A stretch of 48,948 bases of DNA. It comes from Planctomycetota bacterium (lineage in GTDB: Bacteria; Planctomycetota; Planctomycetia; Pirellulales; PLA5). Where the stretch lies: the NCBI GenBank assembly GCA_003576845.1, contig QEVJ01000077.1:1-48948 (forward strand), read 5' to 3'. The stretch's first letter is position 1. Each line of letters begins with the position of its first letter. Of this stretch, positions 1 to 48,948 are shown piece after piece. The notes below the pieces were generated by a model that was not told the DNA's origin, searched no databases, and saw only the letters and a program-made list of their open reading frames with translations. Position numbers and translations under genes: made by a program.

Positions 1-1063
1 GAAGCGCCTCCATGAACTCGTTGTTCTGGAGCCGCCGGTATTCCGGCTCGTTCGTGTGGCCGAGAATGACTTCGTCAATGTCGGTTTGCGCGAACTTCTT
101 CGGTTTGACTTTATGCTCTTGGCTGGCCCCGAGCAGGTCGTACAGGAAGGCCACGTCCAGCTTGAGCACTTCGATGAACTCGATGATGCCGCGGTTCGCG
201 ATGTTAAACTCGCCGTCGAAGTTGAACGCCCGCGGATCGCTGTCGCTGCCGAATTCGGCGATCTTGCGATAGTTGATGTCGCCGGTCAGTTCGGTCGAGT
301 CCTGGTTCTTTTCGTCTTTCGGTTGGAACGTGCCGATGCCAATGCGATCCTTCTCGCTAAGCAACAGGCGTTTGACGCGGACATCCTGGGCCACGCGAGT
401 CCAGTCGCCGTCGTACCGCCGCAAGCGTTCGCTGTAGTGATAGCGGCAGAACGGGCAGAGCGAGCCGACGATTTTCACGTGATAATCTTCCGGACCGCGG
501 CTTTCATTGAGCCTTGCCAGCGCGTCCGGGCGGAACCGCGACGGGATCATGTGTAGCGGCTCTTCGTGCATCGGACACCAGTCGACGTCGCCGTCGCCGT
601 CCATGCTCCGCCAGCCGATCGTGTACAGTGCGCCGTCGTCGGTGGTCGAGTAACGTTCGAGCCCGCGCTTGAGCAGGCGGGCAATCGTGCTCTTGCTGCT
701 GCCGACGGGTCCGTGCATGAGCAGGACGCGCTTTTCGATGCCGTAGCCCTTGGCCGCGCTCTTGAAGGCGTTTACCAAGCCGTGCAACGCGTCTTCGAGG
801 CCGTAGACGGCGTCGCGGCCGTTGCCTTCCGGGTCGCTGAAAAAGGGGTAGCCGAAGTGCTTTTCGCGGGCCGAACCATGCTCGTGGACGCCGTACGACA
901 CGATCATGTCGTAAACGCGTTCGAAGGCGTTGCGCGTGACCTTGGGGTTCGCTCTAACAATATCGAGATATTCTTCGAAGGAGCCTTCCCAGTTTTTCTT
1001 GCGGAATTGGTCGAGATCTTGGCGCTGGGCGACAAGCTCCACAATCTCACGGCCGTATGCCAT
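1..1063 (-). CDS. prkA: PrkA-type serine protein kinase, N-terminal part (cut by window edge)
   Basis: The reading frame opens at ATG 1063 and stays open to the window edge, giving 354 residues; the C-terminal part lies outside. A P-loop GPVGSSKST is at residues 118-126, inside the PrkA AAA-type domain. The start ([17 protein letters not shown]) and a cysteine pair motif CPFC in the middle are typical of the PrkA/YeaG family. These proteins are ATP-dependent serine kinases linked to stress and stationary-phase responses, usually co-transcribed with a YeaH-like VWA protein and SpoVR; any such partners would lie to the left of this window. A sigma-54-like promoter lies about 500 bases upstream (1568-1583). 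Family assignment is confident; the substrate is unknown. Confidence 0.93.
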
Positions 1064-1818
1064 CGTTCGATCTCCGTGTCGTTTGCGTTCGCGGTTGCGC
1101 TGTGACGGGCGGTCGCGGCGGACGCATCCAACTGCGTGGGTTCTCTGGTCCGGTGGTCGGTTTGGGCGGCGACGCTTTCGCGATGGGCGTTACTTTCTTC
1201 CATTTCCGACTGCGCAGCACCGACCGCGGTTCGACTTTCGCAGGCTGAGGCGCGCAGCGGCAATTGGCATTTGCCGACCGCGCAGCGGCGAACCGCGGAA
1301 AGGCCATCGGGCATCGGCACGACCGGAGAAGTTCGAACAGGGCCGAACCATCCACACGTCGAAAGAAACCGACGTGCCGCAGCGAAAACTTGGAAAAGAA
1401 CACCCTCGCGGAAACGAGGCCGACCTTCGGGCGGTGTCAAATCCCAAAAGTCGTCGGTCGGCGCGGGCGGGCAACCATCCTGACCGGCCGCCGTGCTTAC
1501 CTCAACCCTCTGTACTCAAGTATCGTTACGATTGCCGGCAAAGGCAATATCGAAGTTCCTTGCGATTTGCAAAATACGCGCCGTGCCGTCGATTTTCACT
1601 GGGTTTTGGCGCGGATTTGGCCCGTTGCTAGCACGTTTTGCCGCCGGACTTGTGGAATTTCGGCATTTTCGCGGACGTCGGGGCACGTGCGCCGCGGGCG
1701 AGACACCTTTGTCGCCACAGCCGTGAAGGCTGCCGGCTGAGCACGAGCGGACCGCTGCGGAATGGCTTGATTCGGGTCGCGATGATCGCCACAACCCCGG
1801 CGCCGGAACCGTGCGTCA
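1064..1818. other. Long non-coding gap between prkA and the response regulator
   Basis: About 755 bases with no convincing gene. Open frames here are rich in Arg/Ser and lack recognisable domains or ribosome binding sites, so I treat them as chance. The part from about 1500 to 1640 is poorer in GC than its surroundings, as expected for a regulatory region, and contains the sigma-54-like site at 1568-1583. The gap probably holds a long 5' leader for prkA and the 3' end of the response regulator transcript. Confidence 0.5.
1568..1583 (-). promoter_or_regulatory. Candidate sigma-54 (-24/-12) promoter for prkA
   Basis: On the minus strand the site reads CGGCGCGTATTTTGCA. It has GG and GC exactly 12 bases apart and matches TGGCACGNNNNTTGCA except at the first and fifth bases. 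It points towards prkA, about 500 bases from its start codon, which implies a long leader. In E. coli the homologue yeaG is sigma-54/NtrC dependent, which makes the match more believable. The distance lowers confidence. Confidence 0.45.
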
Positions 1819-2433
1819 TTAGTCTTGCGCCTGAATCACGAACCGCACCAACTCGGCGACCGTCGACGTGCCCGTCTTGAGAAAGACGTTGTGCCGCCGC
1901 GATTCGACGGTGCGTAGGCTTACGTCCAATTCCTTGGCGATGAGTTTATTGGGCTTGCCCTCGACCAACATATCGAGCACTTGGCGCTCGTCGGCGGTGA
2001 GTTTGGCGAGCCGCTCTTGGATTTGCCGCCGATTCTCGCGGGCGGCGCGGTCGGCGGAGTCGCGGGCGAGCGCCTCGCGGATGGCGTCCCAAAGTTCGTG
2101 CTCGCTGCACGGTTTTTCGAGGAACGTGACGGCCCCGCCTTTCATGGCCCGGACGGTTAGCGGCGTGTCGGCGAACGCGGTGACAATGATGACGGGCATA
2201 CGCGCGCCGCGTTCGCCGAGCATTTGCAGCAGATCAACCCCGCTAGCACCGGGCATGCGGACATCCGCAACGATGCACCCGGGCCGATTCGGATCGAACT
2301 GCGCGAGGAATTCTCCAACCGAAGCGAACGCCTCGGCGGAAACGTGCATCGACGTGGCAAGAGCGCACACGGAGAGGCGGGCCGCCTCATCGTCGTCGAT
2401 CACAAAGACCGTCGAACTCTGCGTTGTGGACAT
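1819..2433 (-). CDS. FixJ/NarL-type response regulator with LuxR helix-turn-helix
   Basis: A 204-residue transcription factor. Residues 8-120 form a receiver domain: the acidic pocket is at D13-D15, the phosphoacceptor is D57 in ADVRMPG, and the conserved Thr and Lys follow in VTAFAD and LEKP. Residues about 140-200 are a LuxR-type DNA-binding domain (LTADERQVLDMLVEGKPNK, then SLRTVESRRHNV). The order resembles FixJ/TodT-type regulators. ATG 2433 is preferred because GAGGGG lies six bases before it; a GTG twelve bases upstream is possible. No histidine kinase is adjacent, so it is an orphan and its signal is unknown. It is transcribed away from the groEL1 cluster and shares the intergenic region with it, but nothing shows that it controls groEL1. 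Confidence 0.92.
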   Translation of the reverse strand: MSTTQSSTVFVIDDDEAARLSVCALATSMHVSAEAFASVGEFLAQFDPNRPGCIVADVRMPGASGVDLLQMLGERGARMPVIIVTAFADTPLTVRAMKGGAVTFLEKPCSEHELWDAIREALARDSADRAARENRRQIQERLAKLTADERQVLDMLVEGKPNKLIAKELDVSLRTVESRRHNVFLKTGTSTVAELVRFVIQAQD

Positions 2434-2880
2434 GTGACCCCTCACAACGCTGGAAGAAAGAATGAAGCTACCAAGTTAAGGTATCGGGGAGGATAAGGCA
2501 ATAGTTTCAGGACGATTTTCTTGGCTTTTTCTTGCGTCCTCTGGTGGTACCGCGGAATCGAAGGCCGCCGAACTGCCAAATTGACATGACCAGTTTACCG
2601 CATAGGTAACGGCATGGAAACAAGAAACCGACGCAAGTGATTTGAATCAAAAGACTTGTGACATTCCTCGGTGCTTTGGCATAGCGGTTGCAAAACCGTC
2701 CGGCACGTGATGGTCTTGACCGCCGTTTTTGACAGCCGAGTGCCAGAGGACGCGGCCTCGCGTGAAAAACTGATATGCCGCGACTCCGTGAATTATCGCA
2801 CGCTCGGCACGACCTCACGATTCCCCGGACACGACTTCCCGCATAAAACGAGTACACGTTTCCCCAAGAAGGAGATTCAC
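2434..2880. other. Divergent promoter region between response regulator and groEL1
   Basis: 447 bases without a gene, and lower in GC than the neighbours around 2450-2700. It contains the sigma-54-like promoter at 2677-2692 and the groEL1 ribosome binding site (AAGAAGGAG, about 2867-2874). I looked for a CIRCE element (TTAGCACTC-N9-GAGTGCTAA), the usual HrcA operator before groE, and found none. Confidence 0.6.
2677..2692 (+). promoter_or_regulatory. Candidate sigma-54 (-24/-12) promoter for groEL1
   Basis: The site reads TGGCATAGCGGTTGCA. Ten key positions (TGGCA and TTGCA) match the sigma-54 consensus, and the GG and GC elements are exactly 12 bases apart. It points to groEL1, whose start is about 190 bases downstream. 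A ten-base fixed pattern is expected roughly once per million positions at equal base use, so a chance match in this short region is unlikely. A sigma-54 activator gene occurs in the same window at 31470-32477. Confidence 0.65.
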
Positions 2881-4560
<1,680 letters not shown>

Positions 4561-4563
4561 AGC

Positions 4564-4660
4564 AGGGGTCGGAGGGCAGGGGTCGGGTGTCAGGATTCAG
4601 GGGTCGGGGAAATTCGTCCCTGGCTTCGGCTTAACTCCGAGTCCCGAGTCCCACGCCCCT
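4564..4660. repeat. Dispersed GGATTCGGG/GGGGTC intergenic palindrome
   Basis: A G-rich left half (AGGGGTCGG, GGATTCAGGGGTCGGGG) is followed by a C-rich right half (GAGTCCCGAGTCCCACGCCCC), so the element can fold on itself. It fills most of the gap between groEL1 and groES. Members of the same family occur at 5022-5165, 13009-13064, 19457-19561, 19970-20076, 23779-23828 and 46409-46512. Confidence 0.75.
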
Positions 4661-4712
4661 CTAGAAAACTCAAACTCACCGATAAACACATAAACACAAG
4701 GACCGAACACAA

Positions 4713-5012
4713 ATGGCCAAGCTCAAGATTCGACCGTTGGATGATCGTGTGGTTGTGGAACCGGCTGAGGCCGAAGAGCGGACGGCGGGCGGCATCGTGC
4801 TGCCGGACACCGCGAAAGAGAAACCGCAGCGCGGAACCGTCGTCGCGGCCGGGCCCGGCAAGCTGCTCGACAGCGGCAGCCGCGGCGAGTTGTCGGTTGC
4901 CGTCGGCGACACGGTGATCTTCGGCAAGTACGGCGGCACCGAAATCGAAATTGACGGCAACGAGTACAAGATCCTCCACGAAAGCGACATTCTGGCGAAA
5001 GTGGTTTCGTAG
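4713..5012 (+). CDS. groES: Co-chaperonin GroES
   Basis: A 99-residue 10 kDa chaperonin that caps the GroEL ring. It shows the typical start [13 protein letters not shown], the mobile loop [18 protein letters not shown] that binds GroEL, and the end [11 protein letters not shown]. The length is normal. An AAGGA lies about ten bases before the ATG. It sits between two groEL genes, so the same lid could serve both. The 152-base gap to groEL1 and the 159-base gap to groEL2 are mostly filled by dispersed palindromes. Confidence 0.98.
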
Positions 5013-5021
5013 CGGGAGGAT

Positions 5022-5165
5022 TCGGGGGTCAGGATTCGGGATTCGGGGAAGCGTTGAGCGTGCGGCACGAGTGAAACGCCCAGCTTTGTCCCTGTATCCC
5101 TTTTGCCTGCCCCTCCCCGAATCCCGATCCCTTTTCTGATCCCTGACCCCCGATCCCCGACCCCA
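5022..5165. repeat. Dispersed GGATTCGGG palindrome before groEL2
   Basis: The left half has GGGGTCAGGATTCGGGATT and the right half has the complement-like CCCCGAATCCCGATCCC and TGACCCCCGATCCCCGACCC. The element ends seven bases before the groEL2 start codon, so that no Shine-Dalgarno sequence remains there. Confidence 0.8.
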
Positions 5166-5171
5166 ATAAAC

Positions 5172-6791
5172 ATGCCCAAACAACTTCTCTTCGACGACCA
5201 GGCCCGCGCTAAGATGCTGCGTGGCGTGGAAAAATTGGCCGATGCCGTCGCCGTGACGATGGGTCCGACCGGCCGCAACGTAATTATCGACAAGTCGTTC
5301 GGCGGTCCGACCGTCACCAAAGACGGCGTCACCGTGAGCAAGGAAATCGAGCTTGAGGACCGCTTCGAGAACATGGGCGCGAAGCTCGTGAACGAAGTGG
5401 CCTCGAAAACGTCCGACCTGGCCGGCGACGGCACGACGACGGCGACGGTGCTGGCCCGCGCGATCTTCAAGGAAGGTCTACGGAACATCACCGCCGGCAG
5501 CAACCCGACGGCGATTCGCCGCGGGATCGACAAAGCGGTCGACGCGGCCGTGGCGAAGCTGCACGAAATGAGCCGAGCCGTTTCCAGCAAGGACGAAGTC
5601 GCTCACGTCGGCGCGATCAGCGCCAATAACGACAAGGAAATCGGCAAGCTCCTGGCCGACGCCATGGAGCGGATCGGCAAGGACGGCGTCATCACCGTCG
5701 AAGAAGGTAAGACCATTAACACGACGGTCGAGTTCGTCGACGGCATGCAGTTCGACAAGGGCTATTGCTCGCCGTATTTCATCAATCGTCCGGCGGAAAT
5801 GGACTGCCTGCTCGAAGACGCCTACATCCTGATCCACGAGAAGAAGATCAGCAATCTCCGCGAGCTGGTCCCGATTCTGGAAAAAGTGATCCAGCGCGGC
5901 AAGCCGCTGTTGATCATCGCCGAAGACGTGGACGGCGAAGCGCTCACCGCGCTCGTCGTCAACAAGCTCCGCGGCGCGCTCAATGTCTGTGCGGTCAAAG
6001 CTCCGGGTTTCGGCGATCGCCGTCGGGCGATGCTTGGCGACATCGCGATCCTCACCGGCGGCCAGTGCATTAGCGAAGACTTGGGCATCAAGCTCGAAAG
6101 CCTCACGCTCGAGCACCTCGGCCGCGCGAAGAAGATCACCGTCGACAAGAACAGCACGACGCTCGTCGAAGGCGCCGGCTCGAACGAGGACATCAAGCGC
6201 CGCGTCGATCAGCTCAAGAAGCAGATCGAAGATACCGAAAGCGAGTACGACAAGGAGAAGTTCCAAGAGCGGCTCGCCAAGCTCTCCGGCGGCGTGGCAA
6301 TCGTCTCGGTCGGCGCGGGCACGGAAGCCGAAATGAAGCAGAAGAAGGCCCGCGTCGAAGACGCTCTGCACGCGACCCGTGCGGCGCTCGAAGAGGGCAT
6401 TCTTCCCGGCGGCGGCGTGGCCTTGCTCCGCTGCACCGAAGCCGTGCAGAAGGCGAAGGACTCGGCCAAGGGCGACGAGAAGATCGGCGCGGACATCATT
6501 CTGCACGTTCTTTCCGCCCCGATTCGCCAGATTGCGGACAACTGCGGCCTCGACGGCTCGGTCATCGCCGACGAAGTGCTGCAAAAGGGCGCCAACATCG
6601 GCTACGACGCGCATGCCGGCGAATATGCCGATATGTACAAGGCCGGCGTCATCGACCCGGTGAAAGTGGTTCGTACCGCGCTGGCCAACGCCGCCAGCAT
6701 CGCGGGCCTGCTGCTCACCACCGAAGCGCTGGTCACGACGTATGATAAGGATGACAAAGCAAAGCAAAAGATCGAAGGCGCCGTGCGGTAA
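5172..6791 (+). CDS. groEL: Chaperonin GroEL, copy 2, without GGM tail
   Basis: A second GroEL of 539 residues with [19 protein letters not shown] and [14 protein letters not shown] motifs. ATG 5172 gives [16 protein letters not shown], which aligns with copy 1. It lacks the C-terminal GGM repeat and ends in a charged stretch ([16 protein letters not shown]), so its cavity floor and folding behaviour probably differ from copy 1. No Shine-Dalgarno sequence is visible; a dispersed repeat ends just before the start. The presence of two different GroELs around one GroES suggests that the copies have separate client sets or conditions (inference). Confidence 0.98.
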
Positions 6792-6875
6792 CGCGACGCG
6801 CAATCGTTGTTCCTGAAACCCAGCGGCGGGCCGCCTCGCAACCACGCGGGGCGGCTCGCTTCATAAAAGAAAGGC

Positions 6876-6958
6876 AAAATGCAAAATGCAAAATGAAGAA
6901 TGCAATGCCTTGTCCTAGCGTTTCATTTTTCATTCTTCATTTTGCATTTTGCATTCTG
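6876..6958. repeat. AAAATGC / CATTCTTCATTTTGC inverted repeat before dnaJ
   Basis: Two arms of about 29 bases, nearly perfect complements with one mismatch, flank a short loop. The left arm is built of repeated GCAAAAT units and GAAGAATG; the right arm reads CATTCTTCATTTTGC and on. It is AT-rich in a GC-rich genome, ends about ten bases before the dnaJ start, and resembles the element between motA and motB (14714-14797). Confidence 0.85.
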
Positions 6959-6968
6959 CCGTTCTCCG

Positions 6969-8144
6969 ATGGCCGACAAGCGCGACTACTACGAAATCCT
7001 CGGCGTAGCCCGGACCGCTACGCACGCGGAGATTTCCGAGGCCTATCGGAAGGCAGCGATTAAGAACCATCCGGACAAGAACCCCGGCGACGAAGAGGCG
7101 GTCAAGCGATTCAAGGAAGCGGCCGAGGCGTTCGAAATACTTAATGATGCCGAAAAGCGGAGCCGCTACGACAAGTTCGGTCATGCCGGCGTCGGCGGAC
7201 AGGGCGGTGGCCGGCATTTCTCCGACATCGAGGACATCTTCGAAGCGTTCGGCGACTTCTTCGGCGGCGGCGCGTTCGGCGAAATGTTCGGCAATCGCGG
7301 CGGCAGCCGCCGGCGACCGCGCAAAGGCGATGATCTGCGCGTCGATGTGACGATCGACTTGCTCGAAGCGGCTCGCGGTTGCAAGAAAACGATCCGCTTC
7401 GAGCGGAGCCGCAAGTGCGACGATTGCGGCGGCTCGGGCGCGCGGCCCGGCTCGACGCCGCAGCAATGCACCTACTGCGGCGGCCGTGGACAGGTCGTGC
7501 AGCAGGCCGGCATCCTCCGCGTGCAGACGACGTGCCCGGCGTGTCGCGGTGCGGGTTCCATCGTCAAGGACCCCTGCAAAGGTTGCAAGGGCCAGGGCTA
7601 CGTCGCCGAGCAAGTCGTTCGCGAAGTCGCGATTCCCGGCGGCGTCGACACGGGCATGCGCATCCGCGTTCCCGGCGAAGGTCAGCCCAGCCCCAGCGGC
7701 GGCCCGCCCGGCGATTGTTACTGCTTCCTGACGGTCCGCGAACATCCGCTGTTCCAGCGCGAAGGGGCACATCTGATTTGCCGCGTGCCGATCAACTATA
7801 CGCAGGCCTGCCTCGGCGCGGAAATCGAAGTGCCGACGCTCGACGGCCGTCGCGAGGTGAAGATTCCCGCGGGCACGCAACCGGGCGATATTCTCACGCT
7901 CCGCGGCTGCGGGATGCCCGATCCGCACGGCGGCCGCCGGGTCGGCGATTTGCACGTACAACTCGATCTGGAAGTTCCCAAGTCGCTCACGGCGAAGCAG
8001 GAAAAGCTGCTCCGCGATCTGGCGGAGGTGGAACACACGAACGTCAGCCCGCACCGGAAGAATTTTCTCGAGCGGCTCCGCGACTATGTGATGCCCCGCG
8101 ATGAAATTCGGCGCGAAGAGGCCGAGCAGGAGAAAGCGTCATGA
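6969..8144 (+). CDS. dnaJ: Chaperone DnaJ (Hsp40)
   Basis: A 391-residue co-chaperone that delivers clients to DnaK and stimulates its ATPase. It has all DnaJ domains in order: J domain with HPD at residues 34-36, a Gly/Phe-rich linker (about 75-115), four CXXCXGXG zinc motifs at residues 150-210 (CDDCGGSG, CTYCGGRG, CPACRGAG, CKGCKGQG), and the C-terminal client-binding domain. ATG 6969 starts MADKRDYYEILGV, as expected. The stop overlaps the grpE start by four bases (ATGA), so the two are translationally coupled. dnaK itself is not in this window. Confidence 0.98.
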   Translation: MADKRDYYEILGVARTATHAEISEAYRKAAIKNHPDKNPGDEEAVKRFKEAAEAFEILNDAEKRSRYDKFGHAGVGGQGGGRHFSDIEDIFEAFGDFFGGGAFGEMFGNRGGSRRRPRKGDDLRVDVTIDLLEAARGCKKTIRFERSRKCDDCGGSGARPGSTPQQCTYCGGRGQVVQQAGILRVQTTCPACRGAGSIVKDPCKGCKGQGYVAEQVVREVAIPGGVDTGMRIRVPGEGQPSPSGGPPGDCYCFLTVREHPLFQREGAHLICRVPINYTQACLGAEIEVPTLDGRREVKIPAGTQPGDILTLRGCGMPDPHGGRRVGDLHVQLDLEVPKSLTAKQEKLLRDLAEVEHTNVSPHRKNFLERLRDYVMPRDEIRREEAEQEKAS

Positions 8145-8710
8145 AACCGACGACCCCGAACAAAACAACCGGCGGCAAGCCGCCAAACGAAGCCGCGGAC
8201 CAAGCTTTCGCGACGGACGAACAAACAGCGGCGATCGAATCGGCAAGCGAGGTAGACCAGCTTCGCGCCGAACTCGCGGAAACGAAGGACCGCGCGCTCC
8301 GCACGCAGGCGGAACTCGACAACTACCGCAAGCGAATCCAGCGCGAGATGGACGACACGCTGCGGTACGCAAACATGAACCTGATGCGCGACCTGCTGCC
8401 GGTGGTCGACAACCTGCATCGGGCGGCCGAGTCGGCGGAAAAAACGTCGGACGTCGCCGCGTTGCTCGCGGGCGTGCAAATGGTCGCTTCGCAGTTCGAG
8501 GACGTGCTGGCCCGGCATCACTGCAAGCGAATTCCGGCCCACGGCGAGGCGTTCGACCCGAACGTCCACGAAGCGATCGCCCAGCAGCCGTCCGAAGAAC
8601 ATCCGCACGGCACGGTGCTGCTCGAAGCCACGACGGGATTTCAGTTGCACGACCGCGTCGTCCGGCCGACGCAAGTCATCGTGTCGAGCGGGCCGGGGAC
8701 GAATTCCTAA
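8141..8710 (+). CDS. grpE: Nucleotide exchange factor GrpE
   Basis: A 189-residue DnaK nucleotide exchange factor. After a variable N-terminal part there is a long helix (VDQLRAELAETKDRALRTQA), the conserved NYRKRIQREM core and the beta domain with FDPNVHEAI, which marks the family. It overlaps dnaJ by four bases. It is the last gene of the chaperone block; the following gap carries large palindromes. Confidence 0.95.
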   Translation: MKPTTPNKTTGGKPPNEAADQAFATDEQTAAIESASEVDQLRAELAETKDRALRTQAELDNYRKRIQREMDDTLRYANMNLMRDLLPVVDNLHRAAESAEKTSDVAALLAGVQMVASQFEDVLARHHCKRIPAHGEAFDPNVHEAIAQQPSEEHPHGTVLLEATTGFQLHDRVVRPTQVIVSSGPGTNS

Positions 8711-8925
8711 GCACAGAGAACACAAAAGGTTGCACGGAGGAGCACGGAGGAACGCGAGTGCAAGTGACGATTGATGATTGATAAGCGATGAATGATGAGC
8801 GGAATGCGAATACCGAATGGCGTTCATCATTCATCGTTCCGCGTTCATCAATCATCACTAGAATTCCCCTCCGTGTTTCTCTGTGAAGCCCTCCGTGCCC
8901 GCTGTGTTTAAAGAACCAACGTATT
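8711..8925. repeat. Nested double palindrome between grpE and the FmdB-like gene
   Basis: Two palindromes are set inside each other. The outer arms are CACAGAGAACACAAAAGG with GCACGGAGG on the left and CCTCCGTGTTTCTCTGTG with CCCTCCGTGC on the right. The inner arms are GATTGATGATTGATAAGCG / GATGAATGATG on the left and CATCATTCATCG / CATCAATCATCA on the right. Nothing here looks coding. The nesting suggests that one repeat inserted into another. Confidence 0.8.
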
Positions 8926-8941
8926 CTCACGTTCGAACGAT

Positions 8942-9286
8942 ATGCCAACTTACGATTATCACTGCGACGCTTGCGAACACGAGTTCGAGCACTTTCAGAC
9001 GATCACCTCGCCGCTCTTGAAGAAGTGTCCCGAATGCGGCAAGAACAAGCTAAGGCGGCTGTTCGGCACCGGCGCGGCCCTCGTGTTCAAAGGCTCGGGC
9101 TTTTACACGACCGACTACCGCAGCGACAAATACAAGGAAGCCGCCAAGGCCGACAAACCGTCGGGCGAGTCGAAGTCGGAAGGCAAGTCGTCGGAAGGCA
9201 AGTCCGGCGAGTCGAAGTCGTCGGATTCGGCGAAGCCGGAGAAGCCGGCCAAGGGCGACAAGAAATCCAAGCCCAAGGGCCACTAG
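8942..9286 (+). CDS. FmdB-family zinc ribbon protein
   Basis: A 114-residue protein. Residues 1-60 match the FmdB/CxxC-CxxC-SSSS regulatory domain: it starts MPTYDYHC, has the zinc ligands C8, C11, C29 and C32, and continues RRLFGTG and FKGSGFYTTDYR. Residues 70-114 are a low-complexity tail of Lys, Ser, Gly and Glu with repeated GKSSEGKSGESK units. The function of this family is poorly known; it was named from a formamidase regulator. It lies nine bases upstream of yacG and is probably co-transcribed with it. Confidence 0.9.
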   Translation: MPTYDYHCDACEHEFEHFQTITSPLLKKCPECGKNKLRRLFGTGAALVFKGSGFYTTDYRSDKYKEAAKADKPSGESKSEGKSSEGKSGESKSSDSAKPEKPAKGDKKSKPKGH

Positions 9287-9295
9287 CGAGCCATC

Positions 9296-9478
9296 ATGCC
9301 CGAGCAGCATTGCCCCATCTGCGAACAATCGTTCGACCCACAGCATTCGCCGTCGCTGCCGTTCTGCTCGCCGTGGTGCCGGGAGATTGACCTCCGCCGC
9401 TGGCTCGACGAGCGCTACGGCCTGCCCATCGAACGCGAGGAAGAGCCGGACTTCTCGCGCGACGAACCGGCGGAGTAG
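9296..9478 (+). CDS. yacG: YacG-like DNA gyrase inhibitor
   Basis: A 60-residue zinc protein. The ligands are C6, C9, C24 and C28 (CPIC, then FCSPWC), followed by the family signature REIDLRRWLDERYGLP. In E. coli YacG binds GyrB and inhibits gyrase. The length is typical. It follows the FmdB-like gene by nine bases. Confidence 0.9.
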   Translation: MPEQHCPICEQSFDPQHSPSLPFCSPWCREIDLRRWLDERYGLPIEREEEPDFSRDEPAE

Positions 9479-9495
9479 TTGCCTACGCCTCGCGC

Positions 9496-9831
9496 TCAAG
9501 TCGTCGTTTCCGGCTCCGCCAGTGTTTCGACGACATCGAAACCCGCGCCGCGCAGGGCAGTTTCCAGGCGGTTCGGGTTGAGCGAGAAAATACAGATCTT
9601 TGGCGATGTGTTCGGATTGCGATGAACGATTCGAATTCCGCGGGACAAAAATCCGTGGTGGCGTACCAGCGCCACTACGTTCTCGCGCGTGAACCGTGCA
9701 CCATTCACGGTGAACCGACCGAGGTGAACATCGATCCGCCCCATCGGCCAACTCATGTACGAGGCGCCGTATCTCACGCCGATACGTTGCGTCAGTAGCG
9801 GTTCTTCGATTTCCGTCATCGCGTCGCTCAC
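9496..9831 (-). CDS. Hypothetical protein coupled to the upstream secreted protein
   Basis: I do not recognise this 111-residue protein. It has no signal peptide or membrane segment. It contains an alternating beta-strand region (GRIDVHLGRFTVNG), then a helix and FLSRGIRIVHRNP, which could be a small PH-like fold, but this is a guess. GTG 9831 overlaps the stop of the upstream gene in a GTGA arrangement, so the two are translationally coupled; ATG 9819 is an alternative start. Confidence 0.7.
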   Translation of the reverse strand: MSDAMTEIEEPLLTQRIGVRYGASYMSWPMGRIDVHLGRFTVNGARFTRENVVALVRHHGFLSRGIRIVHRNPNTSPKICIFSLNPNRLETALRGAGFDVVETLAEPETTT

Positions 9832-10292
9832 TTCTGAGTGTCGCTTTTGAGCGCCTCGAACCCGTTCGCGCCGATGACGTTATAACCGCCGTCTTTGGTC
9901 GTGCCAAAGCCGTCGTAGGCATTCTTGGCGGCGTAGATGCGGAGCGTTTGACCGGCGCCCGGTTCGCCGCGATGCCCGCTGGTGTCCGGCAGCGGGTTTC
10001 CGGGACCGAGCCAGCGCTTGCGCCAGTAGCGTACATACATCAACTCCCCGGGCTTAAGGCCGTCGCCCTTTTCGACCTTGGCGATGCGGACCTCGGCAAC
10101 GTAGCGGGTGTACTCATAGTTGCCGGCCTTCTCGGTGCGGGCGAAGATCTGCTCCGCCTTGCCGACGACGATGTGGGTGGCCGTCTCGCGAAGTTCCTCC
10201 GGAGACATGTCGACTTTCTCGGCCCAGGCAACGGCGGCGAATCCCATGACCCACAGCAAGGCAAACGTCAGCACACGTGCAAAGCGGCGCAT
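9828..10292 (-). CDS. Secreted protein of unknown function
   Basis: A 154-residue protein with a clear signal peptide (MRRFARVLTFALLWVMGF, cleavage probably after AWA). ATG 10292 is chosen because it gives that signal peptide and has GGAG nine bases before it. The mature part has a conserved-looking central stretch (VAEVRIAKVEKGDGLKPGEL, then YVRYWRKRWLGPGNP) followed by a glycine-rich segment, suggesting a small all-beta domain. I cannot assign a function. The stop overlaps the start of the next gene. Confidence 0.75.
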   Translation of the reverse strand: MRRFARVLTFALLWVMGFAAVAWAEKVDMSPEELRETATHIVVGKAEQIFARTEKAGNYEYTRYVAEVRIAKVEKGDGLKPGELMYVRYWRKRWLGPGNPLPDTSGHRGEPGAGQTLRIYAAKNAYDGFGTTKDGGYNVIGANGFEALKSDTQK

Positions 10293-10497
10293 GAAAGTGC
10301 TCCGGTAACCAGACAAGAGTTCGTGGAACTGGTCGCAAACGACCGGGATATTGTAACTCGCTGCAAACAGTCTATCACCGTCGGCGTCATGGTCGTGTTT
10401 GTTGCCACCGCTGGGGCGAGCAGCTAGCATCGTGACAGCGCAAATAAATCCAACGCCCATTTACCAGGATCCAAGACAACGACGGCGGAGGTTAACG

Positions 10498-13008
10498 ATG
10501 TCCCGAACGAGTACTAATCCACAGATTTCGCAGATGGCCACAGATGTCGAAGCATTCAACTTACGCTCCTCTCTGCGACCTCTGCGAGTCCTCTGCGACC
10601 TCTGCGTTAAAAAACTAACCAAGCTGTTTTTGAGTACGGCCGTGAGGCGCGTTGTACCCGCCGTCATTGCCCTTGGATGCGCGCTGGCCGCCGGAAGTTC
10701 CGCTTTTTCCGCCGAACCGAAGCCGGAACCGCTCGCCGGGACTGAGCCGCTCACGATGGAAGGCGACATCGCATCGCAGCTCGTCGACGGCGTCGACAAG
10801 TTTCTGCTCCGCAAGATCGACGAGTCGGTGGCCAAGCGCGAGCGGCATTGGAAGCGCGATTTCTCGTCGGCCGAGGCATATAACAAGTCGATCGAGCCGA
10901 ACCGCAAACGCCTCGCCGACATCCTCGGCATCCGCGACGCCCGGGTGAAGTTCGACGCCCCGGAACTCGCCGCGACGACGAAGCAATCGGCCCTCGTCGG
11001 CAAAGGCGAGAACTACGAAATCTACGCCATCCGCTGGCCGGTCCTCGAAGACCCCGACCCGAACCGCAGCGACACGATCGTTTACGGCGAGGGACTGCTA
11101 TGCGTGCCGACAGGAGATAGGAAGCCGATCGCGGATGTGATCGCAATTCCCGACGCGGATCAGACGCCGGAGAAAATCGTCGGGTTGAGAGAAGGGCTAC
11201 CTCCGGAGTCACAGTTTGCCCGGCGACTTGCAGAAACTGGTTGTCGCGTGGTGATTCCGACGATCATCAGCCGCGAACTCAACCAACGCAATGGCCGTGC
11301 GACACTTACGAACCGCGAATATTCATATCGCGGCGGCTTCGAAGTGGGCCGCCACTTGGTCGGTTATGAGGTGCAAAAAGTTCTAGGGCTGATCGACTGG
11401 TTGAAGAATGAAGGACGGTACGCGACTCCCGCGGCACCGAGTGTCGGTGTTGTTGGATTTGCTGAAGGCGGGATGCTCGCACTCCTTACAGGTGCGCTCG
11501 ATCCTCGCATCGATTCAGTTTATTGCAGTGGTTCCTTCGGCGCGATAGACACACTTTGGTCGCAGCCAATTGATCGGAATGTTTTCGCACTGCAGCAAGA
11601 GTTTGGCGACGCGGAATTCGCTGCGATGTTCGGGTTTCGCGACTGCCAACTAGAGTGCATTGAGTACCCGAAGTACCGAGTCGTCGGAGAAGGAGGCGCC
11701 CCCGGGCGAGTGGAACGACCTGGAGCGATCAAGCTGCTCACTGAGTTTCGTGAAGCTCGTGCAATCCTGAAAGCTGAATCCATTGGCACGTTAGAGTTCA
11801 ACTACCAAACTTCCGGCAAGGCATTTTCTTCGGAAGAGATCGTGAAGTTTCTCGATACGTTGACAAACAAACCTAAGAATGAAAAGTCACGGTTTTCCGC
11901 GGAACTCTGGCGAGATAAAAAGCCGCCGGAAACTACGGGCAAGGTTCTCGATGACAGGGATCGGCAATCCCGACAGATCGCCGAGATCGATCGGCACACG
12001 CAGCTCGTCCTTCGCGAAAGTCCGTTCGTTCGCAACGAATACATGAAGCGGCTCTACGACGCCGCGAATACGAAGGACCTGGCCGCGTACGAAAAAGTCG
12101 CCGACGAGTATCGCGAGAAGTTTTACAACGACGTAATCGGCCGCTTCGACGATCCGCTGCTGTCGGCGAATCCGCGGACGCGGAAGGCTTACGACAAGGA
12201 GAAGTGGATCGGCTACGAAGTCGTGCTCGACGTGTTCCCCGACGTGATCGCGTACGGTGTGCTGCTCGTGCCGAAGGATTTGAAGCCCGGAGAGCGGCGG
12301 CCCGTCGTCGTTTGTCAGCACGGTCTCGAAGGCCGGCCGCAGGACGTGATCGAAGGCAACAAAGACGCCTATCACGACTTTGCCGCCAAGCTCTGCGAGC
12401 GCGGCTTCATCACGTTCGCTCCGCAAAACTTGTACATCTTTCAAGACCGCTTCCGTTCGCTCCAGCGCAAGGCCAACCCGCTGGGCAAGACGCTGTTCTC
12501 GGTCATCGTGCCGCAGCATCAGCAGATCACCGACTGGCTCAAGACGCTGCCCTTCGTCGACGGCGAGCGGATCGGCTTTTATGGCCTCTCCTACGGCGGC
12601 AAGAGCGCGATGCGGATTCCGCCCTTGGTGAAGAACTATTGCCTTTCGATTTGCTCGGCCGATTTCAACGAATGGGTCGACAAGAACGCCTCGACGCGCA
12701 ACCCGCACAGCTACGTCTGGAGCGGCGAGTACGAAATCTTCGAGTGGGACCTGGCCAACACGTTCAACTACGCCGAGATGGCGGCCCTGATCGCCCCGCG
12801 GCCGTTCATGGTCGAGCGAGGGCATTTCGACGGCGTGGCCAGCGACGAAACGGTGGCCCACGAGTTCGCCAAGGTGCGGCACCACTACGCGGCCCGGCTC
12901 GGCATCGGCGAGCGGTGCGAAATCGAGTGGTTCGTTGGGCCGCACACGATCAACGGCCAGGGGACGTTCAAGTTTTTGCACAAGCATTTGAGGTGGCCGG
13001 AGAAGTAA
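10498..13008 (+). CDS. Secreted tandem alpha/beta hydrolase, first domain apparently inactive
   Basis: An 836-residue protein with two related hydrolase halves. In the N-terminal half the nucleophile elbow reads GFAEGG with Ala322 in place of Ser, so it is probably inactive. In the C-terminal half the elbow is GLSYGG with Ser698, preceded by VVVCQHG (oxyanion region) and followed by candidate Asp (RGHFDG) and His (GPHTING) residues. The C-terminal half resembles acetyl xylan esterase/dienelactone hydrolase-like proteins; the substrate is unknown. ATG 10498 has a strong GGAGGT six bases before it, but the real signal peptide (VRRVVPAVIALGCALAAGSS) starts only near residue 49, after a repeat-derived stretch. 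GTG 10642 is thus an alternative start. Bases about 11100-11960 use codons unlike the flanks. Confidence 0.85.
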   Translation: MSRTSTNPQISQMATDVEAFNLRSSLRPLRVLCDLCVKKLTKLFLSTAVRRVVPAVIALGCALAAGSSAFSAEPKPEPLAGTEPLTMEGDIASQLVDGVDKFLLRKIDESVAKRERHWKRDFSSAEAYNKSIEPNRKRLADILGIRDARVKFDAPELAATTKQSALVGKGENYEIYAIRWPVLEDPDPNRSDTIVYGEGLLCVPTGDRKPIADVIAIPDADQTPEKIVGLREGLPPESQFARRLAETGCRVVIPTIISRELNQRNGRATLTNREYSYRGGFEVGRHLVGYEVQKVLGLIDWLKNEGRYATPAAPSVGVVGFAEGGMLALLTGALDPRIDSVYCSGSFGAIDTLWSQPIDRNVFALQQEFGDAEFAAMFGFRDCQLECIEYPKYRVVGEGGAPGRVERPGAIKLLTEFREARAILKAESIGTLEFNYQTSGKAFSSEEIVKFLDTLTNKPKNEKSRFSAELWRDKKPPETTGKVLDDRDRQSRQIAEIDRHTQLVLRESPFVRNEYMKRLYDAANTKDLAAYEKVADEYREKFYNDVIGRFDDPLLSANPRTRKAYDKEKWIGYEVVLDVFPDVIAYGVLLVPKDLKPGERRPVVVCQHGLEGRPQDVIEGNKDAYHDFAAKLCERGFITFAPQNLYIFQDRFRSLQRKANPLGKTLFSVIVPQHQQITDWLKTLPFVDGERIGFYGLSYGGKSAMRIPPLVKNYCLSICSADFNEWVDKNASTRNPHSYVWSGEYEIFEWDLANTFNYAEMAALIAPRPFMVERGHFDGVASDETVAHEFAKVRHHYAARLGIGERCEIEWFVGPHTINGQGTFKFLHKHLRWPEK
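10519..10613. repeat. Dispersed repeat inside the 5' end of the hydrolase gene
   Basis: The stretch ATCCACAGATTTCGCAGATG is followed by a tandem CTCTGCGACCTCTGCG-type sequence (CTCTGCGACC twice, CTCTGCGAG, CTCTGCGTT). It looks like an intergenic repeat rather than protein-coding sequence, yet it stays in frame between the ribosome binding site/ATG at 10498 and the signal peptide. Confidence 0.6.
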
Positions 13009-13064
13009 GGGTCGGGGATCGGGGATCGGGGATCGGGGCGCAATTCGGGACTCGGGATTTGGGA
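13009..13064. repeat. G-rich dispersed repeat with G-quadruplex pattern
   Basis: Directly after the hydrolase stop codon, GGG and four GGGG runs at 13009-13038 are separated by two- or three-base loops (TC, ATC, ATC, ATC). This fits a G-quadruplex pattern. The rest (ATTCGGGACTCGGGATTTGGG) belongs to the GGATTCGGG family. Unlike most copies I see no C-rich right half here. Confidence 0.7.
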
Positions 13065-13107
13065 AAAAGTGGGCCGTAGGCACCGGGTAGTAAGGCGGTA
13101 AAGCGAG

Positions 13108-13644
13108 ATGGCGACGGATTTGGCGAGCAAGTCCTGTCCGATGTGCTGTATGAGCATTCCCGCGGCGGCGCGGAAGTGTCCGTATTGCCACGCCTTTCAG
13201 ACGCGACTTGCGCAATGCGCTTCCTGGACGCCGCCTGCCGCGGCAATCGCCGTGTTTGCATTGATCTTTGGCGGCTATGCCCTGTTCTTCCTAAACATGC
13301 TCGACCAGGGCGAACCGTTTGCGGAGTTCGAGGATCAGGTCGAGGTCGTTTCGTCGCGTATTGAGTTCGGTAACGGCGAGAGCGGCCCGACGGTGGCGGT
13401 CATCGGCCGCGTGAAGAACTCGAGCGATATCGAGTGGAAGGATTTCGTGTTCCACGTCGAGTTTCAAGACGCCGCCGGAAAGCTTACCGACGCAGGCCAG
13501 GAGCTGAACTACTACGAATCGCTGCCGGCCGGGGAAGAGCTGGCTTTCAAGATCTCGTTGCCGCGGGAGTTCGGTGAGACGGCGTACGCGAAACACGCGG
13601 TGCGTATCGTCTCCGCACGCGACGGCCGGTCGCGATGGTTCTAG
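13108..13644 (+). CDS. Zinc-ribbon membrane protein with FxLYD-like domain
   Basis: A 178-residue protein. Residues 10-27 form a zinc ribbon (CPMC ... CPYC; ligands C10, C13, C24, C27). One membrane segment follows at about 43-63 (PPAAAIAVFALIFGGYALFF). The rest is an extracytoplasmic beta domain with GRVKNSSDIEWKDFVFHVEF, the pattern of FxLYD/DUF3426-type domains that follow zinc ribbons in other bacteria. Function unknown. The spacing to motA (205 bases) makes co-transcription uncertain. Confidence 0.8.
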   Translation: MATDLASKSCPMCCMSIPAAARKCPYCHAFQTRLAQCASWTPPAAAIAVFALIFGGYALFFLNMLDQGEPFAEFEDQVEVVSSRIEFGNGESGPTVAVIGRVKNSSDIEWKDFVFHVEFQDAAGKLTDAGQELNYYESLPAGEELAFKISLPREFGETAYAKHAVRIVSARDGRSRWF

Positions 13645-13849
13645 CGATGCGACGAACAGACCGTGTCTGTGCGCGGCACATCCGACACGACCCCTACGAA
13701 AGCACCCGCCGTGCGTCGCAATTCGGCGACATGGCGCTTGTCCATAAGCTACATACCGTTGGGGACAACTTACCGCGCGCGGACGCCGGTCTGGCGGAAC
13801 GGACCGGTCGTACCCTCGCCCTCGCGCGCGGGAGAGCCAATGGATTAGC

Positions 13850-14710
13850 ATGAACGTCATCGCCGGAAGCGTGATCGTCATCGCGTGCGTCCTGATCGGA
13901 TTTATCGGGTCGGGCGGGGAAGTCGGCGCGCTCATTCACCCGTTCGAGCTCGTGACGATCGGCGGCTGCGCCCTAGGCGCCCTCATCACGATGACCTCGA
14001 AGAAGATCATGGTCGATCTGGTCAAGGGCATGATCGGCGCGATCAAGGGCTCGCCGTTCAACAAGGCGATGTACGGCGAGCTGTTCAAGTGCCTTTACGA
14101 ACTGCTCCGCGTGGGCCGACGCGACGGGCTCATGGCGCTCGAATCGCACGTGTCCAATCCGCACGAGAGCAAGATCTTCCAAAAATATCCGCGGATCGCC
14201 AAGAATCACCACGTGACCGAGTTCATCTGCGGCGCGCTGGCCCCGATCATCGAGGGCACGGCCAAGCCCGATCAGCTCGCGGGACTCCTGGAAACCGAAA
14301 TCAAAGTCATCGGCGAAGAGCACCACGCGCCGCTCGGGGCGCTGCAGAAGACGGCCGACGGTCTGCCGGGTTTCGGGATCGTGGCGGCGGTGCTCGGAAT
14401 CGTGATCACAATGGCGGCGATCGACGGGCCGGTCGAGGAAATCGGCCACAAAGTCGGCGCGGCCCTCGTCGGCACGTTCCTCGGTATTCTGCTGTCGTAC
14501 GGCTTCATCGGGCCGCTCGCCGGCCGGATGGAGATTCTCGGCGAAGAAGAACTCGCGTTCTTTCGCACCGCGGCGTCGGCGGTCATGGGCTTCGTCAACG
14601 ATTTGCCGCCGAAGGTGGCGATCGAACAGTCGCGGCGCGGCGTGACGAGCAACTGCCGGCCCAAGCGCGAAGAATTGGACGCGATGTTCAAAGAAGTCGA
14701 AGCATCGTAG
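13850..14710 (+). CDS. motA: Flagellar motor stator protein MotA
   Basis: A 286-residue inner-membrane protein of the MotA/TolQ/ExbB family. It has paired membrane segments at about 2-22 and 32-49, a cytoplasmic domain (about 60-175) that contacts the rotor, and two more membrane segments at about 177-195 and 205-225, with the signature GLPGFGIVAAVLGIVITM. With MotB it makes the ion channel that powers flagellar rotation. The length is typical. The Shine-Dalgarno sequence is weak. No other flagellar gene is present in this window, so the pair is isolated from the rest of the flagellar set. Confidence 0.95.
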   Translation: MNVIAGSVIVIACVLIGFIGSGGEVGALIHPFELVTIGGCALGALITMTSKKIMVDLVKGMIGAIKGSPFNKAMYGELFKCLYELLRVGRRDGLMALESHVSNPHESKIFQKYPRIAKNHHVTEFICGALAPIIEGTAKPDQLAGLLETEIKVIGEEHHAPLGALQKTADGLPGFGIVAAVLGIVITMAAIDGPVEEIGHKVGAALVGTFLGILLSYGFIGPLAGRMEILGEEELAFFRTAASAVMGFVNDLPPKVAIEQSRRGVTSNCRPKREELDAMFKEVEAS

Positions 14711-14713
14711 GAA

Positions 14714-14797
14714 ATGAAGAATGCAGAATGAAGAATCACCATAGCCGTCGTGCATCGTACATTTTTCATTCTTCATTCTGCATTTTGCATTCTCCGT
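14714..14797. repeat. CATTCTTCATTCTGCATT inverted repeat between motA and motB
   Basis: Perfect 17-base complementary arms at 14720-14736 (AATGCAGAATGAAGAAT) and 14768-14784, with a loop of 31 bases. It is the same AT-rich family as 6876-6958 and splits a gene pair that is otherwise normally tightly linked. Confidence 0.85.
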
Positions 14798-14829
14798 CAA
14801 AACCGTAACTCCGGATGGACGCTTGAGTC

Positions 14830-15690
14830 ATGGCAGGTCACGGCGGCGCTTGGAAAGTGGCTTACGCGGACTTCGTGACCGCGATGATGGCCTTTTTCAT
14901 GGTCATGTGGATCACGGCGCAGAGCAAATCCGTGCGCCAGGCCGTGTCGCAATACTTCAGCGATCCGCACGGCACGGCGAGCAAGCCCTCGGGCGTGTCG
15001 ACGAAGGCGGGCAGCAGCATCTCGTTTCTCCCGTCGAAGCGGGTCGGCGACGCGCCCTTCGTCAAGAACGGAAAAGGCGCGCAGGGACGCGGCGACGGCG
15101 CCGCAGAAGCCGACCTCGAACAGCACGACGACCAAAGCCGGAAACCGACGCGGGCAAATCCCAACTTGTTCATCCTGCACGAAGGCAATCGGGCGCTCAT
15201 CGGCGCGACGGTCCGCTTTACGAACGATTCCACCGAACTCGACGACTGGAGCAAGACGCGGCTCGTCGACATCAGTAAGCTGTTCCTGGGCAAGCCGAAC
15301 CGCATCGAAATCCGCGGACACGCCGTGCGCCGCCCGGCGGGCAACCAAGCGTCGACTTCCGAGATGTGGCGGCTGTGTTATGAGCGGAGCGTGGCGACGA
15401 TGAACTTCCTGATCGAGCAGGGAGTCGAGCCGGAGCGGATTCGGCTCAGTCAGGCCGGCACGTCGGAACCCTACGACGAAGACACCGAATCGGAATGGCA
15501 TCTACAGAATTCGCGGGTCGAGGTGTTCATGCTCGGCGAATATGTGAACGATCCCAAGCCGACGCTGCGGACGCGGGGCGGAACGGTCGAGCCGAACGAG
15601 ACGCAGCGCGACGGCCAGGCGCACGACGAGGGTATTCGTTCGGCCGGACAATCGCTCGTTTCGACGGGCGCGGCCGACGACGACCACTGA
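14830..15690 (+). CDS. motB: Flagellar motor stator protein MotB
   Basis: A 286-residue stator subunit. The N-terminal segment (AWKVAYADFVTAMMAFFMVM) is the single MotB membrane helix, with the ion-binding Asp at D14. Residues about 130-235 form the OmpA-like peptidoglycan-binding domain (IEIRGHAVRRP, RSVATMNFLIEQGV, NSRVEVFML). The linker and the C-terminal tail are hydrophilic and of low complexity. It follows motA after 119 bases that contain a palindrome. The OmpA-like domain would need peptidoglycan, consistent with the wall now known in planctomycetes. Confidence 0.95.
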   Translation: MAGHGGAWKVAYADFVTAMMAFFMVMWITAQSKSVRQAVSQYFSDPHGTASKPSGVSTKAGSSISFLPSKRVGDAPFVKNGKGAQGRGDGAAEADLEQHDDQSRKPTRANPNLFILHEGNRALIGATVRFTNDSTELDDWSKTRLVDISKLFLGKPNRIEIRGHAVRRPAGNQASTSEMWRLCYERSVATMNFLIEQGVEPERIRLSQAGTSEPYDEDTESEWHLQNSRVEVFMLGEYVNDPKPTLRTRGGTVEPNETQRDGQAHDEGIRSAGQSLVSTGAADDDH

Positions 15691-16111
15691 GCGCCGCGAG
15701 AAAGCCACGGGAAGTGCCGTACATAGCGGGCGGAGTACAAGGAACCCTGTTGGATAATGTCTATCGGCTCGCCTACATAACTCGTTTATTCGTAATGGTT
15801 TGCTGACTTTAACGATTGGGCGGTTTCGGCCGGGCGGCTCCGCGACTTTAATTTTTTTCTCTCGCCGTATCTCACGGCGGCGTTTGGGTTTGCAGCGACG
15901 CGCACGCCGGATGTCAAAATAAACTGTTTGCGTGCGGCTCAATCGTTTGCCAGACTCACCTAGTGAGCCGCGACGTGCTCGTGCGCGGCTGGTTTGCGCA
16001 GACCGGAACGCGCCGCAATTTCTCGCGTTGGTACGTCGTATGCGGCAAGTCCACCCTATCGCCGAATTCCAAACACACTCATCGACCCACGGGTAGGTAA
16101 GGAGCAATGCA
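15691..16111. other. Gap after motB, with T-tract
   Basis: 421 bases without a convincing gene. A tract of seven T bases near 15850 follows a GC-rich stretch and two copies of GACTTTAA; it could end the motAB transcript, but no clean stem precedes it. The right end carries AAGGAG (16099-16104), the ribosome binding site of the next gene. Confidence 0.5.
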
Positions 16112-17146
16112 ATGAGTCTCTTCTCGCGCTGGTGTTGTGCTTGCGCAGCGACGTTGTTCGCGGTCGCGCCGATTTCCGCACAGACGGTTCACACGACCCA
16201 TCGGCTCGAATACCACACGGTCCGCTATCCGCAGGAAGTGACGACGTATCGCCTGCAATACGAAACGCACTATCGCAAGGAAACGCGTGTGTCGTACAAG
16301 GAAGTGTGGGAAGACCAGGAACAAGTCCGCCGCTACACGGTGCGCAAACCGGTATATGAAACGGCAGAGCGCGACGAGAACTACGTCACCTACGAACCGC
16401 AGACGACCTATCGCACGGAATACGAAGACCGCGGCCAGTGGGAAGAGCAGCAAGTCTGTCAGCCGGGCGTCGTCGTTAATCGGCCCGTCTATACTCCGCC
16501 AAGTTGGGTGGTTGATCCGATCACCGGGCTGATGTACTTGCAGCCGGGCGGCTACTCGTTCGTCGCCGAGCAGACGCCGGCCCAGATGGTGACGCAGCGG
16601 ACATGGAAGCCGATGGTCGTCGAAGTGCAAAAGCCGCAGACGACCTACGTGCAAAAGGTCGTCACGCGGAAGGTGCCGTATCAGACGCTCAAATACGTCG
16701 ATGAAGTGCGCGAAGAGCGGATGCCGGTGCGCGTGTGCAAGCGCGTGCCCGTGAACGAGACGGTCGACGTGCCGTATCAAGTCGAGAAGGTCGTGCCGGT
16801 GCGCGAAACGCGGTATGCCGAGCGCGTGGAAGCGCGGTGGGTGCCGATTGATGCGTGTACGGGCCAGCCGATCACCACGCAGCGGATCGAGCCGATCGCG
16901 CCCGGGCCGGTGACGACGCAGAAGCCGACGCCCGCCGAAGGCGCCGATGCCAAGAAGAATGGCGAAGAGAGCGTCGTGAGCGACAAGGATAAGCAGCAGG
17001 GCGCGGCGGAGGGCGACAAATCTGCCGCCGACGCCAACAAGAGCGACGCCAACAAGAATCTCGAAAAGCCGGGCCTCAAGCCGGGCGAACAGCCCGAAGA
17101 CATCGGCCACGAAGGCGGGACGAAGGACGGCGCGGGTGAGAAGTAG
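16112..17146 (+). CDS. Secreted tyrosine/valine-repeat surface protein (YTV-like)
   Basis: A 344-residue secreted protein with a signal peptide (cleavage probably after ISAQ). Residues 25-270 are repeated short strands of alternating Tyr, Thr, Val, Arg and Glu (YRLQYETHYRKETRVSYKE; RRYTVRKPVYETAERDENYV; KVVTRKVPYQTLKYVDEV). This is the pattern of planctomycete YTV-type cell-wall proteins. The C-terminal 70 residues are low complexity, rich in Lys, Asp, Ala and Gly. AAGGAG lies seven bases before the ATG. I infer a structural role in the cell envelope. Confidence 0.8.
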   Translation: MSLFSRWCCACAATLFAVAPISAQTVHTTHRLEYHTVRYPQEVTTYRLQYETHYRKETRVSYKEVWEDQEQVRRYTVRKPVYETAERDENYVTYEPQTTYRTEYEDRGQWEEQQVCQPGVVVNRPVYTPPSWVVDPITGLMYLQPGGYSFVAEQTPAQMVTQRTWKPMVVEVQKPQTTYVQKVVTRKVPYQTLKYVDEVREERMPVRVCKRVPVNETVDVPYQVEKVVPVRETRYAERVEARWVPIDACTGQPITTQRIEPIAPGPVTTQKPTPAEGADAKKNGEESVVSDKDKQQGAAEGDKSAADANKSDANKNLEKPGLKPGEQPEDIGHEGGTKDGAGEK

Positions 17147-17175
17147 GATTAGCCGCCGATGGCATCCGAAACATT

Positions 17176-17246
17176 TGTAGGAGGCGAATCCTTTCGCCGA
17201 AGGGCGCCACCAAGCGCTCCGTCGGCGAAAGGATTCGCCTCCTACA
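17176..17246. repeat. Perfect 25-base inverted repeat (TGTAGGAGGCGAATCC type)
   Basis: Arms at 17176-17200 and 17222-17246 are perfect complements of 25 bases with a 21-base loop that can itself pair. It begins TGTAGGA and ends TCCTACA, as does the element at 25209-25317. It lies between two converging genes and may also stop transcription from both sides. Confidence 0.9.
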
Positions 17247-17273
17247 GCTTTTAGAGCGTGCATGAAGCGGAAG

Positions 17274-17480
17274 TCACAGGCACGCAATTAGTACCGCGGT
17301 CGTGCCGAGCAAGAGGCCGAACGTCACAATGCCGATGAGCACCGCGCCGACGCTTCGGCCGGCGCCGACGTCTTCCTGCACGAGGGCGCGGCGTTTTCTT
17401 TCGTTGAACGAGCGCCAGACCGGGTGTTCGCGGCCGTCGTCGTAAAGGTCGGGACCGAATCCGGTGGAGATGGTGGACAT
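17274..17480 (-). CDS. Small membrane protein of unknown function
   Basis: A 68-residue protein with a hydrophilic N-terminal half and one C-terminal membrane helix (SVGAVLIGIVTFGLLLGTTA). AGGA lies nine bases before the ATG. It is downstream of the octaheme cytochrome gene in the same direction, 266 bases away, so a functional link is only a possibility. No family recognised. Confidence 0.6.
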   Translation of the reverse strand: MSTISTGFGPDLYDDGREHPVWRSFNERKRRALVQEDVGAGRSVGAVLIGIVTFGLLLGTTAVLIACL

Positions 17481-17746
17481 GGGCTAATCCTGCGGAGATC
17501 GGGACGATTGGGACGGCGCACGTTGTCGTGTCGTTCGTCGTTACGCAGGCAGTGTGCCAAAGCCGCGGATCGAAGAAGTTTTGCGGCGCGGCATCGACGA
17601 GGCGACCAAGAACCCGCGAGGAACGCGGGCTTCCGTGGCGCCGACACAACCGGGCCGTCACCGTGGACCGCGTGGCGGCTGTGCGAATTCAAGAGCAAAG
17701 GCGCGCGGAGCACGACCTCGCGCGCCCGAGATCGCACAGCGGCCGA

Positions 17747-19456
17747 TCAATCCCCTTTCGGCTTGTCGGCCGCGGCATCGCCGCCGGGCGGCGTTGCGGC
17801 GTCGTCCGCGTCCGGCACTTTGGCGGGGCTGGCATCGCCGGCCGGCGGAGAGGCGGCGGCTTCGCCCTGGGGTTTGAGTTGCGACTCGAACCACTGGTGC
17901 TCGGGCCGGGCGAGGATGTCGTCGATCACCTTGCGGACCGCCGTCGCCGCGTCGCCTTTCCCGTCTTTTTCCGCGTGCTCGGCCAGTTCGCGGGCCTGCG
18001 GGATCAACTGCATGTAGAACCGCTCGGCGACTTCGTACATGCCGTGCCAGTGGGCGTAGTCCGGCGCCATCATCGATGCGCCGTGGCGGGCGCGGCGGCC
18101 TTCGTGATGCCAGAGGTAGAACCACGTCCATTCGATCTCCTCGTCGAACTCCTGCGGCGTGATGAGCTTCGCGTCGCGGAGGGCGCTGATGATCTTCGTG
18201 CCCGGCTTGGCGAACTTTTCGTTGTAGTTCACCACGAAGTCGTCGTATTGCTTGTAGAACGCATCGACGTAGGGTTCGGTGTGGCAATGCGTGCACACCT
18301 GCCGCATGGCGAGCCGCTTTTCTTGCCACGTGCTCTTGATGAGCGCCGCGCGCTTCGACGGGTCGGCTTCCTTGACGACCGCGTGATTGGCGTCGGTATC
18401 CATCAGCAAACTGATCGGCGGGCGGTTGGTCCAACTGATCCGCTCGCCGGGATCGTGCGTGACGCGGCCGTTATTGCGCGAATGGCCCGACATGTGGCAC
18501 GTGGCGCAAGTCGGGGCTTGCGAATAGTCTTTGCCGAGAATCCACGTTTCGCCGTCGAGGTTCATCTTGGCGTGCAGGTCGCGATAGGCGACGCCGTGTT
18601 TCGATTCTTCGTAGATTTCCTTCTGCGGATGGTCGGGACCCAGGTGGCACTTGCCGCAGTTCTCCGGCTGGCGGGCTCGGCGGGGAGAGAAATCGTGCCG
18701 CGAGTGGCACGCCGAACACGATCCGCGCGAGCCGTCGAGATTCAAGCGGCCGATGCCCGTGTTCGGCCAGGTGGTCGAGTGCAACACGGGCTTGAGATTC
18801 GCGTCGCGCTTGATGTTGGACACGGCCGCGACGTTGGTCGGCTTGCCTTTGTCGTCGGGCTTGAGGTCGTCGAGCGTAATCAGCTTGCCGTCCTTGCCTT
18901 CAAGGGCGATTTTGCTGCCGTGGCATTGCTTGCAGCCCGTCTCGGCGCTGGCCATGCCGTTGACCATTTTGATGTCGTCGCGGCCGGGCGTCGGCGAATG
19001 AGGATTGAACGGCGCGCGGTGTCCTTCGACCGTTTCGGCGAGCAGGTTGTCGAGCGAGGCGAGAATGTTGCCGCCTTTGGCGTGGTGGCTGTTGGCGAAT
19101 TCCTCGGCTTCCTTCGGGTGACACTTCGAGCAGTCGCGAGGCGTGACGATCGTGGCGATCGTGTAGTCGTAGTGATTGAAGGCGTCCGCGTCGTTGGTCT
19201 CGGCCTGGTGGCATTCGACGCAACCGACGCCTTTTTCGGCGTGCGTGCTGCCGACCCAGTGGTCGATGATCCCCGGCGTCGTGTTCTTGTGACACTCGTA
19301 ACAGCGTTCGGACGACAACGGCACGGAAACGGGCCTTACGGCCAGTCCGGCCTCCTGCCGCTTGCGCGCGACTTCCGTGTATTGCACGAAGATCAGCGAC
19401 ACGAGGAACGCGAGTCCCAAGACCGCGATGATGGCTTGTTTGGCTTTGAGAGACAT
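17747..19456 (-). CDS. hao: Membrane-anchored octaheme cytochrome c, HAO-like
   Basis: A 569-residue multiheme cytochrome. It has exactly eight CXXCH heme sites at residues 52, 79, 109, 175, 247, 267, 317 and 388. The sequence around LWHHEGRRARHGASMMAPDY and HWHGMYEVAERF matches hydroxylamine oxidoreductase-like proteins. Residues 8-25 form an N-terminal membrane anchor (AIIAVLGLAFLVSLIFVQ) that also exports it. HAO oxidises hydroxylamine to NO or nitrite; other family members reduce nitrite or hydroxylamine. Which direction applies depends on a cross-linking tyrosine; Tyr467 in APDYAHWHG is a candidate that needs alignment. The C-terminal 50 residues are Pro/Ala/Asp-rich. It is the last gene after Rieske, cytochrome b and globin. 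Confidence 0.92.
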   Translation of the reverse strand: MSLKAKQAIIAVLGLAFLVSLIFVQYTEVARKRQEAGLAVRPVSVPLSSERCYECHKNTTPGIIDHWVGSTHAEKGVGCVECHQAETNDADAFNHYDYTIATIVTPRDCSKCHPKEAEEFANSHHAKGGNILASLDNLLAETVEGHRAPFNPHSPTPGRDDIKMVNGMASAETGCKQCHGSKIALEGKDGKLITLDDLKPDDKGKPTNVAAVSNIKRDANLKPVLHSTTWPNTGIGRLNLDGSRGSCSACHSRHDFSPRRARQPENCGKCHLGPDHPQKEIYEESKHGVAYRDLHAKMNLDGETWILGKDYSQAPTCATCHMSGHSRNNGRVTHDPGERISWTNRPPISLLMDTDANHAVVKEADPSKRAALIKSTWQEKRLAMRQVCTHCHTEPYVDAFYKQYDDFVVNYNEKFAKPGTKIISALRDAKLITPQEFDEEIEWTWFYLWHHEGRRARHGASMMAPDYAHWHGMYEVAERFYMQLIPQARELAEHAEKDGKGDAATAVRKVIDDILARPEHQWFESQLKPQGEAAASPPAGDASPAKVPDADDAATPPGGDAAADKPKGD

Positions 19457-19561
19457 GATCGAGGGTTGCGGGTCGGGGATCAGGGGTCGGGAGGTTTGAG
19501 GTTAGAGATCGGAGGTTGGAGAATCGCCCGTCCTAACCTCTAATCTCTAACCTCCAACCTC
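19457..19561. repeat. Dispersed repeat right of the octaheme gene
   Basis: A GGGTCGGGGATCAGGGGTCG stretch is followed by GAGGTTAGAGATCGGAGGTT and its near complement CTAACCTCTAATCTCTAACC. A similar element in the same order lies at 19970-20076, so the globin gene is framed by two direct copies. Confidence 0.8.
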
Positions 19562-19969
19562 TCATTTCATCACGTGTTTGTCGTAGCCTTCGAGCATGGC
19601 TTGCGAGGTCTTGTCGATGGCAGCGTGCCACTGGGCAGCGAGTTCCTTGGTCCAATCGTCGCCGTGGAACAAGGACAGCGTTTCGAGCAAGGTGTCGCGA
19701 AATTGCGGATACGTCGACGCGGGAATGCCGCGTTCGCCGTGCCGCGCGCCGAGATGCTGTAAGTAATGGTGCGTCGCCGGGTACGATCTGGTGTAATACT
19801 GCTCGATCACGACGAGCGCCATCGTCAGCAGCACGCCTTGCCGCACGAGATTCACGCCCGCGAAATACCGCTGCACCTCAGGGTATCGGCGGAAGAATAC
19901 GTCGTAAAACGTGTTGCCGAGCAACTCGCGCGACTGGAGGACCTGGTCGACGCTTTGGGTGATGGTCAT
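19562..19969 (-). CDS. Single-domain bacterial globin (flavohemoglobin-type heme domain)
   Basis: A 135-residue heme protein without a reductase domain. Compared with E. coli Hmp, Tyr22 in FYDVFF fits the B10 tyrosine, Gln44 is near the E7 place, and His77 in RHGERGIPASTYPQFRDTLL fits the proximal heme ligand (FYDRMF and KHTSFQI.. in Hmp). Globins of this type bind O2 and NO and can detoxify NO. Its position between cytochrome b and an HAO-like octaheme cytochrome suggests that it handles NO made or used by that enzyme (inference). Confidence 0.88.
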   Translation of the reverse strand: MTITQSVDQVLQSRELLGNTFYDVFFRRYPEVQRYFAGVNLVRQGVLLTMALVVIEQYYTRSYPATHHYLQHLGARHGERGIPASTYPQFRDTLLETLSLFHGDDWTKELAAQWHAAIDKTSQAMLEGYDKHVMK

Positions 19970-20076
19970 GGGACGCGGGGGTCAGGATTCGGGATTCGGG
20001 ATTCGGGGAGGCAAAGTCGGAGATTCGCGCACGTGTCATGCACTAACCTCTAACCTCCAACCTCTAACCTCTCTTC
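19970..20076. repeat. Dispersed repeat left of the globin gene start
   Basis: GGGGTCAGGATTCGGGATTC and more GGATTCGGGG units are followed by CTAACCTCTAACCTCCAACC and ACCTCTAACCTCTC. It lies between cytochrome b and globin and has the same order and orientation as 19457-19561. Confidence 0.8.
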
Positions 20077-21123
20077 TCAGTGTTCCAAGACGGCTTCCAC
20101 GACAGTCAAGCCGATGAGCAACATCGTAGCCACGATGCCGACGTAGACGCTGGCGTCGCGGTTTTTCGTGATGCGGACGAGCAACGAGTCGATCCACGGC
20201 CAGACGAACATCGCCGCGACGATGAAGCCCGTGCTGAGCACGGCAAACGTCAGCGAAAACATCTTCAGCCAGCGGAACGACACGTAGAAGAACCATTCCG
20301 GCTTGATGACTTCGGGCGTCGTTTGCGGATCGGCCTTGGGACCAAGCTCCGCGGGCAAAATCGTGGCCAGCGCGCTGAGCAACACCATCAACACCAGGCC
20401 AACGATGATCTCCGTATACAAATGGTCGGGAAAGAAATTGAAGTGGGTCGGTTTGTCGACCGGATCGTCGGCCGATCGTAGTTCCGTGACGCCGTGCAGC
20501 CGAATCAGCGAAATGTGCACGACCAGCAGCAAGATCATCGCCGCCGGCAGGATCGCCGCGTGGACAATATAGAACCGCGACAGCGTGTGCTCGTTATACG
20601 TTACGCCGCCCAAAAGCATTTCCTTGGCGATCGGTCCGACGACGGGCACGGCGTCGGATAAGTTTGAGGCCACGGTCGCGCCCCAATAGCTGAGCTGCTC
20701 GAAGACGAGGCTGTAGCCCGTAAAACCGGTCAAGAGCGACGCCATCAACAGGCACATGCCGATGAGCCAATTGACCTCGCGCGGACGGCGATAGGCGGCG
20801 GTGAAGTAGACCCGCATCTGGTGCAAGATCACGGCGGCGATCATGAACGTGGCGGCCCATTTGTGCAGGCTGCGGAAGTACCAGCCGTAGTTTACTTCTT
20901 CGGTGATGTAGCGGATCGACTCGTAAGCCGACGCCGGCGTGGCTTGATAGTAAAACGCCAGCAAGATGCCGGTGACGATCTGGACGAGAAACAGATACGC
21001 CGGCGTTCCGCCCAGGCAGAACCACCACCGCTTGAGGTGATTCGGCACCGGCTCGTTGGTCAGTTCGCGCAATTGCTCGCCGCTGACCGGGATGCGTTCG
21101 ACAATCCAAGCTTGCACGCTCAT
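20077..21123 (-). CDS. Cytochrome b of a bc/b6f-type complex
   Basis: A 348-residue integral membrane protein that oxidises quinol in a bc-type complex. The heme ligands are His87 and His101 (HKWAATFMIAAVILH) and His188 and His203; the second pair has 14 residues between, as in cytochrome b6. The C-terminal part has subunit-IV-like helices and a quinol-site PEWF at 275-278 in place of PEWY. About eight membrane helices are visible. ATG 21123 overlaps the Rieske stop (ATGA), so the two are translated together. No cytochrome c1 or f gene follows; a globin and an octaheme cytochrome do. Confidence 0.95.
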   Translation of the reverse strand: MSVQAWIVERIPVSGEQLRELTNEPVPNHLKRWWFCLGGTPAYLFLVQIVTGILLAFYYQATPASAYESIRYITEEVNYGWYFRSLHKWAATFMIAAVILHQMRVYFTAAYRRPREVNWLIGMCLLMASLLTGFTGYSLVFEQLSYWGATVASNLSDAVPVVGPIAKEMLLGGVTYNEHTLSRFYIVHAAILPAAMILLLVVHISLIRLHGVTELRSADDPVDKPTHFNFFPDHLYTEIIVGLVLMVLLSALATILPAELGPKADPQTTPEVIKPEWFFYVSFRWLKMFSLTFAVLSTGFIVAAMFVWPWIDSLLVRITKNRDASVYVGIVATMLLIGLTVVEAVLEH

Positions 21124-21713
21124 GCGCGGCCTCCTTGTCCACGATCCCGGTATTCGGCGCCTCCTTGCATGGCGGAACGGCTGCGGCACTGGGCGATACT
21201 CGGACCGGAATCCCGATCGGCCGAATTGCCGACGACTTCGAGCGGAAACTTTTTGAGGCTTTGATTGGCGGCGGCGGGTGGACCCATGAATGCTCTGCCC
21301 GTCGCATCGAACGCGCCGTTGTGGCAGGGGCAGAAGAACCGCGAGTTTTGCGGCTCCCAATGAACGCTGCATCCCAAGTGTGGACAGACGTTCGACAGCG
21401 CGACGAAATCTTCGGCCGCGTTGCCGTCGCCTTGGCGGGCAATCACCACCCGCGCGCCGCCGGGAGATTGATAGATGAGCGATTTCTCGCGGGTGATCTC
21501 GTCGACCAGCCCGGCGAATTGCCAGGCGTTCGTGTGGTCCTCGGCGGGATAGAGGTAGCGGCCGGCCATGAAGGCCAGCGTGCCGTAGCTGGCGACGAGA
21601 CCGCCGGCCATGGCGACGGTGGACGCGGCGCCGAGAAAGTCGCGGCGCGAAGCCTCGCCCTCGCCTTCCGCCCGAGTGGTTGGCGTTCGATCTGCGTGGC
21701 CCGTGTCGCTCAT
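21120..21713 (-). CDS. Rieske iron-sulfur protein
   Basis: A 197-residue protein with a twin-arginine type start (SRRDFLGAAS, residues 22-31) and a membrane anchor at about 30-55. The [2Fe-2S] cluster ligands are C110, H112, C128 and H131 in CPHLGC and CPCH, with C115 and C130 able to form the usual disulfide. It passes electrons from quinol at cytochrome b to a c-type cytochrome. Its stop overlaps the start of cytochrome b. It is the first gene of the operon that ends with the octaheme cytochrome. Confidence 0.95.
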   Translation of the reverse strand: MSDTGHADRTPTTRAEGEGEASRRDFLGAASTVAMAGGLVASYGTLAFMAGRYLYPAEDHTNAWQFAGLVDEITREKSLIYQSPGGARVVIARQGDGNAAEDFVALSNVCPHLGCSVHWEPQNSRFFCPCHNGAFDATGRAFMGPPAAANQSLKKFPLEVVGNSADRDSGPSIAQCRSRSAMQGGAEYRDRGQGGRA

Positions 21714-21987
21714 GGACGGTCGCCTGCTGCTGCGCTCAGTTTGCGACGAGAGTTTGTCGAAGTGATGAACGCAAGGTTTACCGTCTCGCGCGGCGGCTGG
21801 CAAGTCTTTCTGCTACCCCTTGCCGGCGGCCTTTGGGGACATCGCCCATTACAGACCGGCCGTACGCACGCATCCGCCACGACAACAACGAAGGGCCCGC
21901 GGCACAGTCCGCTGCAACCTGCCCGTTGCCGCTGGTCGTGCGCCGTTGGCCCTTTGTTGCGAACAAGCTATCGCGGTTAATTGCAGG

Positions 21988-22428
21988 TTACTTGGCGACG
22001 GCCGCGTGCTCGGGTTGTTTGACCGTGAGCACGGCGCATTTCGCCCGACGAACGACGGCTTCGGCGACGCTTCCCATGAGCAGGCGCGCGACGCCGGTTC
22101 GTCCGTGGCTGCCGATGACGATCAGGTCGACGTCGTTTTCCTCGGCGAGCTCGACGATTTCATGTGCGGGTTCGCCCACCACGATTCGCCGCTCGACCGG
22201 GATACCAGCATCTTTGCCGACGAGGTTGGCGAGCATGCTGCTCAATTCCTCGACGGTTTCGAGCGGACCGACATAGGTTTCGCCGCCGCCGAAGGCCATC
22301 GGCGGTTCTTGCACGTGGACGAGCATCAACGTGGCGTTGCTCTCGCGAGCCAAGGAAACGGCCATTGCCAAGGCTGCTTCGCTGGACGGCGAGAAGTCCG
22401 TCGCAAACAGGATTTTTTTCGTCTTCAT
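21988..22428 (-). CDS. Universal stress protein (UspA family)
   Basis: A 146-residue protein. It starts KKILFATDFSPSSEAAL and has the ATP-binding motif GSHGRTGVARLLMGSVAEAV (G106, G109, G119, S120), the G-2x-G-9x-G-S pattern of ATP-binding UspA proteins. AGGTG is placed six bases before the ATG. A sigma-54-like promoter lies 76 bases upstream (22504-22519). The Rieske gene follows 274 bases downstream on the same strand, so read-through into that operon is possible but not shown. Confidence 0.95.
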   Translation of the reverse strand: MKTKKILFATDFSPSSEAALAMAVSLARESNATLMLVHVQEPPMAFGGGETYVGPLETVEELSSMLANLVGKDAGIPVERRIVVGEPAHEIVELAEENDVDLIVIGSHGRTGVARLLMGSVAEAVVRRAKCAVLTVKQPEHAAVAK

Positions 22429-22794
22429 GGCAACACCTCGCTTTCTTGACTGGCTGCCCCGACGTAGTTCGGCGCTGCGAGCGCCCTCGGCAACGAACGA
22501 GGGTGCAAATGAAGTGCCGTAACGCGTCGCATCGCCGCCGGCGTTGGTGCTGCGAGCGCGACCGTGAGGATTTGCCGCAAAACGCGACGGATCGGCGGGT
22601 GTGCGAATCGTGCCTGAAGTTACGGTTTCGTCGTGACGAGGGTGTCCGCCAGTGGGCGAAACCGCGCGCTGCGTGCGATTCGCGCGTTCTCTTGCCTGAT
22701 TCTGCCCGTTTTGCTATCGTTTGCCGCCCCCGAACGGGGAGCGCGGATGATTGGGGCCGAAGGTCGAAAGGCGCACGAAGCGGGGCGGTTCGCG
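22429..22794. other. Divergent region between usp and the DUF481 gene
   Basis: 366 bases with two short frames that lack features of real genes. It holds the candidate sigma-54 promoter of the stress protein gene. No clear promoter for the DUF481 gene was recognised. Confidence 0.5.
22504..22519 (-). promoter_or_regulatory. Candidate sigma-54 (-24/-12) promoter for the universal stress protein
   Basis: The minus strand reads CGGCACTTCATTTGCA. GG and GC are exactly 12 bases apart, and GGCAC and TTGCA match the consensus. The transcription start would be around 22490, leaving a leader of about 60 bases. Confidence 0.6.
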
Positions 22795-23778
22795 ATGCAA
22801 CGCAATCTAACGAAATCGTGGCGGCTGGCGGTGCGCTCGCTTGCCCACGTCGTTCTCGCGGCATGGGCGACGACCACATCGGCTCAGGCGGTCTCGGAAT
22901 TCGGCGCGCCGAGCATCATTCCGCCCAACGGAAGATTGCCGCCGGTCGAGATGCCCTATGTCGCGTTGGAGACGCCGCAAGCGGCTACGCTTCCGCCCGA
23001 CACGGTTCCCGCGGGACCACCGACGTCGCCCGCTGCCGACAACGACGAGTCCGAATTGACGACCGACCCCGAAGCGATCGAGATTCAGCCGCTCTCGGCG
23101 TGGTATCAGCCCAAGTATTGGCTCGGCCCGACGTGGACCGGCAGCATCGACCTGGGCATGAACGGCTCCGAGGGCAACGCGCAGGCATTCTCGTTTCGTG
23201 CGGGCGCCAACCTCAAGCGCGAAACCAAGCTCTACACGCTCACGCTCGAAGCCTCGCACGCTCACACCACGGCCGACTCGCTCGAAACGCAGAGCAACGC
23301 GCTCGGCAAGATCAAGCTCGACCGTAATCTCGGCGAATCGCCGTGGACGCTGTTCGCCTCGGGCACGGCGGAGTACGACGAGTTCAAGGCGTTCGACCTG
23401 CGGCTCGCGGCCCATGCCGGCGTCGGCTACAAGCTCATCAAGACCGAAGCCACGACGCTCATCGGCCGGCTCGGCTCCGGCGTGTCGCACGAAATCGGCG
23501 GCCCGGACGAAAGCTACGTCCCGGAAGCCCTGCTCGGCCTCGACTTCGAGCACCAGATCACGGCCAAGCAAAAGCTCGTCATCAAGAGCGAGTATCTGCC
23601 CGAGTGGGGCGAGTTCGAGAACTACCGTCTCGTGACCGACGCGAGTTGGGAGTGCCTCTTGGACGAAGCCAGCAACCTGAGCCTAAAGATCGGCGCGATC
23701 GATCGCTACGACAGCACCCCGAACGGGCTGAAGGCGAACGATATGGATTATTTGTTGTTGTTGATGTGGAAGCTGTGA
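22795..23778 (+). CDS. DUF481 outer-membrane beta-barrel protein
   Basis: A 327-residue secreted protein. ATG 22795 gives a signal peptide (SWRLAVRSLAHVVLAAWA, cleavage near TSAQA); the open frame goes farther upstream to 22633, so the start is not certain. Residues 120-327 are alternating strands (TWTGSIDLGMNGSEGNAQA, KLYTLTLEASHAHTTAD) ending in the aromatic residue pattern MDYLLLLMWKL, as in DUF481/YdiY-like outer-membrane barrels. Function unknown, probably an outer-membrane protein that may be salt- or acid-stress induced in other bacteria. Confidence 0.8.
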   Translation: MQRNLTKSWRLAVRSLAHVVLAAWATTTSAQAVSEFGAPSIIPPNGRLPPVEMPYVALETPQAATLPPDTVPAGPPTSPAADNDESELTTDPEAIEIQPLSAWYQPKYWLGPTWTGSIDLGMNGSEGNAQAFSFRAGANLKRETKLYTLTLEASHAHTTADSLETQSNALGKIKLDRNLGESPWTLFASGTAEYDEFKAFDLRLAAHAGVGYKLIKTEATTLIGRLGSGVSHEIGGPDESYVPEALLGLDFEHQITAKQKLVIKSEYLPEWGEFENYRLVTDASWECLLDEASNLSLKIGAIDRYDSTPNGLKANDMDYLLLLMWKL

Positions 23779-23828
23779 GAGGGGCGCGGAACTCGGGATT
23801 CAGGATTCGGGTGAATGCTCCGACGTCT
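23779..23828. repeat. Short GGATTCGGG-family remnant
   Basis: Contains ACTCGGGATTCAGGATTCGG between two converging genes; shorter than other copies. Confidence 0.65.
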
Positions 23829-23834
23829 AATCTT

Positions 23835-25187
23835 TCACCCAAGCACTTCGGCGATCGACTCGCCGAGGATCTCGATCATCCGGTCGATCTGCCGTTCTTC
23901 CACCTTGTAGCACGGGGCGATATTGTAGACGTCGCCGCGCATGCGGGTGAACATGCCCCTGCGCTGTGTGGCTTCGTGGATTCGCGGGCCGATGCGCTCT
24001 TCCGGCGGGAACTCGGCTTTGGTTTCGCGGTCGGCGACGATTTCCACCGCCGTCATCAGACCGAGGCCGCGAACTTCGCCGACGTTCTTGTGCGACGCGA
24101 GCGTGGCGGCCTGGCGATTGAGATAACGGCCCAATTCGCCCGCCCGCTCGACGAGTCCTTCGCGCTCGAGGATGTCGAGATTGGCAAGCGCGACCGCGCA
24201 GCCGACCGGATGGGCCGAATACGTGTGGGCGTGCATCCATGCGCGGCTCGTGTTCGGCTCGTCAATGGCCGCGGCGATGCGATCGCTCACGCCCAGCCCG
24301 CCGAGCGGGAAGTAGCCGCTCGTGATGCCCTTGGCGAACGTAACGAGGTCCGGCTCGATACCGTAGCGTGAAAGGGCGAACCAATCGCCCGTGCGGCCGA
24401 AGCCCGTGATGACCTCGTCGGCGATGAGCAGCACGTTGTGGCGATCGCAGATTTCGCGAATCCGCGGCCAGTAGTCGTCGGGCGGCACGATGACGCCGGC
24501 GACGCACTGAATCGGCTCGCCCAAGAACGCGGCGACGGAATCCGGCCCTTCGCGGACGATGGCTTCTTCGAGCAAGTCGGCGGCGAGCTGGCCGGGCGTG
24601 CGCGGGTCGTTGGCGGCGGTGATCGGCAGCACGAAGCGGTAGGGATAAGGGCTTTCGATATGCAAAAAGCCCGGCACGCGCGGTTCGAACCACGGCCAGT
24701 ACGACGGCAAGCCCGTGGCGGACATCGCGGCGAGCGTCGTGCCGTGGTAACCCCAGGTGCGGCCGATGATTTTCGTTTTGTCGAGCATGCCGGCGACCTT
24801 CCAGAAGAATCGGGCCGTTTTAAAGGCGGCTTCGTTGGCCTCGGCCCCGCCGCAGGTGAAGAAGAAGCGATTGATGCTCGGGTAGAAGATCGCGGACAGC
24901 TTTTCGGCCAATTCGATGGCGGGGCGGTTCGTGCTGCCGGCATAGCACGTGGCGTAGGCGAGGGCGTTCATTTGTCGTGACGCGGCGGCGGCAAGCTCGG
25001 AACGCCCGTGGCCCACGACGACGTTCCACAATCCGGCCAGGGCGTCAAAGAATTCGCGGCCGTTTTCGTCGTAGAGCATCGCCCCGCGCCCGCCGGTCCA
25101 GATGTGGGCCTGGTCGCAGGTCGGCGCGTGGTGCAGCGAATGGACGACGTGGCGGCGGTCGGTGGTAAGCAAAGACTTGTCGGGCAT
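23835..25187 (-). CDS. Class III PLP-dependent aminotransferase
   Basis: A 450-residue aminotransferase. The PLP-binding lysine is K286 in TFAKGITSGYFPLGG, the cofactor Asp is D257 in LLIADEVITGFGRTG, and SATGLPSY, CGGAEANEAA (112-121) and YHGTTLAAMS are family motifs. Such enzymes transfer amino groups from omega-amino acids or polyamines (beta-alanine, putrescine, GABA) to pyruvate or 2-oxoglutarate. The closest pattern is omega-amino acid:pyruvate aminotransferase, but the substrate cannot be told from sequence alone. It stands alone between a converging DUF481 gene and a diverging ABC exporter. Confidence 0.9.
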   Translation of the reverse strand: MPDKSLLTTDRRHVVHSLHHAPTCDQAHIWTGGRGAMLYDENGREFFDALAGLWNVVVGHGRSELAAAASRQMNALAYATCYAGSTNRPAIELAEKLSAIFYPSINRFFFTCGGAEANEAAFKTARFFWKVAGMLDKTKIIGRTWGYHGTTLAAMSATGLPSYWPWFEPRVPGFLHIESPYPYRFVLPITAANDPRTPGQLAADLLEEAIVREGPDSVAAFLGEPIQCVAGVIVPPDDYWPRIREICDRHNVLLIADEVITGFGRTGDWFALSRYGIEPDLVTFAKGITSGYFPLGGLGVSDRIAAAIDEPNTSRAWMHAHTYSAHPVGCAVALANLDILEREGLVERAGELGRYLNRQAATLASHKNVGEVRGLGLMTAVEIVADRETKAEFPPEERIGPRIHEATQRRGMFTRMRGDVYNIAPCYKVEERQIDRMIEILGESIAEVLG

Positions 25188-25208
25188 TTGGGCAAATCTC
25201 GTATCGAA

Positions 25209-25317
25209 TGTAGGACGGAATTGCCATCCGTCCGCGACAAGAGTCGTACGCGTCGGACGAACAACGAATGGCGAATGTCGCTTCGCCCGGCGGGACGGAT
25301 TGCAAATCCGTCCTACA
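25209..25317. repeat. Imperfect inverted repeat (TGTAGGACGGA type)
   Basis: The left arm 25209-25233 (TGTAGGACGGAATTGCCATC..) and the right arm 25292-25317 (..GCAAATCCGTCCTACA) are complements with two mismatches. Each arm is also a small hairpin (GGACGGA / TCCGTCC). The ends are the same TGTAGGA / TCCTACA as in 17176-17246. It lies in the promoter region between two diverging genes. Confidence 0.85.
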
Positions 25318-25464
25318 GCGAGTTTACCCGCGAATCCGCGTGAAACTAAGCGGGCCTACGCCGGGTAACGCACGCCGGGCGGTTGTGCGGGGGGCACGAA
25401 TCGGTCACGATAGGCGTCGCGAGCGTGGCATCGGAAACGGTGATAACGGGCGAGGAGCGGAAGC

Positions 25465-26496
25465 ATGGCGGTGGACGCGGCGATCGAGGTCGAAAACCTG
25501 CGCAAAACCTATCGCGACGGCTTGTTCGGCAAGCGGCGGATCGAAGCCTTGCGCGGCGTCTCGCTGGCGATTCCGCGGGGAGAGATTTTTGGCCTGCTCG
25601 GGCCAAATGGGGCGGGCAAGACGACGCTCATCAAAGTGGTCTTGGGCCTCGTGAACATTACCGCCGGCGGCGCGCGGATGCTCGGGCGGCAAGTCGGCGA
25701 TCGCCGCGCTCGTCGCCGCGTCGGCTATCTGCCCGAAGGACATCGCTTTCCGCAGCATCACACGGGCAACTCGGCCCTGGTGTATTTCGGCGGGCTGAGC
25801 GGGGTGTCGCCGGCCGAGGTTCGCCGTCGCACGCCCGCGCTGCTCGAACAGGTCGGACTCGCCGAATGGGGCCAGACGAGCGTGCGCAAGTATTCCAAAG
25901 GCATGCAGCAGCGGCTCGGACTCGCCCAGGCGATGCTCCACGATCCCGAGTTGCTGATTCTCGACGAACCGACCGACGGCGTCGATCCGGTCGGGCGCAA
26001 GGAGATGCGGGTGTTACTTCAGAACCTCAAAGCCCGCGGCAAAACGATCTTCATCAACAGCCATTTGTTGCAGGAAGTCGAGCTGGTTTGCGACCGCGTG
26101 GCCATTCTTACGCACGGCGAGGTCCGCCGGATCGGCAACATGGACGAGCTGACCCGCGGTCCGCAGGCGGAGTTCACGTTCACGCTCGCGGCGGACGAAG
26201 CGGCGGCCCGGCGTGCGCTGGCGAATCACGATATGACGAGCGTTACGCCGCTGGCTTCGGGACAGATCGCCGCCCAAATGAACGTCACATTGGCGGTCGC
26301 GGATCAAGCGGCGGTCGATCGGGCGGTCGACGACGTGCGCCGGGCGGGCATCAGCATCGTGGCGATGACCGGCCGACGGCGGACGCTCGAAGATACGTTT
26401 CTCGAAGTGGTCCAAGCGGAAGGCCAACCACTTCGCGCCGTACCCTTGCCCGCGGCGCGAGGGGCCGGCGAACCCATCGACGCGGAGATCCTCTGA
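25465..26496 (+). CDS. ABC transporter ATP-binding protein (ABC-2 type export)
   Basis: A 343-residue ATPase: Walker A GPNGAGKTT, signature YSKGMQQRLGLAQA, Walker B LLILDEPTDGVDP, and H-loop NSHLLQEVE. The C-terminal 110 residues are an extension typical of ABC-2/CcmA-like subfamily proteins. The stop overlaps the permease start by one base (TGATG), so the two form one transporter. The substrate is unknown. Confidence 0.95.
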   Translation: MAVDAAIEVENLRKTYRDGLFGKRRIEALRGVSLAIPRGEIFGLLGPNGAGKTTLIKVVLGLVNITAGGARMLGRQVGDRRARRRVGYLPEGHRFPQHHTGNSALVYFGGLSGVSPAEVRRRTPALLEQVGLAEWGQTSVRKYSKGMQQRLGLAQAMLHDPELLILDEPTDGVDPVGRKEMRVLLQNLKARGKTIFINSHLLQEVELVCDRVAILTHGEVRRIGNMDELTRGPQAEFTFTLAADEAAARRALANHDMTSVTPLASGQIAAQMNVTLAVADQAAVDRAVDDVRRAGISIVAMTGRRRTLEDTFLEVVQAEGQPLRAVPLPAARGAGEPIDAEIL

Positions 26497-28811
26497 TGCG
26501 GGCATTCGTGACGATCATCGTGGACGCCTTTCGCGAGACGATCGTGTCGAAGACGATGTGGGTGTTGCTCGCGATGGCGACGGTCTTCCTGGCGGGACTT
26601 GCGCCGCTGTCGATCGTCGAGCGGGGGCCGAACCGCTTCGATTGGCAGGACTTTCGCGACCAGGACGGCTTGATTCGCGAAATCAATCGCCAGGCCGCGG
26701 AAGCGAAGCCAAGCCCCGGCAAGCAAATCGCGAAGATCGACGCCGCGTTGTCGCCGGCGGCACCGGAAACCGAACCGCCCGCGCCGACCGAGGACGCCAA
26801 TTCCAAGGACAAGCCCGCAGCCGATGGATCGCCTCGCTTTCCGCGGTCGGGCAATGCGATGATCTCGCTCAACGCCGTGGTCACGAGCCGCGACCTATAC
26901 CAGGCTGAAGCTTGGGCCGGCGTCAAGCTCGACGACGAGGCGACCGAGCTGTTGGACCGCGGCGTCGACGCGCTCCACGACAAGGAAGTCGCCCGGCTCA
27001 ACCGGCTGCTGATCGAGGCGGCTTTGGGGCGGTTCCTGAACGTCGCCGGAACGAAATCGTATATCGGCTGGGCCGCGTGGGATTGGGACGAGTCGCTGCC
27101 GGTCGACAAATCGCAGATCCTCGCGCCCGCGCTCACGTTCTTCACGGACAACATCTTGGGCGTGTTCGGCGTGTTCATCGCGATTCTCGTGACGTCGACG
27201 TTTGTGCCGCGGACGTTCGAGACGGGGGCGATCGATTTGTTGTTGAGCAAGCCGGTGTCGCGGTCGCTGGTTTTCCTCGCGAAGTTCGTCGGCGGTTGCC
27301 TGTTCGTTCTGGTGCTGTCGACGTACGTAATCGGCGGGTTGTATTTGATCGCCGGGTTGCGTCTGGGGTATTGGAATCACCGCTTTCTGTGGTGCATTCC
27401 ATTGTTGTTCTTCTTGTTCGCGATCTATTACTCCGTGTCGGCAATGGCAGGCGTGCTGTGGCGGAACGCGATCGTCAGTGTCGTGGTGGCGATGGTGTTT
27501 TGGGCGATCTGTTTTGCGCTCGGCACGGCTAAGGGGATTTCCGACGCGCAGGCGATGACGTCGCGGCGGATTTACCGCCTCGTGGCGGCGGACGACGCGT
27601 GGTTTGCGGCATTTCGCGGAGCGTGGGGTATGCCGCACGGCGCGTTTCAGCGGTGGGACGCCGAGGCCGGCAATTGGGTCGAGGCGTTTACGCGCGGGGA
27701 GGGTGAAGGCGCGGCGCCCCCTTGGGAAAATCGGTTCGACGCGCCGCCGATCTACGATCCTGTGTCGAAACGGTTGCTCGCCGTCGGCAATTTGTTCGAG
27801 CAGAAGTCGGGCGCGCATACCGGTCCCTGGCTGCTCGCGGCGAGTGCGCAGAGCGGCTGGCGCCAGGAGATTCTCGGGCGTCTGCCGAAGAACGTGCGGC
27901 AACTCGTCGTGCGCGGCGACGGCAAGGTGTTGGGGCTCTCATCGGGCGGGATTCTCGAAATCCCGGCGAATGCGAAGCCGCTGTCGGCAGAGCAGGCGAA
28001 GAACCGCGACTCGGCTCCCACGCTCGAATGTCAGGAGTACGAAGCCGAGGAATGGGCGTTGCCGTCGGCCGTTGTGGCTCGGGGGAAGTCGACCGATCTG
28101 GTCGTGTACGATCCCGGCCGACTGCGGCTGTTGCGGCTCGTCGACGGTAAGCGGTATGAAACGGCGGCGAGCTACGAAGTCTCGCCGGCCGTACAGTGCG
28201 ACCCCGACGCGCTGGCTTGTGCCGGCGACCGCGTCGTGCTCGCGCTCAACGATCGGCGGATTCTTGTGTTTTCGCTTGAGGACAACGCGCTAGCGTTGCT
28301 CGCCGAACGCCAAGCCGATGCCGTGGTCAGGCAGGTGCGCCTCGCGCCCGACGGCAAGTCGTTCGCCGCGCGCCGCGAGGATCAACGCCTGTTCTGGTAC
28401 GAGACCGACGGCGAATCGGCGGGCACGCCGCTCGGCGGCGGCGCCCAGGGCAACGTGACGGCGATTGCCGCGTCTCCCGACGGCACGCTCGCGGCGGCGT
28501 ATGCCTTCAACCATCTGCTGCTGCTCGACGAGAACCACAAGGCGCAAGAGCGTCTCACGCCGGAGTACAGCACGTTCGAGGCGATTTACTGGTACTTCAT
28601 CAAACCGCTCTACACGATCTTTCCCAAGCCGGGCGAGCTCGGCAACGTCACCGCGTACTTTCTCTACGGCAAGGAAACGATCTCCGTGCCCGGCAATCCC
28701 GACGCGCCGGAAGAGAAGCTCGACATCTACACGCCGCTGTGGAGCAATCTGCTGTTTCTGTCGGCAATGCTCGGGATCGGCTGTTGGTACGTGAGCCGGC
28801 GCGATTTTTGA
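26496..28811 (+). CDS. ABC-2 permease with large inserted propeller-like domain
   Basis: A 771-residue permease. Membrane helix 1 is at about 20-40, a first outside loop at 43-205, then five helices between 207 and 345 (TFFTDNILGVFGVFIAIL; SLVFLAKFVGGCLFVLVLST; and others). Residues about 350-740 are soluble and look like a beta-propeller (repeated strands such as LVVRGDGKVLGLSSGGILEI; DRVVLALNDRRILVFSLED; VTAIAASPDGTLAAAYAFN). A last helix is at 745-763. ABC-2 permeases have about 250-400 residues, so the insert is unusual. Such a domain would lie outside the cytoplasm or between helices. It shares one base with the ATPase stop. A function in export or in sensing is inferred. Confidence 0.9.
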   Translation: MRAFVTIIVDAFRETIVSKTMWVLLAMATVFLAGLAPLSIVERGPNRFDWQDFRDQDGLIREINRQAAEAKPSPGKQIAKIDAALSPAAPETEPPAPTEDANSKDKPAADGSPRFPRSGNAMISLNAVVTSRDLYQAEAWAGVKLDDEATELLDRGVDALHDKEVARLNRLLIEAALGRFLNVAGTKSYIGWAAWDWDESLPVDKSQILAPALTFFTDNILGVFGVFIAILVTSTFVPRTFETGAIDLLLSKPVSRSLVFLAKFVGGCLFVLVLSTYVIGGLYLIAGLRLGYWNHRFLWCIPLLFFLFAIYYSVSAMAGVLWRNAIVSVVVAMVFWAICFALGTAKGISDAQAMTSRRIYRLVAADDAWFAAFRGAWGMPHGAFQRWDAEAGNWVEAFTRGEGEGAAPPWENRFDAPPIYDPVSKRLLAVGNLFEQKSGAHTGPWLLAASAQSGWRQEILGRLPKNVRQLVVRGDGKVLGLSSGGILEIPANAKPLSAEQAKNRDSAPTLECQEYEAEEWALPSAVVARGKSTDLVVYDPGRLRLLRLVDGKRYETAASYEVSPAVQCDPDALACAGDRVVLALNDRRILVFSLEDNALALLAERQADAVVRQVRLAPDGKSFAARREDQRLFWYETDGESAGTPLGGGAQGNVTAIAASPDGTLAAAYAFNHLLLLDENHKAQERLTPEYSTFEAIYWYFIKPLYTIFPKPGELGNVTAYFLYGKETISVPGNPDAPEEKLDIYTPLWSNLLFLSAMLGIGCWYVSRRDF

Positions 28812-28840
28812 CCGCGACGTGCGGGCGACGGTCAGATCGC

Positions 28841-28900
28841 GTCAGGCCGGCGCGGGATTGGCGTTGCGAGGATCGCGGGTGCGTTCCCGCTTGGCCTGAC
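28841..28900. terminator. Inverted repeat between converging genes, possible terminator
   Basis: Arms GTCAGGCC (28841-28848) and GGCCTGAC (28893-28900) enclose a second small stem GCGGGTGCGTTCCCGC. It lies in the 89-base gap between converging ABC genes. No T-tract follows, so intrinsic termination is uncertain. Confidence 0.4.
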
Positions 28901-29647
28901 CTACGGCTGACCCACGGATTGTGGCGCTGCGGTATCGACGGGTTCGGGCGAACCGCCGCCGCGGGCCGTGCGGCGGTCGAACTGGACGACGCCGTCTCGG
29001 AGGCGGACGATCCGCTTCGACCGTTCGGCGACGTCCGTCTCGTGAGTGACCATGATGATCGTCTTGCCGGCGTCGTTGAGCCGCTCCAGGAGCGCGAGAA
29101 TCTCCTCCGTGGTGTGCGAATCGAGATTTCCCGTCGGCTCGTCGGCCAGGAGGAACACGGGGTCGTTGACGAGGCTGCGCGCGATCGCCACGCGCTGCTG
29201 CTGACCGCCGGAGAGTTGCATCGGCCGGTGCTGGAGCCGTTCGGCGAGGCCGACCATCTCTGCCAGCTCGCGGACGCGGCGGCGATCGGCCGCGGTGATT
29301 CGCCCGCGATAGTGCAGCGGCACCTCGATGTTTTCGAGGACCGTCATCTGCGGGAGCAAATTGTACGACTGGAACACGAAACCGATATGGGCGGCGCGGA
29401 CTTCGCTGAGGCGGTCGTCGCTGAGCCGGGCGACGTTTTCGTCCGCGAGATAAAAATTGCCGGAAGTGGGCCGGTCCAAGCAACCGAGCAGGTTCAAGAG
29501 CGTGCTCTTGCCGGAACCGCTCGGGCCCATGATGGCGACGTAATCGCCGGCGGGCACGTCCATCGATACGCCGCGGAGCGCGCGAACGACCTCGCCGCCG
29601 ACGACGTAGTCTTTTCGCAAATCTTCGATGCGGGCGGCAAGCTGCAT
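28901..29647 (-). CDS. LolD/MacB-type ABC transporter ATPase
   Basis: A 248-residue ATPase with Walker A GPSGSGKST, Q-loop FQSYNLLP, signature LSGGQQQRVAIARSL, and Walker B VFLLADEPTGNLD, a sequence typical of LolD/FtsE/MacB-family ATPases. It follows the HlyD/MacA-like gene by 42 bases. The partner permease (FtsX/MacB type) is not present, so the complex is incomplete here. Confidence 0.95.
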   Translation of the reverse strand: MQLAARIEDLRKDYVVGGEVVRALRGVSMDVPAGDYVAIMGPSGSGKSTLLNLLGCLDRPTSGNFYLADENVARLSDDRLSEVRAAHIGFVFQSYNLLPQMTVLENIEVPLHYRGRITAADRRRVRELAEMVGLAERLQHRPMQLSGGQQQRVAIARSLVNDPVFLLADEPTGNLDSHTTEEILALLERLNDAGKTIIMVTHETDVAERSKRIVRLRDGVVQFDRRTARGGGSPEPVDTAAPQSVGQP

Positions 29648-29689
29648 GGCAACGAAAGATCGGGAACCGCCGGCCGGCGGGTTCGAAGA

Positions 29690-31219
29690 TTACCCGCCGC
29701 TTTGAGCGCGGCCGGGGCCGCGTTTGGCGGCGCCGTTGTCGGGCCGACCGTCGTTGCGACGTTCGCGACCGCGGTCGGCCAGCACCGGCGCTTCGGGCGC
29801 CTCGGGGAACTCCACCGACTCCGCGTACTGCTTTCCGTCGAGAGCGACCTGTTCGCCTTCGCTCAGGCCGCTGTGGACGACGACGAATTTGTCGTTGTTG
29901 GCCCCGATTTCGACCGGCTTGGCGGTGAGCTTATTGTCGCTGCTGACGAGGCAGTAATTGATTCCATTGCGTTCGACGATCGACTGGACAGGAACTTGTA
30001 GTACGTCGGGTTCGCGGCTGACGATGACGGTTACCTTGGCGCGGAGGCCAGGACGCAAGTTGTCGGTGGGCGACGTAATCTTGACGATCGCGCCGTATTC
30101 CTTGGTGGACGAGGACCAGCGGCCCGCCATCGGAAAGGCATCGACAGACTCAACGTAGGCGTCGTAGAACGTCCCGGGATTCGAATCGAGTTCGATCTTG
30201 GCGATCGCGCCGGGGCGGACGTGGTTGATCCGCGATTCGTTTATCGTCGCTTTGACCTGCATTTGCTTCGCGTCGGGGAGGCGGATAACCGTTTGCCCTT
30301 CGCGGATGATGGCGCCTTCCTCGATGATGACTTGCTCGTCACGGCGACGGTCGTTGCTCGTGGCGTAGACGACCTGACCGTCGTTAGGAGCGACGACGCG
30401 GCAATTCGCCACCTGGGTTTCGAGCACGTGAAGCCGCGAGGATTCGAGCGCGAGCGTCGCTTCCGACGCCGTGAGCATGGCGTTGGCCTGGGCGATCGCG
30501 CCGTTGAGCTGGGCGACCATTTTTTGATACGTGTGGTTCTGAAGCACGTCGAGCTTGGTCTTGGCCGCTTCGAGATCTTTACCGGCCTTCTGCACCGCGA
30601 ACCGTTCGGCGTCGAGTTGCACGGCGTTGATGTAATTCACCGCGGCCAGGCGCTCGGCAAACCGCAGGTACTCCTCGGCGCGGCGAAGATTCTCTTCGGC
30701 CACGAACACTTCGCCGCGGGCGAGTTCCTGCTCCTGCTTCGACGTGCCGTTGATGTACTCTTGCAGCGCGGCTTCGGCCGTCTTGAGGGCCGTTTCGTTC
30801 TGCGTCTTCGCGGCTTGGGCGTTGGCGACGTAGATTTTTTGCTGGGTCAATTGCGTGCGCAGGGCCGAATCGTCGAACTGGATCAAGAAGTCGCCCTTCT
30901 TGACGAATTTTCCGGACGGCACGATCTTCAAGATCGCGGTGCCCGTACCGGTTTCGGCTTTGACGAGGCAGCGGACCTCCTCATTGTTCGAGCTTTCGAG
31001 TTCGCCGCGTTCGACGACGAAATGTTCGAAGGGGCCGCGGCTGACGGGTTGCAGAATTGCGGCGGCGACGTCGGTTTGCGTGCCGCTGCCATCGCCGAAA
31101 TAGGCGGCGCCGCTGGCGACGAGCGCACCGACAACCACCAAGCCGGCGATCGTGCCCCACCAGATGCGGCCCGAGCGCACGCTTGACTTCCGTCGGCGCA
31201 TAAGCGCATCACACGCCAT
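29690..31219 (-). CDS. MacA/HlyD-like periplasmic adaptor
   Basis: A 509-residue membrane fusion protein. Residues about 20-42 are the membrane anchor (WWGTIAGLVVVGALVASGAA). The HlyD/RND-type order follows: a biotinyl-lipoyl half-motif, a long coiled-coil hairpin (about 125-275, many Ala/Glu/Lys/Gln), the second half-motif (NCRVVAPNDGQVVYA), then beta-barrel and membrane-proximal domains. It joins an inner-membrane exporter to an outer-membrane channel. ATG 31219 has AGG eight bases before it; ATG 31201 is another choice. It is co-directional with the LolD-like ATPase. Confidence 0.9.
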   Translation of the reverse strand: MACDALMRRRKSSVRSGRIWWGTIAGLVVVGALVASGAAYFGDGSGTQTDVAAAILQPVSRGPFEHFVVERGELESSNNEEVRCLVKAETGTGTAILKIVPSGKFVKKGDFLIQFDDSALRTQLTQQKIYVANAQAAKTQNETALKTAEAALQEYINGTSKQEQELARGEVFVAEENLRRAEEYLRFAERLAAVNYINAVQLDAERFAVQKAGKDLEAAKTKLDVLQNHTYQKMVAQLNGAIAQANAMLTASEATLALESSRLHVLETQVANCRVVAPNDGQVVYATSNDRRRDEQVIIEEGAIIREGQTVIRLPDAKQMQVKATINESRINHVRPGAIAKIELDSNPGTFYDAYVESVDAFPMAGRWSSSTKEYGAIVKITSPTDNLRPGLRAKVTVIVSREPDVLQVPVQSIVERNGINYCLVSSDNKLTAKPVEIGANNDKFVVVHSGLSEGEQVALDGKQYAESVEFPEAPEAPVLADRGRERRNDGRPDNGAAKRGPGRAQSGG

Positions 31220-31469
31220 CGGACGACCTCGCAATTACCGAATGTCGGGGAGAGATTACGGGAGGGATCGAGCGGCCGCAGGCAGGATCGTCGTCGGCGA
31301 GGAAGCGGCCGCCGCTCTAGGTCGCTAGTATTTTAGTCGACTGTCCCGGCAATGTCATCCACATTCAACAACCCCGGAACCGGCCGAAAGGTGCGGTTGG
31401 CCCTCTGTTAGGGCGGCATTTTTCGGGGATTTGGGCGGATTTTCCAAAGAATCGGCGTGCCGCGGCTCG

Positions 31470-32477
31470 TCAGTTTACGCTGGGCCGAGGCGATCTGCCG
31501 GCTTCGCGCGCGTCGCGCTCGATCTGGGCCAGAAGCCGCGTCAGAGTGTTGGCATGCACGCCCAGGAGCTTTGCGGCGCGGCCCTTGTGTCCGCCGGTCG
31601 TGCGCAGGGCTTGCTGCACGGCCGCCGTGCGCAACCGGTTAAGGTCGAAGAACGGCAGGGTTTCGCTCCGACCGCCGGATGCGTTGCGATTCGGCAATTC
31701 GGGCCGCGAGCTGAGGACGTAAGACTGCTCGATCACGTGGGCCAATTGGCGGATATTGCCGGGCCACTCGTATTCGCAAAACTGCCGCAGTTCGTCCTCG
31801 GCGGGGGTCCATTTCTCGGCGCGATATTTCGCGGCGTATTCGCGGGAGAAAAACTCGACGAATTCGGGTATGTCTTCGGCCCGCTCGCGCAGCGCGGGGA
31901 CGCGCAGTTCGACCATATTGAGGCGATAGTACAAATCTTCGCGAAATCGGCCCTCGGCGACTTCGATTTCGAGATCGCGATTCGTGGCTGCGACGATCTG
32001 GACGTTTACCCTTTCGGGGCGCGACGTGCCGACGGGCGTCACTTCGCCTTCTTGGAGCGCGCGAAGCAGTTTGGGCTGCAATTCGAGCGGCATCTCGCCG
32101 ACTTCATCGAGAAACACGACGCCGCCGTCGGCCGAGCGGAACACGCCGAGCGCGCGTCCGGCGGCGCCGGTGAACGCGCCCTTTTCGTGGCCGAAGAGCT
32201 GGCTTTCGGCCAGCGATACCGTCAGCGCGGCGCAGTTGACCGGAATGAACGGTTTGATTCGGCGGGGGCCGCTCGCATGAATTTTGCGGGCCCAGAGTTC
32301 CTTGCCGGTGCCGGTTTCGCCGCTTAAGAGCACGGTGCAGGCGACTTCCGCGGCGCGGTCGACGTGTTTGGCAATCCGCCGGATGGCCGGATTGCGTCCC
32401 AGCACCCACTTACCCGTCGGGGAAAGTGTGCCGAGTGCGTCGATAGTCTCGCTCGTGCGAGGGGCGTCCCGGAGCAT
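31470..32477 (-). CDS. Sigma-54-dependent transcriptional activator without sensory domain
   Basis: A 335-residue enhancer-binding protein. The AAA+ domain starts near residue 25: Walker A GETGTGKE (53-60), the sigma-54 contact loop GAFTGA (100-105), and Walker B GGVVFLDEVG (118-127). The C-terminal Fis-type helix-turn-helix (GGHKGRAAKLLGVHANTLTR) is present. There is no receiver, GAF or PAS domain at the N-terminus, only about 25 residues, so activity must be controlled by a partner protein or by its amount (as with PspF). The targets are unknown; candidate sigma-54 promoters in this window are listed separately. Confidence 0.95.
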   Translation of the reverse strand: MLRDAPRTSETIDALGTLSPTGKWVLGRNPAIRRIAKHVDRAAEVACTVLLSGETGTGKELWARKIHASGPRRIKPFIPVNCAALTVSLAESQLFGHEKGAFTGAAGRALGVFRSADGGVVFLDEVGEMPLELQPKLLRALQEGEVTPVGTSRPERVNVQIVAATNRDLEIEVAEGRFREDLYYRLNMVELRVPALRERAEDIPEFVEFFSREYAAKYRAEKWTPAEDELRQFCEYEWPGNIRQLAHVIEQSYVLSSRPELPNRNASGGRSETLPFFDLNRLRTAAVQQALRTTGGHKGRAAKLLGVHANTLTRLLAQIERDAREAGRSPRPSVN

Positions 32478-33090
32478 GAAAACTCGATCCTGCCGGACCG
32501 GCTTACGCTTGTGTGCGGCCGTAAGCGGCTCGGCGTCTCTTCTCGGCGAAATAGACTGCTCGCGCCCCGAGCGCGGAGGCTAGATCGCGTGGCATTCCGT
32601 CATTAGCGGCAAACTGGACAGGCCAAAATCAAGGTCTACGCGGCCGCCCTGGCTGCGATGAAAACAGGGAACGCTCGCGCCACCCGCTGCAAGACTCACC
32701 CGGGGGCGTGGTCCGCAATCCCCCAAGCGTTGTCGTTCCCAGAATGCCGCCGATCATCGACGGCGCCGAAAACCTTACGCAGTTTCGGCAACCTCTACGA
32801 CTCGTATTCTAAACGCAGCCAATAGGGTTTGCAACAAAACGGCGCGCGGCGGCCGTGGGATAGACCTACAAAAAACGGCGGGAAAACCCTCATAATCCAA
32901 ACGAAAGCCCAACATTTAGCCCCCGGGTGAACACACCGGGGGCAATGTGAAATCCCATCCCAAGAGCGCATGGTTCACCCGGTGTTGCCCCGTTGCCCCA
33001 TCGCGCACCCGGGCCGTTTGCCCCCGGTGTATTCACCGGGGGCTAAATGAGGGTGGGGCTAGATGGTGGCAGGGCTAGATGGTGGCAGGG
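32478..33090. other. Gap between the SDR and the sigma-54 activator
   Basis: 613 bases without a supported gene. It contains the inverted repeat 32914-33048 and the tandem repeat at 33059-33099. The 250 bases closest to the activator are GC-rich and without a promoter that I can recognise. Between 32780 and 32910 the sequence is richer in A. Confidence 0.5.
32914..33048. repeat. Inverted repeat TTTAGCCCCCGG ... CCGGGGGCTAAA
   Basis: Arms at about 32914-32945 and 33018-33048 are complements with one indel and one mismatch. Each arm is also a hairpin of CCCCCGG and CCGGGGG. The inside is G/C-rich and contains further CACCCGG pieces. It lies downstream of the SDR gene. Confidence 0.8.
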
Positions 33091-33099
33091 CTAGATGGT
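33059..33099. repeat. Tandem 16-base repeat overlapping the SDR stop codon
   Basis: The unit CTAGATGGTGGCAGGG is present at 33059-33074 and 33075-33090, and a third, partial unit (CTAGATGGT) at 33091-33099 forms the last codons and stop of the SDR gene. On the gene strand this repeats the coding end with its stop codon, a small duplication that leaves the gene intact. Confidence 0.8.
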
Positions 33100-33870
33100 C
33101 ATCGCGGTGAAGCCGCCGTCGACGTAAAACGTTCCGCCCGTGATGAAGCTACCCGCCCGCGGCGAAAGCAACAGCAGTGCCATGCCGACCAATTCTTCCG
33201 GACGGCCAAATCGGCCCATCGGTGTGTGGCGGAGGATGTCGGCGACGCGGGTTTCGTCGAGAATCGCGCGGTTCTGTTCCGCGGGGAAGAAGCCGGGGCA
33301 AAGCGCATTCACCCGCACGCCTGCCTTGGCCCATTCGCGGCCGAGGTTCCGCGTCAGGCTGAGTACGCCGGCCTTCGACGCGGAATAGGCGAAGACGCGG
33401 GAGAGCGGCGTTTCGGCGGAGACGCTGGCAATGTTGAGAATCGCGCCGCCGCCCCGCTCGACCATGTGGCGGCCGAAGACCTGACAGCCCCAATGCGTCG
33501 CCCGGAGATTGATGGCCAGGATGCGATCCCATTCTTCGTCGCTGACGTCGAAGTACGGCGTCGCGGAATTTGCGCCCGCGCAATTGACCAGGGCGTCGAC
33601 GCGGCCGAACTCTCGGAGCGACGCGGCGAGCAGCGCCGCGATCGTCGCATGTTCGGTTACGTCGATGGCCGCGGCGATCACCCGCGAGCCGCCGCGAAGC
33701 TCTGCGACGACGCCTTCGCAGCGGCTCAACTCTCGCCCGGCAACGACGACGTTCGCGCCGGCCCGAGCCAGGCCGCGTGCGATCTCGGCGCCGAGCGTCC
33801 CGTTGCCGCCGATCACGACGGCCGTTTGACCGGTGAAGCCGAACAAGTCGTCCAAGTAGGTGTTGCTCAT
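33091..33870 (-). CDS. Short-chain dehydrogenase/reductase
   Basis: A 259-residue NAD(P)-dependent oxidoreductase. The cofactor motif is GGNGTLG (21-27), NCAGA is at 96-100, and the catalytic residues are S149, Y162 and K166 (YSASK), with N121 in INLRA. The length and SGSFITGGTFYVDGGF-type end are typical of SDRs. The pattern resembles gluconate 5-dehydrogenase or D-mannonate oxidoreductase-like SDRs, but the substrate cannot be fixed from sequence. It stands alone. Confidence 0.93.
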   Translation of the reverse strand: MSNTYLDDLFGFTGQTAVVIGGNGTLGAEIARGLARAGANVVVAGRELSRCEGVVAELRGGSRVIAAAIDVTEHATIAALLAASLREFGRVDALVNCAGANSATPYFDVSDEEWDRILAINLRATHWGCQVFGRHMVERGGGAILNIASVSAETPLSRVFAYSASKAGVLSLTRNLGREWAKAGVRVNALCPGFFPAEQNRAILDETRVADILRHTPMGRFGRPEELVGMALLLLSPRAGSFITGGTFYVDGGFTAMTI

Positions 33871-34422
33871 CCGCGCCCCAAATCGAAATGAAACATGCGC
33901 AAGAGTTTAGTCGACTGGAGCACACCACGGATTACCCAGCACGGCCTTCGGCCGCAACCAGAATTCGGTTGAGTGCGCAGTGAGCAGCGAGCAGGTTGCT
34001 CATTCCGCTTCGAGAGTTGAAATTTTCGCAGCGTGCGACGAAGTCCGGCGCTTGTAGTATGGAAAACCCAGCGCGGCCTGTGGCTACGGATGATTGAAGG
34101 GCGAGTCTCGTGCGTTTATCCGTAATTATCCGTACCACTAATGCTTGAATTCTTCGCAAGCAAACGATATTTCATACCGTGTTTTGTCCCCTGTACACGC
34201 ACGAGCGCGTGCGGTGCCCACTACCCATTCAACTCAACTCGGTCGCGATGAACAAACTACTCCGTGAGCCTCCGTGAAACCTCCGCACTATGAACGCCTC
34301 GGATCTTCGCATATTGCGGAGGTTTTGACGTCTGTAGCGAAATGGCCAAACGGCTCGCTGTCCACTGCCCACGCATCCGAACTTGGGTTGCGGCCGAAGG
34401 CTGCTCCAAGGTTTCCGCGGTT
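33871..34422. other. Gap between the SDR and the PQQ-like lipoprotein
   Basis: 552 bases without a supported gene, lower in GC than the average. It carries the short inverted repeat 34277-34325 near the lipoprotein end. I recognise no promoter or RNA gene. Confidence 0.5.
34277..34325. repeat. Inverted repeat AAACCTCCGCA ... TGCGGAGGTTT
   Basis: Perfect 11-base arms at 34277-34287 and 34315-34325. It lies 98 bases after the lipoprotein stop and could end its transcript; the preceding TCCGTGAGCCTCCGTGAAAC is like the repeat in 8711-8925. Confidence 0.6.
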
Positions 34423-36792
34423 CTATTGTCCGGCCGCTTCTGGCGTCTCGGCGTCGGGCTTGCCCGCGTTCTGGTCGGGTTGCCGCGCTTCGATCGCGAA
34501 CAGCGTGTTCTTGTTGAAGATGTAGAGCACGTTATTGGCGACGATCGGCGTGCCGAGCACGGAGCTGCCCATGTTGACCGTGGGGTTGGTCTCCTCGGTC
34601 GCGTGCTGATTGAGCCATTGCTTCTCCTTGCCGTGGGCGAAGACGTAGACGTCGCCGTCTTCGTCTCCGATGAAGACTTTGCCGTCGGCGACGAGGCACG
34701 AACCCCAGCACGCCCCGAGCATGTCGTGCGTCCAATAGACCTTGCCGGTCTTGGCATCGACGCAATGGATGATGCCGCTGAAGTCGGACGTATACAGGAT
34801 TTCGTCCTTGATGGTCACGGTGCTCAGCGAACGGTGCATCGTTTCCTGGAAGTCGTCGATTTCGCCGTCCTGATTCACGTCGTACGAAGCGTAGTGCCAG
34901 ACCATCGCCGAGTTGGGATTCGCCACCGCGACCTCGCCGTTGGCAGCGTCGATCGTCTGCAGGCGGCGGCTGTCGTCGAGCCGGCCGATTTCGATCGGCT
35001 TGCGCTCGGCCGCCGGTTTGGACATTTCGTCGCGCGTGTAAGCGAGATCGGGACTCACGTCGCCCCGCTTCGTCGGGTCGATGCACCAAAGATGGCCAAC
35101 GCCGTCGCCGTGTTCCGGGTCTTCGCCGACGGCGATGTACACGTGGCCCTTGTAAATGACCGGCGTGGCGATGATGTGGTTCCGCGTACCGAGGCCGCGG
35201 ATTTCATACAGCGCGTCCTTGGGATTGCAGTCGAACTTCCAGAGCAATTCCGGCTTGCCGTCCTTGCCTCGATCCGCGCGGAAGCTGCGGAGCCAGCCGT
35301 CGCCGTTGGGATAAATCACTTGGGGCACGCCACCGAGAACGGCCGCGGCCGGAGATGACCACTGGCCGTGCAAGATGTTCACGCCAGGCGAATTGTCGGT
35401 CCATACGACCTTGCCCGTCTCCTTTTCGAGACAGACGAGCGAAGGAGCGTTGGGAGCGGGAACGTTGTTGTGCTGGGCATCGACGCCGTTCGACGTGCTG
35501 ATGAACAGTAAATCGCCCACGATCACGCCGGAGCAACTCGCGGCGTTGTGTTGCGACGAGGCGAGTTCCTTCATCATGTCGAGCTTCCAGACGACGTCGG
35601 CCTCGTGCTTGTCGGCCGGCGTCGTTCTCCAATAGACGCTCAGCCGCGGTCCCTCGATCGCCATGCGAATCGAACGTTTGACGCCGGAAACCTCGGTGTC
35701 GATCAGCCAGGAGTTGGGCTTGTCGCCCGCCTTGATTTCGACGCCGTCGGGAAGCTGGATTTCGAGCTTCGCAAACTGCTCGACGAGCGCGTCGCCAAGC
35801 TTGTTCTCCTTGAAGGCCGAAACGAGCGGCGCGACGGCGTCCTTGGCCGGGTCTTCGCTCTTGGCGATATCGAACAGCCGCGCCCACTCGCCGATGATGG
35901 GGCCATCGTCCTCGTCGTCGTAGAAACCTTGCGTGTCGACGCAGACGACCTCGCCCCGGTTGTCGACGAACCACGCGCGGTCGCCTTCGACGATCGGCGT
36001 CGAGCAAATGCCGAGGAGTTCCCAGTCGTGGACTTTGCCGGTGGGCAACTTCTCGGAAGAGTATTGCCAGAGGAACTCGCCTTTGTCTTCGGTGAACGCG
36101 AGCATGCAGCCCAAGTCGACGTCCGCAGGATAACGCTTCAAATAGCCGTTGCCGTTGTTCGTGCCGATCAGGACACGGCCATCGGCGACGATGGGGTTGG
36201 CGTAGGTTTGCGAACCGAGTGCCGCGGCCCACTTGATGTTCTTCATCGACGCCAGGTCGCGTTTGCCGGTCTTGAAATCGACCTTACCGCCGTCCCAGAA
36301 CGTCGGAAGGTTAGTCGCCTTCGAGACGTTGTTCTTCAAGGGCGAGGTGCCCCACTGCGCGTAGTCGCTTTCGTGCTCGGCCGGCTCGGGGTCGTTGGGC
36401 GCGCTCACGGGCAGACCGGCCGGAATCTCGGCAGACTCGTCGGCGGCCTTTGATTCGACCGCCGGTTGAGGCGGCGTTTCGGCCGGAGCGGGTTCGGCGG
36501 GCTTTTCTTCAGCGGGTTTTTCCGCAGCGGGCTTTGTCTCGGCCGGTTTCTCCTCGGTGGCCGCGGCCGGCTCTGAGGACGGCTGAGCCGATGGCGGCGT
36601 TTGATCGGGTTTCGTTTCGCCGGGTGTGGGCTGCTGCGCCGCTATGGGCTTCGTCCCCTCCGGCTTGGCCGCCTCTTTCGCTGCGGTTTTTCCGGCAGGC
36701 TCCTTATTCGAGGTCGACGCGGGGCGGTTGCAACCGACGGCCAGGACGGCGAGTGCGACGAGGCACGCGCCGCAAGAAAGTACGGACTTCAT
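34423..36792 (-). CDS. PQQ-like beta-propeller lipoprotein
   Basis: A 789-residue lipoprotein. The signal peptide has a lipobox LAVGC with C21. Residues 22-130 are a flexible low-complexity linker rich in Pro, Ala, Glu, Lys. From about 150 come PQQ-like propeller repeats with the outer strand pattern G.VLIGTNNGNG and GKVYWTHDML, GDVYVFA. These repeats form an eight-blade propeller in true dehydrogenases, but the PQQ ligands cannot be shown and most planctomycete members probably do not bind PQQ. Function unknown, cell-surface or periplasmic. The second propeller gene lies 112 bases upstream. Confidence 0.88.
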   Translation of the reverse strand: MKSVLSCGACLVALAVLAVGCNRPASTSNKEPAGKTAAKEAAKPEGTKPIAAQQPTPGETKPDQTPPSAQPSSEPAAATEEKPAETKPAAEKPAEEKPAEPAPAETPPQPAVESKAADESAEIPAGLPVSAPNDPEPAEHESDYAQWGTSPLKNNVSKATNLPTFWDGGKVDFKTGKRDLASMKNIKWAAALGSQTYANPIVADGRVLIGTNNGNGYLKRYPADVDLGCMLAFTEDKGEFLWQYSSEKLPTGKVHDWELLGICSTPIVEGDRAWFVDNRGEVVCVDTQGFYDDEDDGPIIGEWARLFDIAKSEDPAKDAVAPLVSAFKENKLGDALVEQFAKLEIQLPDGVEIKAGDKPNSWLIDTEVSGVKRSIRMAIEGPRLSVYWRTTPADKHEADVVWKLDMMKELASSQHNAASCSGVIVGDLLFISTSNGVDAQHNNVPAPNAPSLVCLEKETGKVVWTDNSPGVNILHGQWSSPAAAVLGGVPQVIYPNGDGWLRSFRADRGKDGKPELLWKFDCNPKDALYEIRGLGTRNHIIATPVIYKGHVYIAVGEDPEHGDGVGHLWCIDPTKRGDVSPDLAYTRDEMSKPAAERKPIEIGRLDDSRRLQTIDAANGEVAVANPNSAMVWHYASYDVNQDGEIDDFQETMHRSLSTVTIKDEILYTSDFSGIIHCVDAKTGKVYWTHDMLGACWGSCLVADGKVFIGDEDGDVYVFAHGKEKQWLNQHATEETNPTVNMGSSVLGTPIVANNVLYIFNKNTLFAIEARQPDQNAGKPDAETPEAAGQ

Positions 36793-36904
36793 GTTGAGAT
36801 CCTGCGAAGCGGTGGGATTGTCGTAAGGCGGGATTGAATAATTCGCGGGCGACAGGCGATCGACAAGGGATTGAGTTCGTGCGGCGACTACGATTGTATG
36901 CGCG

Positions 36905-39133
36905 CTAGCCGGCGCTGTTGGGCGTTACGGTAATGTTGTCGAGGAAGATTTCCGCGTCGGTCGCGTTGCCGAAAAGACCGGGGCTGCCGGTTGCGACCGG
37001 CTGAGGATCGGTAAGCGTGACCGTCCAGTCGGCCGGTTCCTTTTCCTCGCGAGGCCACACTTTGCCGCGAACGACCGCCTTGCCGTCCTCGACGCTCGCC
37101 CGCAGCTTGATTGTATGCCAGACATTGGGCTTCCACGGAAACTTGATCGTCTCGCCGACGCGCATCTGTGCGCCCCACGTGCGAAGTTGCAATTCCTGCG
37201 ACGCGCCCCGTATGTCGAGAATGTAGCCCTGGGCGATCACGCCGATGTCGGGCATTTTGTTGTCTTTGATGTTCCCGAGCACGTCGGCCTGAATCGTGTA
37301 GTCGTGCAGGTCGGGCTGTCCGAAGAAGCACATGCTTCGTGTGCCCTTGGGGATGGTCGTCACCTTGACCATCACATCGTTGCCATCCACGGCGCGGGTA
37401 ATGTGGCGATAGCGAGCGCTGACCCAGGTGATCGGCACCTGGTGGTCCGAGAAGTCGAACTTCCACGGCAAGTTCGGCACGACGCGAACCCGTGCGAGGC
37501 CGTCCAGATCGCCGACCTTGGCATGGATGTACGTCGCCTTGTGGGCGCCTTCCGGGACGGCGGTAAACTTGCCGTCGGGCGAAATCCGGCCAGGACCGTC
37601 GAGCTTGAACGTCGCGTCGACCTTTTCGCTCTTGAGCAATTGGCCGCGGGAGTTGTAGAGCTTGACGGTAAGCTGCCGCGAATCGCCGGGACGAAGCAGC
37701 AACTCGGCCGGAACGATTTGCACGTGGGCCGGCTTGTCGTCCTCGTCGACCGGCTTCTCCTGCGGCGCGGCGGGGCGCTCCGCCAGCGCCGGCTTATGGT
37801 CCGGCGTGCCGATGCAGTACAGATGTTCCATCGAAGGCAAATAAATCCGTCCATTCGACACGATCGCCGAGCCGTGGCACTCTTCGCCCGTCGGCAGACG
37901 ACCCTGGCTGAGCACCTTGACCTGATTACCGTCGGGCTTGAGCACGTAGTACTGACCGTTGCTGGTCGCGCAGTACATCTTGCCGTCGGCGACGAGGGGC
38001 GTGGCACGCATTTCCTTTCCGAGCGCCCGCCGGCCGAGCACTTCGCCGTTCTTGGGGTCGAGCACGAACAGTTTGGCACGATCGTCGATGCAGTACAGCA
38101 AGTCGTTGAACATGACGGGCGAACTGCGTCCGACCATGTACTCGCGCAGCCGCCAGATTTCACCGGTTTTCGAGACGTCGCCGGTAAGGTCGCCCTTGAT
38201 CGCGGCAATGCCGCCGGCGGTGTTGCTGTCGAGATTCTCCTCGCTGTGTGCCGCGTAAACGGTGTCGCCGACGACGAGCGGCGAAGGGTTGATGCCGCCC
38301 ATCGTGAAGTCGTAATGCCAGATCGGCTTGCCCGTGCGCGGCTGAATCGCCCACACGGCGCCGTCGCCGCCGCCGACCACAAGAGCCGCCTGGCCGTTGA
38401 GGACAGATGTGACCGGGCCGCTGTAGTTCGTGTCGTTTGGCAGGTCGCGCGTGCCGGCGTACCATACGACTTCACCGGTTTTCTTATTGAAAGCAATGAA
38501 CCGATGGTTGGGCCGCGCTTGTTCGCCCCAGCCGATGATGATCCCGCTGACGATTACCAGGTCCTCGAAAATGATCGGCGTGTGCGTGCGGGCGCCGTAG
38601 GTCGTGAGCATCCCGAAGGTTTCGGTCGTGGGGTTCGACCAGATCGTCTTGCCGGTTTTGCCGTCGATGCACAGGAACAGGCCCGAGACGCCGTTGCAGT
38701 AGACGTTGCCCGTTTCGGGATCGCCGCAAAGGTTCGCCCAACCGACGCGCTCGCCGGGGACGTCGGACAGCGCGACGTTGAATTTGTTTTCCCATAGGAC
38801 CTCACCCGTAACGGCATCGGCACAGATGACCTTTTCGCCCTCGACCGGCGTGAGCGGATCGGCGCGGCACACGACGTACAGCTTGCCGTTCATCGCGATC
38901 GGCGTGGAGCGCGTGCCGAGCTTTTCGCTCTTCCACAACAGATTGCTGCCGGGTCCGCCTTTGGGATTCCACTTGTCGACGATCCCCGTTTCGCGCGAAA
39001 TGTTGTTTTGCTCCGGGCCGCGCCAGTTGGGCCAGTCGTATTCGCCGGCGGCAAACGCGGCGGTTGGGAAAGCGATCGCGGCAAGAGCAAGAAGGACGAC
39101 GGCGCGGAAGTCAGCTTTGGGAATCGTTCTCAT
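36905..39133 (-). CDS. Secreted PQQ-like propeller protein with C-terminal jelly-roll-like domain
   Basis: A 742-residue secreted protein. ATG 39133 gives the signal peptide ADFRAVVLLALAAIAFPTAA and has GAGGG five bases before it. After EYDWPNWRGPEQN, the usual start of these planctomycete propellers, come PQQ-like repeats to about residue 430, then a beta-sandwich (LLRPGDSRQLTVKLYN, Big-like), then a domain with DYTIQADVLGNIKDNKMPDI and WHTIKLRASVEDG, like DUF1080/LamG-type sugar-binding domains. This suggests binding of a polymer, probably a polysaccharide (inference). It is followed by the lipoprotein gene at 34423-36792. Confidence 0.88.
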   Translation of the reverse strand: MRTIPKADFRAVVLLALAAIAFPTAAFAAGEYDWPNWRGPEQNNISRETGIVDKWNPKGGPGSNLLWKSEKLGTRSTPIAMNGKLYVVCRADPLTPVEGEKVICADAVTGEVLWENKFNVALSDVPGERVGWANLCGDPETGNVYCNGVSGLFLCIDGKTGKTIWSNPTTETFGMLTTYGARTHTPIIFEDLVIVSGIIIGWGEQARPNHRFIAFNKKTGEVVWYAGTRDLPNDTNYSGPVTSVLNGQAALVVGGGDGAVWAIQPRTGKPIWHYDFTMGGINPSPLVVGDTVYAAHSEENLDSNTAGGIAAIKGDLTGDVSKTGEIWRLREYMVGRSSPVMFNDLLYCIDDRAKLFVLDPKNGEVLGRRALGKEMRATPLVADGKMYCATSNGQYYVLKPDGNQVKVLSQGRLPTGEECHGSAIVSNGRIYLPSMEHLYCIGTPDHKPALAERPAAPQEKPVDEDDKPAHVQIVPAELLLRPGDSRQLTVKLYNSRGQLLKSEKVDATFKLDGPGRISPDGKFTAVPEGAHKATYIHAKVGDLDGLARVRVVPNLPWKFDFSDHQVPITWVSARYRHITRAVDGNDVMVKVTTIPKGTRSMCFFGQPDLHDYTIQADVLGNIKDNKMPDIGVIAQGYILDIRGASQELQLRTWGAQMRVGETIKFPWKPNVWHTIKLRASVEDGKAVVRGKVWPREEKEPADWTVTLTDPQPVATGSPGLFGNATDAEIFLDNITVTPNSAG

Positions 39134-39432
39134 GGCACCCTCAGCGGATAGGCGGGAATATGGGGCGGGCTTCAGGCGGGATCGCGGCGCGAGGGCGGGC
39201 AACAACGCGGCCGCGAACACTCATTAGAATAAGGCGGTGCATCGCGCGAAGCAAGGTGTTCGATTGCCCCCCGCGGCGGTGGTTCAGTCGCCGCGCGCAC
39301 CACTGTGTCACATTTCCGCACCTGCCTTTCTATTCCCTTTTTGTTCCTAACGATCAAAGTAGGCCAGAGCCATGGTTTGGGCTAACATAATCCCGTTACG
39401 ATCCCGTTCGAAACTTCTTCGAGGGTGTCGCT
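39134..39432. other. Divergent promoter region
   Basis: 299 bases between two diverging genes for secreted proteins, with lower GC near 39330-39420. No sigma-54-like site and no palindrome seen. Confidence 0.45.
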
Positions 39433-41784
39433 GTGGTTGAGTCCGCACCTCGTTTGCGATCGTCGCTGAAAGAGTTTGCAACCTCGATAGCGCTGCTGGT
39501 CGGCGTTGTGCTCGGTTGCTCGCCCAGTGGTCGGAGCCCCGGTGAAGCGGCGGCGCTGGCTGCAACGCCTTCGAGCGCGCAGACGGATTCGGCGGCGGAG
39601 GTGCCCCAAGCAGAAGCCGGGGACATGCCCACGGCGGATCAGCCGGCCCCACAGGAGAAATCTGGCGACAAGTCTGCCGCCGCGAGCGATGAGGCGGAGC
39701 CACCGCCCGACGACGATTTCCCCTTTCCGCACCGCATCAAGTCGCCCTCGCTCGACGGCGGCGTCGCCTGGATCAATACGGCCGGGCCGATCGACATCAA
39801 GGACCTCAAGGGCAAGTTCGTCGTCCTCGATTTCTGGACGTACTGCTGCATCAACTGCATCCAGACGCTGCCGGAGTTGCACAAGCTCGAAAAGGCTTAT
39901 CCCAAGAACGTCGTCGTAATCGGCGTCCATTCGGCCAAGTTCGACACCGAGAAGGACACGAAGAATATCGAAGAGGCCGTGCTGAGGTACGAAATCGAGC
40001 ACCCCGTCATCAACGACGCGAACATGGTGTTGTTCCGCAAATTTGGCGCGACGGGCTGGCCGGCAATTCGGATCATCGACCCCGAAGGCTATTTCATCGG
40101 CGGCGAAGGCGGCGAGGTGCCGTTCGAGGCGTTCGACGCGTTCTTCAAAAAAACAATTCCCGTCTATTCCAAGCGCGGTTCGCTCGACGAAACGCCGCTC
40201 CATTTCGACCTTCTCGCCCATAAGGCCGCCAAGACGCCGCTACGGTTTCCCGGCAAAGTGCTCGCCGACGAGAAGAGCAACCGGCTGTTCATAACCGACA
40301 GCAATCACAATCGCGTCGTCGTCACGGACCTTGCCGGAAAACTGCTCGATGTGATCGGCAGCGGCGCGATCGGGCGGGCAGACGGTGACTTCGCGACGGC
40401 GACGTTCGACCATCCACAAGGACTCGCGATTCTCGGCGATACGCTCTACGTCGCCGACACCGAGAACCACCTGGTACGAAAGGTGCATTTGAAAACCAAA
40501 CGCGTCACGACGATCGCCGGCACGGGCGTCAAGGCCAGCAATCCCTGGCCCGGTATCGAAAAGATCGAACGCGGACCGGCGGGCGAGGCCGTGTTGCCGG
40601 ACCGTTGGGTCGGCAAGCCGCGCGAGACGGGACTCGCCAGTCCGTGGGCCTTGTGGGTACACGGAAGCGACTTGTACATCGCGATGGCCGGGCCGCATCA
40701 GATTTGGAAGATGCCGCTCGACGAAAGCGAGATCGGACCGTTCGCCGGCAACGGCCGTGAGGACATCGTCGATGGTCCGCTGCTTCCCCAGCGACCGTTC
40801 GCGTTGGGCTACGCGTCGTTTGCGCAGCCGAGCGGACTGGCAAGCGACGGCGAGTGGCTTTACGTCGCAGACAGTGAAGGCAGCTCGATCCGCGCCGTGC
40901 CGTTCGATACCAAGAAAGAAGTGCAAACGGTCATCGGCACGAATCATTTGTCCGAGGGCCGGCTGTTCGAGTTCGGCGACCAAGACGGCGAGGGCGAGAA
41001 CGTCAAGCTGCAACACGTGCTCGGCGTGACGCACGTCGACGGGCGGCTCTACATCGCCGATACCTACAACAACAAAATCAAAGTCGTCGATATCGAGAAG
41101 AAGTCGGCCAAAACGATCGCCGGCACGGGTAAACCGGGCAACGGCGACGACCCGGCGGAATTCGACGAGCCGGCAGGGATCAGCTACGCGGCGGGCAAGC
41201 TTTATATCGCCGACACGAATAACCATGCGATTCGCACGATCGACCTCGCGAACGGCAATCGCGTGGCGACGCTCGTCATCGATGGCTTGGCGCCACCGAC
41301 GCCACCCAAGCGGGAGCCGAAGAAACCGAGCTTCGACGGCGCGACGGTCGTGAAGATCGACGCAGCGACCGTGCGGCCTGGAAAGAATGCCGAAGGCAAA
41401 CCGGTCGTGCGGCTCGCCGTGCGGCTCAAGCTGCCCGAGGGATGGAAGGTCAACGAACTCGCGCCGACGAGTTACTACGTCGAACCCGCCTCGCCGACCG
41501 GTCTGGTCGATCGCGCGGCGCTCGGCAAGCTCGTCGCGCTCGCCAAGCCGGCGGCGGAGTTCGCGATCGAGTTGCCGCTCGCAGCCACGGCCGATGCGAA
41601 AGGCGACGATTCGGTCAAGGTGTTCGTCACGCACTATTACTGCCAGGACGGCGAGGGCGGCGTTTGCAAAATTGCCAATTTGGCGTTCGAAGTCCCTTTG
41701 AAAGTGGACCCCGCGGCGAATGACGACCACATTGCGTTATCCCGCGATTTGGATCTAAACACCAAACCCCCAGGAGCCTTCTGA
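39433..41784 (+). CDS. Thioredoxin-NHL repeat lipoprotein (NHLRC2-like)
   Basis: A 783-residue lipoprotein. The signal peptide ends in a lipobox LGC (C29), followed by an Ala/Pro/Glu-rich linker. Residues 125-260 are a thioredoxin fold with the active site WTYCCINC (C139, C142). Residues 275-640 are NHL repeats (ADEKSNRLFITDSNHNRVVV, GDTLYVADTENHLVRKV and so on) that form a propeller. The C-terminal 150 residues are a further beta domain. This order is that of the NHLRC2 family. GTG 39433 has GAGGG eight bases before it. It shares one base with the ThuA-like gene. Confidence 0.9.
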   Translation: MVESAPRLRSSLKEFATSIALLVGVVLGCSPSGRSPGEAAALAATPSSAQTDSAAEVPQAEAGDMPTADQPAPQEKSGDKSAAASDEAEPPPDDDFPFPHRIKSPSLDGGVAWINTAGPIDIKDLKGKFVVLDFWTYCCINCIQTLPELHKLEKAYPKNVVVIGVHSAKFDTEKDTKNIEEAVLRYEIEHPVINDANMVLFRKFGATGWPAIRIIDPEGYFIGGEGGEVPFEAFDAFFKKTIPVYSKRGSLDETPLHFDLLAHKAAKTPLRFPGKVLADEKSNRLFITDSNHNRVVVTDLAGKLLDVIGSGAIGRADGDFATATFDHPQGLAILGDTLYVADTENHLVRKVHLKTKRVTTIAGTGVKASNPWPGIEKIERGPAGEAVLPDRWVGKPRETGLASPWALWVHGSDLYIAMAGPHQIWKMPLDESEIGPFAGNGREDIVDGPLLPQRPFALGYASFAQPSGLASDGEWLYVADSEGSSIRAVPFDTKKEVQTVIGTNHLSEGRLFEFGDQDGEGENVKLQHVLGVTHVDGRLYIADTYNNKIKVVDIEKKSAKTIAGTGKPGNGDDPAEFDEPAGISYAAGKLYIADTNNHAIRTIDLANGNRVATLVIDGLAPPTPPKREPKKPSFDGATVVKIDAATVRPGKNAEGKPVVRLAVRLKLPEGWKVNELAPTSYYVEPASPTGLVDRAALGKLVALAKPAAEFAIELPLAATADAKGDDSVKVFVTHYYCQDGEGGVCKIANLAFEVPLKVDPAANDDHIALSRDLDLNTKPPGAF

Positions 41785-42527
41785 TGTATGCCTCGAAGCG
41801 AATGCTATTGTTGGCCGGCCTACTCGCCATTGGCCTCGGACGTTCTTCCGACGGCGCCGAGAAAGTCAAGGTGCTTATCGTCACCGGTTTCGATGTCGAT
41901 TCGCACAAATGGGAAGAGTCCGCCCGGTCGAATCAAGCGATACTCCAGAAGTCCGACCGATTCGAGGTCGCGATCAGCACGGACAAAGAGGTTTTCGCGT
42001 CGCCGAAGCTCGGCGACTACGACGTGCTGATTCTGAACTTCGGATTCTGGTCGGAGAAAGACCCGAGCGACAAAGCCAAAGCCGGTCTGCTCGATTACGT
42101 CAAGGGCGGCGGGAACGTCGTCGCTTTGCATTTCGCGTGCAGCGCGTTCCAGGATTGGAAAGAGTACGGCGAGATGCTCGGGCGCGTTTGGGTCAAGGGT
42201 GTCGGAGGCCACGGACCGTACGGCGAGTTTACCGTCAACATCAAGGCCGCCGACCATCCGGTCACGAAGGGCCTGAAGGATTTCAAGACCGAGGACGAGC
42301 TTTATGCGAAGCTGTCGGGCGACGCCGACATCCAGGTGCTGGCGACGGCCGACTCGGCCTGGAGCACAAAGACCGAGCCGATCGTGTTCGCGAAATCGTA
42401 CGGCAAGGGGCGCGTACTACAGAACGTGCTCGGACACGGAATCGACGCCAAACAGAATCCCGCGTACCAACAACTGCTTCGCCGCAGCGTCGAATGGGCG
42501 GCGACGGGAAAAGTGACGGTTGACTGA
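41784..42527 (+). CDS. ThuA-like secreted protein
   Basis: A 247-residue protein of the ThuA/trehalose-utilisation, class I glutamine amidotransferase-like fold: KVKVLIVTGFDVDSHKW, YDVLILNFGFW, GGGNVVALHFACSAF and GRVLQNVLGHGI. A hydrophobic N-terminal stretch (MLLLAGLLAIGLG) is a signal peptide. The start overlaps the previous stop (TGATG), with AGGAG before it, so both are made together. ThuA-like proteins are common in planctomycete secreted sets; the function is not known. Confidence 0.88.
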   Translation: MYASKRMLLLAGLLAIGLGRSSDGAEKVKVLIVTGFDVDSHKWEESARSNQAILQKSDRFEVAISTDKEVFASPKLGDYDVLILNFGFWSEKDPSDKAKAGLLDYVKGGGNVVALHFACSAFQDWKEYGEMLGRVWVKGVGGHGPYGEFTVNIKAADHPVTKGLKDFKTEDELYAKLSGDADIQVLATADSAWSTKTEPIVFAKSYGKGRVLQNVLGHGIDAKQNPAYQQLLRRSVEWAATGKVTVD

Positions 42528-42813
42528 GCCGTTGCTCTGCGGCGGATGAATACTCGATTTCGCTAGCGACCGCGGGGGACTAACCGATGCTGGCAAATCG
42601 AGTAGTCGACGCATATACGGACGTTCCGTACCGCGGACGGACGAGCCGGCCGGGCTACGCGCTCCGAAGGTCCGAGACTCGAGGAATAGGTGCGTCTCCG
42701 GGGCTCGGAGGCGGGCTGCGAATTCGGGTTGACCCGGATTGACGAAATCGCCCATGATGCCGCGTGCACGAGGCCCGCTCCCCTCCTTCCCCGCCCAGGA
42801 CACGGATGTTGCC

Positions 42814-44397
42814 ATGACTACCCACGCAATCTTGCTGGTTTGCTCGCTCGTCGGCCAGGGAACCGCCGCGGACCCGCCGGCGGCGAAAAAGTATGGAACC
42901 TCGCCGAGCTACGGCGCTGAAAACAAGTACGGAAGCGACAACAAATACGGAAGCGAAACGCTGCCGCGCCATAATCCGCGCGACGTGGTCGCCAGCGATG
43001 CGACGCCCGGTGTGGCGAGTGCGGTCCCGAAGCGGCCCGCGGCGAGCCTCGGCGATCGGTTCCTTCAAGATCAGGAGCAGGAACGCCGGCAGTATTCCGA
43101 CGATGCGACCGCGAGCGCCGGCGATACGGACGAGACGTCGTGGCCCAATCAGCCGCGAGCGCCCGCGCGAGTTCAGGCCGCACCGGCGCAGACGCCCGAC
43201 TCAGCGACGCGGCACAATCCGTTGACGCCGGCGAACGATGCGGCAAAGGGCGCCGCGCCCGCGACGCGCACGAACCCGGCGCGCCCGGCGCTCGAAGCTC
43301 AACCGCGAGGAGCGGCGGACGCGGCGGCCGGCGCCATCGGGCCGCGCACGCGAGCGACGATTCCGGCGGTCGAGGAAACGCTGCCGAATCCAAGTCTATC
43401 TGAGTCGCGCGGAGCGCCGAGCGATCGCGGCTTGCGGCCCTTGGACAACGAATTGCCCAAAGCGACGGCAATCGACGATCGTAGCGAGGCCGCGGCGATT
43501 CAACACGCGTCTGCCTTCTTTTCTCTGCCGATCCACGAGTCGGCGGGCGCGCCGATGACGTTGTCCGAAGCGCTGAGCAAGCGCAGTGACCGCGAAAGCC
43601 GGCTGCAAATCGCTCATGCGTACTGGAAGCTTGCGACCGCGACGGCGGCGCTGAAGATCGCCCACGACGAATCGCAGCGCGTGCCGGATATTGCAGCGGG
43701 GTCGGTCGGACAGCCGAACGAAATCGACCGGCTGTTGTTGGAATCCGAGCAGCGGGCGGCCGCGGCGCGGATTCACGAGGCGACCGTCGCCTTCGTTTCG
43801 GCTCAACACGACCTGGCGGAGGCCGTGGGCAGCGCGGCGGGCGACCCATTGCCCGTGGCTGCCGACGCGCCCTTCCTCGGTGCGTATGCCACGCGGTTCG
43901 ACGAACTGTTCACCAATCGGACCGCGCCGGTTCAACTGCGGGCGATTCACCGGACGCTGCCGGAGTTGCGGCAAGCGATCGTGCAACGTGCGAAGGCGGT
44001 GGTTGCCGCGACGGACGCGCTCGAGCGGACGACAGCCGCGTATCAACAGCGGCAGATCGGCATCGATTCATATCTGGCGGCGCTGCGCAATCTTTCCGCG
44101 CAACGTCAGGCGTGTCTCGGCGTCGCTCGGGCGTATAACGACGACATCGCCGACTACGCAATCAACGTCGCCCGCGACGGCGCCGGGGCCGCGGAACTCA
44201 CCTCGATGCTCATTCGCGTGCAGCGCCGGGACAGCGCCGCCGATACGGTCCGTCGCACGCAACCGCCGGTTGCCCGAGCCGCTGAAAACCCGCGTCGCGG
44301 CACGGCCGTCGACAGCGCCGTGACGATTCCCCGCGGCAGTTCAATCAACGCGGGCGACGTCGATTGGCGGTCGAAGGAAGCGTCGCCGCTGCGATAA
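42814..44397 (+). CDS. Secreted TolC-like helical protein, low-complexity N-terminus
   Basis: A 527-residue protein with a short signal peptide (MTTHAILLVCSLVGQGTAA). ATG 42814 gives it; the frame is open further to 42739. Residues 25-235 are low complexity: repeated YG units (KYGTSPSYGAENKYGSDNKY), then Ala/Pro/Thr/Arg-rich. Residues 250-470 are long helices rich in Ala (SDRESRLQIAHAYWKLATAT; FVSAQHDLAEAVG; YLAALRNLSAQRQACLGVAR) like the coiled-coil hairpins of TolC-family channels, but without the clear repeat of beta strands. I infer an outer-membrane or envelope factor; it may also be a diverged TolC relative. Confidence 0.65.
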   Translation: MTTHAILLVCSLVGQGTAADPPAAKKYGTSPSYGAENKYGSDNKYGSETLPRHNPRDVVASDATPGVASAVPKRPAASLGDRFLQDQEQERRQYSDDATASAGDTDETSWPNQPRAPARVQAAPAQTPDSATRHNPLTPANDAAKGAAPATRTNPARPALEAQPRGAADAAAGAIGPRTRATIPAVEETLPNPSLSESRGAPSDRGLRPLDNELPKATAIDDRSEAAAIQHASAFFSLPIHESAGAPMTLSEALSKRSDRESRLQIAHAYWKLATATAALKIAHDESQRVPDIAAGSVGQPNEIDRLLLESEQRAAAARIHEATVAFVSAQHDLAEAVGSAAGDPLPVAADAPFLGAYATRFDELFTNRTAPVQLRAIHRTLPELRQAIVQRAKAVVAATDALERTTAAYQQRQIGIDSYLAALRNLSAQRQACLGVARAYNDDIADYAINVARDGAGAAELTSMLIRVQRRDSAADTVRRTQPPVARAAENPRRGTAVDSAVTIPRGSSINAGDVDWRSKEASPLR

Positions 44398-44422
44398 ACG
44401 CCTTGCATCGCACGAGCATCGT

Positions 44423-45697
44423 TCAATGTCCGCGGGGCTCGAAGGCCAGCGGATCGTCGGACAGCGGGTCGGCGATCCGGATGCACGTCTTGCCCGCGAG
44501 CAGGTCTTCGAGCACCTGCCCGACGATCTGTGCGCGCCATCCGCGGGCGAGTTTCGGCGGTTGCCCGCCCGCGCGATCGACGCCCAGATGAAACGCGACC
44601 AGATCGCGCACGTCTTGCACCGTGCCGACGAGGCCGACAGAAACGCTCGCCGCGCGGCAGACGCTATTGAGAATTGACGTGAGCAGCTGGGCAACGAGTT
44701 GCAACTGGCTCGGGCTGTCGGTGCGTTGCAGCCGCGGGCATTCCGCGTCGGACAAGTCGAGCGCCCGTTGAATCGCATCGAGCAAGTGCGGCATCGCCCG
44801 CGTCAGGTCGCGGCGATCGAGACCGCGGATGTGCGAAATGCGGGCTTCGTCGGCCGATTGAAGACGCGCGAGTTCGACGATCAAGTCGTCGCGGATGACG
44901 TGCCGGACCGGCGTATCGCGGCGCTCGGCGACCGTTTCGCGCCACCGCCACACTTCGCGAACGATCGCCAGCGACCGGGGCGAGAGATTCGCAATTCCGC
45001 CGACGCGCTGCCAGCGCTCGCCGGTAGTGGCCGTCTCGATGTCGGTTTGCCAGTCGGTCATTTCGTCCGAGAGCCAGGTCGTGCGGCCCAATTCGCTAAG
45101 GGTGCGGACGACGTTGTCGTAGAGCGGCTCGAGGTACACGACGTCGTCGAGGGCGTACTGCAATTGCCGCGGCGAGAGCGGCCGGCGGCTCCAATCGGTT
45201 CGCGTTTCGTGCTTGTGTAGCTTGCGGCCGAGGATTTTGGAGATCAGCGAACTGTAGCCGGCCGGATAGTCGGTGCCGACGAGCCCGGCGGCAATTTGCA
45301 GGTCGACGAGATTCGCCGGATGGCGGCCGATCGCGCGGAGAGAGAACGCGAGTTCTTCCCGGCCGGCATGGACGATCGTCGTGTGCTCTCCGCCGGCGAG
45401 CGTTTGCCAGAACGGCGTAAGGTCCTTGATTCTGAGCGGGTCGAAGATGGCGAGTTGCCCGTCGACGGCGGCTTGAATCAGGCACAACTGCGGGCGATAG
45501 CTGCGCTCCGAAATGAACTCGGTGTCGAAGGCGATCCGCCGAGCGCCCGCTGCCGCAGCGCACCATTTCGACAGGGCAGCATCGGAATCGACGAGATCGT
45601 ATTGCACGCGGTAAGGTCCAAGCGGCCGCCGGAACGCGATTCGCGTCCCCGGTTGCGGAACTTCGGCGACCCGCGAACTTCCTGTGGGTTTCGCCAC
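44423..45697 (-). CDS. rnd: Ribonuclease D
   Basis: A 424-residue 3'-5' exonuclease for tRNA 3' ends. DEDDy motifs: FDTEF (D58, E60), HAGREEL (110-116), and YALDD (Y181, D185). Two HRDC-like regions follow. In E. coli the second motif is HAGSEDL with Asp; here the place is Glu115, which could still bind metal. GTG 45697 is the only start candidate at the right place but has AAGGA directly before it with no spacer, so the start is uncertain. It converges with the gene at 42814-44397 after only 25 bases. Confidence 0.9.
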   Translation of the reverse strand: MAKPTGSSRVAEVPQPGTRIAFRRPLGPYRVQYDLVDSDAALSKWCAAAAGARRIAFDTEFISERSYRPQLCLIQAAVDGQLAIFDPLRIKDLTPFWQTLAGGEHTTIVHAGREELAFSLRAIGRHPANLVDLQIAAGLVGTDYPAGYSSLISKILGRKLHKHETRTDWSRRPLSPRQLQYALDDVVYLEPLYDNVVRTLSELGRTTWLSDEMTDWQTDIETATTGERWQRVGGIANLSPRSLAIVREVWRWRETVAERRDTPVRHVIRDDLIVELARLQSADEARISHIRGLDRRDLTRAMPHLLDAIQRALDLSDAECPRLQRTDSPSQLQLVAQLLTSILNSVCRAASVSVGLVGTVQDVRDLVAFHLGVDRAGGQPPKLARGWRAQIVGQVLEDLLAGKTCIRIADPLSDDPLAFEPRGH

Positions 45698-45934
45698 TCC
45701 TTACTACACGGGCGGCACGCGGTCAGTATAAACGCCCGCGCGGCCGCCAGAAAGATTGTCTGGCCCAGCCGGGCCAACGAGACCGTCGACGCATTCCATG
45801 TTGGTGCTTTGTCGGTGGTCGCGCCGCGGTCTGCCCATAGGCGATATCGGCCGATTTTGATAACGTGTGGGGCGACCCGAGGCAGATTGTTGCACCGGCG
45901 CCCACAGACCCCGTATCGCCGACCGTCAATTGCC

Positions 45935-46408
45935 ATGAGCACTGTCGCGCACACCACCGCCAAGAGTTGGACTGCCCCCGTCGTCAAGCCGCGTCGCGAG
46001 CAAGTGCCGGCGAGCGGCAATTTGTGTGAGTTCTGCACGGCCAAGTGTTGCCGTTATTTTGCCTTGCAGATCGACGCTCCGACCGAATGGCGCGATTTCG
46101 AGATTATCCGTTGGTACATGATTCACGGCGACGTGGCGCTGTTTACGGAAGACGACGAGTGGTATTTGCTCGTGTACAACGTATGCCGGCACTTGCTTCC
46201 GGACCGGCGGTGCGGGATTTACGAAACCCGCCCGCAAATCTGCCGCGACTACACGACCGACGAGTGCGAGTACGAAGACGATTGGGTGTACGACCGCTAC
46301 CTGGAAACGCCGGAGCAGGTCATCGAATATGCCGAAGCCGTGCTGCCGAAGAAGAAAGGCGAAAGCGTCCGCAGCCCGAAACCGGCATTGCTGCCGGTGA
46401 TTGGGTAG
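45935..46408 (+). CDS. YkgJ-family cysteine cluster protein
   Basis: A 157-residue protein. C31, C34, C38 and C39 (CEFCTAKCC) and later CRHLLPDRRCGIYETRPQIC form the YkgJ/CxxCxxCC zinc or Fe-S cysteine cluster. The function of this family is uncertain. ATG 45935 is chosen because it gives a short normal N-terminus; no strong ribosome binding site is present. The dispersed repeat 46409-46512 and hisS follow. Confidence 0.88.
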   Translation: MSTVAHTTAKSWTAPVVKPRREQVPASGNLCEFCTAKCCRYFALQIDAPTEWRDFEIIRWYMIHGDVALFTEDDEWYLLVYNVCRHLLPDRRCGIYETRPQICRDYTTDECEYEDDWVYDRYLETPEQVIEYAEAVLPKKKGESVRSPKPALLPVIG

Positions 46409-46512
46409 TCAGGGGCCGGGATTCAGGATTCAGGATTCGGGGAACTCCGAATGTTGAATCCTGAATCCCGAATGCCTTCCCTGACCCCCGACCCATGATC
46501 CCCGACCCCTGA
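46409..46512. repeat. Dispersed GGATTCGGG palindrome before hisS
   Basis: The left half has GGGATTCAGGATTCAGGATT and the right half AATCCTGAATCCCGAATGCC and TGACCCCCGACCCATGATCC. It ends three bases from the hisS start, so no Shine-Dalgarno sequence is left. Confidence 0.85.
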
Positions 46513-46514
46513 AA

Positions 46515-47834
46515 ATGATCGAACCTCGCACGCTCAAAGGCTTTCGCGATTTCCTGCCCGCGGCGATGATTCCGCGCGAGCGGTTGATCGACACGGCGCG
46601 GCGGGTATATCGCTCGTATGGTTTCGCGCCGATCGACACGCCGGCGCTCGAGTACACCGAAATCCTGCTCGGCAAGGGCGGCGCCGAAACCGACAAGCAG
46701 ATGTTCCGCTTCCACGATTCGGGCGGACGCGACGTGGCGATGCGGTTCGACTTGACCGTGCCGCTTGCCCGGTTCGTCGCCCAACACGCCGCCGAACTGG
46801 GAATGCCGTTCAAGCGGTATCACATCGCCACGGTGTGGCGCGGCGAAAATACCCAGCGCGGCCGCTATCGCGAGTTCATGCAGTGCGATTTCGACACGAT
46901 TGGCACGCGGTCGATCGCGTCGGATATCGAAACGACACTCGTCGTTCACGAATTGTTTCTCGCGATCGGCTTTACCGACTTCGAGATCCACATCAACAAC
47001 CGTAAGGTCCTCACCGGCCTGCTCGACAAGCTGGGCTTGGGCGACAAGGCGACGCTCGTGCTGCGGGCGCTCGACAAACTCGCGAAAATCGGCGCGGCCA
47101 AGGTCGGCGAAGAGATCGTCGCGACGACCGGCGCGACCTCCGCTCAAGTCGATGCGGTTCTCGGCTTTGCCACGCTCGCAGGAACGAACGACGCGATTCT
47201 CGATGGCGTGGCCAAAGCCGTAGCTGGCAACGCCCGCGGCGAAGAGGGCGCGGCCGACTTGCGTGCGGTGCTTTCCGCTTGTGCCGCTGCCGGTGTTCCC
47301 GCGGACCGGCTCAAGCTCGACGTGGCGATCGCCCGCGGGCTGGATTACTACACCGGCACGATCTACGAGACATTCCTTACGAAGCTGTCGAGCATCGGCA
47401 GCGTTTGCTCCGGCGGCCGCTACGATAATCTCGCCGGTCTTTATACGAAGCAAGAACTGCCCGGCGTCGGCGCCTCGCTGGGGCTGGACCGCTTGCTGAC
47501 GGCAATGGAAGAGCTTGGCATGTTGCCGAAAGCCGCCACGCCGGCCGAAGCGCTCGTCGCGTATTTCGATGCCGAGCGATTGCACGACTATCTTGCGCTT
47601 GCCGCGCTCGTGCGCAAGTCCGGCATCGGCGTGGAAGTCTATCCCGAGCCGAAAAAGCTTGGCCAGCAACTCAAATATGCCGACCACCGCGGGTTTCGCG
47701 TCGCCCTGATCGCCGGCAGCAACGAGCTGGCCGCCGGGCAATGCCAAGTGAAGGATCTCAAGTCCGGCACGAGCGAAGCCGTCGCCCTCGCCGATGTGCC
47801 GGCGGCGATTGCGAGGCTTCTGGCGGAGGGCTAA
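46515..47834 (+). CDS. hisS: Histidyl-tRNA synthetase
   Basis: A 439-residue class II aminoacyl-tRNA synthetase that charges tRNA-His. It shows motif 1 (GFAPIDTPALEYTEIL), motif 2 (ATVWRGENTQRGRYREFMQ), the histidine-specific RGLDYYTGTIYE (HisA loop) and motif 3 (GVGASLGLDRLL), then the anticodon-binding domain. Length and order are normal. The start directly follows a dispersed repeat, and no Shine-Dalgarno sequence is seen. It converges with the next gene after 27 bases. Confidence 0.97.
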   Translation: MIEPRTLKGFRDFLPAAMIPRERLIDTARRVYRSYGFAPIDTPALEYTEILLGKGGAETDKQMFRFHDSGGRDVAMRFDLTVPLARFVAQHAAELGMPFKRYHIATVWRGENTQRGRYREFMQCDFDTIGTRSIASDIETTLVVHELFLAIGFTDFEIHINNRKVLTGLLDKLGLGDKATLVLRALDKLAKIGAAKVGEEIVATTGATSAQVDAVLGFATLAGTNDAILDGVAKAVAGNARGEEGAADLRAVLSACAAAGVPADRLKLDVAIARGLDYYTGTIYETFLTKLSSIGSVCSGGRYDNLAGLYTKQELPGVGASLGLDRLLTAMEELGMLPKAATPAEALVAYFDAERLHDYLALAALVRKSGIGVEVYPEPKKLGQQLKYADHRGFRVALIAGSNELAAGQCQVKDLKSGTSEAVALADVPAAIARLLAEG

Positions 47835-47861
47835 CAACGTCGTGTGCGATTTGTGGCGGCG

Positions 47862-48948
47862 TCACTTCGCCCCGAAGCAATATAGCGACCCGTTCTCGTT
47901 GCCGATGACCATCCGCCCCGCGGCCGCTGAGGGCCCCGCGTGGAATCGTCCGCCCGCTTCGTACTTCCAGGCTTCTTTGCCGGTCTTGCGATCGACGCCG
48001 TAGACGCGGCCGTCCGCCGAGCCGAAATAGACGCGGTCGCCCGCGACGACCGGAGACGAATCGACCGCCCCGCGGGTCTGAAACGTCCAGAGCTTGTCGC
48101 CCGACTTCGGATCGAGCGCGTGGAGCCGCTTGTCCTGACTGCCGTAGTAGATGCCCTCGGGCGTGACGGCGGCCGAAGACTCGATCTGCTGTTCCGAGCG
48201 CTCGTCGCGGTGCGTCCACTCGATCTTGGCCGTCTTCCAATCGACGCAAAAGAACGCCCCATTGCCGGAGCCGAAATAGACGCGATCGCCCAGCACGGCC
48301 GGCGAAGATCCGGTCTGGCTCTTGATGTCGACGGTCGTGACGGCGGTTCCCTTGTCGACGTCGACGATGTGCAGCTTGGCGTCGCAACCGGCCAGAAACG
48401 TGCGATTGCCTACGACGGTCGGCGAGCAGCGAATCTGATCGCCGATTTGATACTGCCACGCCGCCTTGCCGTCGGCGACGTGAATTGCATACAGCGTGGC
48501 GTCGCGCGAGCCGACGAGCACGAGGTCTTTGTAGAAGTTCGGACTCGACGAAATCTCGCCGCCCGGGTTTTCTTCGTCGCCCGTGTTGTATTCCCAGACC
48601 ACCTTCCCGCTGGCCGCGTCGTAGCACCGAACCCGGCCGTCAAGATCGCCGACGAACACTTTGCCGTCGCGATAGGCGGCGCCGCCGCTGTAGCTCGTCT
48701 CGCGCGGATCTTTCCACTTCACGCCGCCGTCCGCAAGGTTCAGAGCGTAGAACGTGCCGTCCGCATCACCGACGAAGACGGTGCCCTCAGCGATCACCGC
48801 CGGGGCCAGAAACGCCCCGTCTTTGAGGTCGAACTTCCAGGCCAGCTTCATGTCGGCGGGCAACTCGCCCGGAACGACGCCGGTCGACAGGGCATCGCCG
48901 CGGGCGAGCGGCCAGGCGTCGCTCGCCGTACCGGTTTCCGCCGCGAAC
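47862..48948 (-). CDS. PQQ-like beta-propeller protein, C-terminal part (cut by window edge)
   Basis: 361 residues are visible and the frame stays open at the right edge, so the N-terminus with a probable signal peptide is missing. It has seven or so PQQ-like repeats (GTVFVGDADGTFYALNLADG; GKVFVGDLDGRVRCYDAASG; GDRVYFGSADGRVYGVDRKT) and the typical start AWPLARGDALSTGV. The repeats make a single propeller of a type found in BamB-like and PQQ-like periplasmic proteins. Exact role unknown. Confidence 0.88.
   Translation of the reverse strand, partial: FAAETGTASDAWPLARGDALSTGVVPGELPADMKLAWKFDLKDGAFLAPAVIAEGTVFVGDADGTFYALNLADGGVKWKDPRETSYSGGAAYRDGKVFVGDLDGRVRCYDAASGKVVWEYNTGDEENPGGEISSSPNFYKDLVLVGSRDATLYAIHVADGKAAWQYQIGDQIRCSPTVVGNRTFLAGCDAKLHIVDVDKGTAVTTVDIKSQTGSSPAVLGDRVYFGSGNGAFFCVDWKTAKIEWTHRDERSEQQIESSAAVTPEGIYYGSQDKRLHALDPKSGDKLWTFQTRGAVDSSPVVAGDRVYFGSADGRVYGVDRKTGKEAWKYEAGGRFHAGPSAAAGRMVIGNENGSLYCFGAK

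Follow-up and report, generated by a model that had tools for sequence, protein, structure and literature searches.

Pairings of a Rieske protein and cytochrome b (R/b) with an HAO-like octaheme c cytochrome (OCC) have been known before only in single organisms, as far as the parts of the published accounts that deal with them describe. In Caldithrix abyssi, the genes Cabys_2558-2556 encode a Rieske protein, a cytochrome b and an octaheme HAO-like protein (eHao) in that order and with no cytochrome c1 or f, and the section of the paper devoted to them proposes that the R/b pair feeds eHao directly or via NapM (PMC5317091). The R/b-3 complex of Kuenenia stuttgartiensis (Kuste4569-4574) co-migrates with a reductive HAO-like OCC, and its proposed function is the conversion of nitrite to NO (PMC12954380, PMC12485887). 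The original prediction, made from the DNA alone, knew of no described complex with the gene arrangement reported here; the passages on the Caldithrix genes, which have the same order, and on Kuenenia R/b-3 provide precedents (PMC5317091, PMC12954380).

The window, that is the whole stretch of 48,948 nucleotides that was analysed, belongs to a member of the Planctomycetota. Its ORFs and Pfam matches bear out a predicted minus-strand order of Rieske, cytochrome b, globin and octaheme cytochrome genes (Table 1). The first two ORFs overlap in an ATGA, and gaps of about 107 bp and about 105 bp precede and follow the globin gene, respectively. Both of these gaps hold GAGGTTA-type repeats, which have 8 matches in the window against 0.3 expected, and a single transcript is likely to span all four genes. 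We predict, with a probability of roughly 0.55, that the module is an electrogenic quinol:nitrite oxidoreductase in which the OCC takes the place of cytochrome c1 or f.

Table 1. Features of the R/b-OCC locus in the window
Feature	Coordinates	Strand	Remarks
Rieske [2Fe-2S] protein	21120..21713	-	197 aa; PF00355 5e-12 (Pfam)
Cytochrome b	20077..21123	-	348 aa; PF00033 1e-51 and PF00032 9e-9 (Pfam)
GAGGTTA-type repeat array	20045..20071	none	Cytochrome b-globin gap; anatomy only
Single-domain globin	19562..19969	-	135 aa; PF00042 1e-10 (Pfam)
Two GAGGTTA-type arrays in inverted orientation, possible hairpin	19491..19561	none	Globin-OCC gap
Octaheme c cytochrome (OCC)	17747..19456	-	569 aa; eight CXXCH; PF13447 8e-24 (Pfam)

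When 397 genomes of the window's order were searched for OCC relatives, close ones (67-81 % identity) were found in about 35, and many more are present across the phylum. Across named genomes, 413 OCC relatives turned up, of which the best 80 were analysed: the Rieske, cytochrome b and OCC genes are co-directional in 72 of these 80 loci, contig ends truncate another seven, and in the remaining one (L232) the OCC stands by itself. Since the co-directional trio recurs in all adequately flanked named-genome loci but one, the arrangement is far beyond chance, and these three genes constitute a real unit to which the globin is an optional extra. Thus, of the four-gene order whose survey had been proposed, the Rieske-cytochrome b-OCC part is conserved across phyla and the inclusion of globin is not. 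The carriers are mostly Planctomycetota, with Acidobacteriota represented by loci L211, L214 (from Acidobacteria bacterium Mor1), L220, L224, L225, L227, L233 and L235; three loci labelled Gemmatimonadetes and Alphaproteobacteria (L196, L242 and L230) may come from mislabelled MAGs. The relative from the window's own genus is MAG OFTM264 (L164), an isolate name that matches MAGs from the Oslofjord tunnel (PMC10732223). No published account of the module in Planctomycetota or Acidobacteriota was found among open-access PMC papers.

The globin retains the proximal His in an LGxxH motif, and its best matches among solved globins are Hemoglobin-like flavoprotein entries (3wfw, 3s1i and 3ubc) and Vitreoscilla haemoglobin (1vhb). 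Because its sequence has no export signal it is taken as cytoplasmic, whereas the Rieske N-terminus reads as a twin-arginine-type anchor (SRRDFLG), so that the Rieske domain and the OCC would face outward. Only about 6 of the 89 distinct loci have a globin gene alongside the unit, and its position varies: it lies between the cytochrome b and OCC genes in the window's genus and in L184 and L040, and after the OCC in L061/L192, while L200 and L228 have two such genes, a more divergent globin-like one between the cytochrome b and OCC genes and another after the OCC. Globin was accordingly rejected as a constant part of the unit, and the earlier suggestion that it belongs to the complex is contradicted by its rarity, its shifting position and the lack of an export signal; it is a recurring but optional companion gene.

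The cytochrome b is a single chain with a b6-like N-terminal part and a subunit-IV-like C-terminal part. In the window it has the histidine pairs His87/His101 and His188/His203 and a PEWF motif, and its b6 heme-c(i) position is occupied by Cys. The b6-type 14/15 histidine spacing recurs in 84 of 86 orthologues, as does a Qo motif of PEWF, PEWW or PEWY (84/86), and the Cys is present in 51 of the 75 orthologues scorable at this position. There is no cytochrome c1 or f gene within the unit, and, as had been noted, this third subunit is absent from the locus; nearly all loci whose flanks are long enough have the OCC instead. The neighbourhoods of the genome's other cytochromes b gave no candidate for a c1 or f that might pair with the window's proteins, since each of the three further R/b pairs adjoins its own c-type partner, and such a pairing was rejected on that basis. 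The OCC is the sole c-type partner found for the window's pair, in keeping with its suggested role as a c1 replacement. Multiheme cytochromes adjoin two of the other R/b pairs, a feature that would also suit an alternative in which the OCC is a mere relay that hands electrons of the Rieske protein on to soluble partners, for instance NapAB, oxidases or other cytochromes, and performs no nitrogen chemistry.

The cluster-binding boxes of the window's Rieske protein are CPHLGC and CPCHNGAFD; CPHLGC and CPCH are present in 80 of 80 orthologues and the longer CPCH-N-G-x-F box in 75. In all 80, the redox-tuning Ser is replaced by Gly and the Tyr by Phe. This Ser and Tyr raise the potential (residue effects summarised in PMC12954380), and their replacement throughout predicts that the Rieske protein of the unit has a low potential, suited to menaquinol and below that of the high-potential Kuenenia Rieske protein Kuste4569 (+303 mV), which has both residues (PMC12954380).

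The OCC was originally described as an octaheme protein with an N-terminal anchor, and this is upheld by the eight CXXCH motifs counted and by a predicted model in which residues 3-35 form one helix (mean pLDDT at least 90 over residues 1-30; 75 for the whole model). A regular expression for anchor versus signal peptide did not cleanly separate R/b-linked from unlinked OCCs, and the contrast appears in inspected examples alone. The motifs, the PF13447 match and the HAO fold place the protein in the HAO-type octaheme superfamily; NCBIfam gave it no name. The best match in both sequence (E-value 5e-41) and fold is the membrane-associated OCC of Ignicoccus hospitalis (4qo5; 24-28 % identity); the model superimposes on it with Z 22.2 and rmsd 4.9 over 403 residues at 28 % identity, compared with Z of about 15 for HAO. 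Foldseek and VIA-align also pick up NrfA, MccA and octaheme nitrite reductases, but with Z of 6-7 these matches are too weak to be informative.

The cross-link tyrosine of Nitrosomonas europaea HAO sits in the sequence GGWTY467TEGW, and the HAO-like and HDH-like proteins in the comparison likewise have a Tyr at this position. A MAFFT alignment, of the kind called for by the original prediction, places HAO Tyr467 and the HDH-like cross-link tyrosine opposite Trp470 of the OCC. The OCC's own Tyr467, which had been put forward as the cross-link residue, is three residues off, aligns with an HAO glycine and was rejected. The window's OCC is therefore predicted to be of the reductive type (eHAO/HAOr). 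HAO Asp267/His268 correspond to OCC Asp275/His276, and retention of this HAO-type pair together with the HAO fold argues against a simple relay. The OCC nevertheless carries an extra stretch of about 68 residues, relative to HAO, between hemes 4 and 5, so that its active site may differ. That the protein belongs to the HAO superfamily, a resemblance noted earlier, could also be taken to favour an oxidative direction, in which hydroxylamine or NO is oxidized by the OCC and electrons pass to the quinone pool or to cytochromes; but Trp470 replaces the HAO/HDH tyrosine, driving electrons from a Rieske centre to menaquinone goes energetically uphill, and we regard such a direction as very improbable. 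OCCs without the cross-link are considered reductive, as stated in the relevant parts of two papers (PMC12758564; PMC5317091), and for those lacking the tyrosine this was predicted and in one case shown (PMC12758564). Of the two directions first proposed, nitrite reduction is hence the one favoured, and hydroxylamine oxidation is not borne out.

The genomic context is consistent with nitrite reduction. A gene of the NapA cluster lies directly downstream of the OCC and co-directional with it in 16 of the 89 distinct loci (18 %), in both phyla though not in the window, and a gene for a four-heme NapB-like protein often follows next; the two downstream NapA proteins tested exceed the NCBIfam NapA cut-offs. 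The window's genome has napA-napB on another contig (same clade, 72 % identity), and its congener likewise carries these genes, although the genome-wide co-occurrence of NapA with the unit is weak (p 0.06). Within the order, NrfA was found in 101 of the 362 genomes that lack the unit but in none of the 35 that carry it (Fisher p 2.5e-5). Its absence from the carriers partly reflects phylogeny: at genus level the exclusion has p 0.06, and four genera hold both NrfA and the unit, though no single genome does. NirK was not found in any of 70 genomes tested, and a search of the window's genome yielded neither NrfA nor NirK but two NorB-type NO reductases (not named by NCBIfam). A divergent Rrf2-family regulator gene precedes the Rieske gene in about seven loci. 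The nap neighbours, the absence of NrfA, the failure to find NirK and the two NO reductases together point to the unit as the probable missing nitrite reductase, with NO and ammonium both possible as products.

NapA-NapB directly following the OCC in a number of loci would also be expected if the OCC merely relayed electrons, but NapA is not adjacent in most loci and the absence of NrfA suggests a nitrite-reducing role, and we think a relay without nitrogen chemistry unlikely, if still deserving of attention. OCCs are catalytically promiscuous, and the R/b-OCC unit might instead reduce some other small oxidant such as hydroxylamine, NO, sulfite or tetrathionate. The role of the Ignicoccus hospitalis relatives, for instance, is unsettled and has been linked to hydrogen and sulfur metabolism (PMC4429474). 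The repeated nap neighbourhood and the distribution complementary to NrfA point rather to nitrogen oxides, and a different oxidant seems to us improbable.

In trees built from quick searches, with long branches and thus provisional deep placements, the cytochromes b of the units form one clade (SH-aLRT 93) that includes none of the anammox R/b cytochromes b and none of the genome's other copies. Most of the linked OCCs share a single clade (SH-aLRT 99), distinct from soluble homologues and distant from the anammox OCCs; the divergent L103 OCC falls outside it. These matching clades are as expected if the two proteins evolved together. In putative anammox genomes, so assigned from their many OCC paralogues, an OCC encoded about 3 kb from cytochrome b groups with HAOr/HDH-type proteins. 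This cytochrome b-adjacent anammox OCC is only a remote relative of the unit's, and, with family f63 putatively assigned to anammox bacteria, orthology of the latter with Kuste4574 was rejected. Since both unit clades lie apart from their anammox counterparts, HAO-like OCCs appear to have become partners of R/b complexes on two or more occasions.

On the preferred reading, that of a quinol:nitrite oxidoreductase, we infer that the three proteins form a complex, and what its direction, its substrate, its product (NO or ammonium) and its energy coupling would be, as follows. Menaquinol, assumed from the low-potential Rieske protein, would be oxidized at the Qo site of the b6-type cytochrome b, and, as bc complexes otherwise do, one electron would return through the b hemes while the other passed to the Rieske cluster. 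From there it would go to the membrane-anchored OCC, which would both substitute for c1 or f and serve as terminal enzyme, its HAO-type active heme reducing nitrite on the outer side of the membrane. Where NapA and the tetraheme NapB-like protein are encoded just downstream, as in some lineages, they would supply the nitrite and possibly also take electrons from the OCC, and the cytoplasmic globin, where present, probably guards against leaked NO. More tentatively, and at somewhat less than even odds, we propose that a Q-cycle-driven, energy-conserving quinol:nitrite oxidoreductase of three subunits, widespread in Planctomycetota and Acidobacteriota, replaces NrfHA and that its OCC subfamily was recruited independently of anammox R/b-3.

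When NrfHA reduces nitrite in the periplasm, the quinol step is generally considered non-electrogenic. If the above proposal is true, a bc-type core joined to a nitrite-reducing OCC conserves energy at that step, and hundreds of planctomycete and acidobacterial genomes possess a nitrite reductase that a search for NrfA or NirK may miss. There are clear candidates for study, including the Mor1 locus (L214).

Membrane-linked, quinol-dependent nitrite reduction, as carried out by NrfHA, is also the role proposed here for the unit, but NrfA is a pentaheme protein of a different family from the OCC and NrfH runs no Q-cycle. The Ignicoccus OCC resembles the window's protein in carrying additional residues between hemes 4 and 5, and it has Trp (in a DW pair) where the window's OCC has Tyr467. 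It is archaeal, unlike the bacterial unit, and has Val instead of the HAO-type His268; we know of no R/b partner for it. Kuenenia R/b-3 differs in having a separate subunit-IV-like protein, another multiheme cytochrome and an NAD(P) oxidoreductase (PMC12954380, PMC12485887), and among the gene clusters of the 89 loci neither an NAD(P) oxidoreductase nor an extra multiheme subunit is a conserved neighbour. With its cytochrome b in a different clade from that of anammox bacteria, the unit probably has an evolutionary origin separate from the anammox case, and it offers a simpler relative for understanding the R/b-3 complex. In gene order the unit matches the Caldithrix abyssi trio, which adjoins nap, as the unit does in a minority of its loci, and whose eHao lacks the cross-link tyrosine, as does the window's OCC; the relevant section describes a single species, in a nap context with napM and napGH (PMC5317091). 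The breadth of the unit, its avoidance of NrfA, the membrane anchor and the globin go beyond what that section describes for Caldithrix (PMC5317091), and what is new here is this breadth, the nap association together with the lack of NrfA, the Rieske signature of low potential, the probably separate origin from the anammox case and the optional globin.

In two units (L217 and L230) the octaheme cytochrome belongs to the main clade, but cytochrome b and the Rieske protein have diverged (54-55 % and 38 % identity, respectively). In the cytochrome b tree, the L217 protein clusters with that of L103, the locus whose octaheme cytochrome falls outside the main clade; this suggests that the Rieske/cytochrome b core has been swapped. 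Near homologues of the octaheme cytochrome (44-57 %) are also encoded at seven loci (L100, L101 and L104-L108) that lack Rieske/cytochrome b genes in the vicinity; in several of these cases the protein starts with a signal peptide that looks cleavable, or a gene for a tetraheme cytochrome lies close by. One contig bearing the planctomycete unit is labelled Candidatus Kuenenia stuttgartiensis (L206); its octaheme cytochrome lies very near that of L189 in the tree, and the contig is probably a mislabelled metagenome-assembled genome.

Arrays of GAGGTTA-type heptamers, one of them an inverted pair, lie on either side of the globin gene (8 matches in the window versus 0.3 expected). Upstream of the Rieske gene is a universal stress protein gene, and such genes are close to the unit in about seven further loci as well.

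Features with coordinates
Feature	Location	Strand
Heptamer array	window 19491-19561	
Heptamer array	window 20045-20071	
Universal stress protein gene	window 21988-22428	same as Rieske
Further Rieske/cytochrome b6 complex (L246)	C52:86000-98833	

Elsewhere, the window's genome encodes two NorB-type NO reductases of ~800 aa each (L254 on C245, L255 on C227), both with a fused cytochrome-c-like domain (PF22085), and an NCBIfam search assigned no name to either. It also encodes a further Rieske/cytochrome b6 complex, adjoined by a 1589-residue ORF with eight CXXCH motifs. The cytochrome b of this complex clusters with those of the anammox Rieske/cytochrome b complexes, and thus a non-anammox planctomycete has a relative of these complexes.
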